64,000 bases of DNA from Chitinophagaceae bacterium (GTDB taxonomy: Bacteria > Bacteroidota > Bacteroidia > Chitinophagales > Chitinophagaceae), in NCBI GenBank assembly GCA_019745155.1, contig JAIETM010000012.1, forward strand, positions 1 to 64,000, given 5' to 3'. The notes under the pieces were generated by a model, which saw only the letters and a list, made by a program, of their open reading frames with translations, did no database searches and was not told the origin of the DNA. Both the position numbers and the translations under genes were made by a program. Below, in pieces: positions 1-64,000 of this stretch; the stretch's first letter is position 1, and each line of letters begins with the position of its first letter.

Positions 1-384
1 AGCAAAATGACTTCTGTAAGATTTTTGGGGACTTGTGCCGAGCAGGGTCTCACAGAGTGGACCCTGCTCCATTGATCTTAGCAAATCTTCATAGCCCAGG
101 GTCTCCGCTACGCGGAAGACCCCGCGGCAGCAAAATGACTTCTGTAAGACTTTTGGGAGACTTGTGCCGAGCAGGGTCTCATAGAGTGGACCCTGCTCCA
201 TTGACGTAGCAAATCTTCACAGCTCAGGGTCTCCGCTATGCGGAAGAACCCGCGGCAGCAAAATGACTTCTGTAAGATTTTTGGGGACTTGTGCCGAGCA
301 GGGTCTCACAGAGTGGACCCTGCTCCATTGATCGTAGCAAATCTTCACAGCTCAGGGTCTCCGCTGCGCGGAAGACCCTGCGGC
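1..384. repeat. Three tandem copies of a 128-bp repeat
   Basis: Three head-to-tail units start at 1, 129 and 257, each exactly 128 bp apart and nearly identical. Each unit carries an inverted repeat (GAGCAGGGTC paired with GACCCTGCTC about 10 bp later) and a second imperfect one around GGGTCTCCGC/GCGGAAGACCC. No gene is seen in the stretch. The array may continue upstream of the window. Its role is unknown; it resembles the palindromic intergenic repeats found elsewhere in this window. Confidence 0.9.
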
Positions 385-394
385 AGCATATTAA

Positions 395-419
395 CCCCCG
401 CAGCATTGCGGGGGTTTTT
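395..419 (+). terminator. Intrinsic terminator
   Basis: A perfect 8-bp stem, CCCCCGCA/TGCGGGGG, with a GCAT loop is followed by TTTTT. It reads on the plus strand, so it ends a transcript entering from upstream of the window or from the repeat array, just before murF. Confidence 0.85.
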
Positions 420-433
420 GTTTACCATTATCT

Positions 434-1732
434 TTGAACAAACCACCAGCATTGGATATCTTAAGTTTATACCAGCTATTTCGTCGATACCCTTCTGTTC
501 AAACGGATACCAGAAAACTACAGCAAGGCGATCTATACTTCGCACTTAAAGGAGCGAATTTCAATGGTAACCAGTTTGCGTTGCAAGCATTAGAAAAAGG
601 CGCGGCTTATGCCATTGTGGATGAGGCCATGGCCATGCCACACCCACAAATTATATTGGTAGAGGATGTGCTCAGCACTTTACAAGCATTGGCATTGTAT
701 CACCGACAGCAATTGGGTATACCCGTCATTGCTATCACAGGAAGTAATGGAAAAACTACTACCAAGGAATTGGTGCATGCGGTTTTATCGAGTCATTTCA
801 AAACATACACCACCAAGGGTAACCTCAATAACCATATTGGCGTACCACTGACATTGTTATCCATTCAACCAGACGCAGAAATAGCTGTGGTTGAAATGGG
901 TGCCAACCACCAAAAAGAAATAGAAAGCTATTGCAGCTATACTGAACCTACACATGGCATCATCACCAATTGTGGTAAAGCACACTTGGAAGGTTTTGGT
1001 GGTATTGAAGGCGTAAGAAAAGGAAAAGGTGAATTGTATGATTTTCTGCGCAGCAATAACGGCACTGTCTTCCTGTTTGATGATTATGATTATCTGCAAC
1101 AAATGAGTGCAGGCATTCCACATGTCATTCGCTATGGCACAGCAAATGGATTGGTGCAAGGACAAGTAGCGATCAGCGAGCCTTTCTTAGAAGTTAGTAT
1201 TACTGAAGGCTTATCTACCAACCTCGTAAAAACACAATTAGTAGGCAGTTATAATTTACCCAATGTATTGTGTGCGTTAACCGTAGGTAAACATTTGCAA
1301 GTGCCAGAAGAAAAGATGATTGCTGCGATTGAGCAATACACGCCATCCAACAGCAGATCGCAGTTGGTGGAACGTGGTACGAATAAAATCATCTTAGACG
1401 CCTATAATGCTAACCCAAGTAGTGTGAAATTGGCTATTGAAAATTTTGCCAAGCTGGCTGCTGATCATAAGATTATTCTTTTAGGGGGCATGATGGAGCT
1501 AGGCGAAGAAAGTGTTGCTGAACACCAAACTATTACTGATTTGATTGCTCAGCATTCGTGGGATCAAGTGGTTTTAGTGGGAGGCGATTTCAGCAAAGTA
1601 TCGCACCAGTTTACCTACTTGCAAAATTCACTGGAAGCAAAAGCATGGCTGCAGCAATTATCGCCAGAAAATAGTTATCTGCTGATCAAAGGATCACGTA
1701 GCATGCAAATGGAAAAAATATTAGAATCCTGA
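434..1732 (+). CDS. murF: UDP-N-acetylmuramoyl-tripeptide--D-alanyl-D-alanine ligase
   Basis: MurF adds D-Ala-D-Ala to UDP-MurNAc-tripeptide in the cytoplasm, the last cytoplasmic step of the peptidoglycan precursor. The Mur-ligase P-loop ITGSNGKTTTK is at about residues 101-111, preceded by the substrate-binding N-terminal domain (TDTRK at 24-28). The length of 432 aa is normal for the family. The start is uncertain: this is a TTG codon that coincides with the last three bases of a TATCTTTG box (429-436). If that box is a promoter, the TTG at 452, which gives six residues before LYQLF, would be the better start. No other mur gene is nearby. Confidence 0.9.
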   Translation: MNKPPALDILSLYQLFRRYPSVQTDTRKLQQGDLYFALKGANFNGNQFALQALEKGAAYAIVDEAMAMPHPQIILVEDVLSTLQALALYHRQQLGIPVIAITGSNGKTTTKELVHAVLSSHFKTYTTKGNLNNHIGVPLTLLSIQPDAEIAVVEMGANHQKEIESYCSYTEPTHGIITNCGKAHLEGFGGIEGVRKGKGELYDFLRSNNGTVFLFDDYDYLQQMSAGIPHVIRYGTANGLVQGQVAISEPFLEVSITEGLSTNLVKTQLVGSYNLPNVLCALTVGKHLQVPEEKMIAAIEQYTPSNSRSQLVERGTNKIILDAYNANPSSVKLAIENFAKLAADHKIILLGGMMELGEESVAEHQTITDLIAQHSWDQVVLVGGDFSKVSHQFTYLQNSLEAKAWLQQLSPENSYLLIKGSRSMQMEKILES

Positions 1733-1743
1733 GCAAGAACACC

Positions 1744-2373
1744 ATGAACAAATTACAACAACTCTTTCCACAGTTTGAGCCTAACCTCATTGATGAATTA
1801 AGTGCAGAAGGTGCAATACGTGAAGCCAAAGCCGGCGAAGTCATCATGCGTACCGGACAATACATGAAGAGTACCATGCTGGTTCTTGACGGCATCATCA
1901 AAGTATTTCGTGAGAATGAAGAAGGTGGTGAATTCCTGATGTATTATATCAAACCAGGAGAAGCTTGCGCATTATCCATCATCTGTGCTGCAAAAATGGA
2001 AGCAAGTGAAATAACTGCAGTAGCGATGGAAGACACCATCTTATTGAGTATCCCTTTGCAATACATGGATGAGTGGATGAGTAAATACAAAACATGGTAT
2101 TATTTCGTCCTCGAAACCTACCGGAATCGTTTTGAAGAGATGCTTACATTGGTAGATCAGGTGGCATTCCGCAACATGGATGAGCGTCTGGAGTTTTACC
2201 TAAAACGCCATGCTGAAGTAAACCAGGTTCGAATTGTACAACTCTCGCATCAGCAGATCGCAGATGAATTGAATTCATCGCGCGAAGTCATCTCCCGACT
2301 GCTTAAGAAAATGGAACAAAGAGGCATGTTGAAACTACACAGAAACTTCATCGAATTGTTAAGCATCCGCTAA
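1744..2373 (+). CDS. Crp/Fnr family transcriptional regulator
   Basis: The 209-aa protein has an N-terminal cyclic-nucleotide-binding-like beta-roll (about 20-120), a long dimerisation helix and a C-terminal helix-turn-helix with QQIADELNSSREVISRLLKK at about 169-188. No cluster of four cysteines for an FNR-type 4Fe-4S centre is visible, so the signal is unknown. It starts 11 bp after murF and is followed by rhodanese, a membrane protein and thioredoxin. Such regulators sit beside rhodanese genes in many Bacteroidota, so control of the downstream redox/sulfur genes is likely (inference). A matching palindrome lies at 2385-2398. Confidence 0.88.
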   Translation: MNKLQQLFPQFEPNLIDELSAEGAIREAKAGEVIMRTGQYMKSTMLVLDGIIKVFRENEEGGEFLMYYIKPGEACALSIICAAKMEASEITAVAMEDTILLSIPLQYMDEWMSKYKTWYYFVLETYRNRFEEMLTLVDQVAFRNMDERLEFYLKRHAEVNQVRIVQLSHQQIADELNSSREVISRLLKKMEQRGMLKLHRNFIELLSIR

Positions 2374-2384
2374 TTACTGGGTTT

Positions 2385-2428
2385 GTAACATTAGTCACCG
2401 GATAAGCCTGTTGTAGTCTGCATTTTTG
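2385..2428 (+). promoter_or_regulatory. Candidate Crp/Fnr operator and promoter of the rhodanese-thioredoxin unit
   Basis: A Crp/Fnr-style dyad, GTAAC-ATTA-GTCAC, occupies 2385-2398: two 5-bp half-sites with N4 spacing, as in FNR-type sites. A near-consensus Bacteroidota -7 box, CATTTTTG (consensus TAnnTTTG), is at 2421-2428, 16 nt before the ATG at 2445. If transcription starts about 4 nt after the box, the dyad is centred near -40, the usual place for a class II activator. No -33 TTTG is present, which fits activator dependence. Binding is inferred. Confidence 0.5.
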
Positions 2429-2444
2429 TATCAAAATCAAACAC

Positions 2445-2762
2445 ATGGGCTTACTAGATATTTTATTTGGTGGTGGTGCCAAAGCAGCAGCTCAGCTGAA
2501 AGCTTTATACGAAGCAGGTGCAGTAATTGTAGATGTGCGCACTGCAGATGAGTTCAGATCTGGACACATCAAAGGTTCTATCAATATTCCCTTGCAGGTA
2601 TTGGCACAAAAGACCGCTGAACTCAAGAAGAAAAACAAACCAGTGATTACGGTATGCCGCAGCGGTAACAGAAGCGGTATGGCCATTGGTGTATTGAAGC
2701 AAGCTGGTATTGAAGCATATAATGGTGGTCCATGGAATAGTCTGGAACGTCAAATTGCCTAA
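2445..2762 (+). CDS. Single-domain rhodanese-like sulfurtransferase
   Basis: The 105-aa protein is one rhodanese domain with the active-site loop CRSGNRS (Cys71), expected to carry a persulfide during sulfur transfer. The substrate-side motif VDVRTADEF is at 29-37. No signal peptide is seen, so it is probably cytoplasmic. It is separated by 2 bp from the next gene and lies in a unit with a YgaP-like membrane protein and thioredoxin, which suggests thiosulfate/polysulfide or redox-stress handling (inference). Confidence 0.9.
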   Translation: MGLLDILFGGGAKAAAQLKALYEAGAVIVDVRTADEFRSGHIKGSINIPLQVLAQKTAELKKKNKPVITVCRSGNRSGMAIGVLKQAGIEAYNGGPWNSLERQIA

Positions 2763-2764
2763 TC

Positions 2765-3022
2765 ATGGAAAGAATACTGCAAAAGATAGATTTCGTTTTG
2801 GTGATTCGATTAATAGCAGGCGTCCTATTTGTGTGGACGGGCTGGGAGTTTAAGGACTGGACTCCTGCTATTTTCGGATTTGCCTGGATTGGTGTAGGTA
2901 TCTATGCCTCCATTACCCAAACTGGATGTGGTTATAATGGTAGTTGTGGTGTGCCTATGTCGCCCAGACGTCCCACACGAACCGCAAATGCTGCTGATGA
3001 TGTAGAATTCACTGAACTCTAA
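2765..3022 (+). CDS. DUF2892/YgaP-like small membrane protein
   Basis: The 85-aa protein has two hydrophobic segments (about 10-27 and 31-48) and then a short loop with two cysteines (CGYNGSC) and a polar tail. This matches the YgaP-like transmembrane domain that in some bacteria is fused to rhodanese; here the two are neighbouring genes 2 bp apart. The pair probably forms a membrane-associated sulfurtransferase (inference). Confidence 0.75.
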   Translation: MERILQKIDFVLVIRLIAGVLFVWTGWEFKDWTPAIFGFAWIGVGIYASITQTGCGYNGSCGVPMSPRRPTRTANAADDVEFTEL

Positions 3023-3034
3023 AATCTCCATCCT

Positions 3035-3340
3035 ATGTCAACCCAAAAAGAAACCTTTGCCGATATCATCAAGGGCGATACACCTGTACTGGTAGACTTT
3101 TTTGCTACCTGGTGCGGTCCTTGCAAGATGATGCAACCGATTCTGGAAAATCTACGTGATAGAATTGGCGATAAAGCGAGAATTATAAAGATTGATGTAG
3201 ACAAGAACCCACAAGTAGCCGCGAATTACCAAATCCAGGGTGTTCCTACTTTAATGGTCTTTCATAAAGGAGAAATAAAGTGGAGGAAATCAGGTGTGGT
3301 GCAGGCCAACCAGCTTGAACAAGTGATCAATGGTATTTGA
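3035..3340 (+). CDS. trxA: Thioredoxin
   Basis: The 101-aa thioredoxin fold has the active site WCGPC at residues 26-30 and the cis-proline loop GVPT at about 75. It has no signal peptide, so it is cytoplasmic. It lies 12 bp after the YgaP-like gene and is probably co-transcribed, supplying reducing power to the rhodanese or acting as a general disulfide reductase. The genome may have other thioredoxins, so the symbol is tentative. Confidence 0.88.
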
Positions 3341-3372
3341 TACGATCTTAACTTGCAGGCAACCCTTTGAAC

Positions 3373-3831
3373 ATGAGCACAACTAAACGACCATTATACC
3401 TTACTAGCGTTTTGCAGAACAAATGTCCGCGCTGCAGACAGGGGCATATTTTCAAATCACAAAATGCCTATGATCTTAAGCACAACACGGAAATGCATGC
3501 CAATTGCCCAGTCTGTGAGCAACCTACTGAAATTGAAGTAGGCTTTTACTATGGAACAGGCTATGTGAGTTATGCGCTATCAGTAGCATTTATGGTGTCT
3601 ACATTTGTTGCTTGGAAAGTATTAATCGGCATGACATTCGATATTGATGATAATCGAATTTTTTATTGGCTTGGCGCAAGTATTACCTTGTTGATTCTCA
3701 TTCAACCCTTACTGATGCGCCTATCCAGAAGCCTTTGGCTGAGCTGGTTTGTTTCTTACGATCCTGAATGGAAAAACCGAAAACCAGAATTTGCTGAACG
3801 CGTGGTGCCTGAGCAGATGAATAATTGGTAA
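3373..3831 (+). CDS. DUF983 family membrane protein
   Basis: The 152-aa protein has a zinc-ribbon-like N-terminus (CPRC at about 18-21 and CPVC at about 46-49), followed by two transmembrane segments (about 65-87 and 97-118) and a polar tail. This is the DUF983 pattern, whose function is unknown. The ATG at 3373 is chosen over a TTG two codons upstream. It is 32 bp after thioredoxin and may belong to that unit. A convergent repeat array follows. Confidence 0.8.
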   Translation: MSTTKRPLYLTSVLQNKCPRCRQGHIFKSQNAYDLKHNTEMHANCPVCEQPTEIEVGFYYGTGYVSYALSVAFMVSTFVAWKVLIGMTFDIDDNRIFYWLGASITLLILIQPLLMRLSRSLWLSWFVSYDPEWKNRKPEFAERVVPEQMNNW

Positions 3832-3857
3832 TTCAACAATATATAAGATTACTTACA

Positions 3858-4358
3858 TTCTCCGGGGACTGAAGTCCCGGTAATGTTTGATCCTCACATC
3901 AGAATACTATTGCGTCTAAAAAACGCCTCCTAAACAAATTGATGGATTGTTTCTCCGAGGACTAAAGTCCTCGGTAATATTTAGCGAGCTGAACTCCGAA
4001 GGGGTTCAATTTGAATAGTACAATTATTACAAAACCTTACACGACCCTGAAGGGGTCGAATAAATACATTCTAAAAACTATCACGAATATTTTCTCCGGG
4101 GACTAAAGTCCCCGGTAATGTTTGATCCCCACATCAGAATACTATTACGTCTAAAAAACGCCTCCCACGCAAATTGATGGATTGTTTCTCCGAGGACTAA
4201 AGTCCTCGGTAATATTTTTCTTACGAGCTGAACCCCGAAGGGGTTCAATTTGAATAGCACAATTAATACAGAACGTTACACGACCCTGAAGGGGTCGAAT
4301 AAATACATTCTAAAAACTATCACGAATATTTTCTCCTGGGACTAAAGTCTCCGGTAAT
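3858..4358. repeat. Tandem array of palindrome-rich intergenic units
   Basis: Two nearly identical units start at 3858 and 4092 and a third, cut off after its first hairpin, starts at 4331 (periods 234 and 239 bp). Each unit holds several perfect or near-perfect hairpins: CCGGGGACT/AGTCCCCGG, CCGAGGACTAAAGTCCTCGG, GAACCCCGAAGGGGTTC and CGACCCTGAAGGGGTCG. The array fills the whole gap between the convergent DUF983 and epimerase genes. It resembles REP-type palindromic elements; no transposase is present. Confidence 0.85.
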
Positions 4359-4366
4359 CAATACGC

Positions 4367-5431
4367 TTAAATTACCTGAAATCCATGCGCATAAGGGTCA
4401 TCAGTTGGATCTATACTGATCGTGTTATAGCCATAAATCTTTGCCCAGCCTTCAATGGCAGGCCGAATAGCAGGCAAACTTGACACAGTGGTTTCTTCAG
4501 CAATCGTTCCATTGAACTTACTACCAATGATGCTTTCATGCACAAACACATCGCCTGCTTTTAATTGCCCCTTCGTGTACCATTGTGCCATACGTGCTGA
4601 TGTGCCTGTTCCGCAGGGACTTCTATCTATTGCTTTATCGCCATAAAACACGGCATTACGTGCAGTTGAGTTCGCATCAATCGTTTTGCCTGTCCACAAA
4701 ATGTGTGAGCAGCCATTGATCGTAGGATCATCAGGATGCACAAAACTATAATGTGCATTGATATTCTTTCTCAATGCTCTAGCCCAAGCAACCAATTGAT
4801 CAGCGCTATAATGTTCCAATCCTTTGAAGTGCGGTTGCACATCTACAATGGCATAGAAATTTCCCCCATACGCTACATCTAAGGTTAGCTCACCTAAATC
4901 CGGACAATGCGCAATAATCTTTTCTGCAGCCAGATAGGCCGGCACATTGGTTAATTGAACGGATACAACTTTTCCCGCCTCCTGCTTATATCGAACCATC
5001 ACCAACCCGGCTGGTGCTTCCATACGCACGATACCCGGTGTTTTCGGTTGTATCAACCCTTCTTCAATAGCAATAGTGATTGTGCCAATCGTACCATGGC
5101 CACACATCGGTAAACAGCCACTGGTTTCTATAAACAAGACGGCCACATCATTCTCGGGATCATGTGGCGGATAAAGTATACTGCCACTCATCATGTCATG
5201 CCCGCGTGGCTCAAACATCAACCCTTTTCTGATCCAATCATACTCGCGCAAAAAATGCTGTCTTTTCTCGCTCATGGTATGTCCTTCGAGCGTTGGTCCG
5301 CCAGCAGCCACTACCCTCACCGGATTACCGCAAGTATGGGCATCAATGCAATGAAAGACATGACCACTCCTAGCTTTGGAACCAAATCTACCCTGTGCAT
5401 CAAAAGGAAGGGGCGCTGCTTGAAAAGGCAT
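4367..5431 (-). CDS. 4-hydroxyproline 2-epimerase (proline racemase family)
   Basis: The enzyme interconverts trans-4-hydroxy-L-proline and cis-4-hydroxy-D-proline, the entry step of hydroxyproline catabolism. Both catalytic cysteines are present: MCGHGTIG (Cys110) and DRSPCGTGTS (Cys273). This makes it an epimerase/racemase and not the Thr-containing dehydratase subtype. The protein has 354 aa from the ATG at 5431; a TTG two codons upstream is rejected. The N-terminus is some 20 residues longer than usual before HCIDAHTCGNP. The remaining pathway enzymes are encoded at 6722-10376 on the same strand, beyond an opposite-strand gene. Confidence 0.9.
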   Translation of the reverse strand: MPFQAAPLPFDAQGRFGSKARSGHVFHCIDAHTCGNPVRVVAAGGPTLEGHTMSEKRQHFLREYDWIRKGLMFEPRGHDMMSGSILYPPHDPENDVAVLFIETSGCLPMCGHGTIGTITIAIEEGLIQPKTPGIVRMEAPAGLVMVRYKQEAGKVVSVQLTNVPAYLAAEKIIAHCPDLGELTLDVAYGGNFYAIVDVQPHFKGLEHYSADQLVAWARALRKNINAHYSFVHPDDPTINGCSHILWTGKTIDANSTARNAVFYGDKAIDRSPCGTGTSARMAQWYTKGQLKAGDVFVHESIIGSKFNGTIAEETTVSSLPAIRPAIEGWAKIYGYNTISIDPTDDPYAHGFQVI

Positions 5432-5453
5432 AAGCAAAATCCATTTACATTTG
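5420..5453 (+). promoter_or_regulatory. Bacteroidota-type promoter of the hydroxylase gene
   Basis: A perfect -7 box, TACATTTG, is at 5446-5453, with a TTG at 5420-5422 spaced 23 bp away, the upper limit of the TTG-N17-23-TAnnTTTG pattern. The box lies 18 nt before the ATG at 5472 and after the upstream TTG candidate start at 5451, which it therefore rules out. Confidence 0.55.
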
Positions 5454-5471
5454 AGAAAATTTGCTTGCAGT

Positions 5472-6746
5472 ATGGAAACCTATGGCCGCATACTACTGAT
5501 TGCCATGCCTGCTTTTCTCGCACTGGTTTTGTTGGAGAAATGGTATGGCTGGTGGAAAGGTAAGGATACCGTTCGGAATATGGATATGATCTCCAGCTTG
5601 ACTTCCGGCGTCACCAACGTAACCAAAGATGTACTGGGTTTGAGTGTAGCCATTCTCTCCTATCAATGGATGGTGAACCATATGCGCATTGTAACCATTG
5701 AATCTACATGGCTTACTTACTTGATTGCCTTCATGGCCTTAGATTTTGCCGGTTATTGGACACACCGCATTGCACATACCTATAACTTTTTCTGGAACAA
5801 CCACATCATTCACCATAGCAGTGAAGAATTCAATCTGGCCTGTGCGTTGCGACAGAGTATTTCTGTATTCGTGCGCATTTTCGCTTTCTTATTGCTGCCT
5901 GCAGCGCTATTGGGTGTTGATGCGAAAGTAGTGGCCATTGTAGCACCCCTGCATTTGTTTGCGCAGTTCTGGTATCATACACAGCATATTGATCGAATGG
6001 GTTTTCTGGAACATATTATTGTAACACCTTCGCATCACCGCGTGCATCATGCCATTAATCCAGAGTATATTGATAAGAACTATGCGCAGATTTTTATTTT
6101 TTGGGATAAGCTCTTTGGTACGTTTCAGGAAGAAAAACCAGATGTACCACCTGTCTATGGTATTACCCGACCAGCAAGAACTTGGAACCCAATCAAGATT
6201 AATTTTCAGCATTTGTGGCTGCTCATCACCGATGCATGGAGAACGAAAAGCTGGAAGGACAAGTTTCGCATCTGGTTAATGCCTACCGGTTGGAGACCTG
6301 CTGATGTTGCGGAAAAATATCCGGTCTATAAAATTGATGATGTATATCACTTCGCTAAATATGATACCAAAGGTTCTACGCCTTTGCATGCGTGGCTATG
6401 GATACAATTGGTAGCACTACTACTTTTCATCAGCTATCTGTTTGGCAATATTGCACAGATTGGCAGTCCGGGCATGTTCCTATACGGTGCTTTTGTTTTC
6501 TTAAGCGTATACAGCCTTACTGAACTAATGGACAGAAATCGCAATGCCATTTATTGGGAAATATTCAAAAATGGATTTGCAGCTTATTTACTGATTGCGC
6601 AAGGTGATTGGTTTGGCATCAGTGTATTGGCAGCATGGGCAGTCTATGCAATTGCTGCTTACCTGATTGTTTCCACTATTATAACAGCGTATTTCAGTTT
6701 TCAGAAAGACAGTACACCCAATCAAGCTGGTGCTTTGGTGAGTTGA
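5472..6746 (+). CDS. Sterol desaturase / fatty acid hydroxylase family membrane protein
   Basis: This 424-aa integral membrane protein carries the histidine boxes of the di-iron hydroxylase superfamily: HRIAH, HIIHH and HHRVHH, between about residues 95 and 200. Further hydrophobic segments form the C-terminal third. Members hydroxylate or desaturate lipids at the membrane; the substrate cannot be told from sequence. The ATG at 5472 follows a good -7 box. The 3' end overlaps the convergent aldehyde dehydrogenase gene by 25 bp. It sits inside the hydroxyproline cluster without a known link to that pathway. Confidence 0.85.
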   Translation: METYGRILLIAMPAFLALVLLEKWYGWWKGKDTVRNMDMISSLTSGVTNVTKDVLGLSVAILSYQWMVNHMRIVTIESTWLTYLIAFMALDFAGYWTHRIAHTYNFFWNNHIIHHSSEEFNLACALRQSISVFVRIFAFLLLPAALLGVDAKVVAIVAPLHLFAQFWYHTQHIDRMGFLEHIIVTPSHHRVHHAINPEYIDKNYAQIFIFWDKLFGTFQEEKPDVPPVYGITRPARTWNPIKINFQHLWLLITDAWRTKSWKDKFRIWLMPTGWRPADVAEKYPVYKIDDVYHFAKYDTKGSTPLHAWLWIQLVALLLFISYLFGNIAQIGSPGMFLYGAFVFLSVYSLTELMDRNRNAIYWEIFKNGFAAYLLIAQGDWFGISVLAAWAVYAIAAYLIVSTIITAYFSFQKDSTPNQAGALVS

Positions 6747-8206
6747 TCGTTCACTGTACGCCAGATGTTTAATGGATTTTCTCGCTTCAAAGCATCGGGT
6801 AATAATGTATCAGGCCAATTCTGATAAGCGATTGGTCTGGAGAAACGCTTGATACCATCAGCACCTACAGAACCAAAGCGACTATCGGTTGATGCGGGAA
6901 ATGGTCCGCCATGCTGCATACTCAAGCACACTTCTACACCAGTTGGTACACCGTTGAAGATGATGCGTCCGCACAATTGTTGTATTTGCTGAATTAGTTC
7001 AGCGCTATTTGCTGCTTCTGTTTCTGTTGCCATACAAGTAGCGGTTAATTGTCCGTGTATCTGCTTCGAAACAGCGAGCATTTCGTTCATATCAGCACAT
7101 TGCACCACCAATGAATAAGGCCCGAAGACTTCTTCTTGTAATTGTGGTTGTGCCAAAAAGTTTGCGGCACTTGTGGTAGCGATTGTTGGGATAGGTAATA
7201 AACCATCTGCGTTGGATGCAACAGCTGTTGCAATTATTACACCTGTTACACCTAAAGCAGTCAAGCGATTTTTTTTATAGTTAGCAGCAATACCAGCATG
7301 CAACATCGGCGCTGGCGCGATTTGTTCAATAGCTTTACCTAAGGTTTGGATGAATTCATTCAAAGCGGGAGAAGCAATACCAATGATGAGTCCGGGATTG
7401 GTACAGAATTGTCCCATACCCAAAGTGATAGAACCTGCATATAGATTGGCAATCGCTTCAGCATCAGTTGCCAGCTTTTCTGGAAACAGAAATACGGGAT
7501 TGATACTACCCATTTCTGCAAAGACAGGGATAGGTTCTTTGCGCTGATTGGCCATATCGAAAATGGCTTTACCACCTTGATAGGAGCCGGTGAAACCAAT
7601 CGCTTTTGTATAAGGATGTTGAATGAGTGCATGTGTAGTGGCTAACCCATCATCATGCACATGCGTGAATACAGCTGCAGGTAATTGCATTATTGAAACT
7701 GCATTCGCGATTGCAGCTGCAGCCATGGAGGATGTTTTAGGATGTGCAGGATGCGCTTTCACAATAACCGGACAACCAGCAGCCAGTGCGGTTGCCGTAT
7801 CACCACCTGCAGTAGAATAGGCATAAGGAAAATTGCTGGCACCGAAGACCAAGACCGGACCAAGGCCCACCCGCATCTTGCGCAGATCGGGTTTGGGTGG
7901 GGCTTTATCCGGGATGGCTGTATCAATACAAGCTTCTAACCAATCGCCACGCTCGCAAGCATCCGCATAACTATTCAATTGAAAGATGGTACGTGCACGC
8001 TCACCTCTTAGTCTTGCCTCAGGCAAGTGGGTTTCTTCCATCGCAGCATGAATCCATGCATCACCGAGTGCTTCTAATTGAAGGGCGATCTCTCGCATCA
8101 ATGCAGCACGGATTTGCAAAGAAGTTTGCTGGTACACAGCAAATGCTTCCCATGCAGCTTCCATCAAACTGTTCACTGATTCAGGCTTGGTATAAATGAT
8201 TTCCAT
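6722..8206 (-). CDS. 2,5-dioxovalerate (alpha-ketoglutaric semialdehyde) dehydrogenase
   Basis: The 494-aa aldehyde dehydrogenase has catalytic Glu231 (FAEMGS) and Cys268 (GQFCTNPG) and the cofactor-binding FTGS loop near 205-208. The QFCTNPG form and the context identify the NADP-type alpha-ketoglutaric semialdehyde dehydrogenases. It oxidises 2,5-dioxopentanoate to 2-oxoglutarate, the last step of hydroxyproline breakdown. It lies 2 bp after the deaminase gene and is the distal gene of the three-gene operon starting at 10376. Confidence 0.88.
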   Translation of the reverse strand: MEIIYTKPESVNSLMEAAWEAFAVYQQTSLQIRAALMREIALQLEALGDAWIHAAMEETHLPEARLRGERARTIFQLNSYADACERGDWLEACIDTAIPDKAPPKPDLRKMRVGLGPVLVFGASNFPYAYSTAGGDTATALAAGCPVIVKAHPAHPKTSSMAAAAIANAVSIMQLPAAVFTHVHDDGLATTHALIQHPYTKAIGFTGSYQGGKAIFDMANQRKEPIPVFAEMGSINPVFLFPEKLATDAEAIANLYAGSITLGMGQFCTNPGLIIGIASPALNEFIQTLGKAIEQIAPAPMLHAGIAANYKKNRLTALGVTGVIIATAVASNADGLLPIPTIATTSAANFLAQPQLQEEVFGPYSLVVQCADMNEMLAVSKQIHGQLTATCMATETEAANSAELIQQIQQLCGRIIFNGVPTGVEVCLSMQHGGPFPASTDSRFGSVGADGIKRFSRPIAYQNWPDTLLPDALKRENPLNIWRTVNDQLTKAPA

Positions 8207-8208
8207 GC

Positions 8209-9105
8209 TTATAATTTGGGACGATTGGCTAAACCGGTATGAATGATGCGCAGAATTTGTTCGCGCTCTGCACCTGCTAAGGTTAAACGTGGTGCACGAA
8301 CATGTTCACTGCCAATGCCAGCTTCTTGTTCAGCCAATTTGATGTATTGCACCAGCTTGGGATGAATATCCAGTTCAAGCAAAGGCAGGAACCAACGATA
8401 AATAGCAGCAGCTTCTGCAATTTTTCCCTGCTGCACTAATTCATATACAGCAACAGTTTCTTTAGGAAAAGCACAAACCAGTCCGGCTACCCAACCATTG
8501 GCCCCCATTACCAATTCTTCCATCGCCAAAGTATCTACACCACAAAGAATTTTATAACGCTGTCCGAAACGATTAAGCATACGTGTCACATTCGATACAT
8601 CGCGTGTTGATTCTTTTACTGCTTGGATATTGGTGCAGGATTGCAATTCATCAAACATATCCAGTGTAACTTCTGTCTTATAGTCGACTGGATTATTGTA
8701 AATCATGATAGGCAATTCCGTTGCAGCAGCAATCGTCTTAAACCATTGCACGGTTTCACGATGATCGGTTTTATACCGCATGGGCGGTAATACCATTAAA
8801 CCCCGAGCACCCCAGTTGGCTGCATTCGCTGCTTGTACCAATGCTTCGCGCGTAGCACCTTCTGCGATATTCAACACCACAGGTACTTTGCCTGCTGTTT
8901 TCTCTACAGCAAATTTGACTAGCTTTTCTTTTTCATCATTTGTAAGCACACTAGATTCACCCAATGTGCCGCCAAGAATGATGCCTTCTACACCCGCAGC
9001 CAATTGTGCTTGTAAGTTTTTTTCAAACAAAGACAGATCGAGTTGATCGTCTGTTGTGAACTTGGTTGTAAGTGCTGGGAAAACACCTTTCCATTCAAAA
9101 GACAT
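8209..9105 (-). CDS. 1-pyrroline-4-hydroxy-2-carboxylate deaminase (DapA family)
   Basis: The 298-aa TIM-barrel of the dihydrodipicolinate synthase/N-acetylneuraminate lyase family has the Schiff-base lysine in QAVKEST (Lys164) and the partner tyrosine in MIYNNPV (Tyr136). Between a D-hydroxyproline oxidase and a ketoglutaric semialdehyde dehydrogenase gene it is almost certainly the deaminase that yields 2,5-dioxopentanoate and ammonia, and not a lysine-pathway DapA. It starts 17 bp after the oxidase gene. Confidence 0.87.
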   Translation of the reverse strand: MSFEWKGVFPALTTKFTTDDQLDLSLFEKNLQAQLAAGVEGIILGGTLGESSVLTNDEKEKLVKFAVEKTAGKVPVVLNIAEGATREALVQAANAANWGARGLMVLPPMRYKTDHRETVQWFKTIAAATELPIMIYNNPVDYKTEVTLDMFDELQSCTNIQAVKESTRDVSNVTRMLNRFGQRYKILCGVDTLAMEELVMGANGWVAGLVCAFPKETVAVYELVQQGKIAEAAAIYRWFLPLLELDIHPKLVQYIKLAEQEAGIGSEHVRAPRLTLAGAEREQILRIIHTGLANRPKL

Positions 9106-9122
9106 GGTATTCTGTTTTAAGG

Positions 9123-10376
9123 TTATGCAAATCTATTCGGATCAAATGGAGTGATATCCATGCTCAATGGCTCGCCTGTAATCAATTCTTGTACGAGTTT
9201 TCCAGTACCTGCACCCAAGCTCATACCCAGCATGGAATGTCCTGTTGCAACAACAAAATTTTTGTACTGACTAGCTTTACCGATATAAGGTAAACCATCC
9301 GCAGAGCAGGGACGAAATCCATACCAGACTTTATCGGGCTCTGGCATCGGAATATCGAATTCAGGATAAAAACGTTTAACGCCATCAATGATACCTTGCA
9401 CGCGCTGCAAACGTGGCGGCGTATTGGTAGAAGTGATTTCCATCGTACCACCGAAGCGTGTTTTATTACCATCCATCGGAGTTAATGCAATGCGTGATTC
9501 TACAAACACTGCAGGATAATTGATGCGAAACTTAGGATCTTCTGTTGTGATAGAATAACCCCTGCCTCCAACCAAGGGCATACGCAAACGAATCTTCTCT
9601 GCTAGCTCACGACTCCAACTACCTGCAGCCAATACCACATGATCAGCTGTATAAACAGAACGATCTGTTTTCACTGCTTTGATTGTGTGCTGACGAATAT
9701 CAAAATCCGTAACGGTTTCATTTAGGACAAAATTGACTTTCTGTGCTTTCAGTACTGCAATCAATTGCTGCATCACTTTAGGTGGATACAAATGTGCATC
9801 GCATTTAAACCAAATGGCACCGGCAGCTTCCATATGAATATGTGGCTCCAGCGCTTTCACTTCAGCTGCACTCAAGAAAGCCGTATCAATCAATCCCAAT
9901 TCATGTGCTCGCGTAACTATTTCTGCTGCATGATGCGCCGCTTCATCTGTCTGAAAAATTTCAAGTAAGCCTTTTTGTTCATAGGCAAAATCAAAGCCGG
10001 GCTCACCAATCCAGCTCTCATACATTTTCTTACTGAGTATGGCGATATCGCGCAGTGGAACACCTGCATTGCGCACATGTTCCGGTGTAGCTGAACGCAT
10101 GAATTGTAGTCCCCAACTGATGAGGCTTTTACTCAATCTTGGCTGGATATAAAATGGACTACGGCTATTCCACATCCATCTCAATCCTTTTTTAACGATG
10201 CCGGGGGTAGCTAATGGAATGAAATGGCTGGGGCATACATAACCTGCATTGCCGTAAGAGCAGTTGTCGGATAAATCATTTTTGTCGATAAGGGTTACTT
10301 CATAGCCAGCCTGACGCAGGTAATAAGCGCTGCTTAAACCCACGATACCGCCGCCAATAACAATCACGTGTTGCAT
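9123..10376 (-). CDS. D-hydroxyproline dehydrogenase/oxidase (DadA-type FAD oxidoreductase)
   Basis: The 417-aa flavoprotein has an N-terminal dinucleotide-binding motif (VIGGGIVGLSSAYYL, Gly8-Gly13) and the DAO-fold C-terminus with GHSMLGMSLG near 385. By context it oxidises cis-4-hydroxy-D-proline to 1-pyrroline-4-hydroxy-2-carboxylate and passes electrons to the respiratory chain or oxygen. It is the first gene of the operon with the deaminase and semialdehyde dehydrogenase. D-amino acid dehydrogenase is the alternative reading from sequence alone. Confidence 0.85.
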   Translation of the reverse strand: MQHVIVIGGGIVGLSSAYYLRQAGYEVTLIDKNDLSDNCSYGNAGYVCPSHFIPLATPGIVKKGLRWMWNSRSPFYIQPRLSKSLISWGLQFMRSATPEHVRNAGVPLRDIAILSKKMYESWIGEPGFDFAYEQKGLLEIFQTDEAAHHAAEIVTRAHELGLIDTAFLSAAEVKALEPHIHMEAAGAIWFKCDAHLYPPKVMQQLIAVLKAQKVNFVLNETVTDFDIRQHTIKAVKTDRSVYTADHVVLAAGSWSRELAEKIRLRMPLVGGRGYSITTEDPKFRINYPAVFVESRIALTPMDGNKTRFGGTMEITSTNTPPRLQRVQGIIDGVKRFYPEFDIPMPEPDKVWYGFRPCSADGLPYIGKASQYKNFVVATGHSMLGMSLGAGTGKLVQELITGEPLSMDITPFDPNRFA

Positions 10377-10423
10377 GGCTTTAAAGTTAGGGAAATGAAA
10401 CTCAAAACCTAAACGTATAGTAT

Positions 10424-10431
10424 CAAACTTA
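10424..10431 (-). promoter_or_regulatory. -7 box upstream of the hydroxyproline operon
   Basis: On the minus strand TAAGTTTG matches TAnnTTTG, 47 nt before the oxidase start codon. No TTG lies at the usual spacing, so this is only a candidate promoter. Confidence 0.35.
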
Positions 10432-10756
10432 TATAAATCAAATGTTTAGAAATCTACATCATGGTAATAATTACAAAAAATCAGAAAAAAACAACCATAA
10501 GTTGTAAATATTATGAGATTTGTATACAGTCTAAATATACTTTTGAATTACCCCACTGAAGAAACGCGAGTTTAGCGTCATACACTGTTTATCCCCAAAA
10601 AATATTTAAAATTTTTAGATCGCGACGAAAAGGTTTTTCGTTTACCTAAAAAACAAGAATTGGCAAAAACATTTACTGCCAGGGGGTTAGACATTTGCAG
10701 CCCTAAACTGTAAACCTGATACAGCAGAACTGTATACTAACTTTAAATTTCATAAA
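10432..10756. other. AT-rich intergenic region before the secreted-peptide operon
   Basis: No ORF is seen here. The plus strand has a perfect -7 box TACTTTTG at 10538-10545, but the nearest TTTG (10519-10522) is only 15 bp away. If used, it would give a leader of about 200 nt before 10757. The leader contains a small hairpin, ACGAAAA/TTTTCGT, at about 10625-10641. The base composition is clearly more AT-rich than the flanking operon and marks the left edge of the AT-rich block. Confidence 0.4.
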
Positions 10757-10993
10757 ATGAAAAAGAAAATTTTAGCCGCTGTGATGACCGGAGCTCTCGT
10801 ATTAGGCTCCTCATTGATTAAACAAAATAATGCAAAAGCAGAAGATGTTCTTGGAATCGGAACAACATTGGAAGCAATTCATGATCTTTTTTGCCCAGAG
10901 ACTCCTCAAAAAAGGTGTAAGCCAACAGGCTGTCTCGATGGTGCTTGTATTTCTTTTAGAAAAGCTTGTTCGACAAATGATGATTGCAAATAA
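10757..10993 (+). CDS. Small secreted cysteine-rich peptide
   Basis: The 78-aa product starts with a Lys-rich, hydrophobic signal peptide (about 1-28, possible cleavage near NAKA-ED) followed by about 50 residues with six cysteines, enough for three disulfides. It has the build of the short NVEALA-type secreted proteins of Bacteroidota, which also precede propeller lipoproteins, but lacks that sequence motif. The next gene begins inside its 3' end, so the two are translationally coupled. Function unknown. Confidence 0.7.
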   Translation: MKKKILAAVMTGALVLGSSLIKQNNAKAEDVLGIGTTLEAIHDLFCPETPQKRCKPTGCLDGACISFRKACSTNDDCK

Positions 10994-12131
10994 GAAGAAT
11001 AGTTTTTCTATTGCAGAATACTTACCGCTGGTAAGTATTCTGCTTCTATTAAGCTGTTCCTTAAAAAAAGGAGACGAGTTTAAATATAAAAACTCAAAGA
11101 ACCTAAATGGAACAATAACATATTTAGAGAAAAATATTTCATTTCCAGACCTAAACTACTCTGGGATTGGGAATACAGTATTACTAAATGACACTATAAT
11201 AATAGTAGACGAATTGTTTAAATCAATAACTTTTATTGACACATTAGGAAAAATAGTCAAGTCAAACAACTATTTTGACCAGTTAAAAGACTCTCAAAGT
11301 ACTGTTCTCAATCAAAATTCCTTTTTTATTCGTTTAGAAAATAAATATGCACTTCTAAATGGCAGAAAGATAACTTTTTTCAACAAAGACTTATCAATAG
11401 ATACTACAAACTGGCTTAAATTCTCAGGCTTGAAGCTATTACATAACATGCTTGACATTCCACATGAAGAATCAATGAACTTTTATGAGATTAATTATAG
11501 AAATCCATCATACACGAAATATTTAAATGATAAGATTATAATCGCATTAGAATCAGAGCATCCTAGTTTCAAACCGTATACTTCAAAATCATACTATGAA
11601 AAAGCTAACTCATTTGGAATAATTGATTTAAAGAAGGGGCGTTTATACCCTAGTGGGATAACAAAAAGTGATTTGTACACAAAAGAATGTTGCCTACCCT
11701 TGCTTGACGGAAGTTTTGCGACAACGGACAATAATAACAATGTTTATATCCAGCATGAAGCAGATACACTTATCTACGTATATGATTATAGATTGAACAA
11801 AAAAGTTAAGTTTGGCCTAGCAAATAAGCTTTTCCCGAGTTTTGTTACTACTCAAAATCTAGATATAGCTTTTGATACATACCTATATGATAGCTTAAAA
11901 TCAAATCTTCAATTTTTTGCTGGCATTGCTTCTTTAAAAGATAGTAATCTAATTGTTAGATTTTTCAAAAATAATACTTTGAAAAAACAGTTTATGCAGA
12001 TTTATAACAACTATGATCTAATAGGAGAAACTACTATACCATTTGAGTTTAAATATATAGGGGTATTTAAAAATAAAATTTTTGGATTAAAAAATAACCA
12101 GATATGCATATTAGATTTATTACGTTACTGA
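10977..12131 (+). CDS. Predicted lipoprotein, six-bladed beta-propeller-like
   Basis: From ATG 10977 the product is 384 aa. A signal peptide ends in the lipobox LLSC (about residues 26-29), so it is probably lipid-anchored. Repeated segments such as TIIIVDELFKSITFID and NNVYIQHEADTLIYVYD look like propeller blades of the DUF4221/BF3164 sort seen in Bacteroidota; the assignment is tentative. The start overlaps the peptide gene by 17 nt; an earlier ATG at 10830 in this frame lies within that gene and gives a non-secretory N-terminus, so it is rejected. The codons are AT-rich (many ATA, AAA). Confidence 0.6.
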   Translation: MMIANKKNSFSIAEYLPLVSILLLLSCSLKKGDEFKYKNSKNLNGTITYLEKNISFPDLNYSGIGNTVLLNDTIIIVDELFKSITFIDTLGKIVKSNNYFDQLKDSQSTVLNQNSFFIRLENKYALLNGRKITFFNKDLSIDTTNWLKFSGLKLLHNMLDIPHEESMNFYEINYRNPSYTKYLNDKIIIALESEHPSFKPYTSKSYYEKANSFGIIDLKKGRLYPSGITKSDLYTKECCLPLLDGSFATTDNNNNVYIQHEADTLIYVYDYRLNKKVKFGLANKLFPSFVTTQNLDIAFDTYLYDSLKSNLQFFAGIASLKDSNLIVRFFKNNTLKKQFMQIYNNYDLIGETTIPFEFKYIGVFKNKIFGLKNNQICILDLLRY

Positions 12132-13306
12132 TATTGATATCCTTTGTGTCTAATGCACAAATCAAAAATATTTATACGATTGAAGTTAAAAACTCAAACA
12201 CCAAACAACCAATACAATTTGCGTCTTTATTTTCTATAAATAAAAAAATTAATACAGTAGCAGATGAAAATGGAATTGCTTACTTTGATCGAAGTAACAA
12301 TAGTGAATTTGAGGATACCATTATCATTTCCTGTACTGGCTATAATGACACTACTATTAAGCTTACCAATGAAATGAAAATAACAGTTCTATTGAGAGAA
12401 GCTTATACACCTCTTACACCTATAAACGTATTGAGTACTAGACTTACATGGGGAGAGATAATGTATAAAACGCTAAATTCTATTAACCCACAATCAAAAA
12501 CTGCATTTGAAAGTGATTTTTCTAAAAGAGCCGAAATTATAGAAAACAATGAAGAAGTAGTTGATTTCTACCTTAAAGGCAAAGCCCATGATGAGGGCTT
12601 TGATATAAATCAATTAATAAATAATAGGCAAGATTATAGCTGGTTCTTAACTGACTCAGTTAGAATAAATAAAAGGAAAAAAATTTCAGGAATTACGAAT
12701 AAGTGGATTAATGACTTTACGATCTTTGAATCAAGATCAATAAAATTTCTATTTCCATTAAGTATAGCCTATTATGAATACAGTTTGTTAGGCATTGAGA
12801 TGCTTGAGTCAGACACAGTCTACAAAGTAAAATCTGTTCCAAAAAAAAATAGCGAAGATTTATTAAGATCAATTGATAAAAAAGTATTAAGACCTTTTAC
12901 ATCTCTTTTACTTTGTAATAAAACTTACTATATAAAGAAAAAAACCTTTGAAATACTAAGGATAGATTTCGACCAAACATATGACTATAAAGTAAGTTAC
13001 AACGGCATCACCCAAATCGCCATAGAAGGTGTTGTAAAATACTTGTCATTTGATAAAGCATACCATCCTTTTTATATTAATGTAAAACATCTTTATAAAG
13101 TTGGGAGTAATAACTATACAAGAGTAGACGAGATTGTATTTAACAATATTAAGCCTGTTACATTTTCAAATGATCAGCTATTATTAAAATACAACCTTAA
13201 AGAGATAAAAGGAAACTTTCCCAACCGAACGATCTTATACAAAGATATAGAATCAAAGGAGAGTGATATTTTCATTTTTTACACTTCAAATAAAAGTTAT
13301 GAATAG
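12104..13306 (+). CDS. Carboxypeptidase-regulatory-like domain protein
   Basis: The 400-aa exported protein has a signal peptide (1-18, SNAQ) and then a CarboxypepD_reg-like beta-sandwich (about 22-105; PIQFASLFS, ADENGIAYF, SCTGYNDTTI), followed by about 290 residues of unknown fold. This domain order occurs in Bacteroidota outer-membrane-associated proteins that are not themselves TonB receptors; no plug or barrel is present. It overlaps the propeller gene by 28 nt and the DUF1573 gene by 8 nt. Function unknown. Confidence 0.65.
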   Translation: MHIRFITLLILISFVSNAQIKNIYTIEVKNSNTKQPIQFASLFSINKKINTVADENGIAYFDRSNNSEFEDTIIISCTGYNDTTIKLTNEMKITVLLREAYTPLTPINVLSTRLTWGEIMYKTLNSINPQSKTAFESDFSKRAEIIENNEEVVDFYLKGKAHDEGFDINQLINNRQDYSWFLTDSVRINKRKKISGITNKWINDFTIFESRSIKFLFPLSIAYYEYSLLGIEMLESDTVYKVKSVPKKNSEDLLRSIDKKVLRPFTSLLLCNKTYYIKKKTFEILRIDFDQTYDYKVSYNGITQIAIEGVVKYLSFDKAYHPFYINVKHLYKVGSNNYTRVDEIVFNNIKPVTFSNDQLLLKYNLKEIKGNFPNRTILYKDIESKESDIFIFYTSNKSYE

Positions 13307-13640
13307 CATATTTGTAAGTATTTCTTTTTTTATTGCCTCAATAACTATTTTAAACAATGATATAAACATTGGAAATATTCTAGTAGGAGAAAAGAGGTTA
13401 GTAACATTTAAGATTAGAAATAATAGTAAAAGGCCGATAAAGATCTACTCAGTTACGTCAACTTGCGGCTGCACAATACCTGCCTTTCCGAAAGAATTAA
13501 AAGCCGAATCTATCACAGACATCACTGCACATTTCGATAGTAAAGGTATATTGGGTACAATTAGGAAAGATTTGGTCTTAGTAATTGATGATGAAAAAAA
13601 ATTTTACAAATTGTCTTTTAGTGCTAAGTGTATTAAATAA
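13299..13640 (+). CDS. DUF1573 domain protein, exported
   Basis: From the ATG at 13299 (113 aa) the product has a hydrophobic N-terminus and one DUF1573 Ig-like domain with the hallmark STCGCTIPAFP and the FDSKG turn. The ATG overlaps the preceding stop (ATGAATAG), a coupling arrangement, so the upstream GTG at 13263 is rejected. DUF1573 proteins often accompany small secreted peptides and propeller lipoproteins in this phylum; their role is not known. Confidence 0.75.
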   Translation: MNSIFVSISFFIASITILNNDINIGNILVGEKRLVTFKIRNNSKRPIKIYSVTSTCGCTIPAFPKELKAESITDITAHFDSKGILGTIRKDLVLVIDDEKKFYKLSFSAKCIK

Positions 13641-13641
13641 A

Positions 13642-13740
13642 ATGACAATAAAAGTTTTGTCTATTTTCTCTATTTTAATATCAAGTAACAATAACTCCAT
13701 ACTGGGCACCTATAAACTAAAGGCACAATATTTCCACTAA
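13642..13740 (+). pseudogene. 32-codon ORF, possible gene remnant at the end of the peptide operon
   Basis: An ATG one base after the DUF1573 stop opens a 32-codon frame with a signal-peptide-like start (MTIKVLSIFSILIS) and a short tail containing GTYKL. It may be a tiny peptide gene or the stump of a longer exported-protein gene, for example one with a lipocalin-type GTYKL start. Support is limited to position and the hydrophobic N-terminus. Confidence 0.25.
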
Positions 13741-13759
13741 ATTCCTGTAATTTTCCAAC

Positions 13760-13990
13760 GTGATAGATTTGAAAGACAAACCATTATTCAGACTAGATAG
13801 AAATGCTTTCAAGGCGCATACCGCCAAAGAAGCGGCAACTCATAGCCAGTATTACATACAAATAAGTTGGCAGGAACGATTACATATTGCAGCATACTTA
13901 AATAGTGTTGCTTATAACTACGATTTATCTAACCCACCTCGTATGGATAAAACTGCTTTCAAAAGAAAAGCTTTTAATCTGAATGGCTAA
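13760..13990 (+). CDS. Small protein paired with a nucleotidyltransferase (antitoxin-like)
   Basis: The 76-aa basic protein starts at a GTG and has no membrane segment. It contains SWQERLHIAAYLNSVAYNY, a pattern I associate with short proteins found just upstream of DUF6036 nucleotidyltransferases in Bacteroidota. It overlaps the nucleotidyltransferase gene by 8 nt. The two-gene layout is that of a toxin-antitoxin module, but this is inference. Confidence 0.6.
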   Translation: MIDLKDKPLFRLDRNAFKAHTAKEAATHSQYYIQISWQERLHIAAYLNSVAYNYDLSNPPRMDKTAFKRKAFNLNG

Positions 13991-14438
13991 TATATTCAAT
14001 AGCGATTTCAGAGATTTCTTACAGGCATTGAATGATCAAGAAGTAAGGTATTTGCTTGTAGGAGGTTATTCTGTGATCCTCCATGGCTACCCTAGAACAA
14101 CTGGTGATATGGATTTGTGGGTAGAACGAACTGCTGAAAACTATCATCGAATTACTGCTGCTTTTGCTCAGTTTGGTATGACTGTTTTCGACATGACACA
14201 AGAAAATTTCTTAGCGCACCCAGTTTGGGATGTTTTCACTTTTGGTAATCCACCTGTCGCAATAGATATTATGACCAAACTAAGTGGATTAGAGTTTTCC
14301 GAAGCTTACTTAAAATCAGTCATTTTTGAAGACGATAATCTGAGTATCAGAACAATACACAAAAATGATTTGATTGATGCGAAAAAAGCATCCGGTAGAC
14401 CAAAAGATCTAAATGATTTAGAGAATCTTTTACCCTAA
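13983..14438 (+). CDS. DUF6036-type nucleotidyltransferase
   Basis: The 151-aa protein is a minimal nucleotidyltransferase: LLVGGYSVILHGYPRTTGD carries the Gly-Gly helix start (27-28) and D42/D44 of GDMDLW form the metal-binding pair. A third acidic residue is probably in VAIDIM. Related proteins are the enzymatic half of MNT/AbiEii-like toxin-antitoxin systems, but this family's target is unknown. It is translationally coupled to the 76-aa gene and followed by its own terminator. Confidence 0.75.
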   Translation: MANIFNSDFRDFLQALNDQEVRYLLVGGYSVILHGYPRTTGDMDLWVERTAENYHRITAAFAQFGMTVFDMTQENFLAHPVWDVFTFGNPPVAIDIMTKLSGLEFSEAYLKSVIFEDDNLSIRTIHKNDLIDAKKASGRPKDLNDLENLLP

Positions 14439-14458
14439 CCTCATTGTGTTTGCGATCT

Positions 14459-14499
14459 ATACAGGCTAATGCTTCAAGAAGGATAAGCCTGTATTTCTT
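14459..14499 (+). terminator. Terminator after the nucleotidyltransferase gene
   Basis: A 9-bp stem, ATACAGGCT (14459-14467) with AGCCTGTAT (14486-14494), is followed by TTCTT. The T run is imperfect. It fits the end of the 13760-14438 pair. Confidence 0.55.
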
Positions 14500-14587
14500 A
14501 ATACAGTTTTAGCCACATAGCTTTTCCCCTTCTCGGATATAACTAAACTTTGGGTGTTTACTTACCAAAGCCTTGACGGTTTACCAA

Positions 14588-14850
14588 CTAAAGCTTTAGC
14601 GAAGGATGGAGGTTGGAGGTTAGCGCGCCTGAGGCGCGCTGATCAGGATGGCTTGTCAATCGAAGCTTTAGCGTAGGTTGAGGGGTTGCTAAAGCAAACC
14701 GAAATGCTGCGCATTGGTTTTTTTATGCCCTTCGCGGGATGTACTTTATCTGCGAGATTAGCGCGCCTGCGGCGCGCTGATCAAGTGGAGGCGGCTAAAA
14801 CAAACCGAAATGCTGCGCATTGATTTTTTCATGCCCTTCCCGGATGCAAG
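14588..14850. repeat. Cluster of intergenic palindromes in two degenerate copies
   Basis: The hairpin AGCGCGCC-TGA/TGC-GGCGCGCT occurs twice, within direct repeats starting at 14620 and 14758. The stretch CAAACCGAAATGCTGCGCAT occurs at 14695 and 14801. CTAAAGCTTTAG (14588-14599) is a perfect palindrome with a near copy at about 14663. No gene is present between 14439 and 14905. This looks like a decayed array of mobile palindromic elements. Confidence 0.75.
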
Positions 14851-14875
14851 TAAACTTGCCCCGGTTCAGGGCATG

Positions 14876-14898
14876 AAAAAACCGACTTTCAGTCGGTT
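14876..14898 (-). terminator. Terminator of tRNA-Ser
   Basis: On the minus strand AACCGACT-GAA-AGTCGGTT is followed by TTTT, directly downstream of the tRNA gene. Confidence 0.85.
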
Positions 14899-14905
14899 TG
14901 CTTTG

Positions 14906-14992
14906 CGGAGACGGCGAGATTCGAACTCGCGATACAGTTTCCCGTATACACACTTTCCAGGCGTGCTCCTTCAACCACTCGGACACGTCTCC
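14906..14992 (-). tRNA. tRNA-Ser (anticodon GGA)
   Basis: The minus strand folds into a class II tRNA: a 7-bp acceptor stem (GGAGACG/CGTCTCC), anticodon stem CACGC/GTGTG with loop CTGGAAA (anticodon GGA, reading UCC/UCU), a long variable arm, and the T-arm GCGAG-TTCGAAT-CTCGC. The discriminator is G at 14906. CCA is not encoded, as is usual in this phylum. Confidence 0.95.
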
Positions 14993-15016
14993 TAAAGGGG
15001 GTGCAAAAATACAGGT

Positions 15017-15790
15017 TCAAACGGTCTTAGAGAAGATTTTTTGAGCATTCGCAGTAGTAATAGTGGCAAGTTCCTCCACTGAAACACCCTTTGTTTCAGC
15101 CAGTTTTTTCACCACATGTTCCAAATAAGCAGGCTCGTTGCGTTTACCTCTAAATGGAACTGGCGTAAGATATGGTGCATCTGTTTCCAAGACCATCCAT
15201 TCCAATCCAATTTTTTCTAATGCTTCGGGCAAACCAGCATTTTTATAGGTGAGTACACCGCCAATACCTAGATGAAAGCCCATTTTGGTGATTTGCTGCG
15301 CAGACTCATAACTACCACTGAAACAATGAAAAATACCTTTCAATCCTTTTTTCGCAAAGGGTTGAACTGCATTAATGGTTTCCTGCATGGCGTTGCGGGT
15401 ATGAATCACAATAGGCAGGCTTTTATCCAAAGCCCATTGCATTTGCTGTTCAAAAGCAATATGCTGCTCGTGTACAAAGGTTTTATCCCAATAAAAGTCC
15501 AAGCCGATCTCTCCTATCGCCACAAAATCCCGTCGACTTATCCATGCTTCTACAATGGCCAATTCCTTTTGGTAATCTTCCTTCACAGAACAGGGATGTA
15601 AACCCATCATGGGGATACAAACCTCCGGATATGCATCGCCCAATTGAACCATTGCATCGTGCGTAGCGCTATCAATTGCAGGCAGGTAAAATTGGCTTAC
15701 GCCCTGCTGTTTGGCACGCGCCAACATCAGTGCGCGATCTTCATCAAAAGCATCTAGATAAATATGACAATGGGTATCGATCAATTGCAT
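15017..15790 (-). CDS. tatD: TatD family metal-dependent hydrolase (DNase)
   Basis: The 257-aa TIM-barrel has all the metal ligands of the family: DTHCH (His7, His9), GEIGLDF (Glu94), HTRN (His130), FHCFSGS (His155) and ETDAPYL (Asp204). TatD proteins are 3'-5' exonucleases/DNases acting in the cytoplasm. It stands as a single gene next to tRNA-Ser, with no clear upstream promoter box. Confidence 0.9.
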
Positions 15791-16033
15791 GCTGCAAAAT
15801 GCTGTTTTTTAGTGCATTAAGAAAAGAAACACAGAATTTTTTCCTATTGCTAAAAAATAATTTCCTCCCTATCCCGTTTATATACCGTACCACTTGCGAA
15901 AGCAAATATGGATGCAGCTTGCGTGAAAACCTGGCTAATAAACATGTACTTACTAACCCATCTAGCATAATTGTAGACCGATAGCACGGATATGTGCTGA
16001 AAGATTGTTTTCATAGGGTACGGATTAAAAACG

Positions 16034-16064
16034 GGCTGGGGTTTCTACCCTGGCCAATTTTTTT
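16034..16064 (+). terminator. Orphan plus-strand terminator (possible small RNA end)
   Basis: GGCTGGGGT (16034-16042), loop TTCT, ACCCTGGCC (16047-16055), then AATTTTTTT. All nine pairs form only in the plus-strand RNA, two of them as G-U wobbles; the minus-strand version has two mismatches. No plus-strand gene lies upstream as far as 14438. The T run overlaps the stop codon of the convergent deacetylase gene. The rest of the gap (15791-16033) has a hairpin AGCAC-GGATAT-GTGCT at about 15983-15998 but no ORF. Confidence 0.65.
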
Positions 16065-16680
16065 ATACTAACCCAAACTGATAGCCTTGCGCTAGAAAAT
16101 GATCGATGGTCCTGGGTAAAGCATATTGCATACGTTGCCATGCTTTTTCGCTATCATGAAAAACAATAATACTACCGGGACGTACTGCTTTTTTCACTTG
16201 ACGCCAGCATTGTTCCGGTTGAAGCTGAGTATCAAAATCACCGCTTAATACATCCCACATAATGATGCGATACGCAAACTGTTGTTGCACAGCTTTGATT
16301 TGTGCACGGGTAATTCTGCCATAAGGTGGGCGAAACAAAGACGCATCAATATATTGTGTTGCAGTGAAAATATTTTCTAAATAATCTTCCCGACTGGTTT
16401 TCCAACCATTGCGATGATCTTGTGTGTGATTACCAGTCTGATGGCCCTCAGCCAAAATACGCTGATATATTTGTGGATAACGCTGCACATTCTTACCAAT
16501 ACAAAAAAAAGTTGCTTTGATGTTGTACTGCTTCAATAAGTCCAACACAAAAGGGGTTGCTACAGGATGAGGACCATCATCAAATGTAAGGTAGATGGTT
16601 TTGTTAGCAGCATTGCCCTTCCATTCCAGTGAAGGATAGATCCATCGAAACAAAGCAGGTGTGCGAACTGGATACCACAT
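16063..16680 (-). CDS. Polysaccharide deacetylase (NodB homology, CE4)
   Basis: The 205-aa protein is one NodB domain with all five motifs: TFDDGP (32-37), HTQDH (His85 and His89, metal ligands), RPPYG, WDVLSGDFD and IIVFHDS. It should remove N-acetyl groups from a polysaccharide such as peptidoglycan or chitin-like polymer. No clear signal peptide is seen, unusual for an extracytoplasmic enzyme. It starts 3 bp after the HIT gene and is probably co-transcribed with it. Confidence 0.88.
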   Translation of the reverse strand: MWYPVRTPALFRWIYPSLEWKGNAANKTIYLTFDDGPHPVATPFVLDLLKQYNIKATFFCIGKNVQRYPQIYQRILAEGHQTGNHTQDHRNGWKTSREDYLENIFTATQYIDASLFRPPYGRITRAQIKAVQQQFAYRIIMWDVLSGDFDTQLQPEQCWRQVKKAVRPGSIIVFHDSEKAWQRMQYALPRTIDHFLAQGYQFGLV

Positions 16681-16683
16681 AGA

Positions 16684-17076
16684 TTATTGCATTGCTGCTA
16701 GTATTTTCTCCTGCACCATTTTCAGGTGTTCGGGACTAGGTTTGGTTTTTCTGCTCAGTATTTGCATATCGGCCATACCATTCATCGGTAATAAATGAAT
16801 ATGCGCATGCGGTACTTCAAATCCTACTGTCATGATATTCACGCGCTGATAGCCGAATGCTTTTTCAATGGCTTTGGCAATAGGTTGCGCAAATGTCAAA
16901 ATCCCATCGAGGTATTCGGTTGGCAGATCAAATAGCTTGTCTGTTTCTTGCTTAGGCACCACCAGTACATGTCCGTCCGCACAAGGAAAAATATCCAAGA
17001 ATGCATAGAAACGATCGCTCTCTGCAATCTTGTAAGAAGGAATCTCTCCAGCAATGATTTTAGTAAAGATGCTCAT
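16684..17076 (-). CDS. HIT family nucleotide hydrolase/transferase
   Basis: The 130-aa histidine-triad protein has HAHIH at residues 90-94, the nucleotide phosphate-binding and catalytic motif. Members hydrolyse adenosine phosphoramidates or dinucleoside polyphosphates in the cytoplasm. It follows the 168-aa membrane protein gene by 8 bp and precedes the deacetylase by 3 bp, so the three minus-strand genes probably form one unit. Confidence 0.9.
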   Translation of the reverse strand: MSIFTKIIAGEIPSYKIAESDRFYAFLDIFPCADGHVLVVPKQETDKLFDLPTEYLDGILTFAQPIAKAIEKAFGYQRVNIMTVGFEVPHAHIHLLPMNGMADMQILSRKTKPSPEHLKMVQEKILAAMQ

Positions 17077-17084
17077 GGGCTTGT

Positions 17085-17591
17085 TTATTGTAGCAAGTTA
17101 TCTTTTATTGATGAAGGAATCTCAATAGGAATTTGCTTTTCGTGCACGATTGCATAAATTGTTTTCCTTAAAGAGTTTTTCAGTGTATGATCTAACTTGG
17201 AAGTATCAAACTCCTGATATTGATTGCTATCTGTAAATAAGCGGATAGCAGAAAAATTCATCTGCACCTTAACTACTTCAACCCAATTAAGTGAAAATCC
17301 TTTTGCATACTGTTGATCCACAATAATGGAATTACTGTCTACTATAAATTTATTCCTTACCTGCTTAGGAAAAAGAGCGTGCTGATAGTTGACTATCAGC
17401 AAATATCCATAGAGTATATAAGGCACCCAACGCAATTTTCGCTCCGGTACTTCTGCAATCAATTCATATACATTGTATAAAAACAAAGCGACTAAAATAC
17501 ATGCAGCAGTAATATAGATCAGCCTGCTCCAAAAGCGCTTGCGCTTGAATTGCTGTTCCGGAACTATATCTAGAAATTCAAAAGCATTCAT
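17085..17591 (-). CDS. Hypothetical membrane protein with PH-like tail
   Basis: I do not recognise the family. The 168-aa protein has two transmembrane segments (about 22-43 and 55-70), then a beta-rich soluble region of about 95 residues, the layout of bacterial PH-domain membrane proteins. It begins just after the greA terminator and lies 8 bp upstream of the HIT gene. Confidence 0.6.
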   Translation of the reverse strand: MNAFEFLDIVPEQQFKRKRFWSRLIYITAACILVALFLYNVYELIAEVPERKLRWVPYILYGYLLIVNYQHALFPKQVRNKFIVDSNSIIVDQQYAKGFSLNWVEVVKVQMNFSAIRLFTDSNQYQEFDTSKLDHTLKNSLRKTIYAIVHEKQIPIEIPSSIKDNLLQ

Positions 17592-17596
17592 TACCT

Positions 17597-17632
17597 AAAA
17601 TAAAAAATCCCGTCCTTCATTGAGAACGGGAT
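17597..17632 (-). terminator. Terminator of greA
   Basis: On the minus strand ATCCCGT and ACGGGAT pair around a 12-nt loop and are followed by TTTTTATTTT. It lies 26 bp after the greA stop codon. Confidence 0.8.
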
Positions 17633-17657
17633 ACGGAAAAATTTATCACTGATCTGT

Positions 17658-18125
17658 TTAGATCGTAATGTCCTCTACTTTAAACTTAATCACACCCGTA
17701 GGCGCATTCACTTCTGCGACCTCGCCTTTGCTCTTACCCATGAGGCCCTTACCAATAGGTGACGAAGCCGAAATTTTACCAGCTTTCAGGTCGGCTTCTT
17801 TTTCGCCAACAATCTGATAGGTCACCGTTTTCTTAGTAGCCAAATTGGTGATGGTTACACGAGTAAGGATACTCACACGGCTGGTATCAATGGTGGTCGT
17901 ATCCACAATCTTAGCATTGGCAATAACACCTTCCAGTTGCTTGATTTTTGCTTCCAGCATACCCTGTGCCTCTTTGGCCGCATCATACTCTGCATTCTCT
18001 TTCAGATCGCCTTTTTCTCTGGCTTCTGCAATAGCTCGTGATGCTGCAGGACGATCAATGGCTTTCATGCGCTGCAACTCCTCCTTCATGCGTTCGAAGG
18101 TCTCTTTTGTTACATATTCACTCAT
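17658..18125 (-). CDS. greA: Transcription elongation factor GreA
   Basis: The 155-aa protein has the N-terminal antiparallel coiled coil (about 1-75) that enters the RNA polymerase secondary channel and the C-terminal FKBP-like domain. The acidic tip residues that activate transcript cleavage lie in GDLKENAEYD (about 39-48). It rescues backtracked polymerase. It is monocistronic, with its own terminator. Confidence 0.95.
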   Translation of the reverse strand: MSEYVTKETFERMKEELQRMKAIDRPAASRAIAEAREKGDLKENAEYDAAKEAQGMLEAKIKQLEGVIANAKIVDTTTIDTSRVSILTRVTITNLATKKTVTYQIVGEKEADLKAGKISASSPIGKGLMGKSKGEVAEVNAPTGVIKFKVEDITI

Positions 18126-18145
18126 ACAACTCGGTTTAAAAGAGA

Positions 18146-18184
18146 TAAAAAAAATACAACGCCGCAGATTGAACTACAGCGTTG
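18146..18184 (-). terminator. Terminator of the rsmA-hydroxyacid dehydrogenase unit
   Basis: On the minus strand an 11-bp stem (CAACGCTGTAG with CTGCGGCGTTG, two G-U wobbles) and a TTCAAT loop precede TATTTTTTTT. It lies between the dehydrogenase stop (18214) and greA. Confidence 0.8.
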
Positions 18185-18191
18185 CAGGCAA

Positions 18192-18199
18192 CAAATATA
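18192..18199 (-). promoter_or_regulatory. -7 box before greA
   Basis: TATATTTG on the minus strand matches TAnnTTTG. It lies upstream of the 18146-18184 terminator hairpin, so a transcript from it would carry that hairpin in the greA leader. No -33 element is at normal spacing. Confidence 0.35.
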
Positions 18200-18213
18200 A
18201 GGAGGATTCAATT

Positions 18214-19143
18214 TCAGACTAGTCCCAATTTCTCTAAAACTACTCGACTCATGCGCTCAAAAGCCTGGTGGCTATAACCGGCGATATGCGGTGTAATGAG
18301 CACATTTGGTTGATTTACAAGCCATTCTAAGTGCTCCTTTTCTGCTGGCGAATAGGTTTCCAAGCGTTCATTTTCCAATACATCCAATGCCGCTCCCCTA
18401 ATCTTACCTTGCTCTAAAGCACGAATTAAGGAAGCCGTATCCGTTACTTTTCCTCGGCAAGTAGTAACGAAAAATGGCTGCTGTTCTAGGCTATTGAAAA
18501 ATGCATCATTGGCATAATGCTTTGTCTCTTCTGTTAACGGAAGATGTAGACTTACTACATCTGCATAACGAGCAATTTGTTCAACGCCAGCTTCGCGGAT
18601 ATAGTCTTTGGCAAAATCAAAGCGATAGCGATCATGCGCTAATACAGTTACTTGAAAAGGTTGCAATAACTGCGCAAAAGCACTACCCGTATTGCCATAT
18701 CCAATAATACCAACGGTACTGCCTGACAACTCTAGTCCACGATTGGCATCACGAATCCATTGGCCAGATTTTACTTCATCATAACTACTGTGCAGTTTAT
18801 GTCGTAATGACAACAACATACCCAAAGCATGTTCCGCAACGGCGAGTCTGTTACCTTCCGGACTACTCACACAACGAATACCCTTGCTTTCCGCATAAGG
18901 TACATCAATCAATTCCATCCCGCTACCTAGACGACCAATCCATTTTAATTGACTTGCACAATCGAGCATAGCACGATCAATCTTCAATCGAGTAGTCACA
19001 ATCAGTCCTACTGCATCTGCAATACTTTCCTGCAGTGCTTCATAACTAATCGCAGGTGCGTATTCCACTACAAAGCCTTGCTGCTCCAGTTTCTCCTGCA
19101 GCATCGGGTGGGCTTTGGCTGTTATGATCACTTTGCCTTGCAT
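18214..19143 (-). CDS. D-2-hydroxyacid dehydrogenase (NAD-dependent, SerA-like)
   Basis: The 309-aa two-domain dehydrogenase has the NAD motif GYGNTG (148-153) and the catalytic Arg230 (TTCRGKV), a Glu near 257 and His286 (TPHIAGY). The substrate (phosphoglycerate, glyoxylate or another 2-oxoacid) cannot be told from sequence; the ACT domain of long SerA forms is absent. The ATG at 19143 shares one base with the rsmA stop (TGATG), so the genes are coupled; a TTG one codon upstream is rejected. Confidence 0.85.
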
Positions 19144-19901
19144 CAATAATTCATTTGGAAGGTAAGTGCAGCAAATTGTTCTATGCTCAATTGCTCTGCA
19201 CGCAGATTAAACAAAGGATCTTCCAAAACAGTTGCATCAAACAAAGTTTTTACCGCATTGCGTAAAGTCTTTCTACGCTGGTTGAACGCAGTCTTCACTA
19301 AATTCCGGAAATGCTTTTCCGATTTTACTTCAAGTGGCGTTTCTTTTCTACGCAATTTGATGACACCACTCACCACTTTGGGTGGCGGATTGAATGCTTC
19401 GGCTGGCACATCAAACAAATACTCTGTTGCATAGAATGCCTGCACCAATACGCTGATCACACCATATACTTTTGAACCAGGCTTGGCTGCAATTCTTTGT
19501 GCCACTTCTTTTTGAAACATCCCAATCATCACAGGCACCTGATCTTTCCAATCGAGCATCTTAAAGACAATCTGCGAGGATATATTGTAAGGAAAATTAC
19601 CGACGATGATAAAACTGCCATCAAATGGCGGATCAATATCCAAAAAGCTTTGGTGAATGAGTTTACCTGAAATCGTAGAAAAATGATGCTCCAAATAAGC
19701 TACTTTTTCTGCATCCAATTCCACCGCTTTAAAATCGATATCCTTGAGCTCAAGCAAATGCTTGGTTAATGCACCTCCGCCTGGGCCCACTTCTAGTAAT
19801 TGACGATAGGTTTCCTGCTGCAAAGCATCTACGATGCGCACGCAAACACTGTCATCTTTCAGAAAATGTTGCCCCAGCGATTTTTTCAGGGTGTATTGCA
19901 T
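19143..19901 (-). CDS. rsmA: 16S rRNA dimethyladenosine transferase
   Basis: RsmA (KsgA) dimethylates the two adjacent adenosines near the 3' end of 16S rRNA using S-adenosylmethionine, a late ribosome assembly checkpoint. The SAM motif EVGPGGG is at 37-43 and the catalytic NFPY at 102-105. The 252-aa length is typical. A TAGTTTTG box ends 4 nt before its ATG, so the mRNA may be leaderless. The hydroxyacid dehydrogenase gene follows with TGATG coupling. Confidence 0.95.
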
Positions 19902-19905
19902 GCAG

Positions 19906-19913
19906 CAAAACTA
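19906..19913 (-). promoter_or_regulatory. -7 box of rsmA
   Basis: TAGTTTTG on the minus strand is a perfect TAnnTTTG, 4 nt before the ATG. A TTG lies 24 bp upstream (19938-19940), one base outside the usual range. Confidence 0.45.
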
Positions 19914-19980
19914 CTGTTTTGACCGGTATAGCCCCGCCAAACAGTTGATAATGCTTATTTTTACCGAATAATTGACAAGC

Positions 19981-21075
19981 ATGAGTAACGATTTGCAAAG
20001 GCCGGTGATTGGATTTTCTTGTGGCGACTTGAACGGCATTGGTATTGAACTAATCATTAAGACATTGGCTGATAACCGTATTTTGGATATCTGCACGCCA
20101 GTGGTTTTTGCTAGTAATAAGAGTATCAACTTTTATCGCAAGAGTTTGGCTGATATTAACCTGAACTACGCCAGCTCAAAAGATGCGTCGCGTATCAATC
20201 CCAAGCAAATCAATATTGTCAACTGCTGGGAAGAAGAAGTAGCCATTACTCCCGGCGAATTAAATGAGATTGGTGGGAAATATGCTATTATCTCTTTACG
20301 CGCTGCTGCACAGGCGTTGAAAGACGGACAAATTCAGGGTTTGGTCACTGCGCCTATTCACAAAAAGAATGTACAATCTGATGATTTTCGTTACAGCGGA
20401 CATACACCTTTCTTAAGAGATTTCTTTGGTGTTAATGATGTAGCCATGTTGATGACAGCACCCAATATGCGTGTTGGTTTGGTTACAGAACATGTACCTG
20501 TAGCTGAATTGGGCAAGCATATCACCAAAGAAGCCATCATCAGTAAGCTCAAGATCATCCACAACAGTTTGCAGAAAGATTTTGGTATTGATAAACCCAA
20601 GATTGCCGTGTTGGGTATGAATCCACACTCTGGTGATGAAGGATTGATTGGTAACGAAGAAGAATCTGTCATCAAGCCTGTTATCAAAGAGGGTAAACAA
20701 CATATCATGGTCTTTGGCCCTTATAGCGCCGATGCGTTCTTTGCACGCGGTCAGCATGAAAAGTTTGATGCTGTATTGGCTATGTACCACGACCAAGGAT
20801 TGATTCCATTCAAATCATTGGCTATTGGTGAAGGCGTGAATTATACTGCCGGCTTACCAGTAGTACGTACCAGCCCTGACCATGGAACAGCATTTGACAT
20901 TGCTGGCAAAGGCAAAGCTGATCATACTTCCTTCTTAGAAGCAACCTACACTTGTATTGATATTATTCGTCAGCGCATGGGTTATGCAGACGCCAGACAA
21001 AATCCGCTCAAGAAAATGAGCATGCGTTTGTTTGCCAATGCCGTAGATGAAAAAATTGAAGAATCTGAATCCTGA
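19981..21075 (+). CDS. pdxA: 4-hydroxythreonine-4-phosphate dehydrogenase
   Basis: PdxA oxidises 4-phosphohydroxythreonine in the DXP-dependent route to pyridoxal phosphate. The 364-aa protein has the metal and substrate motifs SGHTPFLRD, MYHDQGLIPFK and RTSPDHGTAFDIAGKG. The ATG at 19981 is preferred to a TTG three codons earlier. The aldose epimerase gene starts 5 bp after its stop. It is divergent from rsmA; in enterobacteria pdxA and ksgA are also neighbours. Confidence 0.95.
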   Translation: MSNDLQRPVIGFSCGDLNGIGIELIIKTLADNRILDICTPVVFASNKSINFYRKSLADINLNYASSKDASRINPKQINIVNCWEEEVAITPGELNEIGGKYAIISLRAAAQALKDGQIQGLVTAPIHKKNVQSDDFRYSGHTPFLRDFFGVNDVAMLMTAPNMRVGLVTEHVPVAELGKHITKEAIISKLKIIHNSLQKDFGIDKPKIAVLGMNPHSGDEGLIGNEEESVIKPVIKEGKQHIMVFGPYSADAFFARGQHEKFDAVLAMYHDQGLIPFKSLAIGEGVNYTAGLPVVRTSPDHGTAFDIAGKGKADHTSFLEATYTCIDIIRQRMGYADARQNPLKKMSMRLFANAVDEKIEESES

Positions 21076-21080
21076 TAACC

Positions 21081-21950
21081 ATGATACAACTGGAGCATGA
21101 TCTGCTGCGCATCTCCATTGCCGAAAAAGGTGCTGAGTTACAAAGTTTATACAGAACAGATCTGGGAGTAGAATATCTCTGGAACGGTGATCCTGCTTTC
21201 TGGGGAAAGTTTAGTCCGGTCTTGTTTCCTATCGTAGGCGGACTCAAAGACAATACCTATTTCTACAAAGGGCAACCTTATCAGTTAGGCCGACATGGTT
21301 TTGCAAGAGATCGTGTGTTTGAGGTTGCTGCACAAAGTAGTCACCATATAGTGTTTGTGTTAAACAGTGATGCAGCGACGAAGCAAGTGTATCCTTTTGA
21401 CTTCTCTTTTGAATTGAGTTATACCATCAATGGAGATACACTTACAGTTGGTTATAAAATCATCAATACGGGTAATGAAGTCATGTATGCTTCTGTTGGT
21501 GCACACCCCGCATTCAAGATTCCTTTGACTGATGGAACGACTTATGAGGATTGGTATCTGGAATTTGCACAAACAGAGCACACAGGCAAATGGCCTTTAA
21601 CCAAGGATGGTTTGATTGAAGCCGCACCCATACCCTGCTTAAACAATACACAAACCTTACCGCTAAATAAGCCACTATTTTATGGCGATGCGTTGGTGTT
21701 TAAAGATTTACAATCCAAATCTATCAGCATCAAGAGTAATCAGTCTGTACATGGCGTAAACATGCAGTTTGATGGATTTCCTTTCTATGGCATATGGGCG
21801 GCGAAAGATGCCGACTTTGTTTGCTTAGAACCTTGGTGTGGCATTGCAGATAGCGCCAACACTGATCAGCAACTGATCAATAAGGAAGGCATACATACTA
21901 TTGCAGCAAATACTTCCTTTGAAAGAAATTGGTCGGTACAGGTATTCTAA
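21081..21950 (+). CDS. Aldose 1-epimerase family protein
   Basis: The 289-aa beta-sandwich protein belongs to the galactose-mutarotase-like fold: HGFARD carries one catalytic-site histidine, VGAHPAF the second, and LEPWCG the expected general-base glutamate. The subgroup resembles LacX/YeaD proteins, whose sugar substrate is uncertain. It lies 5 bp after pdxA and its stop abuts the stop of the convergent LolA-like gene with no gap. Confidence 0.85.
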   Translation: MIQLEHDLLRISIAEKGAELQSLYRTDLGVEYLWNGDPAFWGKFSPVLFPIVGGLKDNTYFYKGQPYQLGRHGFARDRVFEVAAQSSHHIVFVLNSDAATKQVYPFDFSFELSYTINGDTLTVGYKIINTGNEVMYASVGAHPAFKIPLTDGTTYEDWYLEFAQTEHTGKWPLTKDGLIEAAPIPCLNNTQTLPLNKPLFYGDALVFKDLQSKSISIKSNQSVHGVNMQFDGFPFYGIWAAKDADFVCLEPWCGIADSANTDQQLINKEGIHTIAANTSFERNWSVQVF

Positions 21951-22634
21951 CTATTTGAATACTGATGTGTGAATGCCTTTATTAATCTCGTAGTTCGCGT
22001 AGGTAATTTCTACACGACCTTTTTTACCCTTCATGCGGTTCTTTGTTTCCTGATCTACATCATCAAACTCGAGTGTAATACCCTTGGGTAATTTATAGTC
22101 TTTGGTATTGAAGCTGAATACCACTTTATCAGGCAGGCCATACCCTGCGAACTTTCCATACTGCATTTCCATTTCGTAGGTACCATTTTCTCTGGTGGTG
22201 GTAACTGCTTTCTTCACCAGCAGATTAGCTTCATCAATATACATGGTGGTAAGAATCACATCACTGTTATCCGCGTTAGGTAATAATTTCACCACGCGTA
22301 GCTTTTGAGCATTTAACACCTGCTCTCCAGCGTCTAATGCCATAAAATCATTGGTGGTAATGATAGAACGCATGTTCACTGTAACGCCACCCTTTGGCAA
22401 AATCGAAATACCACCATCTCTTTGCAATTTGAAAAGATTGGGCTTTTTATAGAATACCTTCACCCTACCAATGGGTGCTTTGATGAAAGCCACATCTGTT
22501 TTCATTTTCCCTTCTGCAGTATAATCATTCACCTGATCCATCTTGGCTTTCACCTTATTGATCAGTGCTGTCATATCCTGTGCAGTGATCATCTGCATCA
22601 AGCTTATCATCAATATTGTCATCAAAGTTTTCAT
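21951..22634 (-). CDS. LolA-like outer-membrane lipoprotein carrier family protein
   Basis: The 227-aa exported protein has a signal peptide (about 1-18, ITAQ) and a LolA/LolB-type half-barrel of long beta-strands (GRVKVFYKKPNLFKL, GTYEMEMQYGKF). LolA chaperones lipoproteins across the periplasm, but Bacteroidota have several paralogues of unclear cargo. The ATG at 22634 overlaps the permease stop (TGATG). It closes the minus-strand cluster that starts with the TonB receptor or with the ABC ATPase. Confidence 0.75.
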   Translation of the reverse strand: MKTLMTILMISLMQMITAQDMTALINKVKAKMDQVNDYTAEGKMKTDVAFIKAPIGRVKVFYKKPNLFKLQRDGGISILPKGGVTVNMRSIITTNDFMALDAGEQVLNAQKLRVVKLLPNADNSDVILTTMYIDEANLLVKKAVTTTRENGTYEMEMQYGKFAGYGLPDKVVFSFNTKDYKLPKGITLEFDDVDQETKNRMKGKKGRVEITYANYEINKGIHTSVFK

Positions 22635-23509
22635 CAACTCAATACATCTTTACGTTTGAAAATAATACCCGCTGCTCCAACGAAGACAATAATATGCGCC
22701 ATCAAAACCATTGCAGAATTCCACAACTTCTGCGGATTTTGAATCGTGCCGGGAATAGCCTCGTTCATGTCATTCACTTTCAAATCAAAAAACTCTTTCC
22801 AGGTAATCATGTGTGAAGTAAAGAGATACGGCTTGATAGCATTGAACAAGGGAATACTCATTGTACTCAATATTGTGCTCACAATAATCACACTCATCGT
22901 GGCTACGATGGGACCAATAGAATTATCTGCAAACAGTGATAATAGAAAGCCTAATGCTGCAACGGTAGTCATGGCTAAGGCAGCAAAACAGAATGCCCCT
23001 GCATAACGCCAGAACACATCATCAGCCTTGATCACTACAGCATAACTACTTTTCATGATGAACATATCATCTGTTCCAAAAATCAGCATGCTCAATAGCA
23101 AGGCTTGGATAGCAACCCATATTAGCAACAAGATGGTATATACAGCTGAGGCAGAAAATTTAGCCAATATAAATTCCCATCTGCTGATGGGCTTGGTCAT
23201 CAATACACGTAATGTGCCCATATTGGCTTCGCCTGAAATCATGTCCGCTGCAATCAAGGCAATCAGCAATGGTACATGCACCAGTAATAATTGCAGCACC
23301 ACATAACAGATAAAATAGCCATTCAGGATATTGCCATCCACTGCAAAAGAGCTGTTGAAATCGGCCATCACAAATTCAGCATACTCTTTGCCATCTACTT
23401 TTAGGCCAAGTTGCACCACACCAATCAGTGCAGTGATGGCTGCAAAAGCAATATATGTCCGCGGTCTGCGGAATATCTTATACAACTCAATTTGAAAAAG
23501 CGTCCACAT
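22634..23509 (-). CDS. ABC-2 type transporter permease
   Basis: The 291-aa protein has about six transmembrane segments in the ABC-2 permease arrangement, with the conserved stretch SGEANMGTLRVLMTKPISRWEF between helices. It forms a transporter with the ATPase encoded just upstream, whose reading frame it overlaps by 23 nt. The cargo is unknown; a LolA-like gene is coupled downstream. Confidence 0.88.
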   Translation of the reverse strand: MWTLFQIELYKIFRRPRTYIAFAAITALIGVVQLGLKVDGKEYAEFVMADFNSSFAVDGNILNGYFICYVVLQLLLVHVPLLIALIAADMISGEANMGTLRVLMTKPISRWEFILAKFSASAVYTILLLIWVAIQALLLSMLIFGTDDMFIMKSSYAVVIKADDVFWRYAGAFCFAALAMTTVAALGFLLSLFADNSIGPIVATMSVIIVSTILSTMSIPLFNAIKPYLFTSHMITWKEFFDLKVNDMNEAIPGTIQNPQKLWNSAMVLMAHIIVFVGAAGIIFKRKDVLS

Positions 23510-24419
23510 GTTGTTTTCCCGCGGTTACCTGTAAAAAATAATCTTCCAGTGAATGTTTTAGCTGAAGTGAGATCACGCCAATCTGCATTTGCACCAAAGC
23601 CTTATGCAGCTCAGGAATATCGTTACGGTGCAGTTGTAAGATAATTTGTGCACCTCTTTGTTCTTTCAATACCCCTGCCCATTGGCTTTGCTGCAAACTA
23701 TTCCACGCAAATGATGAATCAGTTGTTGTTAATTCCACTAAGGTCTGAGCCGGATCAAATAAATCAGCGGCACTACCTTCTACAATCTTCTTGCCCTTAT
23801 CAATGATCAGCACTCTTGTTGCAATCTGTTCTATTTCACTCAAGAGATGCGATGAAACAATGACTGTCTTTTTCCATTCTCTGCTCAAGCGAAGAATGAG
23901 GTTTCTGATATCTGCGATACCCTGAGGATCTAGTCCATTCGTGGGCTCATCTAATACAATCAGTTGAGGATTATGCACCAACGCAATAGCAATACCCAAT
24001 CTTTGTTTCATACCCTGAGAGAAAGTACGCACTGTATCATATCCCCTTTCAGCCAAACCCACCATCTCTAGCTGATCCATCAATTGTTTTCTGCTTAACT
24101 GCAGACCACTCAACCGAGCAAACAAACGCAGGTTATCGTATGCAGATAAATACTTATAAACGTCTGGCTTTTCTATAACAGCGCCTATTTGCTGTAAAAT
24201 TTCTTTTCGATGTGTCGCCAAAGGCATATCAAATACCTTGATAGAACCCGCTGTGGGTGCGATCAATGTCATCAACATGCGGATGGTGGTACTTTTTCCT
24301 GCACCATTTTGGCCTAAAAAGCCATACACATCTCCAGCTTCTACCGTAAAAGAGAGGTCGTTAACAGCGGAAAAACTGCCAAATTGTTTAGAAAGATGTT
24401 GAACGGAGACGATTGCCAT
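23487..24419 (-). CDS. ABC transporter ATP-binding protein
   Basis: The 310-aa ATPase has Walker A GQNGAGKS (36-43), signature FSQGMKQR (133-140) and Walker B LIVLDEP (152-158), followed by about 80 extra residues typical of the ABC-2 (CcmA/DrrA/NatA-like) group. It drives the permease of the overlapping downstream gene. A TACCTTTG box 20 nt upstream suggests its own promoter within the larger cluster. Confidence 0.92.
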   Translation of the reverse strand: MAIVSVQHLSKQFGSFSAVNDLSFTVEAGDVYGFLGQNGAGKSTTIRMLMTLIAPTAGSIKVFDMPLATHRKEILQQIGAVIEKPDVYKYLSAYDNLRLFARLSGLQLSRKQLMDQLEMVGLAERGYDTVRTFSQGMKQRLGIAIALVHNPQLIVLDEPTNGLDPQGIADIRNLILRLSREWKKTVIVSSHLLSEIEQIATRVLIIDKGKKIVEGSAADLFDPAQTLVELTTTDSSFAWNSLQQSQWAGVLKEQRGAQIILQLHRNDIPELHKALVQMQIGVISLQLKHSLEDYFLQVTAGKQHVDAFSN

Positions 24420-24439
24420 GGCACTATAACAATGCGGGG

Positions 24440-24447
24440 CAAAGGTA
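24440..24447 (-). promoter_or_regulatory. -7 box before the ABC ATPase gene
   Basis: TACCTTTG on the minus strand is a perfect TAnnTTTG, 20 nt before the ATG. No -33 TTG at proper spacing is seen. Confidence 0.4.
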
Positions 24448-24470
24448 GTTGAATGAGATGCGAAAAAAGC

Positions 24471-24767
24471 TTAATTATTCTTGCCTACCTGCAGATAGGC
24501 CTGCAGGGCTTTAACATAGGCTTCAAATGCTTTAACACCTTCGGGTGTGACTTTACAGGTGGTTTGCGGGTAATTGTCTACAAATTGCTTGGTTACATCA
24601 ATATAGCCAGCTTCCTTCAGCTTTTGCACCTGCACACTGAGATTACCAGCGGTTGCATTGGTTTTTTCCTTAATGAAGGTGAATTCAGCCTCTTTTACGC
24701 TAATGAGTAAACTCATTATTGCAAGCCTTAATTGAGAATGTAATATGGGATCCAGTTCTTTAAACAT
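24471..24767 (-). CDS. Winged-helix transcriptional regulator (HTH_34-like)
   Basis: The 98-aa protein is one winged helix-turn-helix domain: LRLAIMSLL, a recognition region near ATAGNLSVQVQKLKEAGYI and a wing before the C-terminal helix. It resembles the short ArsR/MarR-like HTH_34 regulators. No metal-binding cysteine cluster is visible. It overlaps the upstream membrane-protein gene by 8 nt. It is the best candidate to bind the palindrome in the TonB receptor promoter at 29311-29325 (inference). Confidence 0.82.
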   Translation of the reverse strand: MFKELDPILHSQLRLAIMSLLISVKEAEFTFIKEKTNATAGNLSVQVQKLKEAGYIDVTKQFVDNYPQTTCKVTPEGVKAFEAYVKALQAYLQVGKNN

Positions 24768-25446
24768 TCGCCTTCTGTTGTGCTAGGTACTTTCTTCTTA
24801 AGATTACGCCCGGAATAAACCAGCAGATCAATGCTGCTACTCCACCCAATAAAAAGTCATATTCAGTAATGGTAAAGCAAGAGCCGATAAAAAGTCCATA
24901 TGTGATCACTCCACCATACAACATAGGTTTGAATTTTTTTACAATACCTGTAACCAATGTTGGGAATGCATAGATGAGGATGAATAATGAATAAATACTT
25001 GGTGTAAAGGCGTTGATAGGTTCATCTGCTTTGCTGTTATTGAGATAATGTTTCGTCAATTGCCAGCCCTCTTGTTTGATAAACGCGTTGGTTACATCCG
25101 GCACGATCATTTGATAGATGTTTAAACCAAAAATGGTTATACCGAATACCAGCCAAATAGCATTCAATGCATCATCTTCATATTGCTTTACTTTATTGGA
25201 TTTTTTCTCTTGTACCGAAATAAAGATCTGAGGAATAATCGCTGCCAGTACAATTAACCAGATATCAAATCCAAAGGAGAAATCATAGGTACGTTGAAAG
25301 TAAGTAACTACAGAAGCGACAGTTACCACTGTTCCCCATAACAGAGAACCAATACCAGTATCATGATAGCTACTCTTGGCCTTTTGAATCATGTTGGTGA
25401 TCAGGTCAAGGCTTTCCTGTTCGGTCATGGGTGTTTCTTGATTCAT
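24760..25446 (-). CDS. Hypothetical membrane protein, paralogue of the next upstream gene
   Basis: The 228-aa protein has an N-terminal amphipathic helix with ESLDLITNMIQKAK and about five transmembrane segments. It is clearly related to the product of the adjacent 25443-26033 gene (ETLQLIESMINKAQ and a following LLWG in both), so the two arose by duplication. It overlaps that gene by 4 nt and the regulator gene by 8 nt. Function unknown; possibly a membrane partner of the winged-helix regulator. Confidence 0.65.
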   Translation of the reverse strand: MNQETPMTEQESLDLITNMIQKAKSSYHDTGIGSLLWGTVVTVASVVTYFQRTYDFSFGFDIWLIVLAAIIPQIFISVQEKKSNKVKQYEDDALNAIWLVFGITIFGLNIYQMIVPDVTNAFIKQEGWQLTKHYLNNSKADEPINAFTPSIYSLFILIYAFPTLVTGIVKKFKPMLYGGVITYGLFIGSCFTITEYDFLLGGVAALICWFIPGVILRRKYLAQQKANV

Positions 25447-26033
25447 GATTGAATGGCTTTGTATTTAGCTTTCAAAATATATCCTGGTACAATCCATGCA
25501 GTAATTACAGCTAATGCAAGTAACAACAAGGTATTGAGTGGATCAACAAAAGTAGCCACTACTGCCAGTACCCAACAAACGACTGCACCAAACATCAATG
25601 CTTTAAAGCGCATGATGGCACCAGATAAGAATGTTGGCATACCATATAACATTAAGATGATGGGATACATAGATACCCAGGAATTCGACCGACCTAAGAT
25701 AAACGTAGCTATACCACCACTAATACCAAACACTATCCATACGTAGGAAATAATCTCATCAGTATAGGTACGAACAGTCTGCTTTTTACTCTGTCTAGCG
25801 AGATAAATAATTTGATAAGCAACCGCTAACCAAGTTGTAAACCAAATCAATTCAGGATTCTTGATACTAGACCAACGAATCATACCATAATGCAATAAAG
25901 AGCAAGCTAATATGACCCAACCCCATAATAAATACAAAGTACCATTCTCGCCAAAGCGGTTTTGTGCTTTGTTGATCATGGACTCAATCAGTTGCAGTGT
26001 TTCCTGCGGTGAGCGTTCTGGATGATTTTCCAT
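25443..26033 (-). CDS. Hypothetical membrane protein, first of a paralogous pair
   Basis: The 196-aa protein has the same cytoplasmic helix plus multi-helix membrane layout as its neighbour, with about five hydrophobic segments and a short basic C-terminus. I do not recognise the family. It lies between a TPR-like exported protein and the paralogue-regulator pair, with ATGA-type overlap downstream, so it is translated with them. Confidence 0.65.
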   Translation of the reverse strand: MENHPERSPQETLQLIESMINKAQNRFGENGTLYLLWGWVILACSLLHYGMIRWSSIKNPELIWFTTWLAVAYQIIYLARQSKKQTVRTYTDEIISYVWIVFGISGGIATFILGRSNSWVSMYPIILMLYGMPTFLSGAIMRFKALMFGAVVCWVLAVVATFVDPLNTLLLLALAVITAWIVPGYILKAKYKAIQS

Positions 26034-26059
26034 AAACTATCTGTATTGGTGTAAAGATA

Positions 26060-26081
26060 GCAGAGGCCATGTGGCCTCTGC
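26060..26081. other. Perfect 9-bp hairpin between two cluster genes
   Basis: GCAGAGGCC-ATGT-GGCCTCTGC sits between the TPR-like gene and the membrane-protein gene. There is no T run on the minus strand, so it may be an mRNA-stabilising or processing hairpin and not a terminator. Confidence 0.45.
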
Positions 26082-26098
26082 ATTTGTTGATACACATC

Positions 26099-26725
26099 TT
26101 ACTGACATTGAGCCAGCATCTTTTCAGCTTCTGCTTTACCCCAATTCGGATGCATGGCTGATGCAGGTTGATAGGTTTTAAACAACTCAACTGATTTAGC
26201 AAAAAGTGGTTTCGCAACAGCTTTACCACCACCAAATGCTTCAGGGGTATTCATCAAAGTCATGGCTTCCAAATAGTAAATACGTGGATTCTTGGGATCT
26301 ACCTGCTTGGCTGCTGCCAAAGCTTGTTGTCCTTCCTGACCATAGGTCTGCCAGCGACTCATTGGATCTACCATCATTTGCAGCACAGCAATCTGTTGCT
26401 TTAAACAATACAAGTCTGCATTCTTCTCAATGGCTTCTGCTTTACTAATGAGCTCCTTACATTTTTCACCGGTCTTGTCCTTATCTGTTTTCTGATCCAT
26501 CCAAGCAGCATTGTACAAAGAGAATGCAGCATAATAATAAGGCAGCCATTGTATTTTTTCTGCTTCGGCTACACGCTCAAAAAACGCTGCAGCCTCCTGC
26601 ATCTCAACAGCAGATTTGGCTTCCTTCATCATACCCATGCCACGTTGCATGGCAGATTCAAATTTTGTTTGTGCATTTACTACAACCGCTGCAAGCATAG
26701 CAGCAATAACGACTAACTGTTTCAT
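26099..26725 (-). CDS. Exported TPR-like protein
   Basis: The 208-aa protein has a signal peptide (about 1-18, VVNAQ) and helical repeats of TPR character (AAAFFERVAEAEKIQWLP, YYLEAMTLMNTPEAFGG). It is probably periplasmic. I do not recognise a specific family. It follows the 2TM gene by 32 bp in the TonB-receptor cluster. Confidence 0.65.
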   Translation of the reverse strand: MKQLVVIAAMLAAVVVNAQTKFESAMQRGMGMMKEAKSAVEMQEAAAFFERVAEAEKIQWLPYYYAAFSLYNAAWMDQKTDKDKTGEKCKELISKAEAIEKNADLYCLKQQIAVLQMMVDPMSRWQTYGQEGQQALAAAKQVDPKNPRIYYLEAMTLMNTPEAFGGGKAVAKPLFAKSVELFKTYQPASAMHPNWGKAEAEKMLAQCQ

Positions 26726-26757
26726 GACAATGTGATTTTAAAATAGAGGTGATGTAA

Positions 26758-27024
26758 TTATGATTTGTTTTTGAGTTTTTCATACTCCTTCTCAGCAGAG
26801 AAAACTTTGTCTCCATGATATGCACCGAAATAATGCATCGCTAACCCGATACCCCAGCCCAGCATGGGCCAGATAGGCCAGTAATAACTAGTGTGTTGTC
26901 TGGATGAAATAAACCAAATAGCGTTTAAGAATAGGTTAACGACCACATAGCTAAACAAGTGTCTTTTAAAAGAAGCACGAGCCTGGGCTATTTCCCAAAT
27001 TGCTTTGTCTTTTTCGTTTTGCAT
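26758..27024 (-). CDS. 2TM domain protein
   Basis: The 88-aa protein has the 2TM domain of Bacteroidota: a basic N-terminal helix (ARASFKRHLFSYVVVNLFLN), two transmembrane segments with WPIWPMLGWGIGLAMHY, and a charged tail. Such domains occur alone or fused to LytTR or histidine kinases; the function of the stand-alone form is unknown. It starts 10 bp after the TonB receptor gene. Confidence 0.8.
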   Translation of the reverse strand: MQNEKDKAIWEIAQARASFKRHLFSYVVVNLFLNAIWFISSRQHTSYYWPIWPMLGWGIGLAMHYFGAYHGDKVFSAEKEYEKLKNKS

Positions 27025-27034
27025 ACAGTAAGGC

Positions 27035-29278
27035 TTAGAGGTTATTGTTGATGTTTTGTTGTGAACGATCTACACCCCAGCTGAGGAACACACCCAAAAA
27101 GAAACTGCGGGGAGCTGGTGGGGTTACCGCTTCGCGGATGAACTGACCAGCAGCATCTTTCAAGCGATTGCTATAATTGTATCCGAAGATTTGCTTTTCA
27201 TTGAACACGTTATTGATACCTGCCACAACCACACCATTTGATTTGAAGATTTTGGTCAACCAGTTCAAACTGAAATTATTGGTGCTGTAGAAAATGGTTC
27301 TATCGCTCAAGAATTGATCAGCAGGTTTATTTGGGTTCAGGTAAGGTCTGCCACTACTCCAGTTCCAACTCCAGTTTACACCGAACATTTGCTTTACCCA
27401 AAACTTTTTCAATACCACGCTACCACTATGTGTTGCTGCAAATGTGGGCTGTGCATTGATAGGATAATTCAAATACAATCTCCTGGTATCTAAATAAGAG
27501 TAGCTGATCCAGTAGTCCATGCCCTTGAAGGTCTTCCTGTCGCGCCAGAATAATTCCAATCCTTTGGCAAATCCATTTCCGTTTACACTTACTGCTTCCA
27601 ATGCATTCGCATCTGTACGCAGCAGCTTTGCATAATCCTTGTAATACAGTTGTGTACGGAAAGTATAATCGCGTGATAAATGTTGGTAGGTTAAGATATA
27701 ATGATCTGCACGCTGAAAATCCTGCTCAGGTGTCCAAGGACGGAAATACCTACGCTCTGGTGTTTGATAGAAAATACCGTAATCGAAGCTGAACTGACTA
27801 TTGGTATTGAGTTTATAGGATAATGATGCTCTTGGCGCGATATTGATTTTATTCAGCAAATCGCTGCGCTCCATACGTAGTCCGGGACGGAAAGCCAATT
27901 CATTGGTGATATAGAGATCAGACTCAGCAAATGCTGCGACATAGGTTTCGTTAGTAGTGCCACCAAAACGACTACTGAATACACGCGTTGAATTGCTGTC
28001 TGTATGCTTCCACAACTCACCACCAAAACGTACGGCATTAATGGCGCCAAATTTTTTCTCCAAAACACCTCTCACCTGCCACATGGTATTCGTAACACGG
28101 ATGTTGAAGTTTTGCGCATCCAGCACAGAAATACCGGTACTGTTCACCAGTGCATTCTGTTGATTTTGCAATTGAGAATTGATCAGGTCGTTATTGTAAC
28201 TGATCGCTGCTGATGCAGTCATCTTCCAACCCTTACCCAAGGGCTGACGCCATTGAACATTGGAGAAGCTATTGAAATTTGTCAGCGCAAACGCATTCTT
28301 CATACCTATGCTATCCAAAGATGGTCTGCGCAATGCAAGATCACTGGCGTTGTAGTATGTATAGAATTTCAGCATACCACCACGCTTGGTCTTGATGCGG
28401 AAATTGGCGTCCATATTGTGAAACACAGGTCTGCGATAAAAGTCTGGCGCCTGTGGTACCACTGCCTGATACAATGCCAAATCTGTGTAAGAATAACTTG
28501 CACCATAACTGGTTTTCTTATTCTTGCCCAACTGCTGAAAGCCAACACTGGTAAACAGCGGAGAAATACCTACTTGTACTTCACTACGTTCTGGCAAGTC
28601 AATACTCTCTAAGCTGAGTACAGCACTCAATGCTTGTCCGTACAAAGCAGAATAACCACCACTGGTAAATTGTGTACCGCTGAATAAAAAAGGAGAAAAA
28701 CGACCGCGTTGTGCGATACCTGGTACAGAGCTGAAAAAGAAATTATTCACTACACTACCATCGATGATAATCTTACTTTCTTCTGCACTACCACCACGAA
28801 TGAATAAACCTTCTTGCTCACCTACTTTTTGTGCGCCCGGCAGGGTTTGAATCGTAGCAGAGATATCTGCATTGGCACCAGCAGTAGTAGCAATATCGAG
28901 TGGACGAAGTACTGTTGATTTTTTCTTATCGCTTGCTTCAAATGAATTGGCTGTAATCACCACTGCCTTTAGCTCACTGATTTCTTCTTTCATGATGAAA
29001 TCAACCACGATGCTATCCTTCTCCACAACAATGGGATACTCCTGTGTTTTGTAACCAATGCTCTTTGCAACGAGCATTTGATTTCCCTTTTCAAAAGTCT
29101 TGAACTTGAACTTTCCGGTTGAATCGGTAAGGCCACCATCGTAAGCATCTTTGATAGATACAGATGAACCGGCGAGGATTCTACCCTTGGTGTCTTTCAG
29201 ACTGCCCATCACTTTCACCTGCGACCAACCAAATGTTGCAGCCATCACACCTATACTCAGCAGCAGTAAACGTTTCAT
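27035..29278 (-). CDS. TonB-dependent receptor with carboxypeptidase-regulatory domain
   Basis: The 747-aa outer-membrane protein has a signal peptide (1-19), a CarboxypepD_reg domain (about 22-105), a plug domain (about 120-230; IRGGSAEESKIIIDG) and a 22-strand-type barrel to the end. It imports an unknown ligand. No SusD partner is adjacent, so it is not a classic Sus pair. It is the first gene of a minus-strand cluster with 2TM, TPR, two paralogous membrane proteins, a regulator and an ABC transporter. Its promoter contains a palindrome. Confidence 0.9.
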   Translation of the reverse strand: MKRLLLLSIGVMAATFGWSQVKVMGSLKDTKGRILAGSSVSIKDAYDGGLTDSTGKFKFKTFEKGNQMLVAKSIGYKTQEYPIVVEKDSIVVDFIMKEEISELKAVVITANSFEASDKKKSTVLRPLDIATTAGANADISATIQTLPGAQKVGEQEGLFIRGGSAEESKIIIDGSVVNNFFFSSVPGIAQRGRFSPFLFSGTQFTSGGYSALYGQALSAVLSLESIDLPERSEVQVGISPLFTSVGFQQLGKNKKTSYGASYSYTDLALYQAVVPQAPDFYRRPVFHNMDANFRIKTKRGGMLKFYTYYNASDLALRRPSLDSIGMKNAFALTNFNSFSNVQWRQPLGKGWKMTASAAISYNNDLINSQLQNQQNALVNSTGISVLDAQNFNIRVTNTMWQVRGVLEKKFGAINAVRFGGELWKHTDSNSTRVFSSRFGGTTNETYVAAFAESDLYITNELAFRPGLRMERSDLLNKINIAPRASLSYKLNTNSQFSFDYGIFYQTPERRYFRPWTPEQDFQRADHYILTYQHLSRDYTFRTQLYYKDYAKLLRTDANALEAVSVNGNGFAKGLELFWRDRKTFKGMDYWISYSYLDTRRLYLNYPINAQPTFAATHSGSVVLKKFWVKQMFGVNWSWNWSSGRPYLNPNKPADQFLSDRTIFYSTNNFSLNWLTKIFKSNGVVVAGINNVFNEKQIFGYNYSNRLKDAAGQFIREAVTPPAPRSFFLGVFLSWGVDRSQQNINNNL

Positions 29279-29297
29279 GTTTTGTTTGTTTGCATGA

Positions 29298-29329
29298 CAA
29301 ACGTAGATTAGTTTATATTATAAACCAAA
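29298..29329 (-). promoter_or_regulatory. TonB receptor promoter with embedded palindromic operator
   Basis: On the minus strand TTTG (29329-29326), N20, TACGTTTG (29305-29298) is a full Bacteroidota promoter, 19 nt before the ATG. The spacer contains the palindrome GTTTATATTATAAAC (29311-29325), symmetric except for its central base. A protein bound there would block RNA polymerase, so repression is the likely mode. Confidence 0.65.
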
Positions 29330-29382
29330 TTATTTTACAGATTATTTTTATGGAACTGATTTTCAACAACTTGACTCAAAAT

Positions 29383-29408
29383 AAAAAACCCCGACGATAC
29401 CGTCGGGG
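29383..29408 (-). terminator. Terminator of the atp operon
   Basis: On the minus strand CCCCGACG-GTAT-CGTCGGGG is followed by TTTTTT. It lies 26 bp after the atpA stop codon and closes the operon. Confidence 0.9.
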
Positions 29409-29434
29409 CTATTATTCACTCAGAACTAAGCTGA

Positions 29435-31012
29435 TTATTTGTACTGTGGCATGATGGATTTAGCCAAATCAGTCATCTTCTTGATATTACCTTCATCCAG
29501 GTTACCCTTTTTGAAGTCGGCCAATACATCTGGCAATTTGTTCTCCATTTCAGTCAAGAAATGTGCTTCAAACTCCTTCACCTTGCTAACAGCTACTTCG
29601 CGCAGCAGACCCTGAGTACCTAAGTAGATGATCGCAACCTGCTTTTCAACAGGGAATGGTGTATACTGAGGCTGCTTCAGGATTTCTACGTTACGAGCAC
29701 CTTTATCTAGTACCAGTTTCGTAGCGGCATCCAAATCACCACCAAATTTAGAGAAGGCTTCCATTTCGCGGTAGAGGGCCTGATCAAGTTTCAGGGTACC
29801 TGCTACTTTCTTCATGGATTTGATCTGTGCGTTACCACCCACACGGCTTACAGAGATACCTACGTTGATCGCCGGACGGATACCTGCGTTGAACAAGTTA
29901 CCTTCTAAGAAGATCTGACCATCAGTGATAGAGATTACGTTGGTAGGGATGTATGCAGATACGTCACCAGCCTGTGTTTCGATGATTGGCAGGGCTGTTA
30001 AAGAACCACCACCTTTTACCAAGTGCTTGATAGATTCTGGTAAATCGTTCATGTTCTTCGCAACATCATCGTTACCGATCACTTTCGCAGCACGCTCTAA
30101 CAAACGACTATGCAGATAGAATACGTCACCAGGATATGCTTCACGACCAGGAGGACGACGCAGCAACAAGGATACCTCACGGTAAGCTACGGCCTGCTTA
30201 GACAAATCATCATAGATGATCAATGCAGGACGACCAGTATCGCGGAAGAATTCACCAATCGCAGCACCGGCAAATGGTGCGTAGAACTGCTGTGGAGCAG
30301 GGTCAGCGGCAGAAGCTGCTACGATAGTGGTGTATTGCATGGCACCATTGTCTTCCAAAGTCTTCATCACACCAGCGATGGTAGATGCTTTCTGGCCAAT
30401 GGCTACATAAATACAGTATACTGGTTTACCAGCGTCAAAGAATTCTTTCTGATTGATGATGGTATCGATACAGATGGCAGTCTTACCAGTCTGACGGTCA
30501 CCGATTACCAGCTCACGCTGACCACGACCGATGGGGATCATGGCATCGATGGCCTTGATACCAGTCTGTAGAGGTTCTTTTACTGGTTCGCGGTAGATAA
30601 CACCAGGGGCTTTACGCTCCAGTGGCATTTCATAAAGTTCGCCAGCGATAGGACCCTTACCATCGATAGGCTCACCGAGGGTATTGATCACACGACCAAC
30701 CAGACCCTCACCTACTTTGATAGAAGCGATCTGACCAGTACGACGTGCTTTATCACCTTCTTTGATCTCGGTAGACTCACCCATCAACACCACACCCACA
30801 TTGTCTTCTTCGAGGTTCAAAGCGATGGCTTTCACGCCATTCTCAAACTCAACCAGTTCACCGGCCTTAACATTGTTCAGACCGTAAACACGGGCGATAC
30901 CGTCGCCCACCTGCAGCACCGTACCCACTTCCTCTAATTCAGCAGCAACATTGTAGTTGCTTAACTGCTGACGCAGTATCGCTGAAATTTCATCTGGTTT
31001 GATTTCCACCAT
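29435..31012 (-). CDS. atpA: F1 ATP synthase subunit alpha
   Basis: The 525-aa alpha subunit has the nucleotide-binding P-loop GDRQTGKT at 171-178 and the alpha-type sequence [10 protein letters not shown] in the C-terminal half. It forms the F1 hexamer with beta and is part of the peripheral, non-catalytic nucleotide sites. It is the last gene of atpBEFHA; a strong terminator follows, and atpG, often found next, is absent. Confidence 0.97.
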
Positions 31013-31036
31013 ATTGCAAAATTTGAAGTTGTTAGA

Positions 31037-31609
31037 TTATCTGATGTTTGACACGAAAATGTTTTTCGTGAATTGTTTTTTGATATCGCGAAGATCGCGC
31101 TGAATGCTCAGGTCGATCACGTTGTTATTGAATTCAAGTACGAAGCCGCCAATCAATTCCTCGTCTACATCTGCTTCCAACTGAATCTTATCGAAAGCAC
31201 CATTGCTTTCTTTCTTCAGTTGATTGATGATTTCATCTTTTGCGGATGCATCTACTGGTGTAGCCGTAGTGATCTTCACTTTACGGATACCCTTGATGGC
31301 ATTGTATTGGTCTTCAAAAGCTTCAATGATATCTGGCAGGTTGGCTTCTCTGCTCTTGTTCAGCAATAATCTGCTGAAAGCAATCGTCAGTTCACTCTTC
31401 ACACCTTGCTTAATCACTTCACTCAGGATGGCCGTCTTCTGATCTGCACGAATCACCGGACTGCGCAGTACGCTCACAAACTCACGGCTTGCCTTGCATA
31501 CCGCCCGCAGATACTGCATATCGCTATTCACCTGCTCCAGTTCGTTTTTTTCAACGGCCAGATCAATCAGGCTTTTCGCATATCGTGCTGCTAAACGTGG
31601 GTTCTGCAT
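31037..31609 (-). CDS. atpH: F1 ATP synthase subunit delta
   Basis: The 190-aa OSCP/delta protein links the b-subunit stalk to the top of F1. The helical N-terminal domain (ARYAKSLIDLAVEKN) and the C-terminal DEELIGGFVLE signature are clear. It lies between atpF and atpA with short gaps. Confidence 0.93.
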   Translation of the reverse strand: MQNPRLAARYAKSLIDLAVEKNELEQVNSDMQYLRAVCKASREFVSVLRSPVIRADQKTAILSEVIKQGVKSELTIAFSRLLLNKSREANLPDIIEAFEDQYNAIKGIRKVKITTATPVDASAKDEIINQLKKESNGAFDKIQLEADVDEELIGGFVLEFNNNVIDLSIQRDLRDIKKQFTKNIFVSNIR

Positions 31610-31630
31610 AATGCTTAATTCTGTTAGGTC

Positions 31631-32125
31631 TTAGTTCAGCTTAACTTCTTCAGCCAGTTTCTTGATGTATACTTCCTGTGCTGACTTATCAGCCAGTTCT
31701 TTACGCAATACTTTCTCTGCTACTTCAATGACCAGACTACCTACCTGATTCTTCACATCAGTAAGCGCTGCATTCTTCTGCTGAGTAATCGCCAATTGTG
31801 CGTCAGCAACGATACGATCGTATTCGCTTCTGGCCTTCTCTTTGGCTTCACTCACCATTTTATCAGCCTGCTCTTTCGCTTCCTTAATCATGCGTGCACG
31901 CTCTTCACGCGCCTGCTGCAACAACACTTCATTTTCATTCTTCAACTGCGCCATTTCAGCCTTAGCCTTATCAGCACTAGCAATTGCATCAGCAATACCT
32001 GTTTCACGCTCTTGCAAGCTCTTCAGGATGGGCTTCCATGCAAAAGCTTTCAGGATGAAGAACACCACGATGAAAGCAACAAAGTTCCAAACCAATAAAC
32101 CTAAACCCGGTTGTAATAATTCCAT
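31631..32125 (-). CDS. atpF: F0 ATP synthase subunit b
   Basis: The 164-aa protein has one N-terminal transmembrane segment (about 8-28) and a long Ala/Glu/Lys-rich helix that dimerises as the peripheral stalk. The start MELLQPGLGLLVWNFVAFIV is typical of Bacteroidota AtpF. Confidence 0.93.
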   Translation of the reverse strand: MELLQPGLGLLVWNFVAFIVVFFILKAFAWKPILKSLQERETGIADAIASADKAKAEMAQLKNENEVLLQQAREERARMIKEAKEQADKMVSEAKEKARSEYDRIVADAQLAITQQKNAALTDVKNQVGSLVIEVAEKVLRKELADKSAQEVYIKKLAEEVKLN

Positions 32126-32203
32126 GTTATATCAGTTTCTGATGTTTGAGTTAAAATACTGCATCCTTTGCCCTGTGCATTGGATGCAGTAAAGTTTTGG
32201 GCA

Positions 32204-32473
<270 letters not shown>

Positions 32474-32477
32474 CTAA

Positions 32478-33581
32478 TTAATGATGCCCATGCTCATCAT
32501 GGTGATCGCCGTGCTCAAATGCCTGACTGATAAACACCGCCGTTAAGTTGGTGAAGATGTAAGCCTGGATGAATGCAACCAAGACCTCGATCAGGTAAAT
32601 GAATACTGCTAATGCGATGAAGATGGGTGAAGAGCCAAAGCCCAGCGCCGAGTTCATGGCACCAAAGATGAATATGAGGATGATGAAACTTAAAATGATG
32701 ACGTGACCAGCAACCATGTTCGCGAAGAGACGAATCATCAAGGCGAAAGGCTTAGTGAAAATACCCATCAATTCTACGGGCAACATCAGCAACTTCACAG
32801 GAACAGGCACGCCAGGGAACCAAAAGATATGACCCCAGAAATGCTTATTCGTACTGAAGATGATCACTACGAAAGATATCAGGGCCAATACACCTGTTAA
32901 AGCAATATTACCTGTTACGTTGGCTGATCCTGGAATCAAACCAAACAAGTTATTGATCAGAATAAAGAAGAATACAGTTAATAAATAAGGCATGTACTTC
33001 TCATATTTCTTGCCCAAGTTGGTCTTACCTACTTCATCACGTACAAACAGAATCACCGGCTCAACCATGTTCTGGAAGCCACTTGGTGCCTGCTTGCCGC
33101 CTTGTGCTTTGTATTTGCCGGCAACCTTAGTCATCAATACAACCAGAATCACCAATGCCAAAATCATCTGCACTACGTTACGCGTCATAGAGAAATCGTA
33201 CACATGTACCGCTTCATCCGGTGTGCCGTCTTCTTTCACTGCTACAATATGACCATGCTCCAACTTATAGCCGTTGTGTGCTTCATGACCATGATGGAAA
33301 GCTGATGACATGAACACAGACAAACCACGCTCAGGTGAATATAGAATCACCGGCAAAGGAATGGTTGCGTGAAAATCGCCCAGTGTAAAGAAGTGGAACT
33401 CATGGCCATCGGTGATGTGCTCCATGATTACCTCGCTAGGGTTAATAGCTTTAGGGGCACCTGCTTCATGTGCACCGGCTTCATGACCGGGTGCATCAGA
33501 TGCAAATGAAGGCATAGAAATTGTCAACAAAAAAAGGCCGAAAGCCGCTACCAGCAAAGATTTCACATGTTTCAGCACCAT
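32478..33581 (-). CDS. atpB: F0 ATP synthase subunit a
   Basis: The 367-aa protein forms the proton half-channels. The essential arginine is Arg284 in MIRLFANMVAGH. The N-terminus has a signal-like hydrophobic segment (about 8-27) and a His/Glu-rich stretch, and the C-terminus is His-rich; both extensions are common in Bacteroidota AtpB. It is the first gene of atpBEFHA, with a TATCTTTG box 20 nt upstream. Confidence 0.95.
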   Translation of the reverse strand: MVLKHVKSLLVAAFGLFLLTISMPSFASDAPGHEAGAHEAGAPKAINPSEVIMEHITDGHEFHFFTLGDFHATIPLPVILYSPERGLSVFMSSAFHHGHEAHNGYKLEHGHIVAVKEDGTPDEAVHVYDFSMTRNVVQMILALVILVVLMTKVAGKYKAQGGKQAPSGFQNMVEPVILFVRDEVGKTNLGKKYEKYMPYLLTVFFFILINNLFGLIPGSANVTGNIALTGVLALISFVVIIFSTNKHFWGHIFWFPGVPVPVKLLMLPVELMGIFTKPFALMIRLFANMVAGHVIILSFIILIFIFGAMNSALGFGSSPIFIALAVFIYLIEVLVAFIQAYIFTNLTAVFISQAFEHGDHHDEHGHH

Positions 33582-33601
33582 AGCCGTTCCGAAATTTGGC
33601 G

Positions 33602-33609
33602 CAAAGATA
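33602..33609 (-). promoter_or_regulatory. -7 box of the atp operon
   Basis: TATCTTTG on the minus strand matches TAnnTTTG, 20 nt before the atpB ATG. No TTG at -33 is seen. It would give a leader of about 15 nt. Confidence 0.5.
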
Positions 33610-33697
33610 GGGGTATGGGGGTGAAAAGGCAGATTTTCAGAATTGGATTTTGGAAGAAATTTTGCCCTTTAGACAAAGCCCAATGCCAGTATGCTTA

Positions 33698-35527
33698 TCA
33701 GGACAAAGCAGCCTTTTTTGCAAACTGCATTTCATGTAGGCGGGCGTAGAAACCACCCTGAGCCAAGAGGTCGTCGTGCGTACCAATTTCTTTCACTTCA
33801 CCTTTATCTAATACAATGATTCTGTTGGCTTTGCGGATGGTAGACAATCTATGGGCGATGATAATAGAGGTTCTACCCTTAATCAAAGTATCTGTTGCCT
33901 GCTGAATCAACTGTTCACTTTCCGTATCAATCGACGATGTGGCTTCATCCAAAATCAGGACTGAAGGATTGTAGAGTAAAGCCCGCACGAAGGAAATGAG
34001 CTGGCGCTGACCCAGACTCAGGGTACTACCCCTTTCCATGACATGATAATCATAGCCGCCCGGTAATTGCATAATGAAATCGTGCATATCGATCATCTTG
34101 GCCGCAGCTTCCACCTGTTCGCGGCTGATATCCGGGTTGCGCAGGGTGATATTATCTAGTATAGATCCGGAGAATAGGAATACATCTTGCAACACTACAC
34201 CAAACTGGCTGCGCAAAACATCAAGTTGGTATTCCTCTATAGGCCGATCATCTAAGCGAATTTGTCCTTTCTGAATGGTGTAGAGCCTATTTAGCAAGCT
34301 GATGATGGATGTTTTGCCACTTCCTGTATGCCCTACCAAAGCAATGGTTTCACCCGGATTGGCCTCGAAGCTGATATCTTTTAATACATACTGCTCGTCT
34401 GTATACGCAAACCAAACGTGATCGAAACTGATTTTGCCTTGAATGGTTTCCGGCGCATGTGTTCCAGTATCAACAGTTGTATCAGGATTCTCCAACACTT
34501 TCACCACGCGCTCTGCAGCCACCATACCCATTTGCAACACATTGAACTTATCGGCAATCACGCGCAGCGGACGGAAAATCTGGTTCATATATAAAATGAA
34601 TGCCACCAACTTACCAGAGAAATCTATTTCTTGTCCGTTTACACCCACCGCCAAATTGGCTACCCACCAAACAATCAAGCCTGTGCTTACCGCCAACACT
34701 ACTTCCACAATGGGAAAGAACACAGAATAAGCGAAAATGGCGTGGATATTGGCATTGCGGTGTTCTGCATTGATCTTTTTGAATTTGCGGAATTCTCTTT
34801 CCTCAGCTGCAAAAGCCTGTACAATTTGCATACCCGTGATATGCTCCTGCACAAATGCATTCAGCGCTGCTACTGCATTACGTACGCGGGTAAAACTCTT
34901 ATTGACACTTTCCTTGAAATAATAAGTGGCAATAATCATCATAGGGAAAGGGATCAACGCGATAAGTGTCAGTTTCCAGTCGATCCACAACATCGTGCCC
35001 AGCGTAATGATGATCGTAAGCAGATCAGCCAAGATGGGAATCAAACCATCAGAGAAAATATCATTGATGCTTTCAATATCATTAATGGTTCTGGTAGTGA
35101 GCGTACCGATGGGTGTTTTATCGAACTGACTCAGGTTAAGCGAGAGAATTTTCTTATAGACCGCATTGCGCATATCGCGCACCACATGTTGCCCCAACCA
35201 GGCTGTGGTAAAGGTGAAAGCAAATCTTACTGTGGTTTCTACGAAAATGAAACAAACCTGAAAGATGGTTACTGCAATAATGAAACGAGTAGCATCGGCC
35301 CAAACAGCATCTTCAAACAACCAACGTAACCAAACTGGTACCTGAACAGCTTTGGCTGTAGCTTTATCAATGGTGAGCTGAATGAGGTAAGGACGAATGG
35401 GTGCGAAAACAGCCATCAGTATCGCCAGCAGAATACTGGCCCCAAATTGCAGGCGGTAGGGTCTTGCAAATCGAAAGACTTCTTTCAACAATCCGGTATC
35501 AAATCCTTTCTTTGGGGCTGCAGGCAT
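33698..35527 (-). CDS. ABC exporter, MsbA/multidrug type (fused membrane and ATPase domains)
   Basis: The 609-aa half-transporter has a six-helix type IV exporter membrane domain (about 30-320) and a nucleotide-binding domain with Walker A GHTGSGKTS, signature LSLGQRQ and Walker B VLILDEATSS. It acts as a homodimer or heterodimer to export lipids, drugs or peptides; the substrate is unknown. The ATG at 35527 is preferred to one ten codons upstream because a TATTTTTG box lies between them, 6 nt before the chosen start. Confidence 0.9.
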   Translation of the reverse strand: MPAAPKKGFDTGLLKEVFRFARPYRLQFGASILLAILMAVFAPIRPYLIQLTIDKATAKAVQVPVWLRWLFEDAVWADATRFIIAVTIFQVCFIFVETTVRFAFTFTTAWLGQHVVRDMRNAVYKKILSLNLSQFDKTPIGTLTTRTINDIESINDIFSDGLIPILADLLTIIITLGTMLWIDWKLTLIALIPFPMMIIATYYFKESVNKSFTRVRNAVAALNAFVQEHITGMQIVQAFAAEEREFRKFKKINAEHRNANIHAIFAYSVFFPIVEVVLAVSTGLIVWWVANLAVGVNGQEIDFSGKLVAFILYMNQIFRPLRVIADKFNVLQMGMVAAERVVKVLENPDTTVDTGTHAPETIQGKISFDHVWFAYTDEQYVLKDISFEANPGETIALVGHTGSGKTSIISLLNRLYTIQKGQIRLDDRPIEEYQLDVLRSQFGVVLQDVFLFSGSILDNITLRNPDISREQVEAAAKMIDMHDFIMQLPGGYDYHVMERGSTLSLGQRQLISFVRALLYNPSVLILDEATSSIDTESEQLIQQATDTLIKGRTSIIIAHRLSTIRKANRIIVLDKGEVKEIGTHDDLLAQGGFYARLHEMQFAKKAALS

Positions 35528-35533
35528 GGTGCG

Positions 35534-35541
35534 CAAAAATA
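35534..35541 (-). promoter_or_regulatory. -7 box of the ABC exporter gene
   Basis: TATTTTTG on the minus strand, 6 nt before the ATG at 35527. If functional, the transcript would be nearly leaderless. No -33 element is seen. Confidence 0.4.
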
Positions 35542-35618
35542 GCTGAATTGCACGCATGCGAAAAGCCGCTGGTACAATTCAACCAAATCAAGGCTTCATT
35601 CCTTATATTAGCAGACCT

Positions 35619-37874
35619 ATGATGCAGCAACCAGATTTTGTGCAGGAAGCTCCTAAACAGAAATATAATTTAACCGAAGAGCAGGAAAAACGAGAGATTC
35701 TCCGGCAATACCGCGCTTTGCTCAGAAGTCTGCGACCCAAACTCAAGAAAGGTGATAAGGAATTGTTGCGCCAGTCGTTTGAAATGGCTGCTGATGCGCA
35801 TAAAACCATGCGCAGAAAAAGTGGCGAGCCCTATATCCTTCATCCCATTGCTGTAGCGATGATTTGTGTGGAAGAAATTGGACTGGGTGTGCGTAGTACC
35901 ATTTGCTCATTACTACACGATACCGTAGAAGATACCGATGTTACTTTAGAAGATATTGAGCGGGAATTTGGTAGTGAGATTGCGCGCATTGTTGACGGAT
36001 TGACCAAGATTGCTAATGTCATTGATACCAACTCATCGCAACAGGCAGAGAATTTCAAGAAGATTCTGTTAACACTTACAGATGATCCGAGAGTTATTCT
36101 CATCAAGCTGGCCGATCGCTTGCACAACATGCGTACACTCGACAGCATGAAGCGGGAAAAACAATTGAAGATTGCCTCTGAAACGGTTTGGGTGTATGCA
36201 CCATTGGCACACCGCATGGGCTTGTACAATATCAAGACAGAAATGGAAGATCTGGCCATGAAATACATGGAGCCGGAAGCATACAAAGAAATTGCCCGTA
36301 AACTTTCTGAAACCAAACGCGAAAGAACCAGGTACATCAATGAATTCATTCGCCCAATTAAGGAAAAGCTGAATGCAGCTGGTTTCTCTTATGAAATTTA
36401 TGGCCGACCAAAAAGCATCCACTCCATCTGGAACAAGATCAAGAAAAAAGGGGTGGCTTTTGAAGAAGTGTATGATCTCTTTGCCATTCGTGTGATTTTA
36501 AATTCAGCGCAGGAAAAAGAAAAAGAGGAATGCTGGAAAGTGTATTCCATGATTACTGATGAATACCTACCTTCTCCTGAACGTTTGCGCGACTGGCTGA
36601 GTAATCCTAAGAGCAATGGTTATGAAGCCTTGCACACCACCGTGATGGGCCCACAGGGTAAATGGGTGGAAGTACAGATTCGCTCAAAAAGAATGAATGA
36701 GATTGCAGAGAAGGGTCTTGCAGCACACTTTAAATATAAGGAAGGCAACAACGAGGAAGATCGCTTCGATAAATGGTTCATGCAGATTCGGGAAGTACTA
36801 AGCACAGATACGGATAGTGTTGACTTTCTGCAAGACTTCAAAACATCTTTTCTAGCAGAGGAAATTTATGTGTACACACCAAAAGGTGATGTGAAAATGT
36901 TGCCTGTTGGTAGTACAGCTTTGGACTTTGCTTTTTCCATTCACTCCGCTGTAGGTTGTAAATGTATCGGTGCCAAAGTGCATCACAAGCTGGTGCCTAT
37001 CAGCCATAAATTGCGCAGTGGCGATCAGGTAGAAATCATTACCAGTAACAAACAAAAGCCTAGCGAAGATTGGCTGAATATTGTTGTTACCGCCAAAGCA
37101 AAAGCCAAGATTAAAGATGCACTGCGTGAAGAAAAACGCAAAGTAGCTGAAGACGGTAAATATACTTTACAGCGAAAGCTGGAATCAACAGGCGCTGCAT
37201 TTAATCAGCACAATATTGACGAGCTCGTTCATTTTTACAAACTACCATCACAATTAGATTTGTTCTATGAAATAGCTGTCAAAAAAATTGAGCTGAAAGA
37301 ACTGAAGGACTTCCATGTCATCGGCGACAAAATAGAAGTACCCAAGCCCAAGCCCATTATTCAGGAGCCACATCATGATCATCCGCAGAAAGGTGGCAGC
37401 AAGAAAGATTCTGAACTAATCATCTTTGGCGAAAGCAGTGATAAGATCATGTATTCACTGGCCAAATGCTGTAACCCTATTCCAGGTGATGATGTGTTTG
37501 GCTTTGTAAGCAGCGGCAAGGGTTTGATTATACATAGAACCAATTGCCCTAATGCAGCACAGCTACTCGCCAATTATGGCCATCGTGTAGTAAAAACCAA
37601 ATGGGCGAAGAATAAGGAAATCTCTTTCCTAACCGGTTTGAAGATTATTGGCTTGGACGATGTGGGTGTGGTACATAAGATTACCAACGTCATCAGCGGT
37701 GAGTTGCGCATCAATATCGCAGGCTTAACCATTGAATCCAGAGAAGGCATTTTTGAGGGCACGATTAAAGTATTTGTGCACGATAAGGAAGAGCTGGAAG
37801 AACTGGTGCAAAGACTAAAATCACTGGATGGAATTCAGACGGTAGACCGCTTTGATACTGACCAGCCCAAATAG
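35619..37874 (+). CDS. spoT: RelA/SpoT family (p)ppGpp synthetase/hydrolase
   Basis: The 751-aa bifunctional enzyme makes and degrades the stringent-response alarmone. The hydrolase domain keeps its metal site (HP at 75, HDTVED at 100-105). The synthetase domain has GRPKS (about 262), NPKSNGYEALHT and EVQIRS. TGS (YVYTPKGDV), a zinc-finger-like (CCNPIPGDD) and a C-terminal ACT domain follow. Both activities look intact. The start at 35619 (MMQQPDF) is chosen over 35556, which lies in the divergent exporter's upstream region. Confidence 0.93.
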   Translation: MMQQPDFVQEAPKQKYNLTEEQEKREILRQYRALLRSLRPKLKKGDKELLRQSFEMAADAHKTMRRKSGEPYILHPIAVAMICVEEIGLGVRSTICSLLHDTVEDTDVTLEDIEREFGSEIARIVDGLTKIANVIDTNSSQQAENFKKILLTLTDDPRVILIKLADRLHNMRTLDSMKREKQLKIASETVWVYAPLAHRMGLYNIKTEMEDLAMKYMEPEAYKEIARKLSETKRERTRYINEFIRPIKEKLNAAGFSYEIYGRPKSIHSIWNKIKKKGVAFEEVYDLFAIRVILNSAQEKEKEECWKVYSMITDEYLPSPERLRDWLSNPKSNGYEALHTTVMGPQGKWVEVQIRSKRMNEIAEKGLAAHFKYKEGNNEEDRFDKWFMQIREVLSTDTDSVDFLQDFKTSFLAEEIYVYTPKGDVKMLPVGSTALDFAFSIHSAVGCKCIGAKVHHKLVPISHKLRSGDQVEIITSNKQKPSEDWLNIVVTAKAKAKIKDALREEKRKVAEDGKYTLQRKLESTGAAFNQHNIDELVHFYKLPSQLDLFYEIAVKKIELKELKDFHVIGDKIEVPKPKPIIQEPHHDHPQKGGSKKDSELIIFGESSDKIMYSLAKCCNPIPGDDVFGFVSSGKGLIIHRTNCPNAAQLLANYGHRVVKTKWAKNKEISFLTGLKIIGLDDVGVVHKITNVISGELRINIAGLTIESREGIFEGTIKVFVHDKEELEELVQRLKSLDGIQTVDRFDTDQPK

Positions 37875-37991
37875 CCATACAAAAGATTCCCGGATTAGAC
37901 AAGAAAGACCACAAATTTTGCGGCAAAATCTCTTCACAGCATTGCTGTATAATTAATTTTTACACAGGGGAATTTGGTTACCTGCAAGGTG

Positions 37992-37999
37992 TATTTTTG
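37992..37999 (+). promoter_or_regulatory. -7 box of purA
   Basis: TATTTTTG is a perfect TAnnTTTG, 19 nt before the purA ATG. A TTTG (37973-37976) lies 15 bp upstream, shorter than usual. Further upstream (37915-37929) is a 15-bp dyad, ATTTTG-CGG-CAAAAT, a possible operator. Confidence 0.45.
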
Positions 38000-38018
38000 C
38001 CGCGTTCAAACTAACATT

Positions 38019-39281
38019 ATGGTAGACGTAATTCTCGGCCTACAATGGGGTGATGAGGGCAAAGGCAAGATTGTTGACTATTTCGCTCCTCAATACGATA
38101 TCATCGCTCGTTTCCAGGGCGGTCCCAATGCAGGACACACATTATATGTGCAGGACAAGAAAATTGTATTGCACCAGATTCCATCCGGTATCTTTCACCA
38201 GAACACCATCAACCTCATTGGTAATGGTGTGGTATTGGATCCGGTTACGCTGAAAAGAGAGTGTGAAGCAGTTGCTGCTTTCGGCATTGATGTAAAGAAA
38301 AACCTCTTTATCTCTGAGCGTACCAATATCATTGTACCAACACACCGCGCTTTGGACAAAGCATCTGAAATGTCTAAAGGTGAAAGCAAGATTGGTTCTA
38401 CCCTGAAAGGTATTGGTCCTTCTTACATGGATAAAACCGGCAGAAATGCTTTGCGTGTTGGCGACTTATTGGATCGCCATTTCACCACGCAGTACATCAA
38501 ACTGCGTATGAAGCACCAAAAACTGCTGGATAATTTCCATTTTATGGAAGACATCTCTGCATGGGAAGAAGAATTCTTCGATGCATTGGAGTTTCTGAGA
38601 ACCTTGAATGTGGTGAATGGCGAATACTTCATCAACAACCACATCAGCAGCGGTAAGAAAGTATTGGCTGAAGGTGCACAAGGAAGTATGTTGGATATCG
38701 ACTTTGGTACTTTCCCATTTGTAACATCATCAAATACAATTTCTGCAGGTGTATGTACTGGTTTAGGTGTGGCGCCACAGAAAATCAATAATGTAATGGG
38801 TGTTACCAAAGCTTATTGTACAAGAGTTGGTAGCGGCCCCTTCCCTACAGAATTGCATGATGCAACTGGCGAAGAGTTGAGAAAGATTGGTAACGAGTTT
38901 GGTGCAACTACCGGAAGACCACGTCGTTGTGGCTGGATTGATTTGGTTGCATTGAAATATACTTGCATGATCAATGGTGTAACACAAGTGATCATGACGA
39001 AAGCAGATGTACTCGACAGCTTTGCTGATCTGCAAGTATGTACTGCGTATCAGGTGAATGGAAAGGAGACCAAGGAAGTGCCTTTCCAAATGGCGAAAAC
39101 ATTACCTGAACCTGTTTATCAAAGTTTCAAAGGCTGGAATACGGATACAACTCAGATCAAAGCAGCAGCTGAACTACCTGCCACCATGCATACATATATC
39201 GATTTCATCAATGCATCAATTGGTGCACCGGTGAAATATGTATCGAATGGCCCAGGCAGAGATCAGATTGTTTGTCTTTGA
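38019..39281 (+). CDS. purA: Adenylosuccinate synthetase
   Basis: PurA joins IMP and aspartate with GTP hydrolysis, the first committed step to AMP. The 420-aa protein starts with the canonical GLQWGDEGKGK (residues 6-16), the GTP loop with the catalytic Asp, and has GPGRDQ at the C-terminus. The ATG at 38019 is used; the frame extends to a TTG at 37974, but that lies upstream of the promoter box. It is about 145 bp after the RelA/SpoT gene. Confidence 0.96.
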   Translation: MVDVILGLQWGDEGKGKIVDYFAPQYDIIARFQGGPNAGHTLYVQDKKIVLHQIPSGIFHQNTINLIGNGVVLDPVTLKRECEAVAAFGIDVKKNLFISERTNIIVPTHRALDKASEMSKGESKIGSTLKGIGPSYMDKTGRNALRVGDLLDRHFTTQYIKLRMKHQKLLDNFHFMEDISAWEEEFFDALEFLRTLNVVNGEYFINNHISSGKKVLAEGAQGSMLDIDFGTFPFVTSSNTISAGVCTGLGVAPQKINNVMGVTKAYCTRVGSGPFPTELHDATGEELRKIGNEFGATTGRPRRCGWIDLVALKYTCMINGVTQVIMTKADVLDSFADLQVCTAYQVNGKETKEVPFQMAKTLPEPVYQSFKGWNTDTTQIKAAAELPATMHTYIDFINASIGAPVKYVSNGPGRDQIVCL

Positions 39282-39372
39282 TGAGTAACTGGCACTGCAT
39301 TTGATGAACAAAAAATTTTTTTGGTTCGTAATGGTTTCAGTTGAAATTTTACACCGCTAATCTTATTAGAAT

Positions 39373-39771
39373 ATGGCAGCGAAATCTAGTAAGGGATCTA
39401 AATCCACTACCCCGAAAAAGACAGAAGAGAAAGAAGTGAAAGCGTCCAGTAAGAAAAAGCATCAGGAAGATGATGAGCTGGAAGATGATGATGACATGGA
39501 GGAAACTCCTGCTCGTAAATCTTCTACCAAATCTGATGATGACGAAGAAGAGCTGGATGAAGTAGACGATGATTGGGAAAAAGTTGACGAAGAAGACAAC
39601 TGGGACCCCGACTTCGATGAATTCGATATTCCAAAGAGCCGCACCAAGAAAGCATCCACTGGTGGCAAAAAGAAAGAGGAAGACGATGATTTAGGTCTGG
39701 ATGAAGACTTCAAAGAATTTGACCTGTTTAGTGACAAGGGCGGATTCGATGATGAAGATGATGACTTCTAA
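39373..39771 (+). CDS. Highly acidic low-complexity protein
   Basis: The 132-aa product is about 39% Asp+Glu (52 of 132), with a Lys/Ser-rich first 30 residues and a second basic patch near 88-100, then an acidic tail. No signal peptide, membrane segment or known domain is seen, and it is probably disordered. The clean start and stop and its position between purA and pabB support a real gene. The antisense Ser-rich frame is an artefact of the GAT/GAA repeats. Function unknown. Confidence 0.65.
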   Translation: MAAKSSKGSKSTTPKKTEEKEVKASSKKKHQEDDELEDDDDMEETPARKSSTKSDDDEEELDEVDDDWEKVDEEDNWDPDFDEFDIPKSRTKKASTGGKKKEEDDDLGLDEDFKEFDLFSDKGGFDDEDDDF

Positions 39772-39780
39772 ATTACACGC

Positions 39781-41055
39781 ATGAAATACTCAGCCGGTTT
39801 TGCACCGGATGAACATCGTATTCAAAAATCGCAAATGTTGAATTGGGCCTCCCGGTTCAACATTTGTGTTTTACTGGACAACCATGGCTATGATTCGCCT
39901 CACAAGTCCAAAGAATGGCTATTGGCTGTAGGCGCCACCACTAGCTTTCAACCAACCGATACAGCAACGCTTGATGCATTCATGCAGGCACATCAAGGCA
40001 AATGGATATTCGGTCATATCAGTTATGAATACGGGCATACACTTATCGGTAAAAAAGCCAGAACAGAAGACTTTATCGGATTTCCCATACTACAATTCTT
40101 TTGTCCCGAAATAGTGATTGAATGCAGCAACGCACATCTGAAAATCTACAGCGATACAATACCCGTTGTACAAGTACTGGAAGCGATCCAATCGTGCACA
40201 CCGCAAAGCCCGCAATACCACAGTACAGTAAGACTTACGCCCAAATTATCTAAGCAAGCGTACATAGAGGCTATACAAGCTTTGAAAGGGCATATCAGCA
40301 GGGGCGATTGTTACGAGATCAATTATTGTCAACAATTTGCTGCAACCAACGCGTCTATCGACCCACTTCATGTCTATCATCAACTGAGTGCGGTTTCACC
40401 AACGCCGTTTGCAGCATTCTATCGCAATGAAGATAAATACCTACTCTGCGCTAGTCCGGAGAGATTCCTCAAAAAAACCGGTGAGACTTTAATCTCTCAA
40501 CCCATCAAAGGCACATTCAAGCGAAACCTGCAGAATGCTACTTTGGATGATATGCTGAAAACAGCTTTACAAAATGATCCCAAAGAACGCAGTGAAAATG
40601 TGATGGTAGTAGACCTTGTGCGGAATGACCTTAGCAGGGTTTGTTTACCAGGATCTGTACATGTTAGCGAATTATTCGGCATTTATAGCTTCCCTCAGGT
40701 GCATCAGATGATTTCTACCATTGAAGGCACTTTAAAACCAGGGCTTGGTTTCTCCGCTATATTGAAAGCGCTTTTCCCAATGGGTAGCATGACAGGCGCG
40801 CCAAAAGAAAGTGTGATGCAGCTGGTTGATGCTTATGAGCCCACACCAAGAGGCCTGTATTCAGGCACCATTGGCTATATCGCACCAAATGGTGATTTTG
40901 ATTTTAATGTAGTGATACGAAGCATCGTTTACAACGCAACACTACAGCATATCAGTTATCATGCAGGCAGCGGCATCACTTACTATTGTGATGCTGAAAC
41001 AGAATATCAAGAATGTTTGTTGAAGGCTGAAGCCATGTCTGTTGCACTAAGCTAG
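39781..41055 (+). CDS. pabB: Aminodeoxychorismate synthase component I
   Basis: The 424-aa chorismate-binding enzyme has the PabB-type PIKGT (Lys243) and GSMTGAPKES (about 334-343). It makes 4-amino-4-deoxychorismate for folate. PIKGT separates it from TrpE. No pabA or pabC is adjacent. It starts 9 bp after the acidic-protein gene, so the two may be co-transcribed. Confidence 0.9.
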   Translation: MKYSAGFAPDEHRIQKSQMLNWASRFNICVLLDNHGYDSPHKSKEWLLAVGATTSFQPTDTATLDAFMQAHQGKWIFGHISYEYGHTLIGKKARTEDFIGFPILQFFCPEIVIECSNAHLKIYSDTIPVVQVLEAIQSCTPQSPQYHSTVRLTPKLSKQAYIEAIQALKGHISRGDCYEINYCQQFAATNASIDPLHVYHQLSAVSPTPFAAFYRNEDKYLLCASPERFLKKTGETLISQPIKGTFKRNLQNATLDDMLKTALQNDPKERSENVMVVDLVRNDLSRVCLPGSVHVSELFGIYSFPQVHQMISTIEGTLKPGLGFSAILKALFPMGSMTGAPKESVMQLVDAYEPTPRGLYSGTIGYIAPNGDFDFNVVIRSIVYNATLQHISYHAGSGITYYCDAETEYQECLLKAEAMSVALS

Positions 41056-41099
41056 CATAGCGATGAAAAAAATTGTACCTTACTTACATAGTAAGCGTA

Positions 41100-42173
41100 A
41101 TGCCCTTAGACAGTCCAACGCATATTAGTAAAACAATTCTCCAAAGGCAACAAGATATTGCCATTCGTGCATGGCAGTTACAAACCTTATTGTTTCCTGA
41201 ATTAACCCACAAGTACAGTGGTGCAATGGAAGAAAAATGTCTGGAAGACATTCGTTACCACCTACAATACTTATATGAAGCTTTACAGGCATATGATAAA
41301 AACCTTTTCACCCATTATATCCATTGGGTGAATGATGTGCTAAGCAGCAGAAATATTCCAACCAAAGAACTCATAGATAATTTAAGCTGCATCAAGAATG
41401 TGCTTAGACAATTCCTGAACGATGAAGAATATAGTTTAGCCAGTTTGTATCTGGAAGAAGCGGTTGATATCTTAAAAAGACAGATAAAACAGGATACACC
41501 AGACATACTCCAACATTCGGCAATGCAGCATGAACGTAAGCATTATCTGCATTTATTGCTGAATCAGGAACGCCATGCCGCTTATTCATACATACATGCA
41601 TTAGTAAACAAAAAGTATAGCCTTCAGGATATTTACTTGCATGTTTTCCAGGCTGCCCAGTATGAAATTGGCCAACGATGGCAGGAAAACAAACTGTCGG
41701 TTGCACAGGAACATTATTGTACGGCAGTAACACAACAAATCATGTGCAGTTTATTGCCACAAATCTTCAGTACTCCCAAAAAGCAGATGCATATGCTTGC
41801 TTGCTGTACTTCTGGTGAACTGCATGAACTTGGTTTGCGTATGGTAGCAGATTTTTTTGAACTGGATGGATGGGACACTTGCTTCTTAGGTGCCAATACA
41901 CCAGAACAGGCAGTAGCAGATATGATAGAACAACAACACTTCGACATCATTGCTATTTCCACTACCATGACTTTTCATCTGGATCGTGTAAGATCAACAA
42001 TCAAAAAAATACGGTCATTTGAGTCAAGTAAAAACACCAAAATCATCGTCGGGGGAAACCCTTTTAATATTGGAACAGGGCTCTGGAAAAACGTGGGCGC
42101 AGATGCCTATGCAGGCAATGCACAAGAAGCTGTAGCTGTTGCCAATTTAATTTGTACAACTGCGCTTGCATGA
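41100..42173 (+). CDS. CarH-like cobalamin-binding sensor protein without DNA-binding domain
   Basis: From ATG 41100 the product is 357 aa. Residues about 145-225 form a helical cobalamin-cap domain with the W-x9-EH signature of adenosylcobalamin photoreceptors (Trp194, Glu204-His205). The Rossmann-like B12 domain follows with the ExHxxG motif (Glu240, His242, Gly245) for base-off binding. In place of a MerR DNA-binding domain there are about 130 helical residues resembling an RsbR-type sensor N-terminus. It overlaps the PAS-protein gene by 4 nt (ATGA). A light or B12 sensor acting through a partner protein is the likely role (inference). Confidence 0.8.
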   Translation: MPLDSPTHISKTILQRQQDIAIRAWQLQTLLFPELTHKYSGAMEEKCLEDIRYHLQYLYEALQAYDKNLFTHYIHWVNDVLSSRNIPTKELIDNLSCIKNVLRQFLNDEEYSLASLYLEEAVDILKRQIKQDTPDILQHSAMQHERKHYLHLLLNQERHAAYSYIHALVNKKYSLQDIYLHVFQAAQYEIGQRWQENKLSVAQEHYCTAVTQQIMCSLLPQIFSTPKKQMHMLACCTSGELHELGLRMVADFFELDGWDTCFLGANTPEQAVADMIEQQHFDIIAISTTMTFHLDRVRSTIKKIRSFESSKNTKIIVGGNPFNIGTGLWKNVGADAYAGNAQEAVAVANLICTTALA

Positions 42174-42601
42174 AACATACTGTACCATATGTAGACTTTT
42201 GTCTGGAATGTGAACATGATGGCAAGGTTTTATCTGTGCTGAAAACATCTATCACGATGGATTTTGATCAGCAGTCTCCAGTATATCTTCAAGATCTGAT
42301 TGCTGAAGCCAGTGTATCAAAAGCTGCAGAGCTATTACAACAAGTAGATACTGATGGGGTAAGTATCGACTGGGAATTGCAGGTAAAAAATGGCAAAGCG
42401 ATTGTTTGGATGGTTTTATCGGGCTTCCGTGTATTCAACAAAATCATCATCATAGGCTCGTCTAGAAAAATGCATTACGACCTTGCCTTATTTGATGAAA
42501 TGATGCAGATCAATAATGATCAATCGAATCAGATCAGGGAATTGGTGAAAGAGAATACACAGTTAAAAGCTCAGCTGGCGAAACAACAAATCAGCCATTG
42601 A
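42170..42601 (+). CDS. PAS-like sensor protein with coiled-coil tail and no kinase domain
   Basis: The 143-aa protein looks like one PAS domain (about 1-105; VDFCLECEHDGKVLSV, GKAIVWMVLSGFRVF) followed by a helical coiled coil (about 105-140) of the type that usually leads into a histidine kinase. It ends there, without HisKA or ATPase domains. The ATG overlaps the stop of the B12 protein gene (ATGA), so the pair is made together. Its 3' end overlaps the convergent transglycosylase gene by 11 nt. It could be a stand-alone partner or a kinase that lost its catalytic part. Confidence 0.65.
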   Translation: MKHTVPYVDFCLECEHDGKVLSVLKTSITMDFDQQSPVYLQDLIAEASVSKAAELLQQVDTDGVSIDWELQVKNGKAIVWMVLSGFRVFNKIIIIGSSRKMHYDLALFDEMMQINNDQSNQIRELVKENTQLKAQLAKQQISH

Positions 42602-43667
42602 TTCGGCCTTCTAATAAAGCACGTACAGATTCAATCAGTATCTGTCCTTTTCTTGCTTCAAATACCACAGCACGTTCTTTGCTTAAACGCATGGGGTATT
42701 TTTTACCTTCTGCTAAAGTTTTATCAAAGCCGGGATTCCATTTATTGAATTGCTGAATATCCATGAGCAATTGATTGGAAACAACTACAGAATGATAACG
42801 ACCGCTTACTTCCACCACGGCTGTATTGGCCATTTCTTCTGCAGTCAATTGTTCCGCAGCATCCATTTTAGCCAAACTAGCTTTATGTAATTCCGTTTCT
42901 TCAGCTGTCATTGTCGTCCAGCCACCACTTCCTTCGAAGATGAAATGCGTAGCGATAAATTTCTTTACGTGGGTTCTGGTTTCTTCTGGTAAGTAGTATT
43001 GTAAATCCCAAAAATCACGACTACCCGTTTTCTTGATAGCATTCTTCACACGTCCGGCACCGCCATTATACGCGGCAACTACCAGTAACCAATCGCCAAA
43101 CTCTGTATACAATTCCTTGATTAGTCTTGCTGCAGCATGGGTGCTCTTGTAATAATCGGTACGTTCATCCAGCATACCGCCTGTTCTTAAACCAAAGCGT
43201 CTCGCCTCATAAGGCATTAACTGCCAGGGACCAGCTGCTCCGGCCCATGACACCAAGCCAGGCTTGAGATGGCTTTCAATCACACTCAAGTACTTCATTT
43301 CCTTGGGCAGACCATATTGTGAGAGGATATTATCGTATAAGTCGAAATAAGGCTTACCCCAGGTTTTCATGCGCTCCATTTCCTTACCCTGCTTTCGAAT
43401 ATAATCCTGTACAAATCCGATAGCTCTTGGATTGAGTTGTGCGCTGTACGGACTACTTGGATCAAAACGATTATTGGTAAAGAGGCTTTTGAACGCCGTT
43501 TTATCGTTGCTTAGGTCAGATGTATCTTTCCCAATACGTCCAAATAAAGGATCCATGCCTTCACGGAAGGACATAGTACCTACAGCTCCGGCCACAAAGG
43601 CAAAAGCCACCAGAGAAACCCTGGCCACGCTTACAGAACTATTGATACTGATACCAAACCAACGCAT
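42591..43667 (-). CDS. Lytic transglycosylase (SLT/MltD-type)
   Basis: The 358-aa enzyme has an N-terminal transmembrane anchor or signal (about 14-32) and an SLT domain with catalytic Glu131 (SVIESHLKP), GPWQLMPYEAR and VVAAYNGGAGRV. It cleaves peptidoglycan glycan strands to 1,6-anhydro products. The C-terminal 100 residues have no LysM repeat. It follows gatA by 15 bp. Confidence 0.9.
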   Translation of the reverse strand: MRWFGISINSSVSVARVSLVAFAFVAGAVGTMSFREGMDPLFGRIGKDTSDLSNDKTAFKSLFTNNRFDPSSPYSAQLNPRAIGFVQDYIRKQGKEMERMKTWGKPYFDLYDNILSQYGLPKEMKYLSVIESHLKPGLVSWAGAAGPWQLMPYEARRFGLRTGGMLDERTDYYKSTHAAARLIKELYTEFGDWLLVVAAYNGGAGRVKNAIKKTGSRDFWDLQYYLPEETRTHVKKFIATHFIFEGSGGWTTMTAEETELHKASLAKMDAAEQLTAEEMANTAVVEVSGRYHSVVVSNQLLMDIQQFNKWNPGFDKTLAEGKKYPMRLSKERAVVFEARKGQILIESVRALLEGRING

Positions 43668-43682
43668 AGAAAACTTGACCTT

Positions 43683-45125
43683 TTACTTTCCGCCGAGCTC
43701 AAGAAGCTTTTTGGAAAGGCGGAGCAAAGATACCTCGCTGAAAGGAGAAGTCATGAGTTGGAGCCCATAGGGCAGCCCATTGGGGTGTTGGAACAAAGGC
43801 AGGGAAACAGCAGGGCAACCCACCAAGTTGGCCAGCACTGTATAAATGTCAGCCAGGTACATTTCTACCGGATCTTGACTCTTTTCGCCGAAAGCCCAGG
43901 CAGTGGATGGCACTGTGGGACTGATAAACCCATCATAATGCGAAAAAATGGATTGCACCTGATTGGTCAAAAGTCTTCTAACTTGCTGAGCCTTAGTAAA
44001 ATAAGCATCGAAATAGCCCTCACTCAGCACAAAGGTACCAAGCAGGATACGCTTCTTCACCTCTTTGCCAAAACCTTCAGATCTGGAACGCTTATACAGG
44101 TCTGTCAAATCATCAGTTGAAACATCCGAACGATGCCCAAACCTAACCCCATCATAGCGCGAAAGATTGCTGGAAGCCTCCGCAGTTGTTAAAATATAGT
44201 AAGTAGGAACAATGTACTCAAGTAGTTCAAAATCAACAGGTTCTACGATATGACCTTGGGCTGTTAAATTTTTGATAAACGCCTCCATTCCTTCCCGAAT
44301 TACTGGGTCTAAACCGGGATGTTGCAGCATTTGCGGACTGTAGGCCAGCCGCATGGGTTGGTCTGATTTGGACTCAATTTCTACTGAATAAGCAGGTACC
44401 GGCTGTGCGGAAACTGTACTATCAAATGCATCTTCGCCTGCTATTACTTCTAAGGCAAGCGCTACATCTTCAATCTGCTTAGCGAAAATGCCAATCTGGT
44501 CAAAAGAAGATGCATAAGCAATGAGTCCGTAGCGAGAAATACGTCCATAACTGGGTTTCATACCAATGATGCCACAGAAATCTGCTGGCTGGCGAACAGA
44601 CCCACCGGTATCACTGCCCAAACTCAGCATACACATATCCGCTTGAACCGCTACTGCAGAGCCTCCTGAAGAACCACCCGGTACACGATTGGTATCCAGC
44701 GCATTCCTGACCGCACCAAAAGCAGAGTGTTCATTGCTGCTGCCCATGGCAAATTCATCGCAGTTTTGTCGGCCCAGAATAATGGCACCGGCTTCAAGCA
44801 GCCTTACTACTGCAGTAGCATTGTACACAGCAGTATATTCCTTCAAAATCTTGGATGCAGCAGACATTGAATGTCCCTGATATGCCAATACATCTTTAAT
44901 GCCAATGACTACGCCATGTAAGGGCTTCAATGGCTTGCCTGCAATCCTTTCTGCATCTAATACTGCAGCACTGGCCAGTGCTTCCTCAGGAAACAATTCC
45001 AGCCAAGCATTGAGTGATGCTTGATTATTACAGGTATGCAGATAATGCTGAACGGCCTCCACGCAAGTGGTGAGGCCGTTCAATAAGTCTGAATGATAGT
45101 CTTTGATGGTTGTAAAACGGAACAA
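43683..45125 (-). CDS. gatA: Asp/Glu-tRNA amidotransferase subunit A
   Basis: The 480-aa amidase-signature enzyme releases ammonia from glutamine to amidate mischarged tRNA. The Lys-Ser-Ser triad is Lys77 (GIKDVL), a Ser near 152 (GGSSGGS) and Ser176 (DTGGSVRQ). The start is a TTG at 45125 in a TAGCCTTTG context; no ATG gives a full-length N-terminus, and the family normally begins with a similar FxFxTI stretch. tatA lies 28 bp upstream. Confidence 0.93.
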   Translation of the reverse strand: MFRFTTIKDYHSDLLNGLTTCVEAVQHYLHTCNNQASLNAWLELFPEEALASAAVLDAERIAGKPLKPLHGVVIGIKDVLAYQGHSMSAASKILKEYTAVYNATAVVRLLEAGAIILGRQNCDEFAMGSSNEHSAFGAVRNALDTNRVPGGSSGGSAVAVQADMCMLSLGSDTGGSVRQPADFCGIIGMKPSYGRISRYGLIAYASSFDQIGIFAKQIEDVALALEVIAGEDAFDSTVSAQPVPAYSVEIESKSDQPMRLAYSPQMLQHPGLDPVIREGMEAFIKNLTAQGHIVEPVDFELLEYIVPTYYILTTAEASSNLSRYDGVRFGHRSDVSTDDLTDLYKRSRSEGFGKEVKKRILLGTFVLSEGYFDAYFTKAQQVRRLLTNQVQSIFSHYDGFISPTVPSTAWAFGEKSQDPVEMYLADIYTVLANLVGCPAVSLPLFQHPNGLPYGLQLMTSPFSEVSLLRLSKKLLELGGK

Positions 45126-45153
45126 AGGCTAAGGGGGTTGATCAATCGCTCAA

Positions 45154-45336
45154 TTACTGCTTGTCTTTCTCTTTCATGCCTTCTTCGATCTCGCGCTTCA
45201 CGTTGTTTTTTGCATCGTTGAATTCGCGGATACCCTTACCCAAACCTTTCATGAATTCAGGAATCTTTCTTCCACCGAAAAGAATAAGAACGGCCAGTAC
45301 AATGATAATGATCTCAGTAGTGCCTAAACTGCCCAT
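45154..45336 (-). CDS. tatA: Twin-arginine translocase subunit TatA
   Basis: The 60-aa protein has the TatA/E plan: a short N-terminus, one transmembrane helix (about 7-22), the FGG hinge and an amphipathic helix ([18 protein letters not shown]), then a charged tail. It forms the pore of the Tat protein exporter. A near-consensus box, TTACTTTG, ends 19 nt upstream of its ATG. Confidence 0.93.
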
Positions 45337-45407
45337 AGAAATGTTTTAAGAGCTACAAAGTAAGTGTTTTTCAAGCTAATAATACGCATTCCGAATATAG
45401 AGAACAT

Positions 45408-45435
45408 AAAAAAAGGCAGAACATGGTTCTGCCTT
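45408..45435 (-). terminator. Terminator of rplS
   Basis: On the minus strand the 10-bp stem AAGGCAGAAC-CAT-GTTCTGCCTT runs into TTTTT. It lies 23 bp after the rplS stop codon. Confidence 0.9.
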
Positions 45436-45458
45436 CAATATGATACATCCATTGCGGA

Positions 45459-45809
45459 TTACATACGCTTTTCCTTGATACGTGCGCTCTTACCGCTACG
45501 CTCGCGGAGGTAGTACAGCTTAGCGCGACGAACCTTACCAACTTTGTTCAGCTGGATAGACTCGATATTAGGAGACAGGAAGGGGAACAAACGCTCAACA
45601 CCCACACCATCAGAAATCTTACGCACTGTGAAAGAAGCGGTAGCACCGTTGCCCTGCAGCTTAATTACATCGCCGCGGAAGCTCTGGATACGCTCTTTAC
45701 CACCTTCTACAATCTTGTAGTTTACAGTAATATTATCACCAGCCTTGAACTTTGGAAAGTCTCTCTTAGCTGTTAACTGCTCGTGTACAAATTGAACTGC
45801 TGCGTTCAT
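45459..45809 (-). CDS. rplS: 50S ribosomal protein L19
   Basis: The 116-aa protein has the L19 core ([38 protein letters not shown]) and the conserved C-terminal [18 protein letters not shown]. It bridges the 30S and 50S subunits. It is alone in its unit, not with rpsP-rimM-trmD, and has a full promoter and terminator. Confidence 0.97.
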
Positions 45810-45824
45810 AACTCAAGTTTTTAG

Positions 45825-45874
45825 CCCGATTTTTTCGGGACGGCAAAAGTAGGTTAAAAATCGGAATTACACAA
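45825..45874 (-). promoter_or_regulatory. rplS promoter and 5' leader hairpin
   Basis: On the minus strand TTG (45874-45872), N20, TACTTTTG (45851-45844) forms a full Bacteroidota promoter, 34 nt before the ATG. The predicted transcript begins with a small hairpin, CCCGA-AAAAA-TCGGG (45839-45825). The hairpin may protect the 5' end or be part of an L19 autoregulatory leader. Confidence 0.65.
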
Positions 45875-45892
45875 TCTCCAATAGAATTTTTT

Positions 45893-47458
45893 CTATCGGG
45901 CCACGTTCACCGCACGCTTCTCGCGAATCACGGTTACTTTGATCTGTCCCGGATAGGTCATTTCTGTCTGGATTTTCTGGGCAATATCAAAGCTCAGCTT
46001 ATCGCTATCTCCATCCGTTACTTTCTCTGCTTCCACGATTACACGTAATTCACGACCAGCCTGGATGGCATATGCCTTTTCAACACCTTGATAACCAAGG
46101 GCTAAGTTCTCTAGATCCTTGATACGCTGAATATATTGCTGCATGATTTCGCGACGAGCACCCGGTCTGGCACCACTGATGGCATCACAGGCCTGGATAA
46201 TCGGTGAAATCACGTATTGCATTTCCATTTCATCGTGGTGGGCGCCGATGGCATTCACCACTGCAGGGTTTTCCCCGTATTTCTCAGCCAGTTTAGCACC
46301 CAACAAAGCATGGCTCAGCTCGGTTTCTTCATCAGGCACTTTACCAATATCGTGTAAGAGACCTGCACGTTTGGCCAATTTAGGATTGAGGCCTAATTCA
46401 GCTGCCATGATACCGCACAAATTGGCTACTTCACGGCTGTGCATCAGCAAGTTTTGTCCGTAAGAAGAACGGAAACGCATTTTACCAACCACACGCACCA
46501 ACTCCTTATGCAGACCATGAATACCCAGTTCGATTACGGTTCTTTCACCAATTTCCATCACCTGCTCTTCTAATTGCTTACGAGTCTTTTCTACCACTTC
46601 CTCAATACGGGCAGGGTGGATACGACCATCAGCTACCAGCCTTTGCAAGCTCAGACGGGCAATTTCACGACGCAACGGATCGAATGAAGACAATACAATC
46701 GCTTCAGGGGTATCATCCACAATAAGGTCAACACCCGTTGCTGCTTCGATGGCGCGGATATTACGGCCTTCTCGACCGATGATCTGGCCTTTGATTTCAT
46801 CTGTTTCCAGATGGAATACAGTTACTGTATTTTCAATCGTCTGCTCTGCAGCAGTACGCTGAATGGTTTGAATCACAATCTTACGCGCTTCCTTATTGGC
46901 TTTCTGGCGGGCGTCTTCAATGATTTCCTGCTGTAAAGCCAAGGCACGGGTAGCCGCTTCCTGCTTCAAGCTTTCTATCAACTGTGCACGCGCATCTTCT
47001 GCACTCAAGTTGGCAATCTTTTCCAATCGGCGAATATGCTCTTCCTGATGCTTTTCCAGCTCCGTGCGCTTGTGTGCCACAACTTCCAGCTGGCGGTTCA
47101 GGTTTTCTTTGATGGCTTCGTTTTCCTTGATTTGCTTGTCCAGAGAAGCTTCTTTCTGATTGATGGAAACTTCTTTTTGCTTGATACGATTTTCGGCTTC
47201 GTTGATCTTTCTATTGCGATCGTTTACCTCGCGGTCGTGCTCGGCCTTCAACTGCACAAAACGCTCTTTGGCTTCCAGTTGCTTCTCCTTTTTGATGGTT
47301 TCAGCACGGATGCCTGCCTCTTTGATGATTGTTTGAGCCTGTAATTCAGCCTCTTCTATCCTTTTTTTGGTGTCTTTGGCAAAGAGAAATTTACCCGCTA
47401 CAACACCTGCGATGAGTGCGACAACGCCGCTGATCACGGCTATAATGATGGGATCCAT
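45893..47458 (-). CDS. rny: Ribonuclease Y
   Basis: The 521-aa endoribonuclease has an N-terminal transmembrane anchor (about 4-25), a long coiled coil (about 30-200), a KH domain ([19 protein letters not shown]) and an HD domain ([14 protein letters not shown]). It starts mRNA decay at the membrane. The length and domain order are normal. In related genomes zapA commonly lies just upstream; here a plus-strand gene separates them. Confidence 0.96.
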
Positions 47459-47578
47459 TGATTTGCTGGTTTTTAGAAAAATTCACAATATCTACTCGTG
47501 CACATTCCATATGGCATGAACAGTAATGGGCAAATATAATTAATTTGACCATCCCCTCCGGCCGGCCCTCCCACTAAA

Positions 47579-47596
47579 AAGCAAGAATGCTTGCTT
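47579..47596 (-). terminator. Possible minus-strand terminator
   Basis: AAGCAAG-CATT-CTTGCTT on the minus strand is followed by TTTTAG. It could stop antisense read-through towards rny. No minus-strand gene ends here, so support is weak. Confidence 0.35.
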
Positions 47597-47626
47597 TGAC
47601 AGGATACATAACCTGTTTATTCTTGT

Positions 47627-47658
47627 TTTGGATGACATGCTTTTACCCTTGATATTTG
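47627..47658 (+). promoter_or_regulatory. Promoter of the DUF6263-like gene
   Basis: TTTG (47627-47630), N20, GATATTTG (47651-47658) matches the Bacteroidota promoter with one mismatch, 14 nt before the ATG at 47673. It also rules out the in-frame ATG-like start at 47628. Confidence 0.5.
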
Positions 47659-47672
47659 GCAAAACGAATCTT

Positions 47673-48482
47673 ATGCGAAAAGCCTTTTTACTGTTACTAG
47701 CAGGTGCATTCTTCACCAATATCCAGGCCCAAGAGCTGAAATTGGCAAAGGGACAGAAATTCCAAACAACAACCATTACAAAGACTGCCATGAATCAACA
47801 GATGATGGGTCAGTCTCTAGAAATGAATACAGATATTACCGCTGTTGATGAAATTGAGGTGGTAGATGTTAACGACAAGAACATTACCCTGAGTAAAACT
47901 GCCAAACAGTTAAAGTCATCTTTTTCTGGCATGGGACAAAGCATGGATTTTGACTCCAACAAGCCAGAAGATCTGAATGGCCCTGTCGGCAGCCAGATGA
48001 AGGGAATCATCAACACTCCACTCAACTTTGTGCTGAACCCTTCCGGAACAATTGCTGAAGCACCGAAAATGACAGGAAACGCCATGATGAATATGGCTGG
48101 TGATGTTGCAAAAGGTGAAGCCATGCCAGGCTTTATTGCAATACCCGCTGGCATAAAAGCTGGCGATAGTTTTTCTATAACAGGAGCCGATGGCGATAAT
48201 AAAACAATTGCAAACTATACAGTTGTTTCTGTTAACGGAAAAGAAGTAGCACTAAAAATGAACATCACTGCTAATAAAACAAATACGGTGAATCAAATGG
48301 GTATGGATATGTTGATGACCTTGAAGATGACTACTACTGGTAACGCAACTGTTGATGTTGCATCGGGCTTCATGTTAAGCGCTTCCACTGAGACAACAAC
48401 AGATGGAACAATTAACGTAATGGGACAGTCAGTGCCTATGACCATTAAGACAACCAGCACCATTACTGGTAAGAAATTATAA
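47673..48482 (+). CDS. Exported hypothetical protein, DUF6263-like
   Basis: The 269-aa protein has a signal peptide (1-19, IQAQ) and then a beta-rich sequence with many Thr and Met residues (TTTITKTAMNQQMMGQSLEM). It resembles the DUF6263 family of Bacteroidota; the function is unknown. The ATG at 47673 begins the signal peptide and follows a promoter box. The gene is on the plus strand among minus-strand housekeeping genes. Confidence 0.65.
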   Translation: MRKAFLLLLAGAFFTNIQAQELKLAKGQKFQTTTITKTAMNQQMMGQSLEMNTDITAVDEIEVVDVNDKNITLSKTAKQLKSSFSGMGQSMDFDSNKPEDLNGPVGSQMKGIINTPLNFVLNPSGTIAEAPKMTGNAMMNMAGDVAKGEAMPGFIAIPAGIKAGDSFSITGADGDNKTIANYTVVSVNGKEVALKMNITANKTNTVNQMGMDMLMTLKMTTTGNATVDVASGFMLSASTETTTDGTINVMGQSVPMTIKTTSTITGKKL

Positions 48483-48500
48483 GTTGACCTTTTCCCAATA

Positions 48501-48530
48501 AATAATCCCGCAGTTGCGGGATTATTTTGT
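48501..48530. terminator. Bidirectional terminator
   Basis: A perfect 12-bp stem, AATAATCCCGCA-GT-TGCGGGATTATT, is followed by TTGTTT on the plus strand and by TTATT on the minus strand. It separates the convergent DUF6263-like and zapA genes. Confidence 0.85.
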
Positions 48531-48827
48531 TTATGCTTGTAATGCTTTTGTAAGCAATCCGTCTAGTTTGGATAAGCCTTCCAGAATTTCTTGTCGCTCT
48601 AACTCAGGCATCACACCACCGGAACTGTGTTGCTCTGTGGCAAACCACAGCAAAACCATTGACACATAATCCTGCATATCCTTGCCTGCGAAATTGGTTT
48701 TGAATTCGAGGATTTTATCGTTGATGAGCTTCACTGTTTTACGCACCATTTCCTCGTCTGCAGGTTCAATACGCAGGCGGTAGTTTCTATCTGCAATCAC
48801 CACATTTACAGGTATCAGTTCTGCCAT
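48531..48827 (-). CDS. zapA: Cell division protein ZapA
   Basis: The 98-aa protein has the ZapA beta-hairpin start (IPVNVVIADRNYRLRI) and the long dimerisation helix that bundles FtsZ filaments. The ATG at 48827 is used; the frame runs on upstream into the preceding gene. It starts 1 bp after the stop of the coiled-coil gene, so the two are coupled. Confidence 0.88.
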   Translation of the reverse strand: MAELIPVNVVIADRNYRLRIEPADEEMVRKTVKLINDKILEFKTNFAGKDMQDYVSMVLLWFATEQHSSGGVMPELERQEILEGLSKLDGLLTKALQA

Positions 48828-48828
48828 A

Positions 48829-49119
48829 TCAATGTTGGTTGAGTAATGATAAACATTGATCAATTTCTTTCAGGTAAGCATCAATGCGTTTCTGCATGGC
48901 TTGCTTGTCTTCCTGTGTCCAGGAAACCTGCCCCATGCGCAAAGCATCAGATTGCTGTTGCATGGCTTGCAGTGCTGCGGACTTGCTGCTCAATTGTTCC
49001 TGCGCAGCAGTCAGTTCTTTCTGGAGTCGCTGATTATCCTTCTCCAATTGCTGTTGCTTGCGCAATAACTCTTGCAGCTTCTCTTGTATCTCCTGTATTT
49101 TCGACTGGATCAACTCCAT
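48829..49119 (-). CDS. Coiled-coil protein upstream of zapA (ZapB-like)
   Basis: The 96-aa protein is almost wholly heptad-like helix (Gln, Leu, Glu, Lys-rich; IQEKLQELLRKQQQLEKD). It has no signal or membrane segment. Length, coil and coupling to zapA suggest a divisome accessory of the ZapB kind, but similarity in coiled coils is not proof. Confidence 0.65.
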   Translation of the reverse strand: MELIQSKIQEIQEKLQELLRKQQQLEKDNQRLQKELTAAQEQLSSKSAALQAMQQQSDALRMGQVSWTQEDKQAMQKRIDAYLKEIDQCLSLLNQH

Positions 49120-49181
49120 ACTTAAAAATAACTATTCAAGGCGGCCAGACTATTTTAACGGGTGTATACTTATGCACATCC

Positions 49182-51602
49182 CTATTTACGGATTTCTGCA
49201 CCCAGCTCTTTTTCAAAAGCCTGAATCAGTTTGCCTACCATTGTATCAATCTCTTTATCGGTCATGGTTTTTTCTTCATCTAAGAAAGTAAAACTAATGG
49301 CCATAGATTTTTTATCTGCACCCAGCTTATCGCTTTCAAACACATCAAATAAACGCATGTCGGTCAGACGGCTAATCTTGGTTTGCTTCACTACCTGCTC
49401 CAATGCAGCATAGGTCGTTGAACGATTCACCACCATGGCTAAATCGCGCTGTACCGCTGGGAATTTGGATACTTCTGCATAAGTGATCTTGTGTTTAGCA
49501 GCCAGCATAAACAGCACCGCCAAATCAATATCCAAGAAATATACTTGCTGACGAATATCAAAGCCCTTCAATACAGCACCAGAAACAATGGATAGTTTAC
49601 CCAACACTTGCTTACCTGCACACAATTCAAAATCATGCCCCTGCTCGGCTGCTTTCACTGTAACATCGCTGATGCCCGCTAAGGCAGGAATAGCAGCTGC
49701 CAAACCTTTCAAACGATAGAAATCATGGGCTGCCGCTTTCTCATGCCAATTGTCTTCATGATTATTACCAGTGATGTAAACAGCCAGATGCGCTGTTTCA
49801 CTGTAGTCGCCGGGACCACTGGTAGCATAGGTCTTACCAAACTCAAACAATTGCAGATTGGTATTCTTACGGTTGATATTATATGCAATACACTCCAACC
49901 CACTTTGCAACATGGATGGTCTCAATACATCCAGATCAGCGCTGAGGTTATTGAGCATCTTCACAGTTGTACCCAAAGTGGCTTCATCAAAATATTTGCT
50001 ATTGGTAATGGAGTTGGTGAGTATCTCATGAAAACCCTGACCAGTTAAATTGCCGGCAATCTTTTCTTTCAGGCTTTCCTTCCAGCCATGTGCTTCCACT
50101 GATGGTGAAATAGTGATGCTGACAGGAATGTCAATGCTATCTAAACCATCTATACGCAGAATCTCTTCTACGATATCAGCAGGCAAACTAATGTCTGGTT
50201 TATGATACGGCACGGTGAGGCGAATCTCATCCATACCCTCTTTCGCAATCTCAAAACCCAAGCTGGTAAGAATACGCTTTACTGCATCTGGGTGATAATT
50301 CTTACCACTCAGCTTTTTCAGAAAATGATATTTCAGTGCAACTTCTGTTTTTTCTTTTGGCGTAGGATATACATCCACTACATCTGAACTGATATTACCA
50401 CCCGCTACCTCTTTGATCAATAAAGCAGCGCGCTTCAACACATTCACTGTATTAGAAATATCCACGCCTTTTTCAAAACGTGTGGCAGCATCTGTACGTA
50501 ATCCATGTCTCATGGAACTCTTACGAATACTTACCGGATGAAACCATGCACTCTCTAAGAAAATGGCTGTAGTGGTATCCTGCACACCGCTCTTAGCACC
50601 ACCAAATACACCACCGATACACATGGGTGTGTTGTTGCCATCGCAAATCATCAAATCCTCTGCACTCAGCTTTCTTTCTTTATCATCTAAAGTGATGAAA
50701 GCCGTGCCTTCTTCCAAACAACGCACGATAACCTGATTACCGCTGATAGCTGCAGCATCAAAAGCATGCAAGGGCTGTCCAGTTTCATGCAGGATATAAT
50801 TCGTAACGTCTACTATATTGTTGATTGGTCTTACACCAATAGCCTGCAATTTGTTTTTCAACCAAGCTGGTGAAGGTTGTACAGTAACGCCAGAAATACT
50901 TACACCCGCATAACGCGCACAAGCTTCCGGATTATCGATACGCACTGCAATTGGTAAATCGGTTGTATCTGCCTTGAAACCATTCGCATAAGTTTGCTTT
51001 GGTCTGGTCTCCTGTTTGTTATGGTGTGTAAGATAAGCGCATACATCGCGTGCCACACCCAAATGACTCATGGCATCCATACGGTTGGGTGTGAGACCAA
51101 TTTCATAAATCCAGTCTTGGTACACTTCAAAATATTCCGCAGCAGGTGTACCGGGCACCAAAGTATCCGGTAAGACCATAATACCTGCGTGACTGCTACC
51201 CAAACCCAATTCATCTTCGGCGCAAATCATACCATGACTCTCCACTCCGCGAATCTTAGCCACTTTCATGGTGAGCGGTTCGCCTTCTGTTGGATAAATC
51301 GTGGTGCCAACAGTTGCTACCGCCACTTTTTGTCCGGCAGCCACATTTGCTGCGCCACAAACAACCTGCAATGGCGCATCAGCACCAATATTTACAGTGG
51401 TAATTTTGAGCTTATCTGCATTGGGATGTTGCTCGCAGGTAAGCACTTCACCAATCACTACACCCTTTAGTCCGCCACGGATGCTCTCATAAGCTTCCAT
51501 ACTTTCCACTTCCAATCCAATGGATGTTAGGATGCGGGATAACCGCTCCGGCTCTATCTGCTCGGGCAAAAATTCACTTAACCAATGATAGCTGATCGTC
51601 AT
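49182..51602 (-). CDS. pheT: Phenylalanyl-tRNA synthetase beta subunit
   Basis: The 806-aa subunit has the N-terminal tRNA-binding OB fold (GVVIGEVLTCEQHPNADKLK), the B3/B4 editing domain, B5, the inactive catalytic-like core and the C-terminal FDX-ACB domain (SKFPAVQRDLAMVV). The ATG at 51602 gives the standard start MTISYHWLSEFLP; 38 extra upstream codons are rejected, as a TATCTTTG box lies within them. pheS is not in the window. Confidence 0.95.
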   Translation of the reverse strand: MTISYHWLSEFLPEQIEPERLSRILTSIGLEVESMEAYESIRGGLKGVVIGEVLTCEQHPNADKLKITTVNIGADAPLQVVCGAANVAAGQKVAVATVGTTIYPTEGEPLTMKVAKIRGVESHGMICAEDELGLGSSHAGIMVLPDTLVPGTPAAEYFEVYQDWIYEIGLTPNRMDAMSHLGVARDVCAYLTHHNKQETRPKQTYANGFKADTTDLPIAVRIDNPEACARYAGVSISGVTVQPSPAWLKNKLQAIGVRPINNIVDVTNYILHETGQPLHAFDAAAISGNQVIVRCLEEGTAFITLDDKERKLSAEDLMICDGNNTPMCIGGVFGGAKSGVQDTTTAIFLESAWFHPVSIRKSSMRHGLRTDAATRFEKGVDISNTVNVLKRAALLIKEVAGGNISSDVVDVYPTPKEKTEVALKYHFLKKLSGKNYHPDAVKRILTSLGFEIAKEGMDEIRLTVPYHKPDISLPADIVEEILRIDGLDSIDIPVSITISPSVEAHGWKESLKEKIAGNLTGQGFHEILTNSITNSKYFDEATLGTTVKMLNNLSADLDVLRPSMLQSGLECIAYNINRKNTNLQLFEFGKTYATSGPGDYSETAHLAVYITGNNHEDNWHEKAAAHDFYRLKGLAAAIPALAGISDVTVKAAEQGHDFELCAGKQVLGKLSIVSGAVLKGFDIRQQVYFLDIDLAVLFMLAAKHKITYAEVSKFPAVQRDLAMVVNRSTTYAALEQVVKQTKISRLTDMRLFDVFESDKLGADKKSMAISFTFLDEEKTMTDKEIDTMVGKLIQAFEKELGAEIRK

Positions 51603-51624
51603 TTCGGTTGCGCTTAAATGGCGC

Positions 51625-51632
51625 CAAAGATA
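51625..51632 (-). promoter_or_regulatory. -7 box of pheT
   Basis: TATCTTTG on the minus strand matches TAnnTTTG, 22 nt before the pheT ATG at 51602. No -33 TTG is at the expected distance. Confidence 0.45.
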
Positions 51633-51709
51633 ACCAAATGCACCCGTTGAAATGCATGTAGAATCTTTCAAAAAGCAGGATTCAACAGTTTCCGCGTCCA
51701 AAAAGGACA

Positions 51710-51818
51710 TGTGCATTACTCTGTGTAGAAAAGCTGCATAAAAAGTGTAGCTTGTGGATAAGCACCATTCCTCCTGTTCATAAGCCTTAGCGAAAAATGT
51801 GCATTACGTTGTGAAGAG
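51710..51818 (-). promoter_or_regulatory. Cluster of DnaA-box-like 9-mers (candidate oriC or DnaA regulatory site)
   Basis: Read on the plus strand as TGTGNATAA (the complement of TTATNCACA) there is one perfect box, TGTGGATAA (51753-51761). Four boxes have one mismatch: TGTGCATTA (51710), TGTGTAGAA (51722), TGTTCATAA (51775) and TGTGCATTA (51798). Two weaker ones start at 51733 and 51810. All face the same way, with start-to-start steps of 12, 11, 20, 22, 23 and 12 bp, close to multiples of a helical turn. The cluster lies between the divergent pheT and dnaB genes. The rest of the gap (51603-51946) holds no gene and no marked AT-rich tract. Confidence 0.55.
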
Positions 51819-51946
51819 CTGGCTATTAAGTTTCCAGCACAAATGCCGCAGGTGAGTGGTCTGCCCTTTATATTCGCATCCCTTTCGCCGTAACATTGGC
51901 TTAACATCGGTGGAAGATTGTGCTAAACCCCTAAAGGCTGAAGAAG

Positions 51947-53515
51947 ATGGATCTTACCGGACTTAATAAAGACAGAAAGACGAGAAGAAAAGCAGGCGTT
52001 GATCTTAGTACCATGGTGTATGGTAAAGTACCGCCTCAGGCAAAGGAATTGGAAGAAGCCGTACTGGGTGCCATCATGCTGGAGAAAAGTGCTTTTGATA
52101 CTGTTACTGAAATCCTGAAGCCGGAATGTTTTTACGTTGAAGCCAACCAACTTATTTACCGAGCCATGCAGGGCTTGCAGCAAAAAAGCATGCCCATCGA
52201 TATCCTTACTGTTGTTGAGGAACTGAAAATGCGTGAGCAATTGGATATGGTGGGCGGCCCTTACTATGTTACCAAGCTGACCAATGCCGTAGTTTCTACC
52301 GCCAATATTGATGCCCACGCACGTATTGTGTTGCAGAAATTTATACAGCGTGAACTGATCCGCATCAGTGGTGAAATCATTGGCGATGCATATGAAGACA
52401 GCACCGATGTATTCGATTTGCTGGATGAAAGTGAGGGTAAGATGTTCAATATCACCAACAATTACCTAAAGAAGAACTTTGAGGATATTGGTAATGTATT
52501 GGCAAAAACCATTAACCGTATTGATGAACTGCGTAACCGCAAGGAAGACATCTCCGGTGTTACCAGTGGTTTTGCTTCTATGGATCGCGTGACTTATGGC
52601 TGGCAGCGTACCGACTTAATCATTCTCGCTGCACGTCCTGCCGTGGGTAAAACCGCATTTGCGCTGAACCTCGCACGTAACGCGGCATTGAACCCGATAA
52701 AGCCTACACCTGTTGGTTTCTTCTCTTTGGAAATGAGTGCCGCACAGTTGGTACAACGTATCCTGAGTGCAGAGAGTGAGATACTAATGGAAAAAATTTC
52801 GCGTGGTAAACTGGAAGATTACGAATACCAGCAATTGCATACCAAGGGTATCAAACGCTTGGAACAAGCCCCACTCTATATTGATGATACTGCGGCTTTG
52901 AACATTTTTGAATTCCGTGCCAAAGCCAGACGATTGGTGAACAAACACAATGTAGGTTTAATCATCATCGACTATCTGCAATTAATGAGTGGCTCTGGCG
53001 AACGTAATATGAACCGTGAACAGGAAATCAGTAATATCTCTCGTTCACTGAAAGCCTTGGCCAAAGAATTGAATATCCCCATCATAGCATTGAGCCAGTT
53101 GAGTCGTGCAGTAGAAACCAGAAAGGAAAGCAAGATGCCGCAATTGAGTGACCTCCGTGAATCGGGTGCCATTGAACAGGATGCGGATATGGTGATGTTC
53201 ATTTATCGTCCTGAATACTACGAAATTGGTACCAATGAAATGGGCGAAAGTACCAAGGGCGAAACCCACGTACGTATTGCCAAGCACCGTAATGGTGGCT
53301 TGGAAACCATTAAGTTCAAAGCCAATCTGGCCATTCAAAAATTCGATGAATGGGATGAAGGTCCGGGTAATCTCGGTCCCGGTAGCTGGAAACCCGTTGG
53401 TCCATCAGCCACACCCGGTGCAGGTAATGAAGGCGGTCGATTCTTCATTCAGAGCAGTAAGATGAATGGTGGCGAGTTCGACGATGGCATGGATAACGAA
53501 GTACCTCCATTCTAA
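51947..53515 (+). CDS. dnaB: Replicative DNA helicase DnaB
   Basis: The 522-aa hexameric helicase has the N-terminal primase-interacting domain (about 28-130), a linker helix and the RecA-like domain with Walker A RPAVGKT (230-236), Walker B IIIDYLQLM and the DnaB H4 motif near SQLSRAVETR. The Gly/Pro-rich C-terminal tail (about 455-522) is typical of Bacteroidota. It lies beside a DnaA-box cluster. Confidence 0.97.
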   Translation: MDLTGLNKDRKTRRKAGVDLSTMVYGKVPPQAKELEEAVLGAIMLEKSAFDTVTEILKPECFYVEANQLIYRAMQGLQQKSMPIDILTVVEELKMREQLDMVGGPYYVTKLTNAVVSTANIDAHARIVLQKFIQRELIRISGEIIGDAYEDSTDVFDLLDESEGKMFNITNNYLKKNFEDIGNVLAKTINRIDELRNRKEDISGVTSGFASMDRVTYGWQRTDLIILAARPAVGKTAFALNLARNAALNPIKPTPVGFFSLEMSAAQLVQRILSAESEILMEKISRGKLEDYEYQQLHTKGIKRLEQAPLYIDDTAALNIFEFRAKARRLVNKHNVGLIIIDYLQLMSGSGERNMNREQEISNISRSLKALAKELNIPIIALSQLSRAVETRKESKMPQLSDLRESGAIEQDADMVMFIYRPEYYEIGTNEMGESTKGETHVRIAKHRNGGLETIKFKANLAIQKFDEWDEGPGNLGPGSWKPVGPSATPGAGNEGGRFFIQSSKMNGGEFDDGMDNEVPPF

Positions 53516-53530
53516 TCATACAAATAACAA

Positions 53531-53538
53531 TAACTTTG
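53531..53538 (+). promoter_or_regulatory. -7 box ahead of the dnaB terminator
   Basis: TAACTTTG matches TAnnTTTG and lies 2 nt before the dnaB terminator hairpin and 27 nt before the lipase ATG. No -33 element is seen. If used, the hairpin would lie at the start of the lipase leader. Confidence 0.3.
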
Positions 53539-53540
53539 AC

Positions 53541-53562
53541 CGCCCCACATTGGGGCGTTTTT
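53541..53562 (+). terminator. Terminator of dnaB
   Basis: CGCCCCA-CAT-TGGGGCG followed by TTTTT, 25 bp after the dnaB stop codon and only 3 bp before the next start codon. Confidence 0.88.
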
Positions 53563-53565
53563 CTT

Positions 53566-54882
53566 ATGCGTACACTCATCATCTTATTAGGCTTAGCTTT
53601 TTTTGTGCAGACAAGTCATGCGCAACAATTCCCTTGCAACAACAAAAACCTGCCGATCATTTTCATTCATGGTTTCCTAGGTGGTGGCGATAATTGGACA
53701 TCACTTTATCAGGATTTTTTAGCCAACGGTTATTGTCACCAACAATTAGAGGTATTCGATTGGAACTCTATTGGTGGTGATGCACAGAAAAATATCCAAC
53801 GCTTGGATAGCACGATTGATGCGGTAATGAAACGCAACAATAGTAGTAAAGTCCACTTGATTGCACACTCAGCAGGTGGTGGCTTGAGTTATCAATATTG
53901 CAGCGATAAAGAGCGCGCTAAAAAAGTGGCCAAGTATGTGCATATTGGTAGCAGCAAGCAAAAAAATACCATCAACAGAAGAATTGATATGTTGAATATT
54001 TATTCATCTGCAGATTTGATTGCCCGACAGGCGGGTGATATTGATGGTGCAATCAATATTGCGTTTACACATGCAGATCATTTTCAACTAGTCACCGATG
54101 GCAATACCGCGCGTGCAGTCATTCATTTTATTATGGATGAAAGCATCGAGCCGCAACAACTGAAACCCATCAAGACTTTACAATACCATGAGAATCTTGT
54201 CATCAGTGGTAAAGCTTGCACTTTTGGCGATAATCAACCATTGGAAAAAGCAAAGATTGAAATCTATGCCATCAATCACCTTACTGGTCAGCGCTTGAAG
54301 AAAAAAGCCGACACTGTTTTCGTGAGTGATGTGAACGGTCGCTGGGGACCATTCAAAGCCAAAGCATTCACCAGTTATGAAATGGTGTTAAAGCCTGCAG
54401 ACACTGCCATGCGTACTGTGTATTATTTCCGAGATATTTTTATTGCACAGAATCCACTTGTGTACTTACGTGCTATTCCCAAAAGCGGCATGACGGCTTT
54501 TCTACTGGGTGGTGTGCCAAAGGATGAACAGCAAGCGGCAGTAGCAATTTTCTCTGCCAGCAGAGGTATGATTGCGGGAAGGGATAGTGTAACCGTAAAC
54601 GGCACATCATTATCGACCAACACATTTGCACCTGCCAAAAAGAATGCCATTGCATTTTTCTTGTATGATGATGGTGATAAACAGTCTAGTGGCAATGGTT
54701 TACCTGCATTTGGTGCCACACCTTTTCTATCTGGTGTAGACATGTTCATCAACGCAAAAGAAACCAAAGTGAAAAAGAAAATAACACCACCTGCGCCAAT
54801 AGCTTTATACTACAATACACGTAAGCTGGTGCTTCCTGCTCGTAAGAGTAAGGAAGGTGTTCTGGTGGCCGTGTTTGAATGA
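53566..54882 (+). CDS. Exported lipase-like alpha/beta hydrolase
   Basis: From ATG 53566 the 438-aa protein has a signal peptide (1-19, SHAQ), an alpha/beta-hydrolase domain with IIFIHGFLGGGDNW (oxyanion region) and the nucleophile elbow AHSAGG (Ser102, Ala in place of the usual first Gly). A C-terminal region of about 200 residues follows that resembles fungal/bacterial secreted lipases with a carboxypeptidase-regulatory-like insert (KIEIYAINHLTGQRLK). Substrate unknown. The in-frame upstream ATG-like codon at 53536 is rejected because it precedes the terminator hairpin. Confidence 0.75.
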   Translation: MRTLIILLGLAFFVQTSHAQQFPCNNKNLPIIFIHGFLGGGDNWTSLYQDFLANGYCHQQLEVFDWNSIGGDAQKNIQRLDSTIDAVMKRNNSSKVHLIAHSAGGGLSYQYCSDKERAKKVAKYVHIGSSKQKNTINRRIDMLNIYSSADLIARQAGDIDGAINIAFTHADHFQLVTDGNTARAVIHFIMDESIEPQQLKPIKTLQYHENLVISGKACTFGDNQPLEKAKIEIYAINHLTGQRLKKKADTVFVSDVNGRWGPFKAKAFTSYEMVLKPADTAMRTVYYFRDIFIAQNPLVYLRAIPKSGMTAFLLGGVPKDEQQAAVAIFSASRGMIAGRDSVTVNGTSLSTNTFAPAKKNAIAFFLYDDGDKQSSGNGLPAFGATPFLSGVDMFINAKETKVKKKITPPAPIALYYNTRKLVLPARKSKEGVLVAVFE

Positions 54883-54898
54883 TGCGTAAATTTCCAGT

Positions 54899-55600
54899 AT
54901 GGCAGCACCCTATTTTTATGAACCACAGATCAACAAGCGCCACACTAGTTTTGAACTGAGTGAGGAAAGCAGCAAACATGCTGTTCAGGTCTTGCGCATG
55001 GAAGTAGGTAAAACCATTCTGCTCACCAACGGACAAGGCGGCTTGTTTACCGCATCTATTTCAATAGCACATAAAAAACATTGTCAGGTATCTATTCTTT
55101 CCGCAACGGAAATACCCGCACCCGTCAAACAACATCATATTGCTGTTTCTCCTTTGAAGAATAATAGTAGGATTGAATGGTTTCTGGAGAAAGCAACTGA
55201 GTTGGGCATCCATCGCATAACACCACTGATTTGTCAGCGTACAGAAAAACAAGTGGTGAAACAAGAAAGATGGCAACAGATTCTGATCGCAGCCATGCTG
55301 CAAAGTCAGCAAGTTTGGCTACCCACATTAGACACCCCTACCCGATTCATAGACTTTATACAAGCAAAACAGAAAGGCACCAAACTGATTGCGCATTGTT
55401 TACCCAACGAGAAGAAAGCGCTTACCACATTTGCGGCTGCAAATGATTGCCTCATCCTAATTGGCCCAGAAGGCGATTTTTCGGAAGCAGAAATTGAAAC
55501 AGCGCTAGCAGCTGGATTTCAACCGGTAAGTCTGGGCGATACCCGTTTGCGGACTGAGACCGCGGCCCTTACAGCAGCTGTGATTTTACAGCAAATCTGA
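54899..55600 (+). CDS. rsmE: 16S rRNA m3U1498 methyltransferase
   Basis: The 233-aa SPOUT-class enzyme has the N-terminal PUA-like domain and the knotted SAM site with LIGPEGDFSEAEI and LGDTRLRTETAA. It methylates U1498 of 16S rRNA. Its start is 16 bp after the lipase stop. Confidence 0.95.
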   Translation: MAAPYFYEPQINKRHTSFELSEESSKHAVQVLRMEVGKTILLTNGQGGLFTASISIAHKKHCQVSILSATEIPAPVKQHHIAVSPLKNNSRIEWFLEKATELGIHRITPLICQRTEKQVVKQERWQQILIAAMLQSQQVWLPTLDTPTRFIDFIQAKQKGTKLIAHCLPNEKKALTTFAAANDCLILIGPEGDFSEAEIETALAAGFQPVSLGDTRLRTETAALTAAVILQQI

Positions 55601-55627
55601 TGTATATTCAGCATCAGATTTGAGCTT

Positions 55628-57232
55628 ATGCACGGCAAGAAAATTCTTTTGTTCCTTGGTATTATTTTTTTGGCTGCCTGTAGCTATTTGCAGGGCGACA
55701 AAAAAATAGAACGAGATACCAGTATCAACGAACGCACTTCTTTCAACAATATCTTTTTCGACAGCACCGCCATTGACAATTTTCTGAACAGAGAAACTGA
55801 GTTGAAAACCTATGCAGACCAGTTTCAAGATTTTTATCTCGCCAGAAACTATACTTATGCCTGGTTCGATAGTAGCGGACTTGCTGAACAAGCACATAAT
55901 TTCATGAACCTGCTGAACAACAGCATTACACAGCTAAATGATAGTTCGCTCTACGATCCAACATTGTTCAAAGATTACGAACGCATGCTGGCTGACAGTG
56001 GTAAGAGTTTAACACCTGCAGAAAAACTGCAGACAGAACTACGTTTCACAGGGCAGTTTTTCCAATATGCGGCCAAGACCTATAAAGGCAGTGATATTGA
56101 TGTTGCTGAATTGGGCTGGTTTATTCCAAGAAAAAAAATTGATCTGACAGCATTGCTAGATTCTAGCCTACGCAACAAAGCCATCGAACCTGAGCGCTTT
56201 GTACCACTCAATTCTCAATACAAAAAACTGCAACAAGCACTACAACAATTCGTACAACTACAAAACACAACCGATAATACCGATACGATTGCACATGTAG
56301 CACAACCCATCAAAAAGGACATGGAAGATGCACGCATCTTCGCCATCAAATCCAGATTAATTGTTTATGGTGATTTGGCTACACATGATAGCTCCAATAT
56401 ATACAACGATAGTTGTGTAACCGCAGTAAAACGTTTTCAGCGCAGAACAGGATTGGCTGCTGATGGACAAATAGGTAACCGACTCATTGAAGAATTAAAC
56501 ACGCCAGTTGCTACGCGTATTCAACAATTGCTTGTAAATATGGAACGCGCCAGATGGTTACCACCCGAGTCCGACTCCAACTATGTAGTCGTGAATATTC
56601 CTGAATACAAATTGCATGTGTACGATAGTGGCAAACTGCAATACGATATGAATGTAATTGTGGGATCTGCCACCAACAATACTGTTATATTCAATGGCAA
56701 TTTGAAATACATCGTGTTCAGTCCCTACTGGAACGTACCATCTAGCATCGTACAGAAAGAAATTCTTCCAGCCATAAAACGCAACCCCGCTTACCTCGAT
56801 AAAAATCACATGGAGATAACAGGTGGCAGTAAGAATAGTCCGAGCATACGCCAAAAGCCTGGACCATGGAACTCGCTTGGTCTGGTGAAGTTTCTTTTTC
56901 CCAATAGTTATAGTATTTACTTCCACGATACACCTAACCGAAATTTATTCTCTGCCAACAATAGAAGTTTGAGTCATGGCTGTATTCGTCTGGGCGAGCC
57001 AAAGAAGTTTGCGGAATATTTATTAAGGAACGATACCACTTACTGGACCAGTAAACGCATAGACAGCTGTATGAATCTGCCCAAAGAAAAATGGGTAACC
57101 CTATCCAAGCCTTTACCGGTATTTATTCTCTACTTAACTGCCTGGGTAGATAAAAATGGGGTACTGAATTTTAGAAGAGATATATACGGCCACGATCGTA
57201 AAATGGCCGACAAGCTATTCGTGAAAAACTAA
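55628..57232 (+). CDS. L,D-transpeptidase lipoprotein (YcbB/LdtD type)
   Basis: The 534-aa protein has a lipobox LAAC (Cys18), a long helical N-terminal region, a peptidoglycan-binding domain (about 262-292; AVKRFQRRTGLAADG) and a YkuD catalytic domain (about 318-480) with SHGCIRLG (Cys452). It makes 3-3 cross-links in peptidoglycan. Domain order and length match the YcbB group. It lies 27 bp after rsmE. Confidence 0.92.
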   Translation: MHGKKILLFLGIIFLAACSYLQGDKKIERDTSINERTSFNNIFFDSTAIDNFLNRETELKTYADQFQDFYLARNYTYAWFDSSGLAEQAHNFMNLLNNSITQLNDSSLYDPTLFKDYERMLADSGKSLTPAEKLQTELRFTGQFFQYAAKTYKGSDIDVAELGWFIPRKKIDLTALLDSSLRNKAIEPERFVPLNSQYKKLQQALQQFVQLQNTTDNTDTIAHVAQPIKKDMEDARIFAIKSRLIVYGDLATHDSSNIYNDSCVTAVKRFQRRTGLAADGQIGNRLIEELNTPVATRIQQLLVNMERARWLPPESDSNYVVVNIPEYKLHVYDSGKLQYDMNVIVGSATNNTVIFNGNLKYIVFSPYWNVPSSIVQKEILPAIKRNPAYLDKNHMEITGGSKNSPSIRQKPGPWNSLGLVKFLFPNSYSIYFHDTPNRNLFSANNRSLSHGCIRLGEPKKFAEYLLRNDTTYWTSKRIDSCMNLPKEKWVTLSKPLPVFILYLTAWVDKNGVLNFRRDIYGHDRKMADKLFVKN

Positions 57233-57253
57233 ACCCTACTTTCGCAGCAGGTT

Positions 57254-58429
57254 ATGAAGATCAGGTTAGTACAAACAACAGCAGATATTCAGGCTTTTCT
57301 GGAAATAGCGCCGGAATTGAATAGGCATAACAAAGCCTATATCCGTCCGCTCAATAAAGACATCGAAGAAATCTTCAATAAAGAGAAGAACAAAGCCTTT
57401 CGTTTTGGTGAAGCCAGAAGATGGATTTTATTAAATGATAGCGGTAAGACCATTGGTCGTATTGCCGCTTTCACCAACAGCAAATACGTGAACAAGGGCA
57501 CAGATTACCCCGTAGGCTGTTGCGGCTTCTTTGAATGCATCAATGATCAGGCAGCTGCCAACACATTATTTGATACCGCCAAAAACTGGTTACAATCCAT
57601 GGGCATGGAGGCGATGGACGGTCCGGTGAATTTTGGCGACCGCGATAAATGGTGGGGCTTGATGGTGGAAGGTTTTTATGATGAGCCAGTGTACGGCATG
57701 CCCTTTACACCCGATTACTATCCTGCATTATTTGAAGGATACGGTTTTCAGAATTACTATAACCAATATTGGTATCGCATGAATGTGGATGATGATTTGC
57801 CGCCACGCTTTCAAGAGCGATACAACAAGTTTATCAATAAGCCCGGCTATAGCGCCAGACATATGGAGGTAAAACATATGGAACGCTATGCACAGGATTT
57901 TGCTACGGTATACAATGCAGCTTGGGCGCAACATGGTGAAGCCAAAGAGATTACCAAGGAACAGGTGATGAAGATTTTCAAGACCATGAAACCCATTATG
58001 GACCCTCGCGTGATCTGGTTTGCTTACTATAAAGAAGAACCCATAGCCATGTTCATCAATATTCCTGATGTAAACCAGTACTTCAAACATTTCAATGGAA
58101 AGTTGGGACTGCTGGAAAAACTTCGTTTGGTATGGATGAAGTACAGAGGCCAATGTAAAAAACTCACCGGCCTGGCTTTTGGTGTGGTACCTAAATATCA
58201 GTCACTCGGCGTAGATAGTTTCCTCATTCAATCTTGCGGCTATTTCATGCAACACAAGGGCTGGTACGGAAACTACGAAATGGGCTGGGCAGGCGACTGG
58301 AACCCGCGCATGGTGAACATTTATAAGAGTTTAGGAGGCAGTCAGAACAGACGCATGGTAACCTATCGCTATATCTTCGACAACAAGCATCCATTCGAGC
58401 GCCACCCGGTGATGGACTACGGCAATTGA
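57254..58429 (+). CDS. GNAT-fold protein of unknown function
   Basis: The 391-aa protein has an N-terminal acyltransferase-like region (GKTIGRIAAFTN, AMDGPVNFGDRDKWWG) and a second one (PIAMFINIPDVN, GVVPKYQSLGVDSFLI), the latter resembling the acetyl-CoA loop of GNAT enzymes. Similar proteins of about 390 aa are frequent in Bacteroidota; the substrate is unknown. It lies 21 bp after the L,D-transpeptidase gene. Confidence 0.7.
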   Translation: MKIRLVQTTADIQAFLEIAPELNRHNKAYIRPLNKDIEEIFNKEKNKAFRFGEARRWILLNDSGKTIGRIAAFTNSKYVNKGTDYPVGCCGFFECINDQAAANTLFDTAKNWLQSMGMEAMDGPVNFGDRDKWWGLMVEGFYDEPVYGMPFTPDYYPALFEGYGFQNYYNQYWYRMNVDDDLPPRFQERYNKFINKPGYSARHMEVKHMERYAQDFATVYNAAWAQHGEAKEITKEQVMKIFKTMKPIMDPRVIWFAYYKEEPIAMFINIPDVNQYFKHFNGKLGLLEKLRLVWMKYRGQCKKLTGLAFGVVPKYQSLGVDSFLIQSCGYFMQHKGWYGNYEMGWAGDWNPRMVNIYKSLGGSQNRRMVTYRYIFDNKHPFERHPVMDYGN

Positions 58430-58506
58430 GCCCTGTATTTTGTTGAAAACTAAGCCATGGCACTGTTCCGGAAATAGGGCTCAAATCCTATCTTGCAGCT
58501 ACTCAT

Positions 58507-60333
58507 ATGGATAAGTTTATTGTTTCGGCACGTAAGTACAGACCACAGAATTTTAATACTGTGGTGGGACAGGCGCATATTACCACCACCCTCAAGAATG
58601 CTATTCGCAATAATCAATTGGCGCATGCATTTTTGTTTTGCGGTCCGCGTGGTGTAGGTAAGACTACCTGTGCCCGTATTCTGGCCAAAACAATCAACTG
58701 CGAGAACCTGCAACCAGACGGCGAAGCCTGTAACACTTGTAACAGTTGTCGTTCTTTCAACGATGGTGCATCCCTCAATATCCATGAATTGGATGCTGCT
58801 AGCAATAACTCAGTAGATGATATTCGCTCGCTGGTAGAGCAAGTACGTTTCGCACCACAGGCTGGCAGATACAAGGTCTATATCGTGGATGAGGTACACA
58901 TGCTCAGCACCAGTGCCTTCAACGCATTTTTGAAAACACTAGAAGAGCCACCCTCCTACGCCATTTTCATTTTGGCCACTACGGAGAAACATAAGATTCT
59001 GCCAACCATTTTGTCGCGTTGCCAGATTTTCGATTTTAAACGTATCACCACCAACGATACCGTTGAACATATTCAGGAGATTGTAGACAAAGAATCAATT
59101 CAGGCTGAGAAAGCCGCCTTGCAATTAATTGCACAGAAGAGTGAAGGTTGTATGCGCGATGCTTTGAGTATTTTGGATAAGATCGTCAGCTTTACCAATG
59201 GTGAAGTGTCTTACCAGAATACACTCGAGCACCTGAATATTCTTGATCACGATTATTACTTCCGCTTATTAGAAGCGCTACAGCAACAAGACCTAGCAAC
59301 AGCCATGTTGTTGTATGATGAGATCAATCGCAAAGGCTTTGAAGGCGATTTGGTATTGAATGGCTTTGCGGAATTCATCCGCAACCTCATGGTCTGCAAA
59401 GATGAAAGAGCTGCAGCACTATTAGATGTGGTAGAAGGAATGCAAGGCAAATACCAACAAACGGCCAAAGCAGCTGATACTGCTTATCTGGTGAGCGCTT
59501 TGAATATTCTGAATGAAGCGGAGATCAATTTCAAGATGGCGCGCAATAAGCGACTGCACGTAGAGTTGACACTCATTAAACTCAACTTCCTACAACAAGC
59601 TATTGAATTGAGCGCCGGCGAAAACGGTGGTCTGGTTAAAAAAAAACGCCTTGACGGACCAGTAGCCATTCGTCATAAACCCATTCCCGGTTTACAAGTA
59701 AAACCGGCTGCAACGATTAGCGCTGCACCTGAAGCAAAACTCTATATCGAGCAACCTACTGCAAAGCCAGCAGCTACAAGCACGCCTGCCCCTAAACCAG
59801 CTGCTACCGTTGTTGCACCAACAGCTCCAGCCAAACCGGCTGCACCAAGACCGACAAATGCAGGTAACCAAAGCGGGCCAAAGAAAAACTTACTGGAAGC
59901 ATTGCGTGATAAGTATGGCAATCAATACATGATTCAGGAAGTGAAAGAAGCACAGAACCTGAACATGGAGGAATTACAAGCCAGCTGGAACACCTATGCG
60001 GAAATGCTTAAGCAACAACAGAAACATTCTTCTGCTGCAACTTTTCGCATTGCTCAACTAGAGATTATAGATGAGATTCACTTTATTGTGAAAGTGGGCG
60101 CCCTAACGGCACAGAAGTTTGTGGAGCAGGAAAGAATGCTATTGATTGACCACATTCAGCAGCATTTCAACAACAGAGCTATTACGTTTAAAATTTTGGT
60201 AGAAGCTGGCGAACAAGAAGATGTACCCTTACACTTGCGTTTAAAAAGCAAGGAAAAGTTTGAATATCTCGCACAACAGTATCCAAACTTGCTTCAATTG
60301 AAAGACAAACTGAAACTTGAAATCGAATTCTAA
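58507..60333 (+). CDS. dnaX: DNA polymerase III subunit gamma/tau
   Basis: The 608-aa clamp-loader ATPase has Walker A GPRGVGKTT (46-54), the zinc knuckle (Cys65, 75, 78, 81), the DEVH Walker B near 128-131 and the SRC sensor motif. A Pro/Ala-rich linker (about 400-460) precedes the tau-like C-terminal domain. I did not find a clear slippery A-run with a stem for a gamma-form frameshift. It loads the beta clamp at the replication fork. Confidence 0.96.
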   Translation: MDKFIVSARKYRPQNFNTVVGQAHITTTLKNAIRNNQLAHAFLFCGPRGVGKTTCARILAKTINCENLQPDGEACNTCNSCRSFNDGASLNIHELDAASNNSVDDIRSLVEQVRFAPQAGRYKVYIVDEVHMLSTSAFNAFLKTLEEPPSYAIFILATTEKHKILPTILSRCQIFDFKRITTNDTVEHIQEIVDKESIQAEKAALQLIAQKSEGCMRDALSILDKIVSFTNGEVSYQNTLEHLNILDHDYYFRLLEALQQQDLATAMLLYDEINRKGFEGDLVLNGFAEFIRNLMVCKDERAAALLDVVEGMQGKYQQTAKAADTAYLVSALNILNEAEINFKMARNKRLHVELTLIKLNFLQQAIELSAGENGGLVKKKRLDGPVAIRHKPIPGLQVKPAATISAAPEAKLYIEQPTAKPAATSTPAPKPAATVVAPTAPAKPAAPRPTNAGNQSGPKKNLLEALRDKYGNQYMIQEVKEAQNLNMEELQASWNTYAEMLKQQQKHSSAATFRIAQLEIIDEIHFIVKVGALTAQKFVEQERMLLIDHIQQHFNNRAITFKILVEAGEQEDVPLHLRLKSKEKFEYLAQQYPNLLQLKDKLKLEIEF

Positions 60334-60772
60334 TTTGCCAAAAGAAACGTACAAATACAGCAATGGAGAAATAACGGTTATTTGGAAACCTGCTCAATGC
60401 ATTCATAGCAAAATTTGCTGGACGCAGTTACGTGATGTATTTGATCCAACTAAAAGGCCTTGGGTAAATATGGAAGGTGCTAATACACAAGCCATCATTG
60501 ATCAAGTAAAAAAATGTCCGAGCGGCGCCCTAAGTTTTGTCATGAATGAAGAAGCAGACACAATAATAGAACAGTCAACCAGCGCGAGCATCACGAATAT
60601 TGAAATTTTGCCGAACGGCCCTATCCTCATCAAAACCAATTGCCAAATCAGTTTTGCTAATGGCGATTCAACTGTAAAAGAGGGTGTTACAGCTTTATGC
60701 CGCTGCGGTGCTTCTCAAAACAAACCTTATTGCGACAGCAGTCATAGCCGCATTGGTTTTGCTGCAGATTAA
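60317..60772 (+). CDS. Fer4_19 plus CDGSH iron-sulfur protein
   Basis: The 151-aa protein has an N-terminal divergent 4Fe-4S domain (QCIHSKICW and KKCPSGAL) and a C-terminal CDGSH 2Fe-2S motif (CRCGASQNKPYCDSSH). It is probably a cytoplasmic electron carrier or redox sensor. The start is a TTG at 60317, overlapping dnaX by 17 nt; a TTG at 60335, just after the dnaX stop, is possible. No ATG precedes the first cysteine. Confidence 0.82.
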   Translation: MKSNSNLPKETYKYSNGEITVIWKPAQCIHSKICWTQLRDVFDPTKRPWVNMEGANTQAIIDQVKKCPSGALSFVMNEEADTIIEQSTSASITNIEILPNGPILIKTNCQISFANGDSTVKEGVTALCRCGASQNKPYCDSSHSRIGFAAD

Positions 60773-60801
60773 TTAATTTACTTCCATTATTGTTCTTGAC
60801 T

Positions 60802-62172
60802 ATGAAAAGCTTATTCTTACTGCCGCTGGCATTATGCAGTTTTGCATTGGGTCAAACACCCTTTCAATCATTGGATTATGATCAGGCTTGCACGAAAGCT
60901 GCAAAAGAAAAAAAAGTTGTACTCACCGTAGTTGAATCGGCAGACTGCAACCAATGTAATACTGTTGCTGAAAAAGGTATTGGCGCCAAGGAGTTGAAAA
61001 GAACATTAGCCGACAAATGTGTGGCCATCAAAACAACAGAACTCCCCGAAGCTTTACAACAAAAAACGATTTATCAATTCCCGGAAAAATTCTTCGGAGT
61101 AATCATCACAGATGCAGATAAACAAATTTTACAGGTTTACCATGGAAGTACTTCCTATTTCATGACTTACCTAGAGGTTATTGATAAAGCATTGGAAGAA
61201 CAGGAAGATACCAAACAGCAATTATCCAGCCTCAAAACAGCTTACTACCAACAATCAGATTGGAAATATCTACAGAAACTGATTCAAAAAATTCAGTCGC
61301 TTAAACTGGAACCCGCTATTCAGCTGACGGACGAATTGATTCTGAAAGTACCACAAGATTCTGCCAAAAGCATCAGCTTTATACAATACTTGATGCGTAC
61401 TGCACCATTGATTGGCTCAGAGACAGAAAAATATATCAATAAGGACAGGGATATTTATAACATGGCCTGGTATCGTATGGATCAGCCGGAACGCGTTAGA
61501 CTCAACAACAGAATTATTGGCAAATCGATGGATAGAGCTATTCGTGACAAAGACCAACAACTCGCCTACAGAACAGCCTCTTATGCACAAATGACGCATC
61601 AACAGAATTACGAGGAAGGTCAGAAAGCCCATTCAAGAAATATCCTTCGCTATTTTAAAGAAGTGAAGGATACAGCCAATTATCTACGCAACTGTACCAA
61701 TTTTTATGACAGGATCTACCAGACTATTCAGGTAAATGTGATAAAAGCAAAAGACTCAGCGTATGAAGAAACCCAGCTTACAGAAATGCGCAAGAGAATG
61801 AATATGCAACCACCAGCTAATGGAACTGTTTTTAGAGAAACGATTAGTCTGCGTTCCAATAACCAGGCTCAATACTATGCCAACTTGCTGAACGATGGTG
61901 CATGGAATATTTACCAGATGAGTCGGGAAGATAAATTCCTCAGCAAAGCACTCAGCTGGGCGAAACGCTCTGTTGAGTTTTATGAATCGCCGGAGAATAT
62001 GGATACCTATGCACGTTTGCTCTACATCACCGGCAATAAGAAGGAAGCCATCTTCTGGATGGAAAAAGCTATTCAGAAACAGGAATTGATGCAATTGAAC
62101 AGCAACGAACAAAAGAAAATACTGGAAAACATGCAAGCAGGATATGCCAGACCTGAAGGACAAAGTATGTGA
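60802..62172 (+). CDS. Exported thioredoxin-like protein with helical repeats
   Basis: From ATG 60802 the 456-aa protein has a signal peptide (about 1-17, ALGQ) and a thioredoxin-like domain (about 18-130) whose active-site position is CNQC in place of CxxC forms such as CGHC. About 320 residues of TPR-like helices follow (NMDTYARLLYITGNKKEAIFWMEKAI). It is probably periplasmic. Its stop codon abuts that of the convergent SUI1 gene. Confidence 0.72.
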   Translation: MKSLFLLPLALCSFALGQTPFQSLDYDQACTKAAKEKKVVLTVVESADCNQCNTVAEKGIGAKELKRTLADKCVAIKTTELPEALQQKTIYQFPEKFFGVIITDADKQILQVYHGSTSYFMTYLEVIDKALEEQEDTKQQLSSLKTAYYQQSDWKYLQKLIQKIQSLKLEPAIQLTDELILKVPQDSAKSISFIQYLMRTAPLIGSETEKYINKDRDIYNMAWYRMDQPERVRLNNRIIGKSMDRAIRDKDQQLAYRTASYAQMTHQQNYEEGQKAHSRNILRYFKEVKDTANYLRNCTNFYDRIYQTIQVNVIKAKDSAYEETQLTEMRKRMNMQPPANGTVFRETISLRSNNQAQYYANLLNDGAWNIYQMSREDKFLSKALSWAKRSVEFYESPENMDTYARLLYITGNKKEAIFWMEKAIQKQELMQLNSNEQKKILENMQAGYARPEGQSM

Positions 62173-62523
62173 TCAACCGCCAGCTTTCTTGGTATTGCTA
62201 TACCCCTTTTTTATTAACCATTGTAATACCTTATCGCGCTGATCACCTTGCACAAGCATTTCACCGTCCTTGGCAGAACCACCTGTACCGCAGAAGTTTT
62301 TGAGTTGCTTGCCCAAGTCTTGCAAATCATCTTCAGTACCGATAAAGCCGGTAATGAGGGTAACAGTTTTACCACCACGCATTTTATTATCTAATCGGAT
62401 GCGCAGCTGTTGTTGTGCAGGCGGCAAAGTGGATTGCTCTTCATTGCTTTCAGGTTCAAATTGAAAGTTTGGATCAGTGCTAAAAACAAATCCGTTTTTA
62501 TCAGAACGATTCTTTTTGCTCAT
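62173..62523 (-). CDS. SUI1/YciH family translation factor
   Basis: The 116-aa protein has a polar N-terminus (1-40) and a SUI1/eIF1 domain (about 42-112) with KMRGGKTVTLITGF and KNFCGTGGSAKDG. Bacterial YciH-like proteins act on initiation fidelity, probably under stress. It lies 10 bp after nadC and is likely co-transcribed. Confidence 0.9.
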   Translation of the reverse strand: MSKKNRSDKNGFVFSTDPNFQFEPESNEEQSTLPPAQQQLRIRLDNKMRGGKTVTLITGFIGTEDDLQDLGKQLKNFCGTGGSAKDGEMLVQGDQRDKVLQWLIKKGYSNTKKAGG

Positions 62524-62533
62524 ACAATTAGTT

Positions 62534-63397
62534 TTACAGAATAACTGCTTTCAGGCTGAGGTCGAGACTCTGCGCCTGATGAATTAATCCACCTACACTA
62601 ACATAGTCAACACCTGCAGCTGCATAGGCTTGAATATTATCCTTATTGATACCGCCGCTGGCTTCTGTTTCCATGCGGCCATTAATCAAATCAACAGCAA
62701 GCTTCACTTGTTCAGGTGTAAAATTATCCAGCATCATGCGAAACACTTTGCCGGCCCCATGTTCCAGCACCAAAGCCACATCCTCTAAAGAGCGGGTTTC
62801 TACTTCAATCTTGAGGCTTGGCTGCACACGCTGTACATAATCACTCGCCGCGGCAATGGCTTGCGGAATACCACCTGCATAATCAATGTGGTTATCCTTT
62901 AGCATAATCATATCATACAAACCAAAACGATGATTCACGCCTCCGCCAATACGTACCGCTTCTTTCTCTAACAAACGAAAATTAGGCGTGGTCTTTCTTG
63001 TATCCAACAATTTGGTTCGATATCCATTGAGCAAATCTGTATACGACTTTGTGAGTGTAGCAATACCACTCATACGTTGCATACAGTTCAATACCAGTCT
63101 TTCACATTGTAGGATAGTATGCACTTTCGCCGCGACTTCAAAAGCCACTTCACCCACTTGCATGGCATCACCATCTTGTTTGAATGTGGTGAACACAGCA
63201 TCCGGTTCTACCAACTGAAAAATTGCAGCTGCTACTTGCATCCCAGCGAGAATGCCCGCTTGCTTAATGCGCAATACTGCTTTACCCTGTTGATGGGCAG
63301 GAATACTACTGAGGGTGGAGTGATCGCCCTCGCCAATATCTTCCTGTAAAGCGGCTCGAATGAGTTGATGCAATGCTTCTTGCTGTATGTGCAACAT
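62534..63397 (-). CDS. nadC: Nicotinate-nucleotide pyrophosphorylase (carboxylating)
   Basis: NadC (quinolinate phosphoribosyltransferase) turns quinolinate and PRPP into nicotinate mononucleotide for NAD synthesis. The 287-aa protein has LDTRKTTP, RIGGGVNHR, MLKDNH, IEVETR and the GGINKDNI loop. nadA and nadB are not in the window. A TAGCTTTG box ends 4 nt before its ATG. Confidence 0.95.
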   Translation of the reverse strand: MLHIQQEALHQLIRAALQEDIGEGDHSTLSSIPAHQQGKAVLRIKQAGILAGMQVAAAIFQLVEPDAVFTTFKQDGDAMQVGEVAFEVAAKVHTILQCERLVLNCMQRMSGIATLTKSYTDLLNGYRTKLLDTRKTTPNFRLLEKEAVRIGGGVNHRFGLYDMIMLKDNHIDYAGGIPQAIAAASDYVQRVQPSLKIEVETRSLEDVALVLEHGAGKVFRMMLDNFTPEQVKLAVDLINGRMETEASGGINKDNIQAYAAAGVDYVSVGGLIHQAQSLDLSLKAVIL

Positions 63398-63401
63398 GGC
63401 G

Positions 63402-63409
63402 CAAAGCTA
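63402..63409 (-). promoter_or_regulatory. -7 box of nadC
   Basis: TAGCTTTG on the minus strand is a perfect TAnnTTTG, 4 nt before the ATG, so transcription would start at or next to the start codon. No -33 TTG at normal spacing. Confidence 0.4.
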
Positions 63410-63421
63410 CAGTTTGCACAT

Positions 63422-63450
63422 AAAAAATCCCCCACGATATCGTGAGGGAT
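63422..63450 (-). terminator. Terminator of the DUF4783 gene
   Basis: A 12-bp stem on the minus strand (ATCCCTCACGAT with ATCGTGGGGGAT, one U-G wobble) is followed by TTTTT. It lies 18 bp after the stop codon of the 63468-63851 gene. Confidence 0.85.
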
Positions 63451-63467
63451 CAAAATAGTTGCGTTAT

Positions 63468-63851
63468 CTAGGAAATTCGAATCGTAATAATCTGGTGTTT
63501 GTTATTCTTCACCTTCAGCATCAGGGTAATATTGTACCCTTTTCCACTATTCTTCAGTTTACCCGTCATATACATGGTGCTGCCAATCTCCCTATCAGAC
63601 ACTTTATCAAAGCCTTTGATACCTTGCTCACTGAAAAATGCTTTAAGCGCCAGACCAGCCTGGTTCTTACCCATATTCTTCACTTCATCCTTATCCAGCA
63701 GTTTCAAGTCCAGGAATTCATCAAAATGTTCTGTCAGCGCAGTTACATCAGCAGACTTCAGCGATTGTACGATGGCGTCTACATCCGACTGTGCGCTGGC
63801 CGATAACTGCATCGTGAAAAAAGCTACCAACAAAACCAATAATTGCTTCAT
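63468..63851 (-). CDS. DUF4783 family exported protein
   Basis: The 127-aa protein has a signal peptide (1-20, SASAQ) and an NTF2-like DUF4783 domain (IVQSLKSADVTALTEHFDE, GSTMYMTGKLKNSGKGYNI). The function is unknown. It has its own terminator and is divergent from gpmI. Confidence 0.85.
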   Translation of the reverse strand: MKQLLVLLVAFFTMQLSASAQSDVDAIVQSLKSADVTALTEHFDEFLDLKLLDKDEVKNMGKNQAGLALKAFFSEQGIKGFDKVSDREIGSTMYMTGKLKNSGKGYNITLMLKVKNNKHQIITIRIS

Positions 63852-63961
63852 ACTTCTTTATTTCAGGTATTCTACCGCTAAAAATATGCCAAACACAGCT
63901 TAACTACTGCAGGATAAAGTTAAAGCCTGTGTCTCAATGAGAAATGCGCTAATTTCAGGCC

Positions 63962-64000
63962 ATGAAAAAACGTGCAATTCTGATTATTATGGATGGCTGG
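63962..64000 (+). CDS. gpmI: 2,3-bisphosphoglycerate-independent phosphoglycerate mutase (5' end only)
   Basis: Only 13 codons are in the window. They read MKKRAILIIMDGW, the typical N-terminus of GpmI, in which the Asp of MDGW binds a catalytic metal. The enzyme interconverts 3- and 2-phosphoglycerate in glycolysis. The gene runs off the right edge. Confidence 0.8.
   Translation, partial: MKKRAILIIMDGW

Follow-up and report, generated by a model that had tools for sequence, protein, structure and literature searches.

The cluster of DnaA boxes lying between pheT and dnaB in this Chitinophagaceae genome is probably, with odds of roughly three in four, a regulatory array of the dnaB promoter that has been conserved through the Chitinophagaceae, and its best reading is a DnaA-type promoter array, not an origin. 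The finding is wider than the dnaB cluster of one window alone, the window being the whole stretch of 64,000 nucleotides that was analysed (C4:1-64000 of genome G000, which amounts to 3.17 Mb in 27 contigs). The model proposed here is that several boxes facing the same way on one side of the helix would allow DnaA to bind as a head-to-tail oligomer, and that this oligomer may touch or organise RNA polymerase at a promoter whose predicted -7 element mostly follows the boxes at a distance of 50-120 bp. Since the sites are placed upstream of the putative core promoter and share its helical phase, they would more probably activate dnaB than repress it, and expression of dnaB would be expected to track the amount or the nucleotide state of DnaA.

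Profile search bore out the identities given to the surrounding genes by the first-pass annotation, namely dnaB, pheT, rsmE and dnaX. The replicative DNA helicase gene dnaB occupies 51947..53515 on the forward strand (TIGR00665 above cut-off); its product is 70-86% identical to the best 80 records in named genomes, with Sediminibacterium sp. and S. magnilacihabitans included in the top four matches (83-86%), and it is identical to the DnaB of a same-genus genome, G060. The divergent neighbour pheT lies on the reverse strand at 49182..51602, its start being placed at about 51602 because the profile match begins at ORF residue 39. All seven sites claimed by the annotation (51710, 51722, 51733, 51753, 51775, 51798 and 51810) are present on one strand in the gap between these two gene starts, and the steps given between them, 12, 11, 20, 22, 23 and 12 bp, are exact. 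The number of boxes depends on the consensus chosen, TTATCCACA or TTATNCACA. The claim of one perfect and four one-mismatch boxes stands when judged against TTATNCACA, in which the fifth base is free, as 51753 then has 0 mismatches and 51710, 51722, 51775 and 51798 have 1 each, but it does not stand against TTATCCACA, to which 51753 alone comes within one mismatch. The two boxes described as weaker, 51733 and 51810, do have 2 mismatches to TTATNCACA in a count made by eye.

With a PWM and a box cut-off of 8.5 (part of the scores being obtained with the own genus left out), the strongest of these reverse-strand sites is the perfect DnaA box TTATCCACA at 51753..51761 (16.7), accompanied by TTATGAACA at 51775..51783 (11.5) and by TAATGCACA at both 51798..51806 (10.7) and 51710..51718 (9.9). 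The weak box at 51810..51818 scores 8.3, slightly below the cut-off, and TTCTACACA at 51722..51730 is a weak PWM match at 5.4, also below it; the box-like site at 51733..51741 is doubtful and gives no PWM match of at least 5. The window holds two short-step pairs, 51710/51722 and 51798/51810, each with a 3-bp gap and each with one weak partner. A further perfect TTATCCACA was observed at 16472-16480 of the window, with no second TTATNCACA-like site within 500 bp.

Single boxes are without excess in the window (72 found versus a mean of 88 in shuffles), and it is their clustering that sets the site apart. Five same-strand sites within 109 bp are unique to the dnaB gap in the 258,183-bp contig, as are four and even three, and the opposite strand of that contig never reaches three sites in 109 bp. 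Simulated contigs (n=12) contained at most three same-strand sites in 109 bp, and simulated regions of local composition (n=300) at most two. When a genus-free motif, built from 92 sequences with the own genus excluded, was applied to 1,938,183 sampled bases, at least four same-strand sites per 120 bp occurred at three places: the dnaB gap of the window, its orthologue in G060, and the region upstream of nadA in a further family genome, G049. A chance origin of the cluster was rejected on the strength of contig uniqueness, the simulations and this genus-free motif scan.

Conservation of the boxes upstream of dnaB in relatives, which had been put forward as a check, was found to extend through the Chitinophagaceae. 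The dnaB set comprised 112 family loci, from which 18 redundant ones were dropped to give 94 upstream regions of 350 bp; the redundancy filter required less than 35% shared 10-mers, the sequences still sharing ancestry, the family searches gave the best 30 loci at most each, of 58-60 genomes with a match, and some dnaB loci have little upstream DNA. Across these 94 regions, sites with at most one mismatch to TGTGGATAA number 129 on the dnaB strand versus 3 on the opposite strand. PWM sites number 240 versus 11, a ratio that is partly circular, as these 94 regions also served to train the PWM; the fixed-word count of 129 to 3 is free of this circularity. The refined motif is TGTGNATAA, followed by C or G and then by C. 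At least one site is present in 91 of the 94 regions and at least two in 79, the exceptions being three regions without a site and twelve with one; in G049 there is just one dnaB box (locus L008). Four more family loci, drawn from a phylum sample, contain 10 sites versus 1 on the opposite strand. The excess is restricted to the 350 bp before dnaB, where box density is 8.0/kb on the dnaB strand and 1.4/kb on the other, and the remaining seven 350-bp bins between -1400 and +1400 hold 1-21 sites per strand. The array is tied to dnaB rather than to pheT: no divergent pheT was recognised by regular expression in 36 of the 94 loci, and there the array persists with 79 sites versus 3. In 24 sampled loci of other families the one-way array was not found: sites there are scarce or occupy the opposite strand, the latter being the case upstream of dnaB in family f3.

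The arrangement of the conserved sites follows the turn of the helix. Among 385 site pairs at most 110 bp apart the best period is 10.5 bp (resultant 0.69), with preferred distances of 11/12, 20-22, 31-33, 41-44 and 53-55 bp; close pairs fall at 11 bp (21 pairs) and 12 bp (13 pairs), with 1 at 10 bp and 0 at 13 bp. The same upstream regions contain TATATTCG, which agrees with the Bacteroidota -7 consensus TAnnTTTG, as given in the available part of PMC7366714, except for a C in place of the third T. This -7-like element, scored as the 9-mer TATATTCGC, is matched at 8/9 or better in 51 of the 94 regions versus 1-6 of 94 for five scrambled 9-mers, although it is not secure in every genome, since relaxing the threshold to 7/9 raises the count to 70 of 94 regions but gives 36 for the reverse-strand control. 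In the 51 regions with a single 8/9 element (the 43 of 94 without a single 8/9 match being left out), the 127 boxes situated 20-200 bp upstream of the element keep a 10.5-bp phase with the element (0.77) but not with the ATG (0.18), the distance between element and ATG varying from 32 to 219 bp. Box starts concentrate at distances of 72-74, 93-95 and 114-116 bp from the element, on its upstream side. The corresponding feature in the window is TATATTCGC at 51869..51877 on the forward strand, a TAnnTTTG-like element that may represent the dnaB promoter, and four PWM boxes start 71, 94, 116 and 159 bp upstream of it. Because the boxes phase with the -7-like element and not with the start codon, the array appears to be locked to a putative promoter on the DNA, upstream of the transcript. 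A sigma-70 scan of the dnaB upstream region gave no promoter-like site, the outcome to be anticipated for a Bacteroidota-type promoter. It also returned one terminator-like site at 51848-51864 (mean of 0.5 in shuffles). Conserved boxes tied to the predicted promoter of one gene are what a DnaA-regulated promoter would present, and DnaA control of dnaB, which the first-pass annotation had offered as its alternative reading, gains support from the conservation, the phasing and the anchoring to this candidate promoter.

As to the protein that occupies the array, the motif is a DnaA box with a free fifth base, and it agrees in its flank with the boxes of the likely oriC described below. A C at +11 is found in 48 of 130 likely-oriC boxes from 15 genomes versus 357 of 1505 in the background (p=0.0014) and in 116 of 262 dnaB boxes (p=3e-11). 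A point against the agreement is that G at box position 5 is more frequent in the oriC boxes (74/130) than in the dnaB boxes (91/262; background 368/1505). The DnaA of the window genome carries, in its C-terminal part, GRDHTTVIH, which we take to be the canonical DnaA helix segment with a role in box reading. In PMC11317965, E. coli DnaA is described as favouring pairs of boxes separated by 2-3 bp, which corresponds to steps of 11-12 bp. From the motif, its flank, the helix segment and the pair spacing we infer that DnaA would be the binder of the dnaB array.

A search of 60 family genomes for exact GTGNATAA pairs 20-22 bp apart yielded 28 matches, distributed over 19 genomes, versus 16 for the reversed pattern. 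Six are upstream of dnaB (5 genomes), six upstream of mraZ (5 genomes) and two in the intergenic region of nadA and a SurA-like gene, and the 14 at other places are about as many as chance would produce (the neighbouring genes being read from sequence and the mraZ places checked by PF02381). The mraZ set consisted of the best 30 loci, of which 6 with an unparsed start were dropped; sites facing against the gene are present in all 24 parsed loci at least once and in 21 at least twice. This array lies mostly 150-220 bp upstream with steps of 10, 11 and 21 bp (64 sites versus 18 opposite), and the mraZ of the window genome (C14, ~49.2 kb; L257) carries five array sites. Separate from the array and nearer the gene, as a rule 47-60 bp before mraZ, GTGGGA words occur in 19 of the 24 loci; repeats of this type are presumably the MraZ box. 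Upstream of dnaA no array was found in 33 parsed loci (34 less one with an unparsed start), where sites are few (11 on one strand and 4 on the other). In family f5, which is Flavobacteriaceae-like (the name is a guess), dnaB has tandem TTATYAACA words 20-21 bp apart, and TTATNNNCA sites number 103 on the dnaB strand versus 5 opposite in 41 loci. A search for TTATYAACA pairs in this family found 53, spread over 37 of 40 genomes, versus 4 for the reversed control, and among the 30 pair loci listed, with genes recognised by eye, 22 lie beside an HU-like gene, one has only its neighbour fmt, six are at dnaB and one is elsewhere.

The dnaB and mraZ arrays could conceivably be occupied by a protein other than DnaA whose site resembles the DnaA box. 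The mraZ arrays step by 10-11 bp rather than 11-12 bp, which is not exactly the E. coli rule, and the related but different tandem word at dnaB and the HU-like gene of family f5 could be that of another regulator. However, such a binder is unlikely, as the word is TTATNCACA including its free base, the flank preference is common to the origin boxes, and the array word differs from the MraZ box, which sits apart from it. DnaA binding might instead serve titration or recycling, with the adjacency to dnaB incidental. A datA/DARS-type locus is a box cluster with an IHF (or Fis) site that acts on the nucleotide state of DnaA, large numbers of DnaA molecules can be bound by box clusters lying outside oriC, and the present cluster is the only one in its contig. 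Nevertheless, a datA/DARS-like function seems decidedly improbable, given that the phase is locked to the promoter-like element and not to the gene start, that the association with dnaB survives a change of neighbour, and that a second array exists upstream of mraZ.

The annotation had favoured a chromosomal replication origin, and a dense DnaA-box cluster between divergent genes, adjoining replication genes, does resemble one. However, an origin at dnaB was rejected by GC skew and must be considered very improbable. Skew was computed on sampled 20-kb stretches and not on whole chromosomes, with C4 taken in 10-kb bins; in contig C4 it is negative on both flanks of the site, except at 180-200 kb. 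The latter region (C4:180000-200000) combines low GC (0.35-0.39) with reversed skew and is perhaps a recent insertion. In G060, sampled in 29 stretches of C1 and 5 of C2, negative skew extends from about 0.64 to 2.38 Mb, interrupted by a few stretches that are close to zero or slightly positive; the skew turns at 2.37-2.40 Mb and is positive from 2.40 Mb, and the cumulative minimum falls at 2.397 Mb (2.20-2.42 Mb stretch examined). The densest box cluster in that 2.20-2.42 Mb stretch comprises seven boxes of mixed orientation at C1:2,371,617-2,372,065, 25 kb from the skew minimum, flanked by nadA and a SurA-like peptidylprolyl isomerase gene that matches several isomerase models, all below their cut-offs. 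With dnaB of G060 at 1,617,413 and dnaA at 40,769, the skew minimum and origin-like cluster lie ~754 kb from dnaB, so that the cumulative GC-skew check proposed by the annotation, run on these sampled stretches, speaks against its origin. The skew sign of another genome, G021, changes between 0.515 and 0.66 Mb, a range that includes nadA (0.639 Mb) and not dnaB (0.238 Mb). The skew of G049 is noisy; the 20 stretches sampled from this genome, dnaB being covered by one of them, contain a single cluster of at least four same-strand boxes, which lies upstream of nadA.

The observation that no AT-rich unwinding tract is obvious in the pheT-dnaB gap proved accurate, as the gap averages 0.44 GC and its richest 60 bp reach 65% AT, the 87th percentile of the contig, whereas regions upstream of nadA reach 73-90% AT in 16 genomes. 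Of the features of an oriC, the gap has the box cluster and lacks the GC-skew switch and the AT-rich unwinding element. Box density in the 600 bp upstream of nadA is 14.4/kb, on both strands, versus a background of 1.3 (15 genomes), and the intergenic, mixed-orientation cluster between nadA and the SurA-like gene is the likely oriC of the Chitinophagaceae. By the same nadA locus, the oriC of the window genome should be at about C16:47,066-47,506, outside the window, nadA being at C16:47,556 and 7 of the 8 sites found lying 50-490 bp upstream of it. The dnaA gene is likewise outside the window, as had been noted, on contig C1; an origin there was rejected, the C1 skew being unswitched at ~30 kb and boxes upstream of dnaA being few. 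The general remark that oriC often lies away from dnaA agrees with the Chitinophagaceae data. Finally, the suggestion that the repeats are an RNA leader element of the dnaB mRNA, which would account for every repeat facing the same way relative to the gene, is barely credible, as the repeats lie upstream of the putative promoter at helical spacing and those of mraZ face against their gene, and it was rejected with an Rfam scan of 51400-52100 that gave no match at E<=1.

A regulatory array at the dnaB promoter may be part of a larger scheme, in which the DnaA of Bacteroidia would act as a transcription factor with a small regulon that couples replication to the supply of helicase (dnaB) and to the division cluster (mraZ) through helically phased, promoter-locked, one-way arrays and does not control its own gene, the regulon of the Flavobacteriaceae-like family having shifted to dnaB and the nucleoid protein HU with a drifted box, TTATYAACA; this extension is tentative and somewhat short of an even chance. 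The findings provide a major phylum with a compact DnaA regulon, as a candidate that can be put to the test, with a periodic promoter architecture that could be broken by half-turn insertions, as well as a candidate oriC for a whole family in the stretch between nadA and the SurA-like gene, separate from dnaA as well as from dnaB. Most work on how bacteria match the supply of helicase and division proteins to replication has been done outside Bacteroidota. A search of the open literature found, among the matches listed, no report that dnaB or mraZ is under DnaA control in Bacteroidota, nor of the phased, promoter-locked array and its spread in that phylum.

Links between DnaA and dnaB are already known in Caulobacter and Mycobacterium. 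In PMC8203912, predicted DnaA boxes are described for dnaB of Caulobacter crescentus, which belongs to the DnaA regulon (Hottes et al., 2005, as cited there). Boxes predicted upstream of dnaB and membership in a DnaA-dependent set make this a close parallel, although Caulobacter belongs to another phylum, and the passages on it mention no phased one-way array. A division-gene target such as mraZ also has parallels, as the same source reports that DnaA binds at ftsZ in Caulobacter and at ftsL in B. subtilis. In M. tuberculosis, the region upstream of dnaB is one of five strongly DnaA-bound regions according to PMC7738170, and was shown by a binding experiment, whereas the Chitinophagaceae array is supported by conservation and geometry. 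The oriC of Thermotoga maritima has a directional DnaA-oligomerising region (PMC10316083, in part) and resembles the present proposal in the directional binding of DnaA to an array; however, that array is an origin, and the dnaB array lies in a predicted promoter region far from the likely origin. The double DnaA boxes of E. coli, as described in PMC11317965, are tandem and closely spaced like the short-step pairs found here, but the Chitinophagaceae arrays usually comprise 2-4 boxes, with a maximum of 6 and with steps of about 21 and 42 bp being the most frequent, and are phased with a Bacteroidota-type element.
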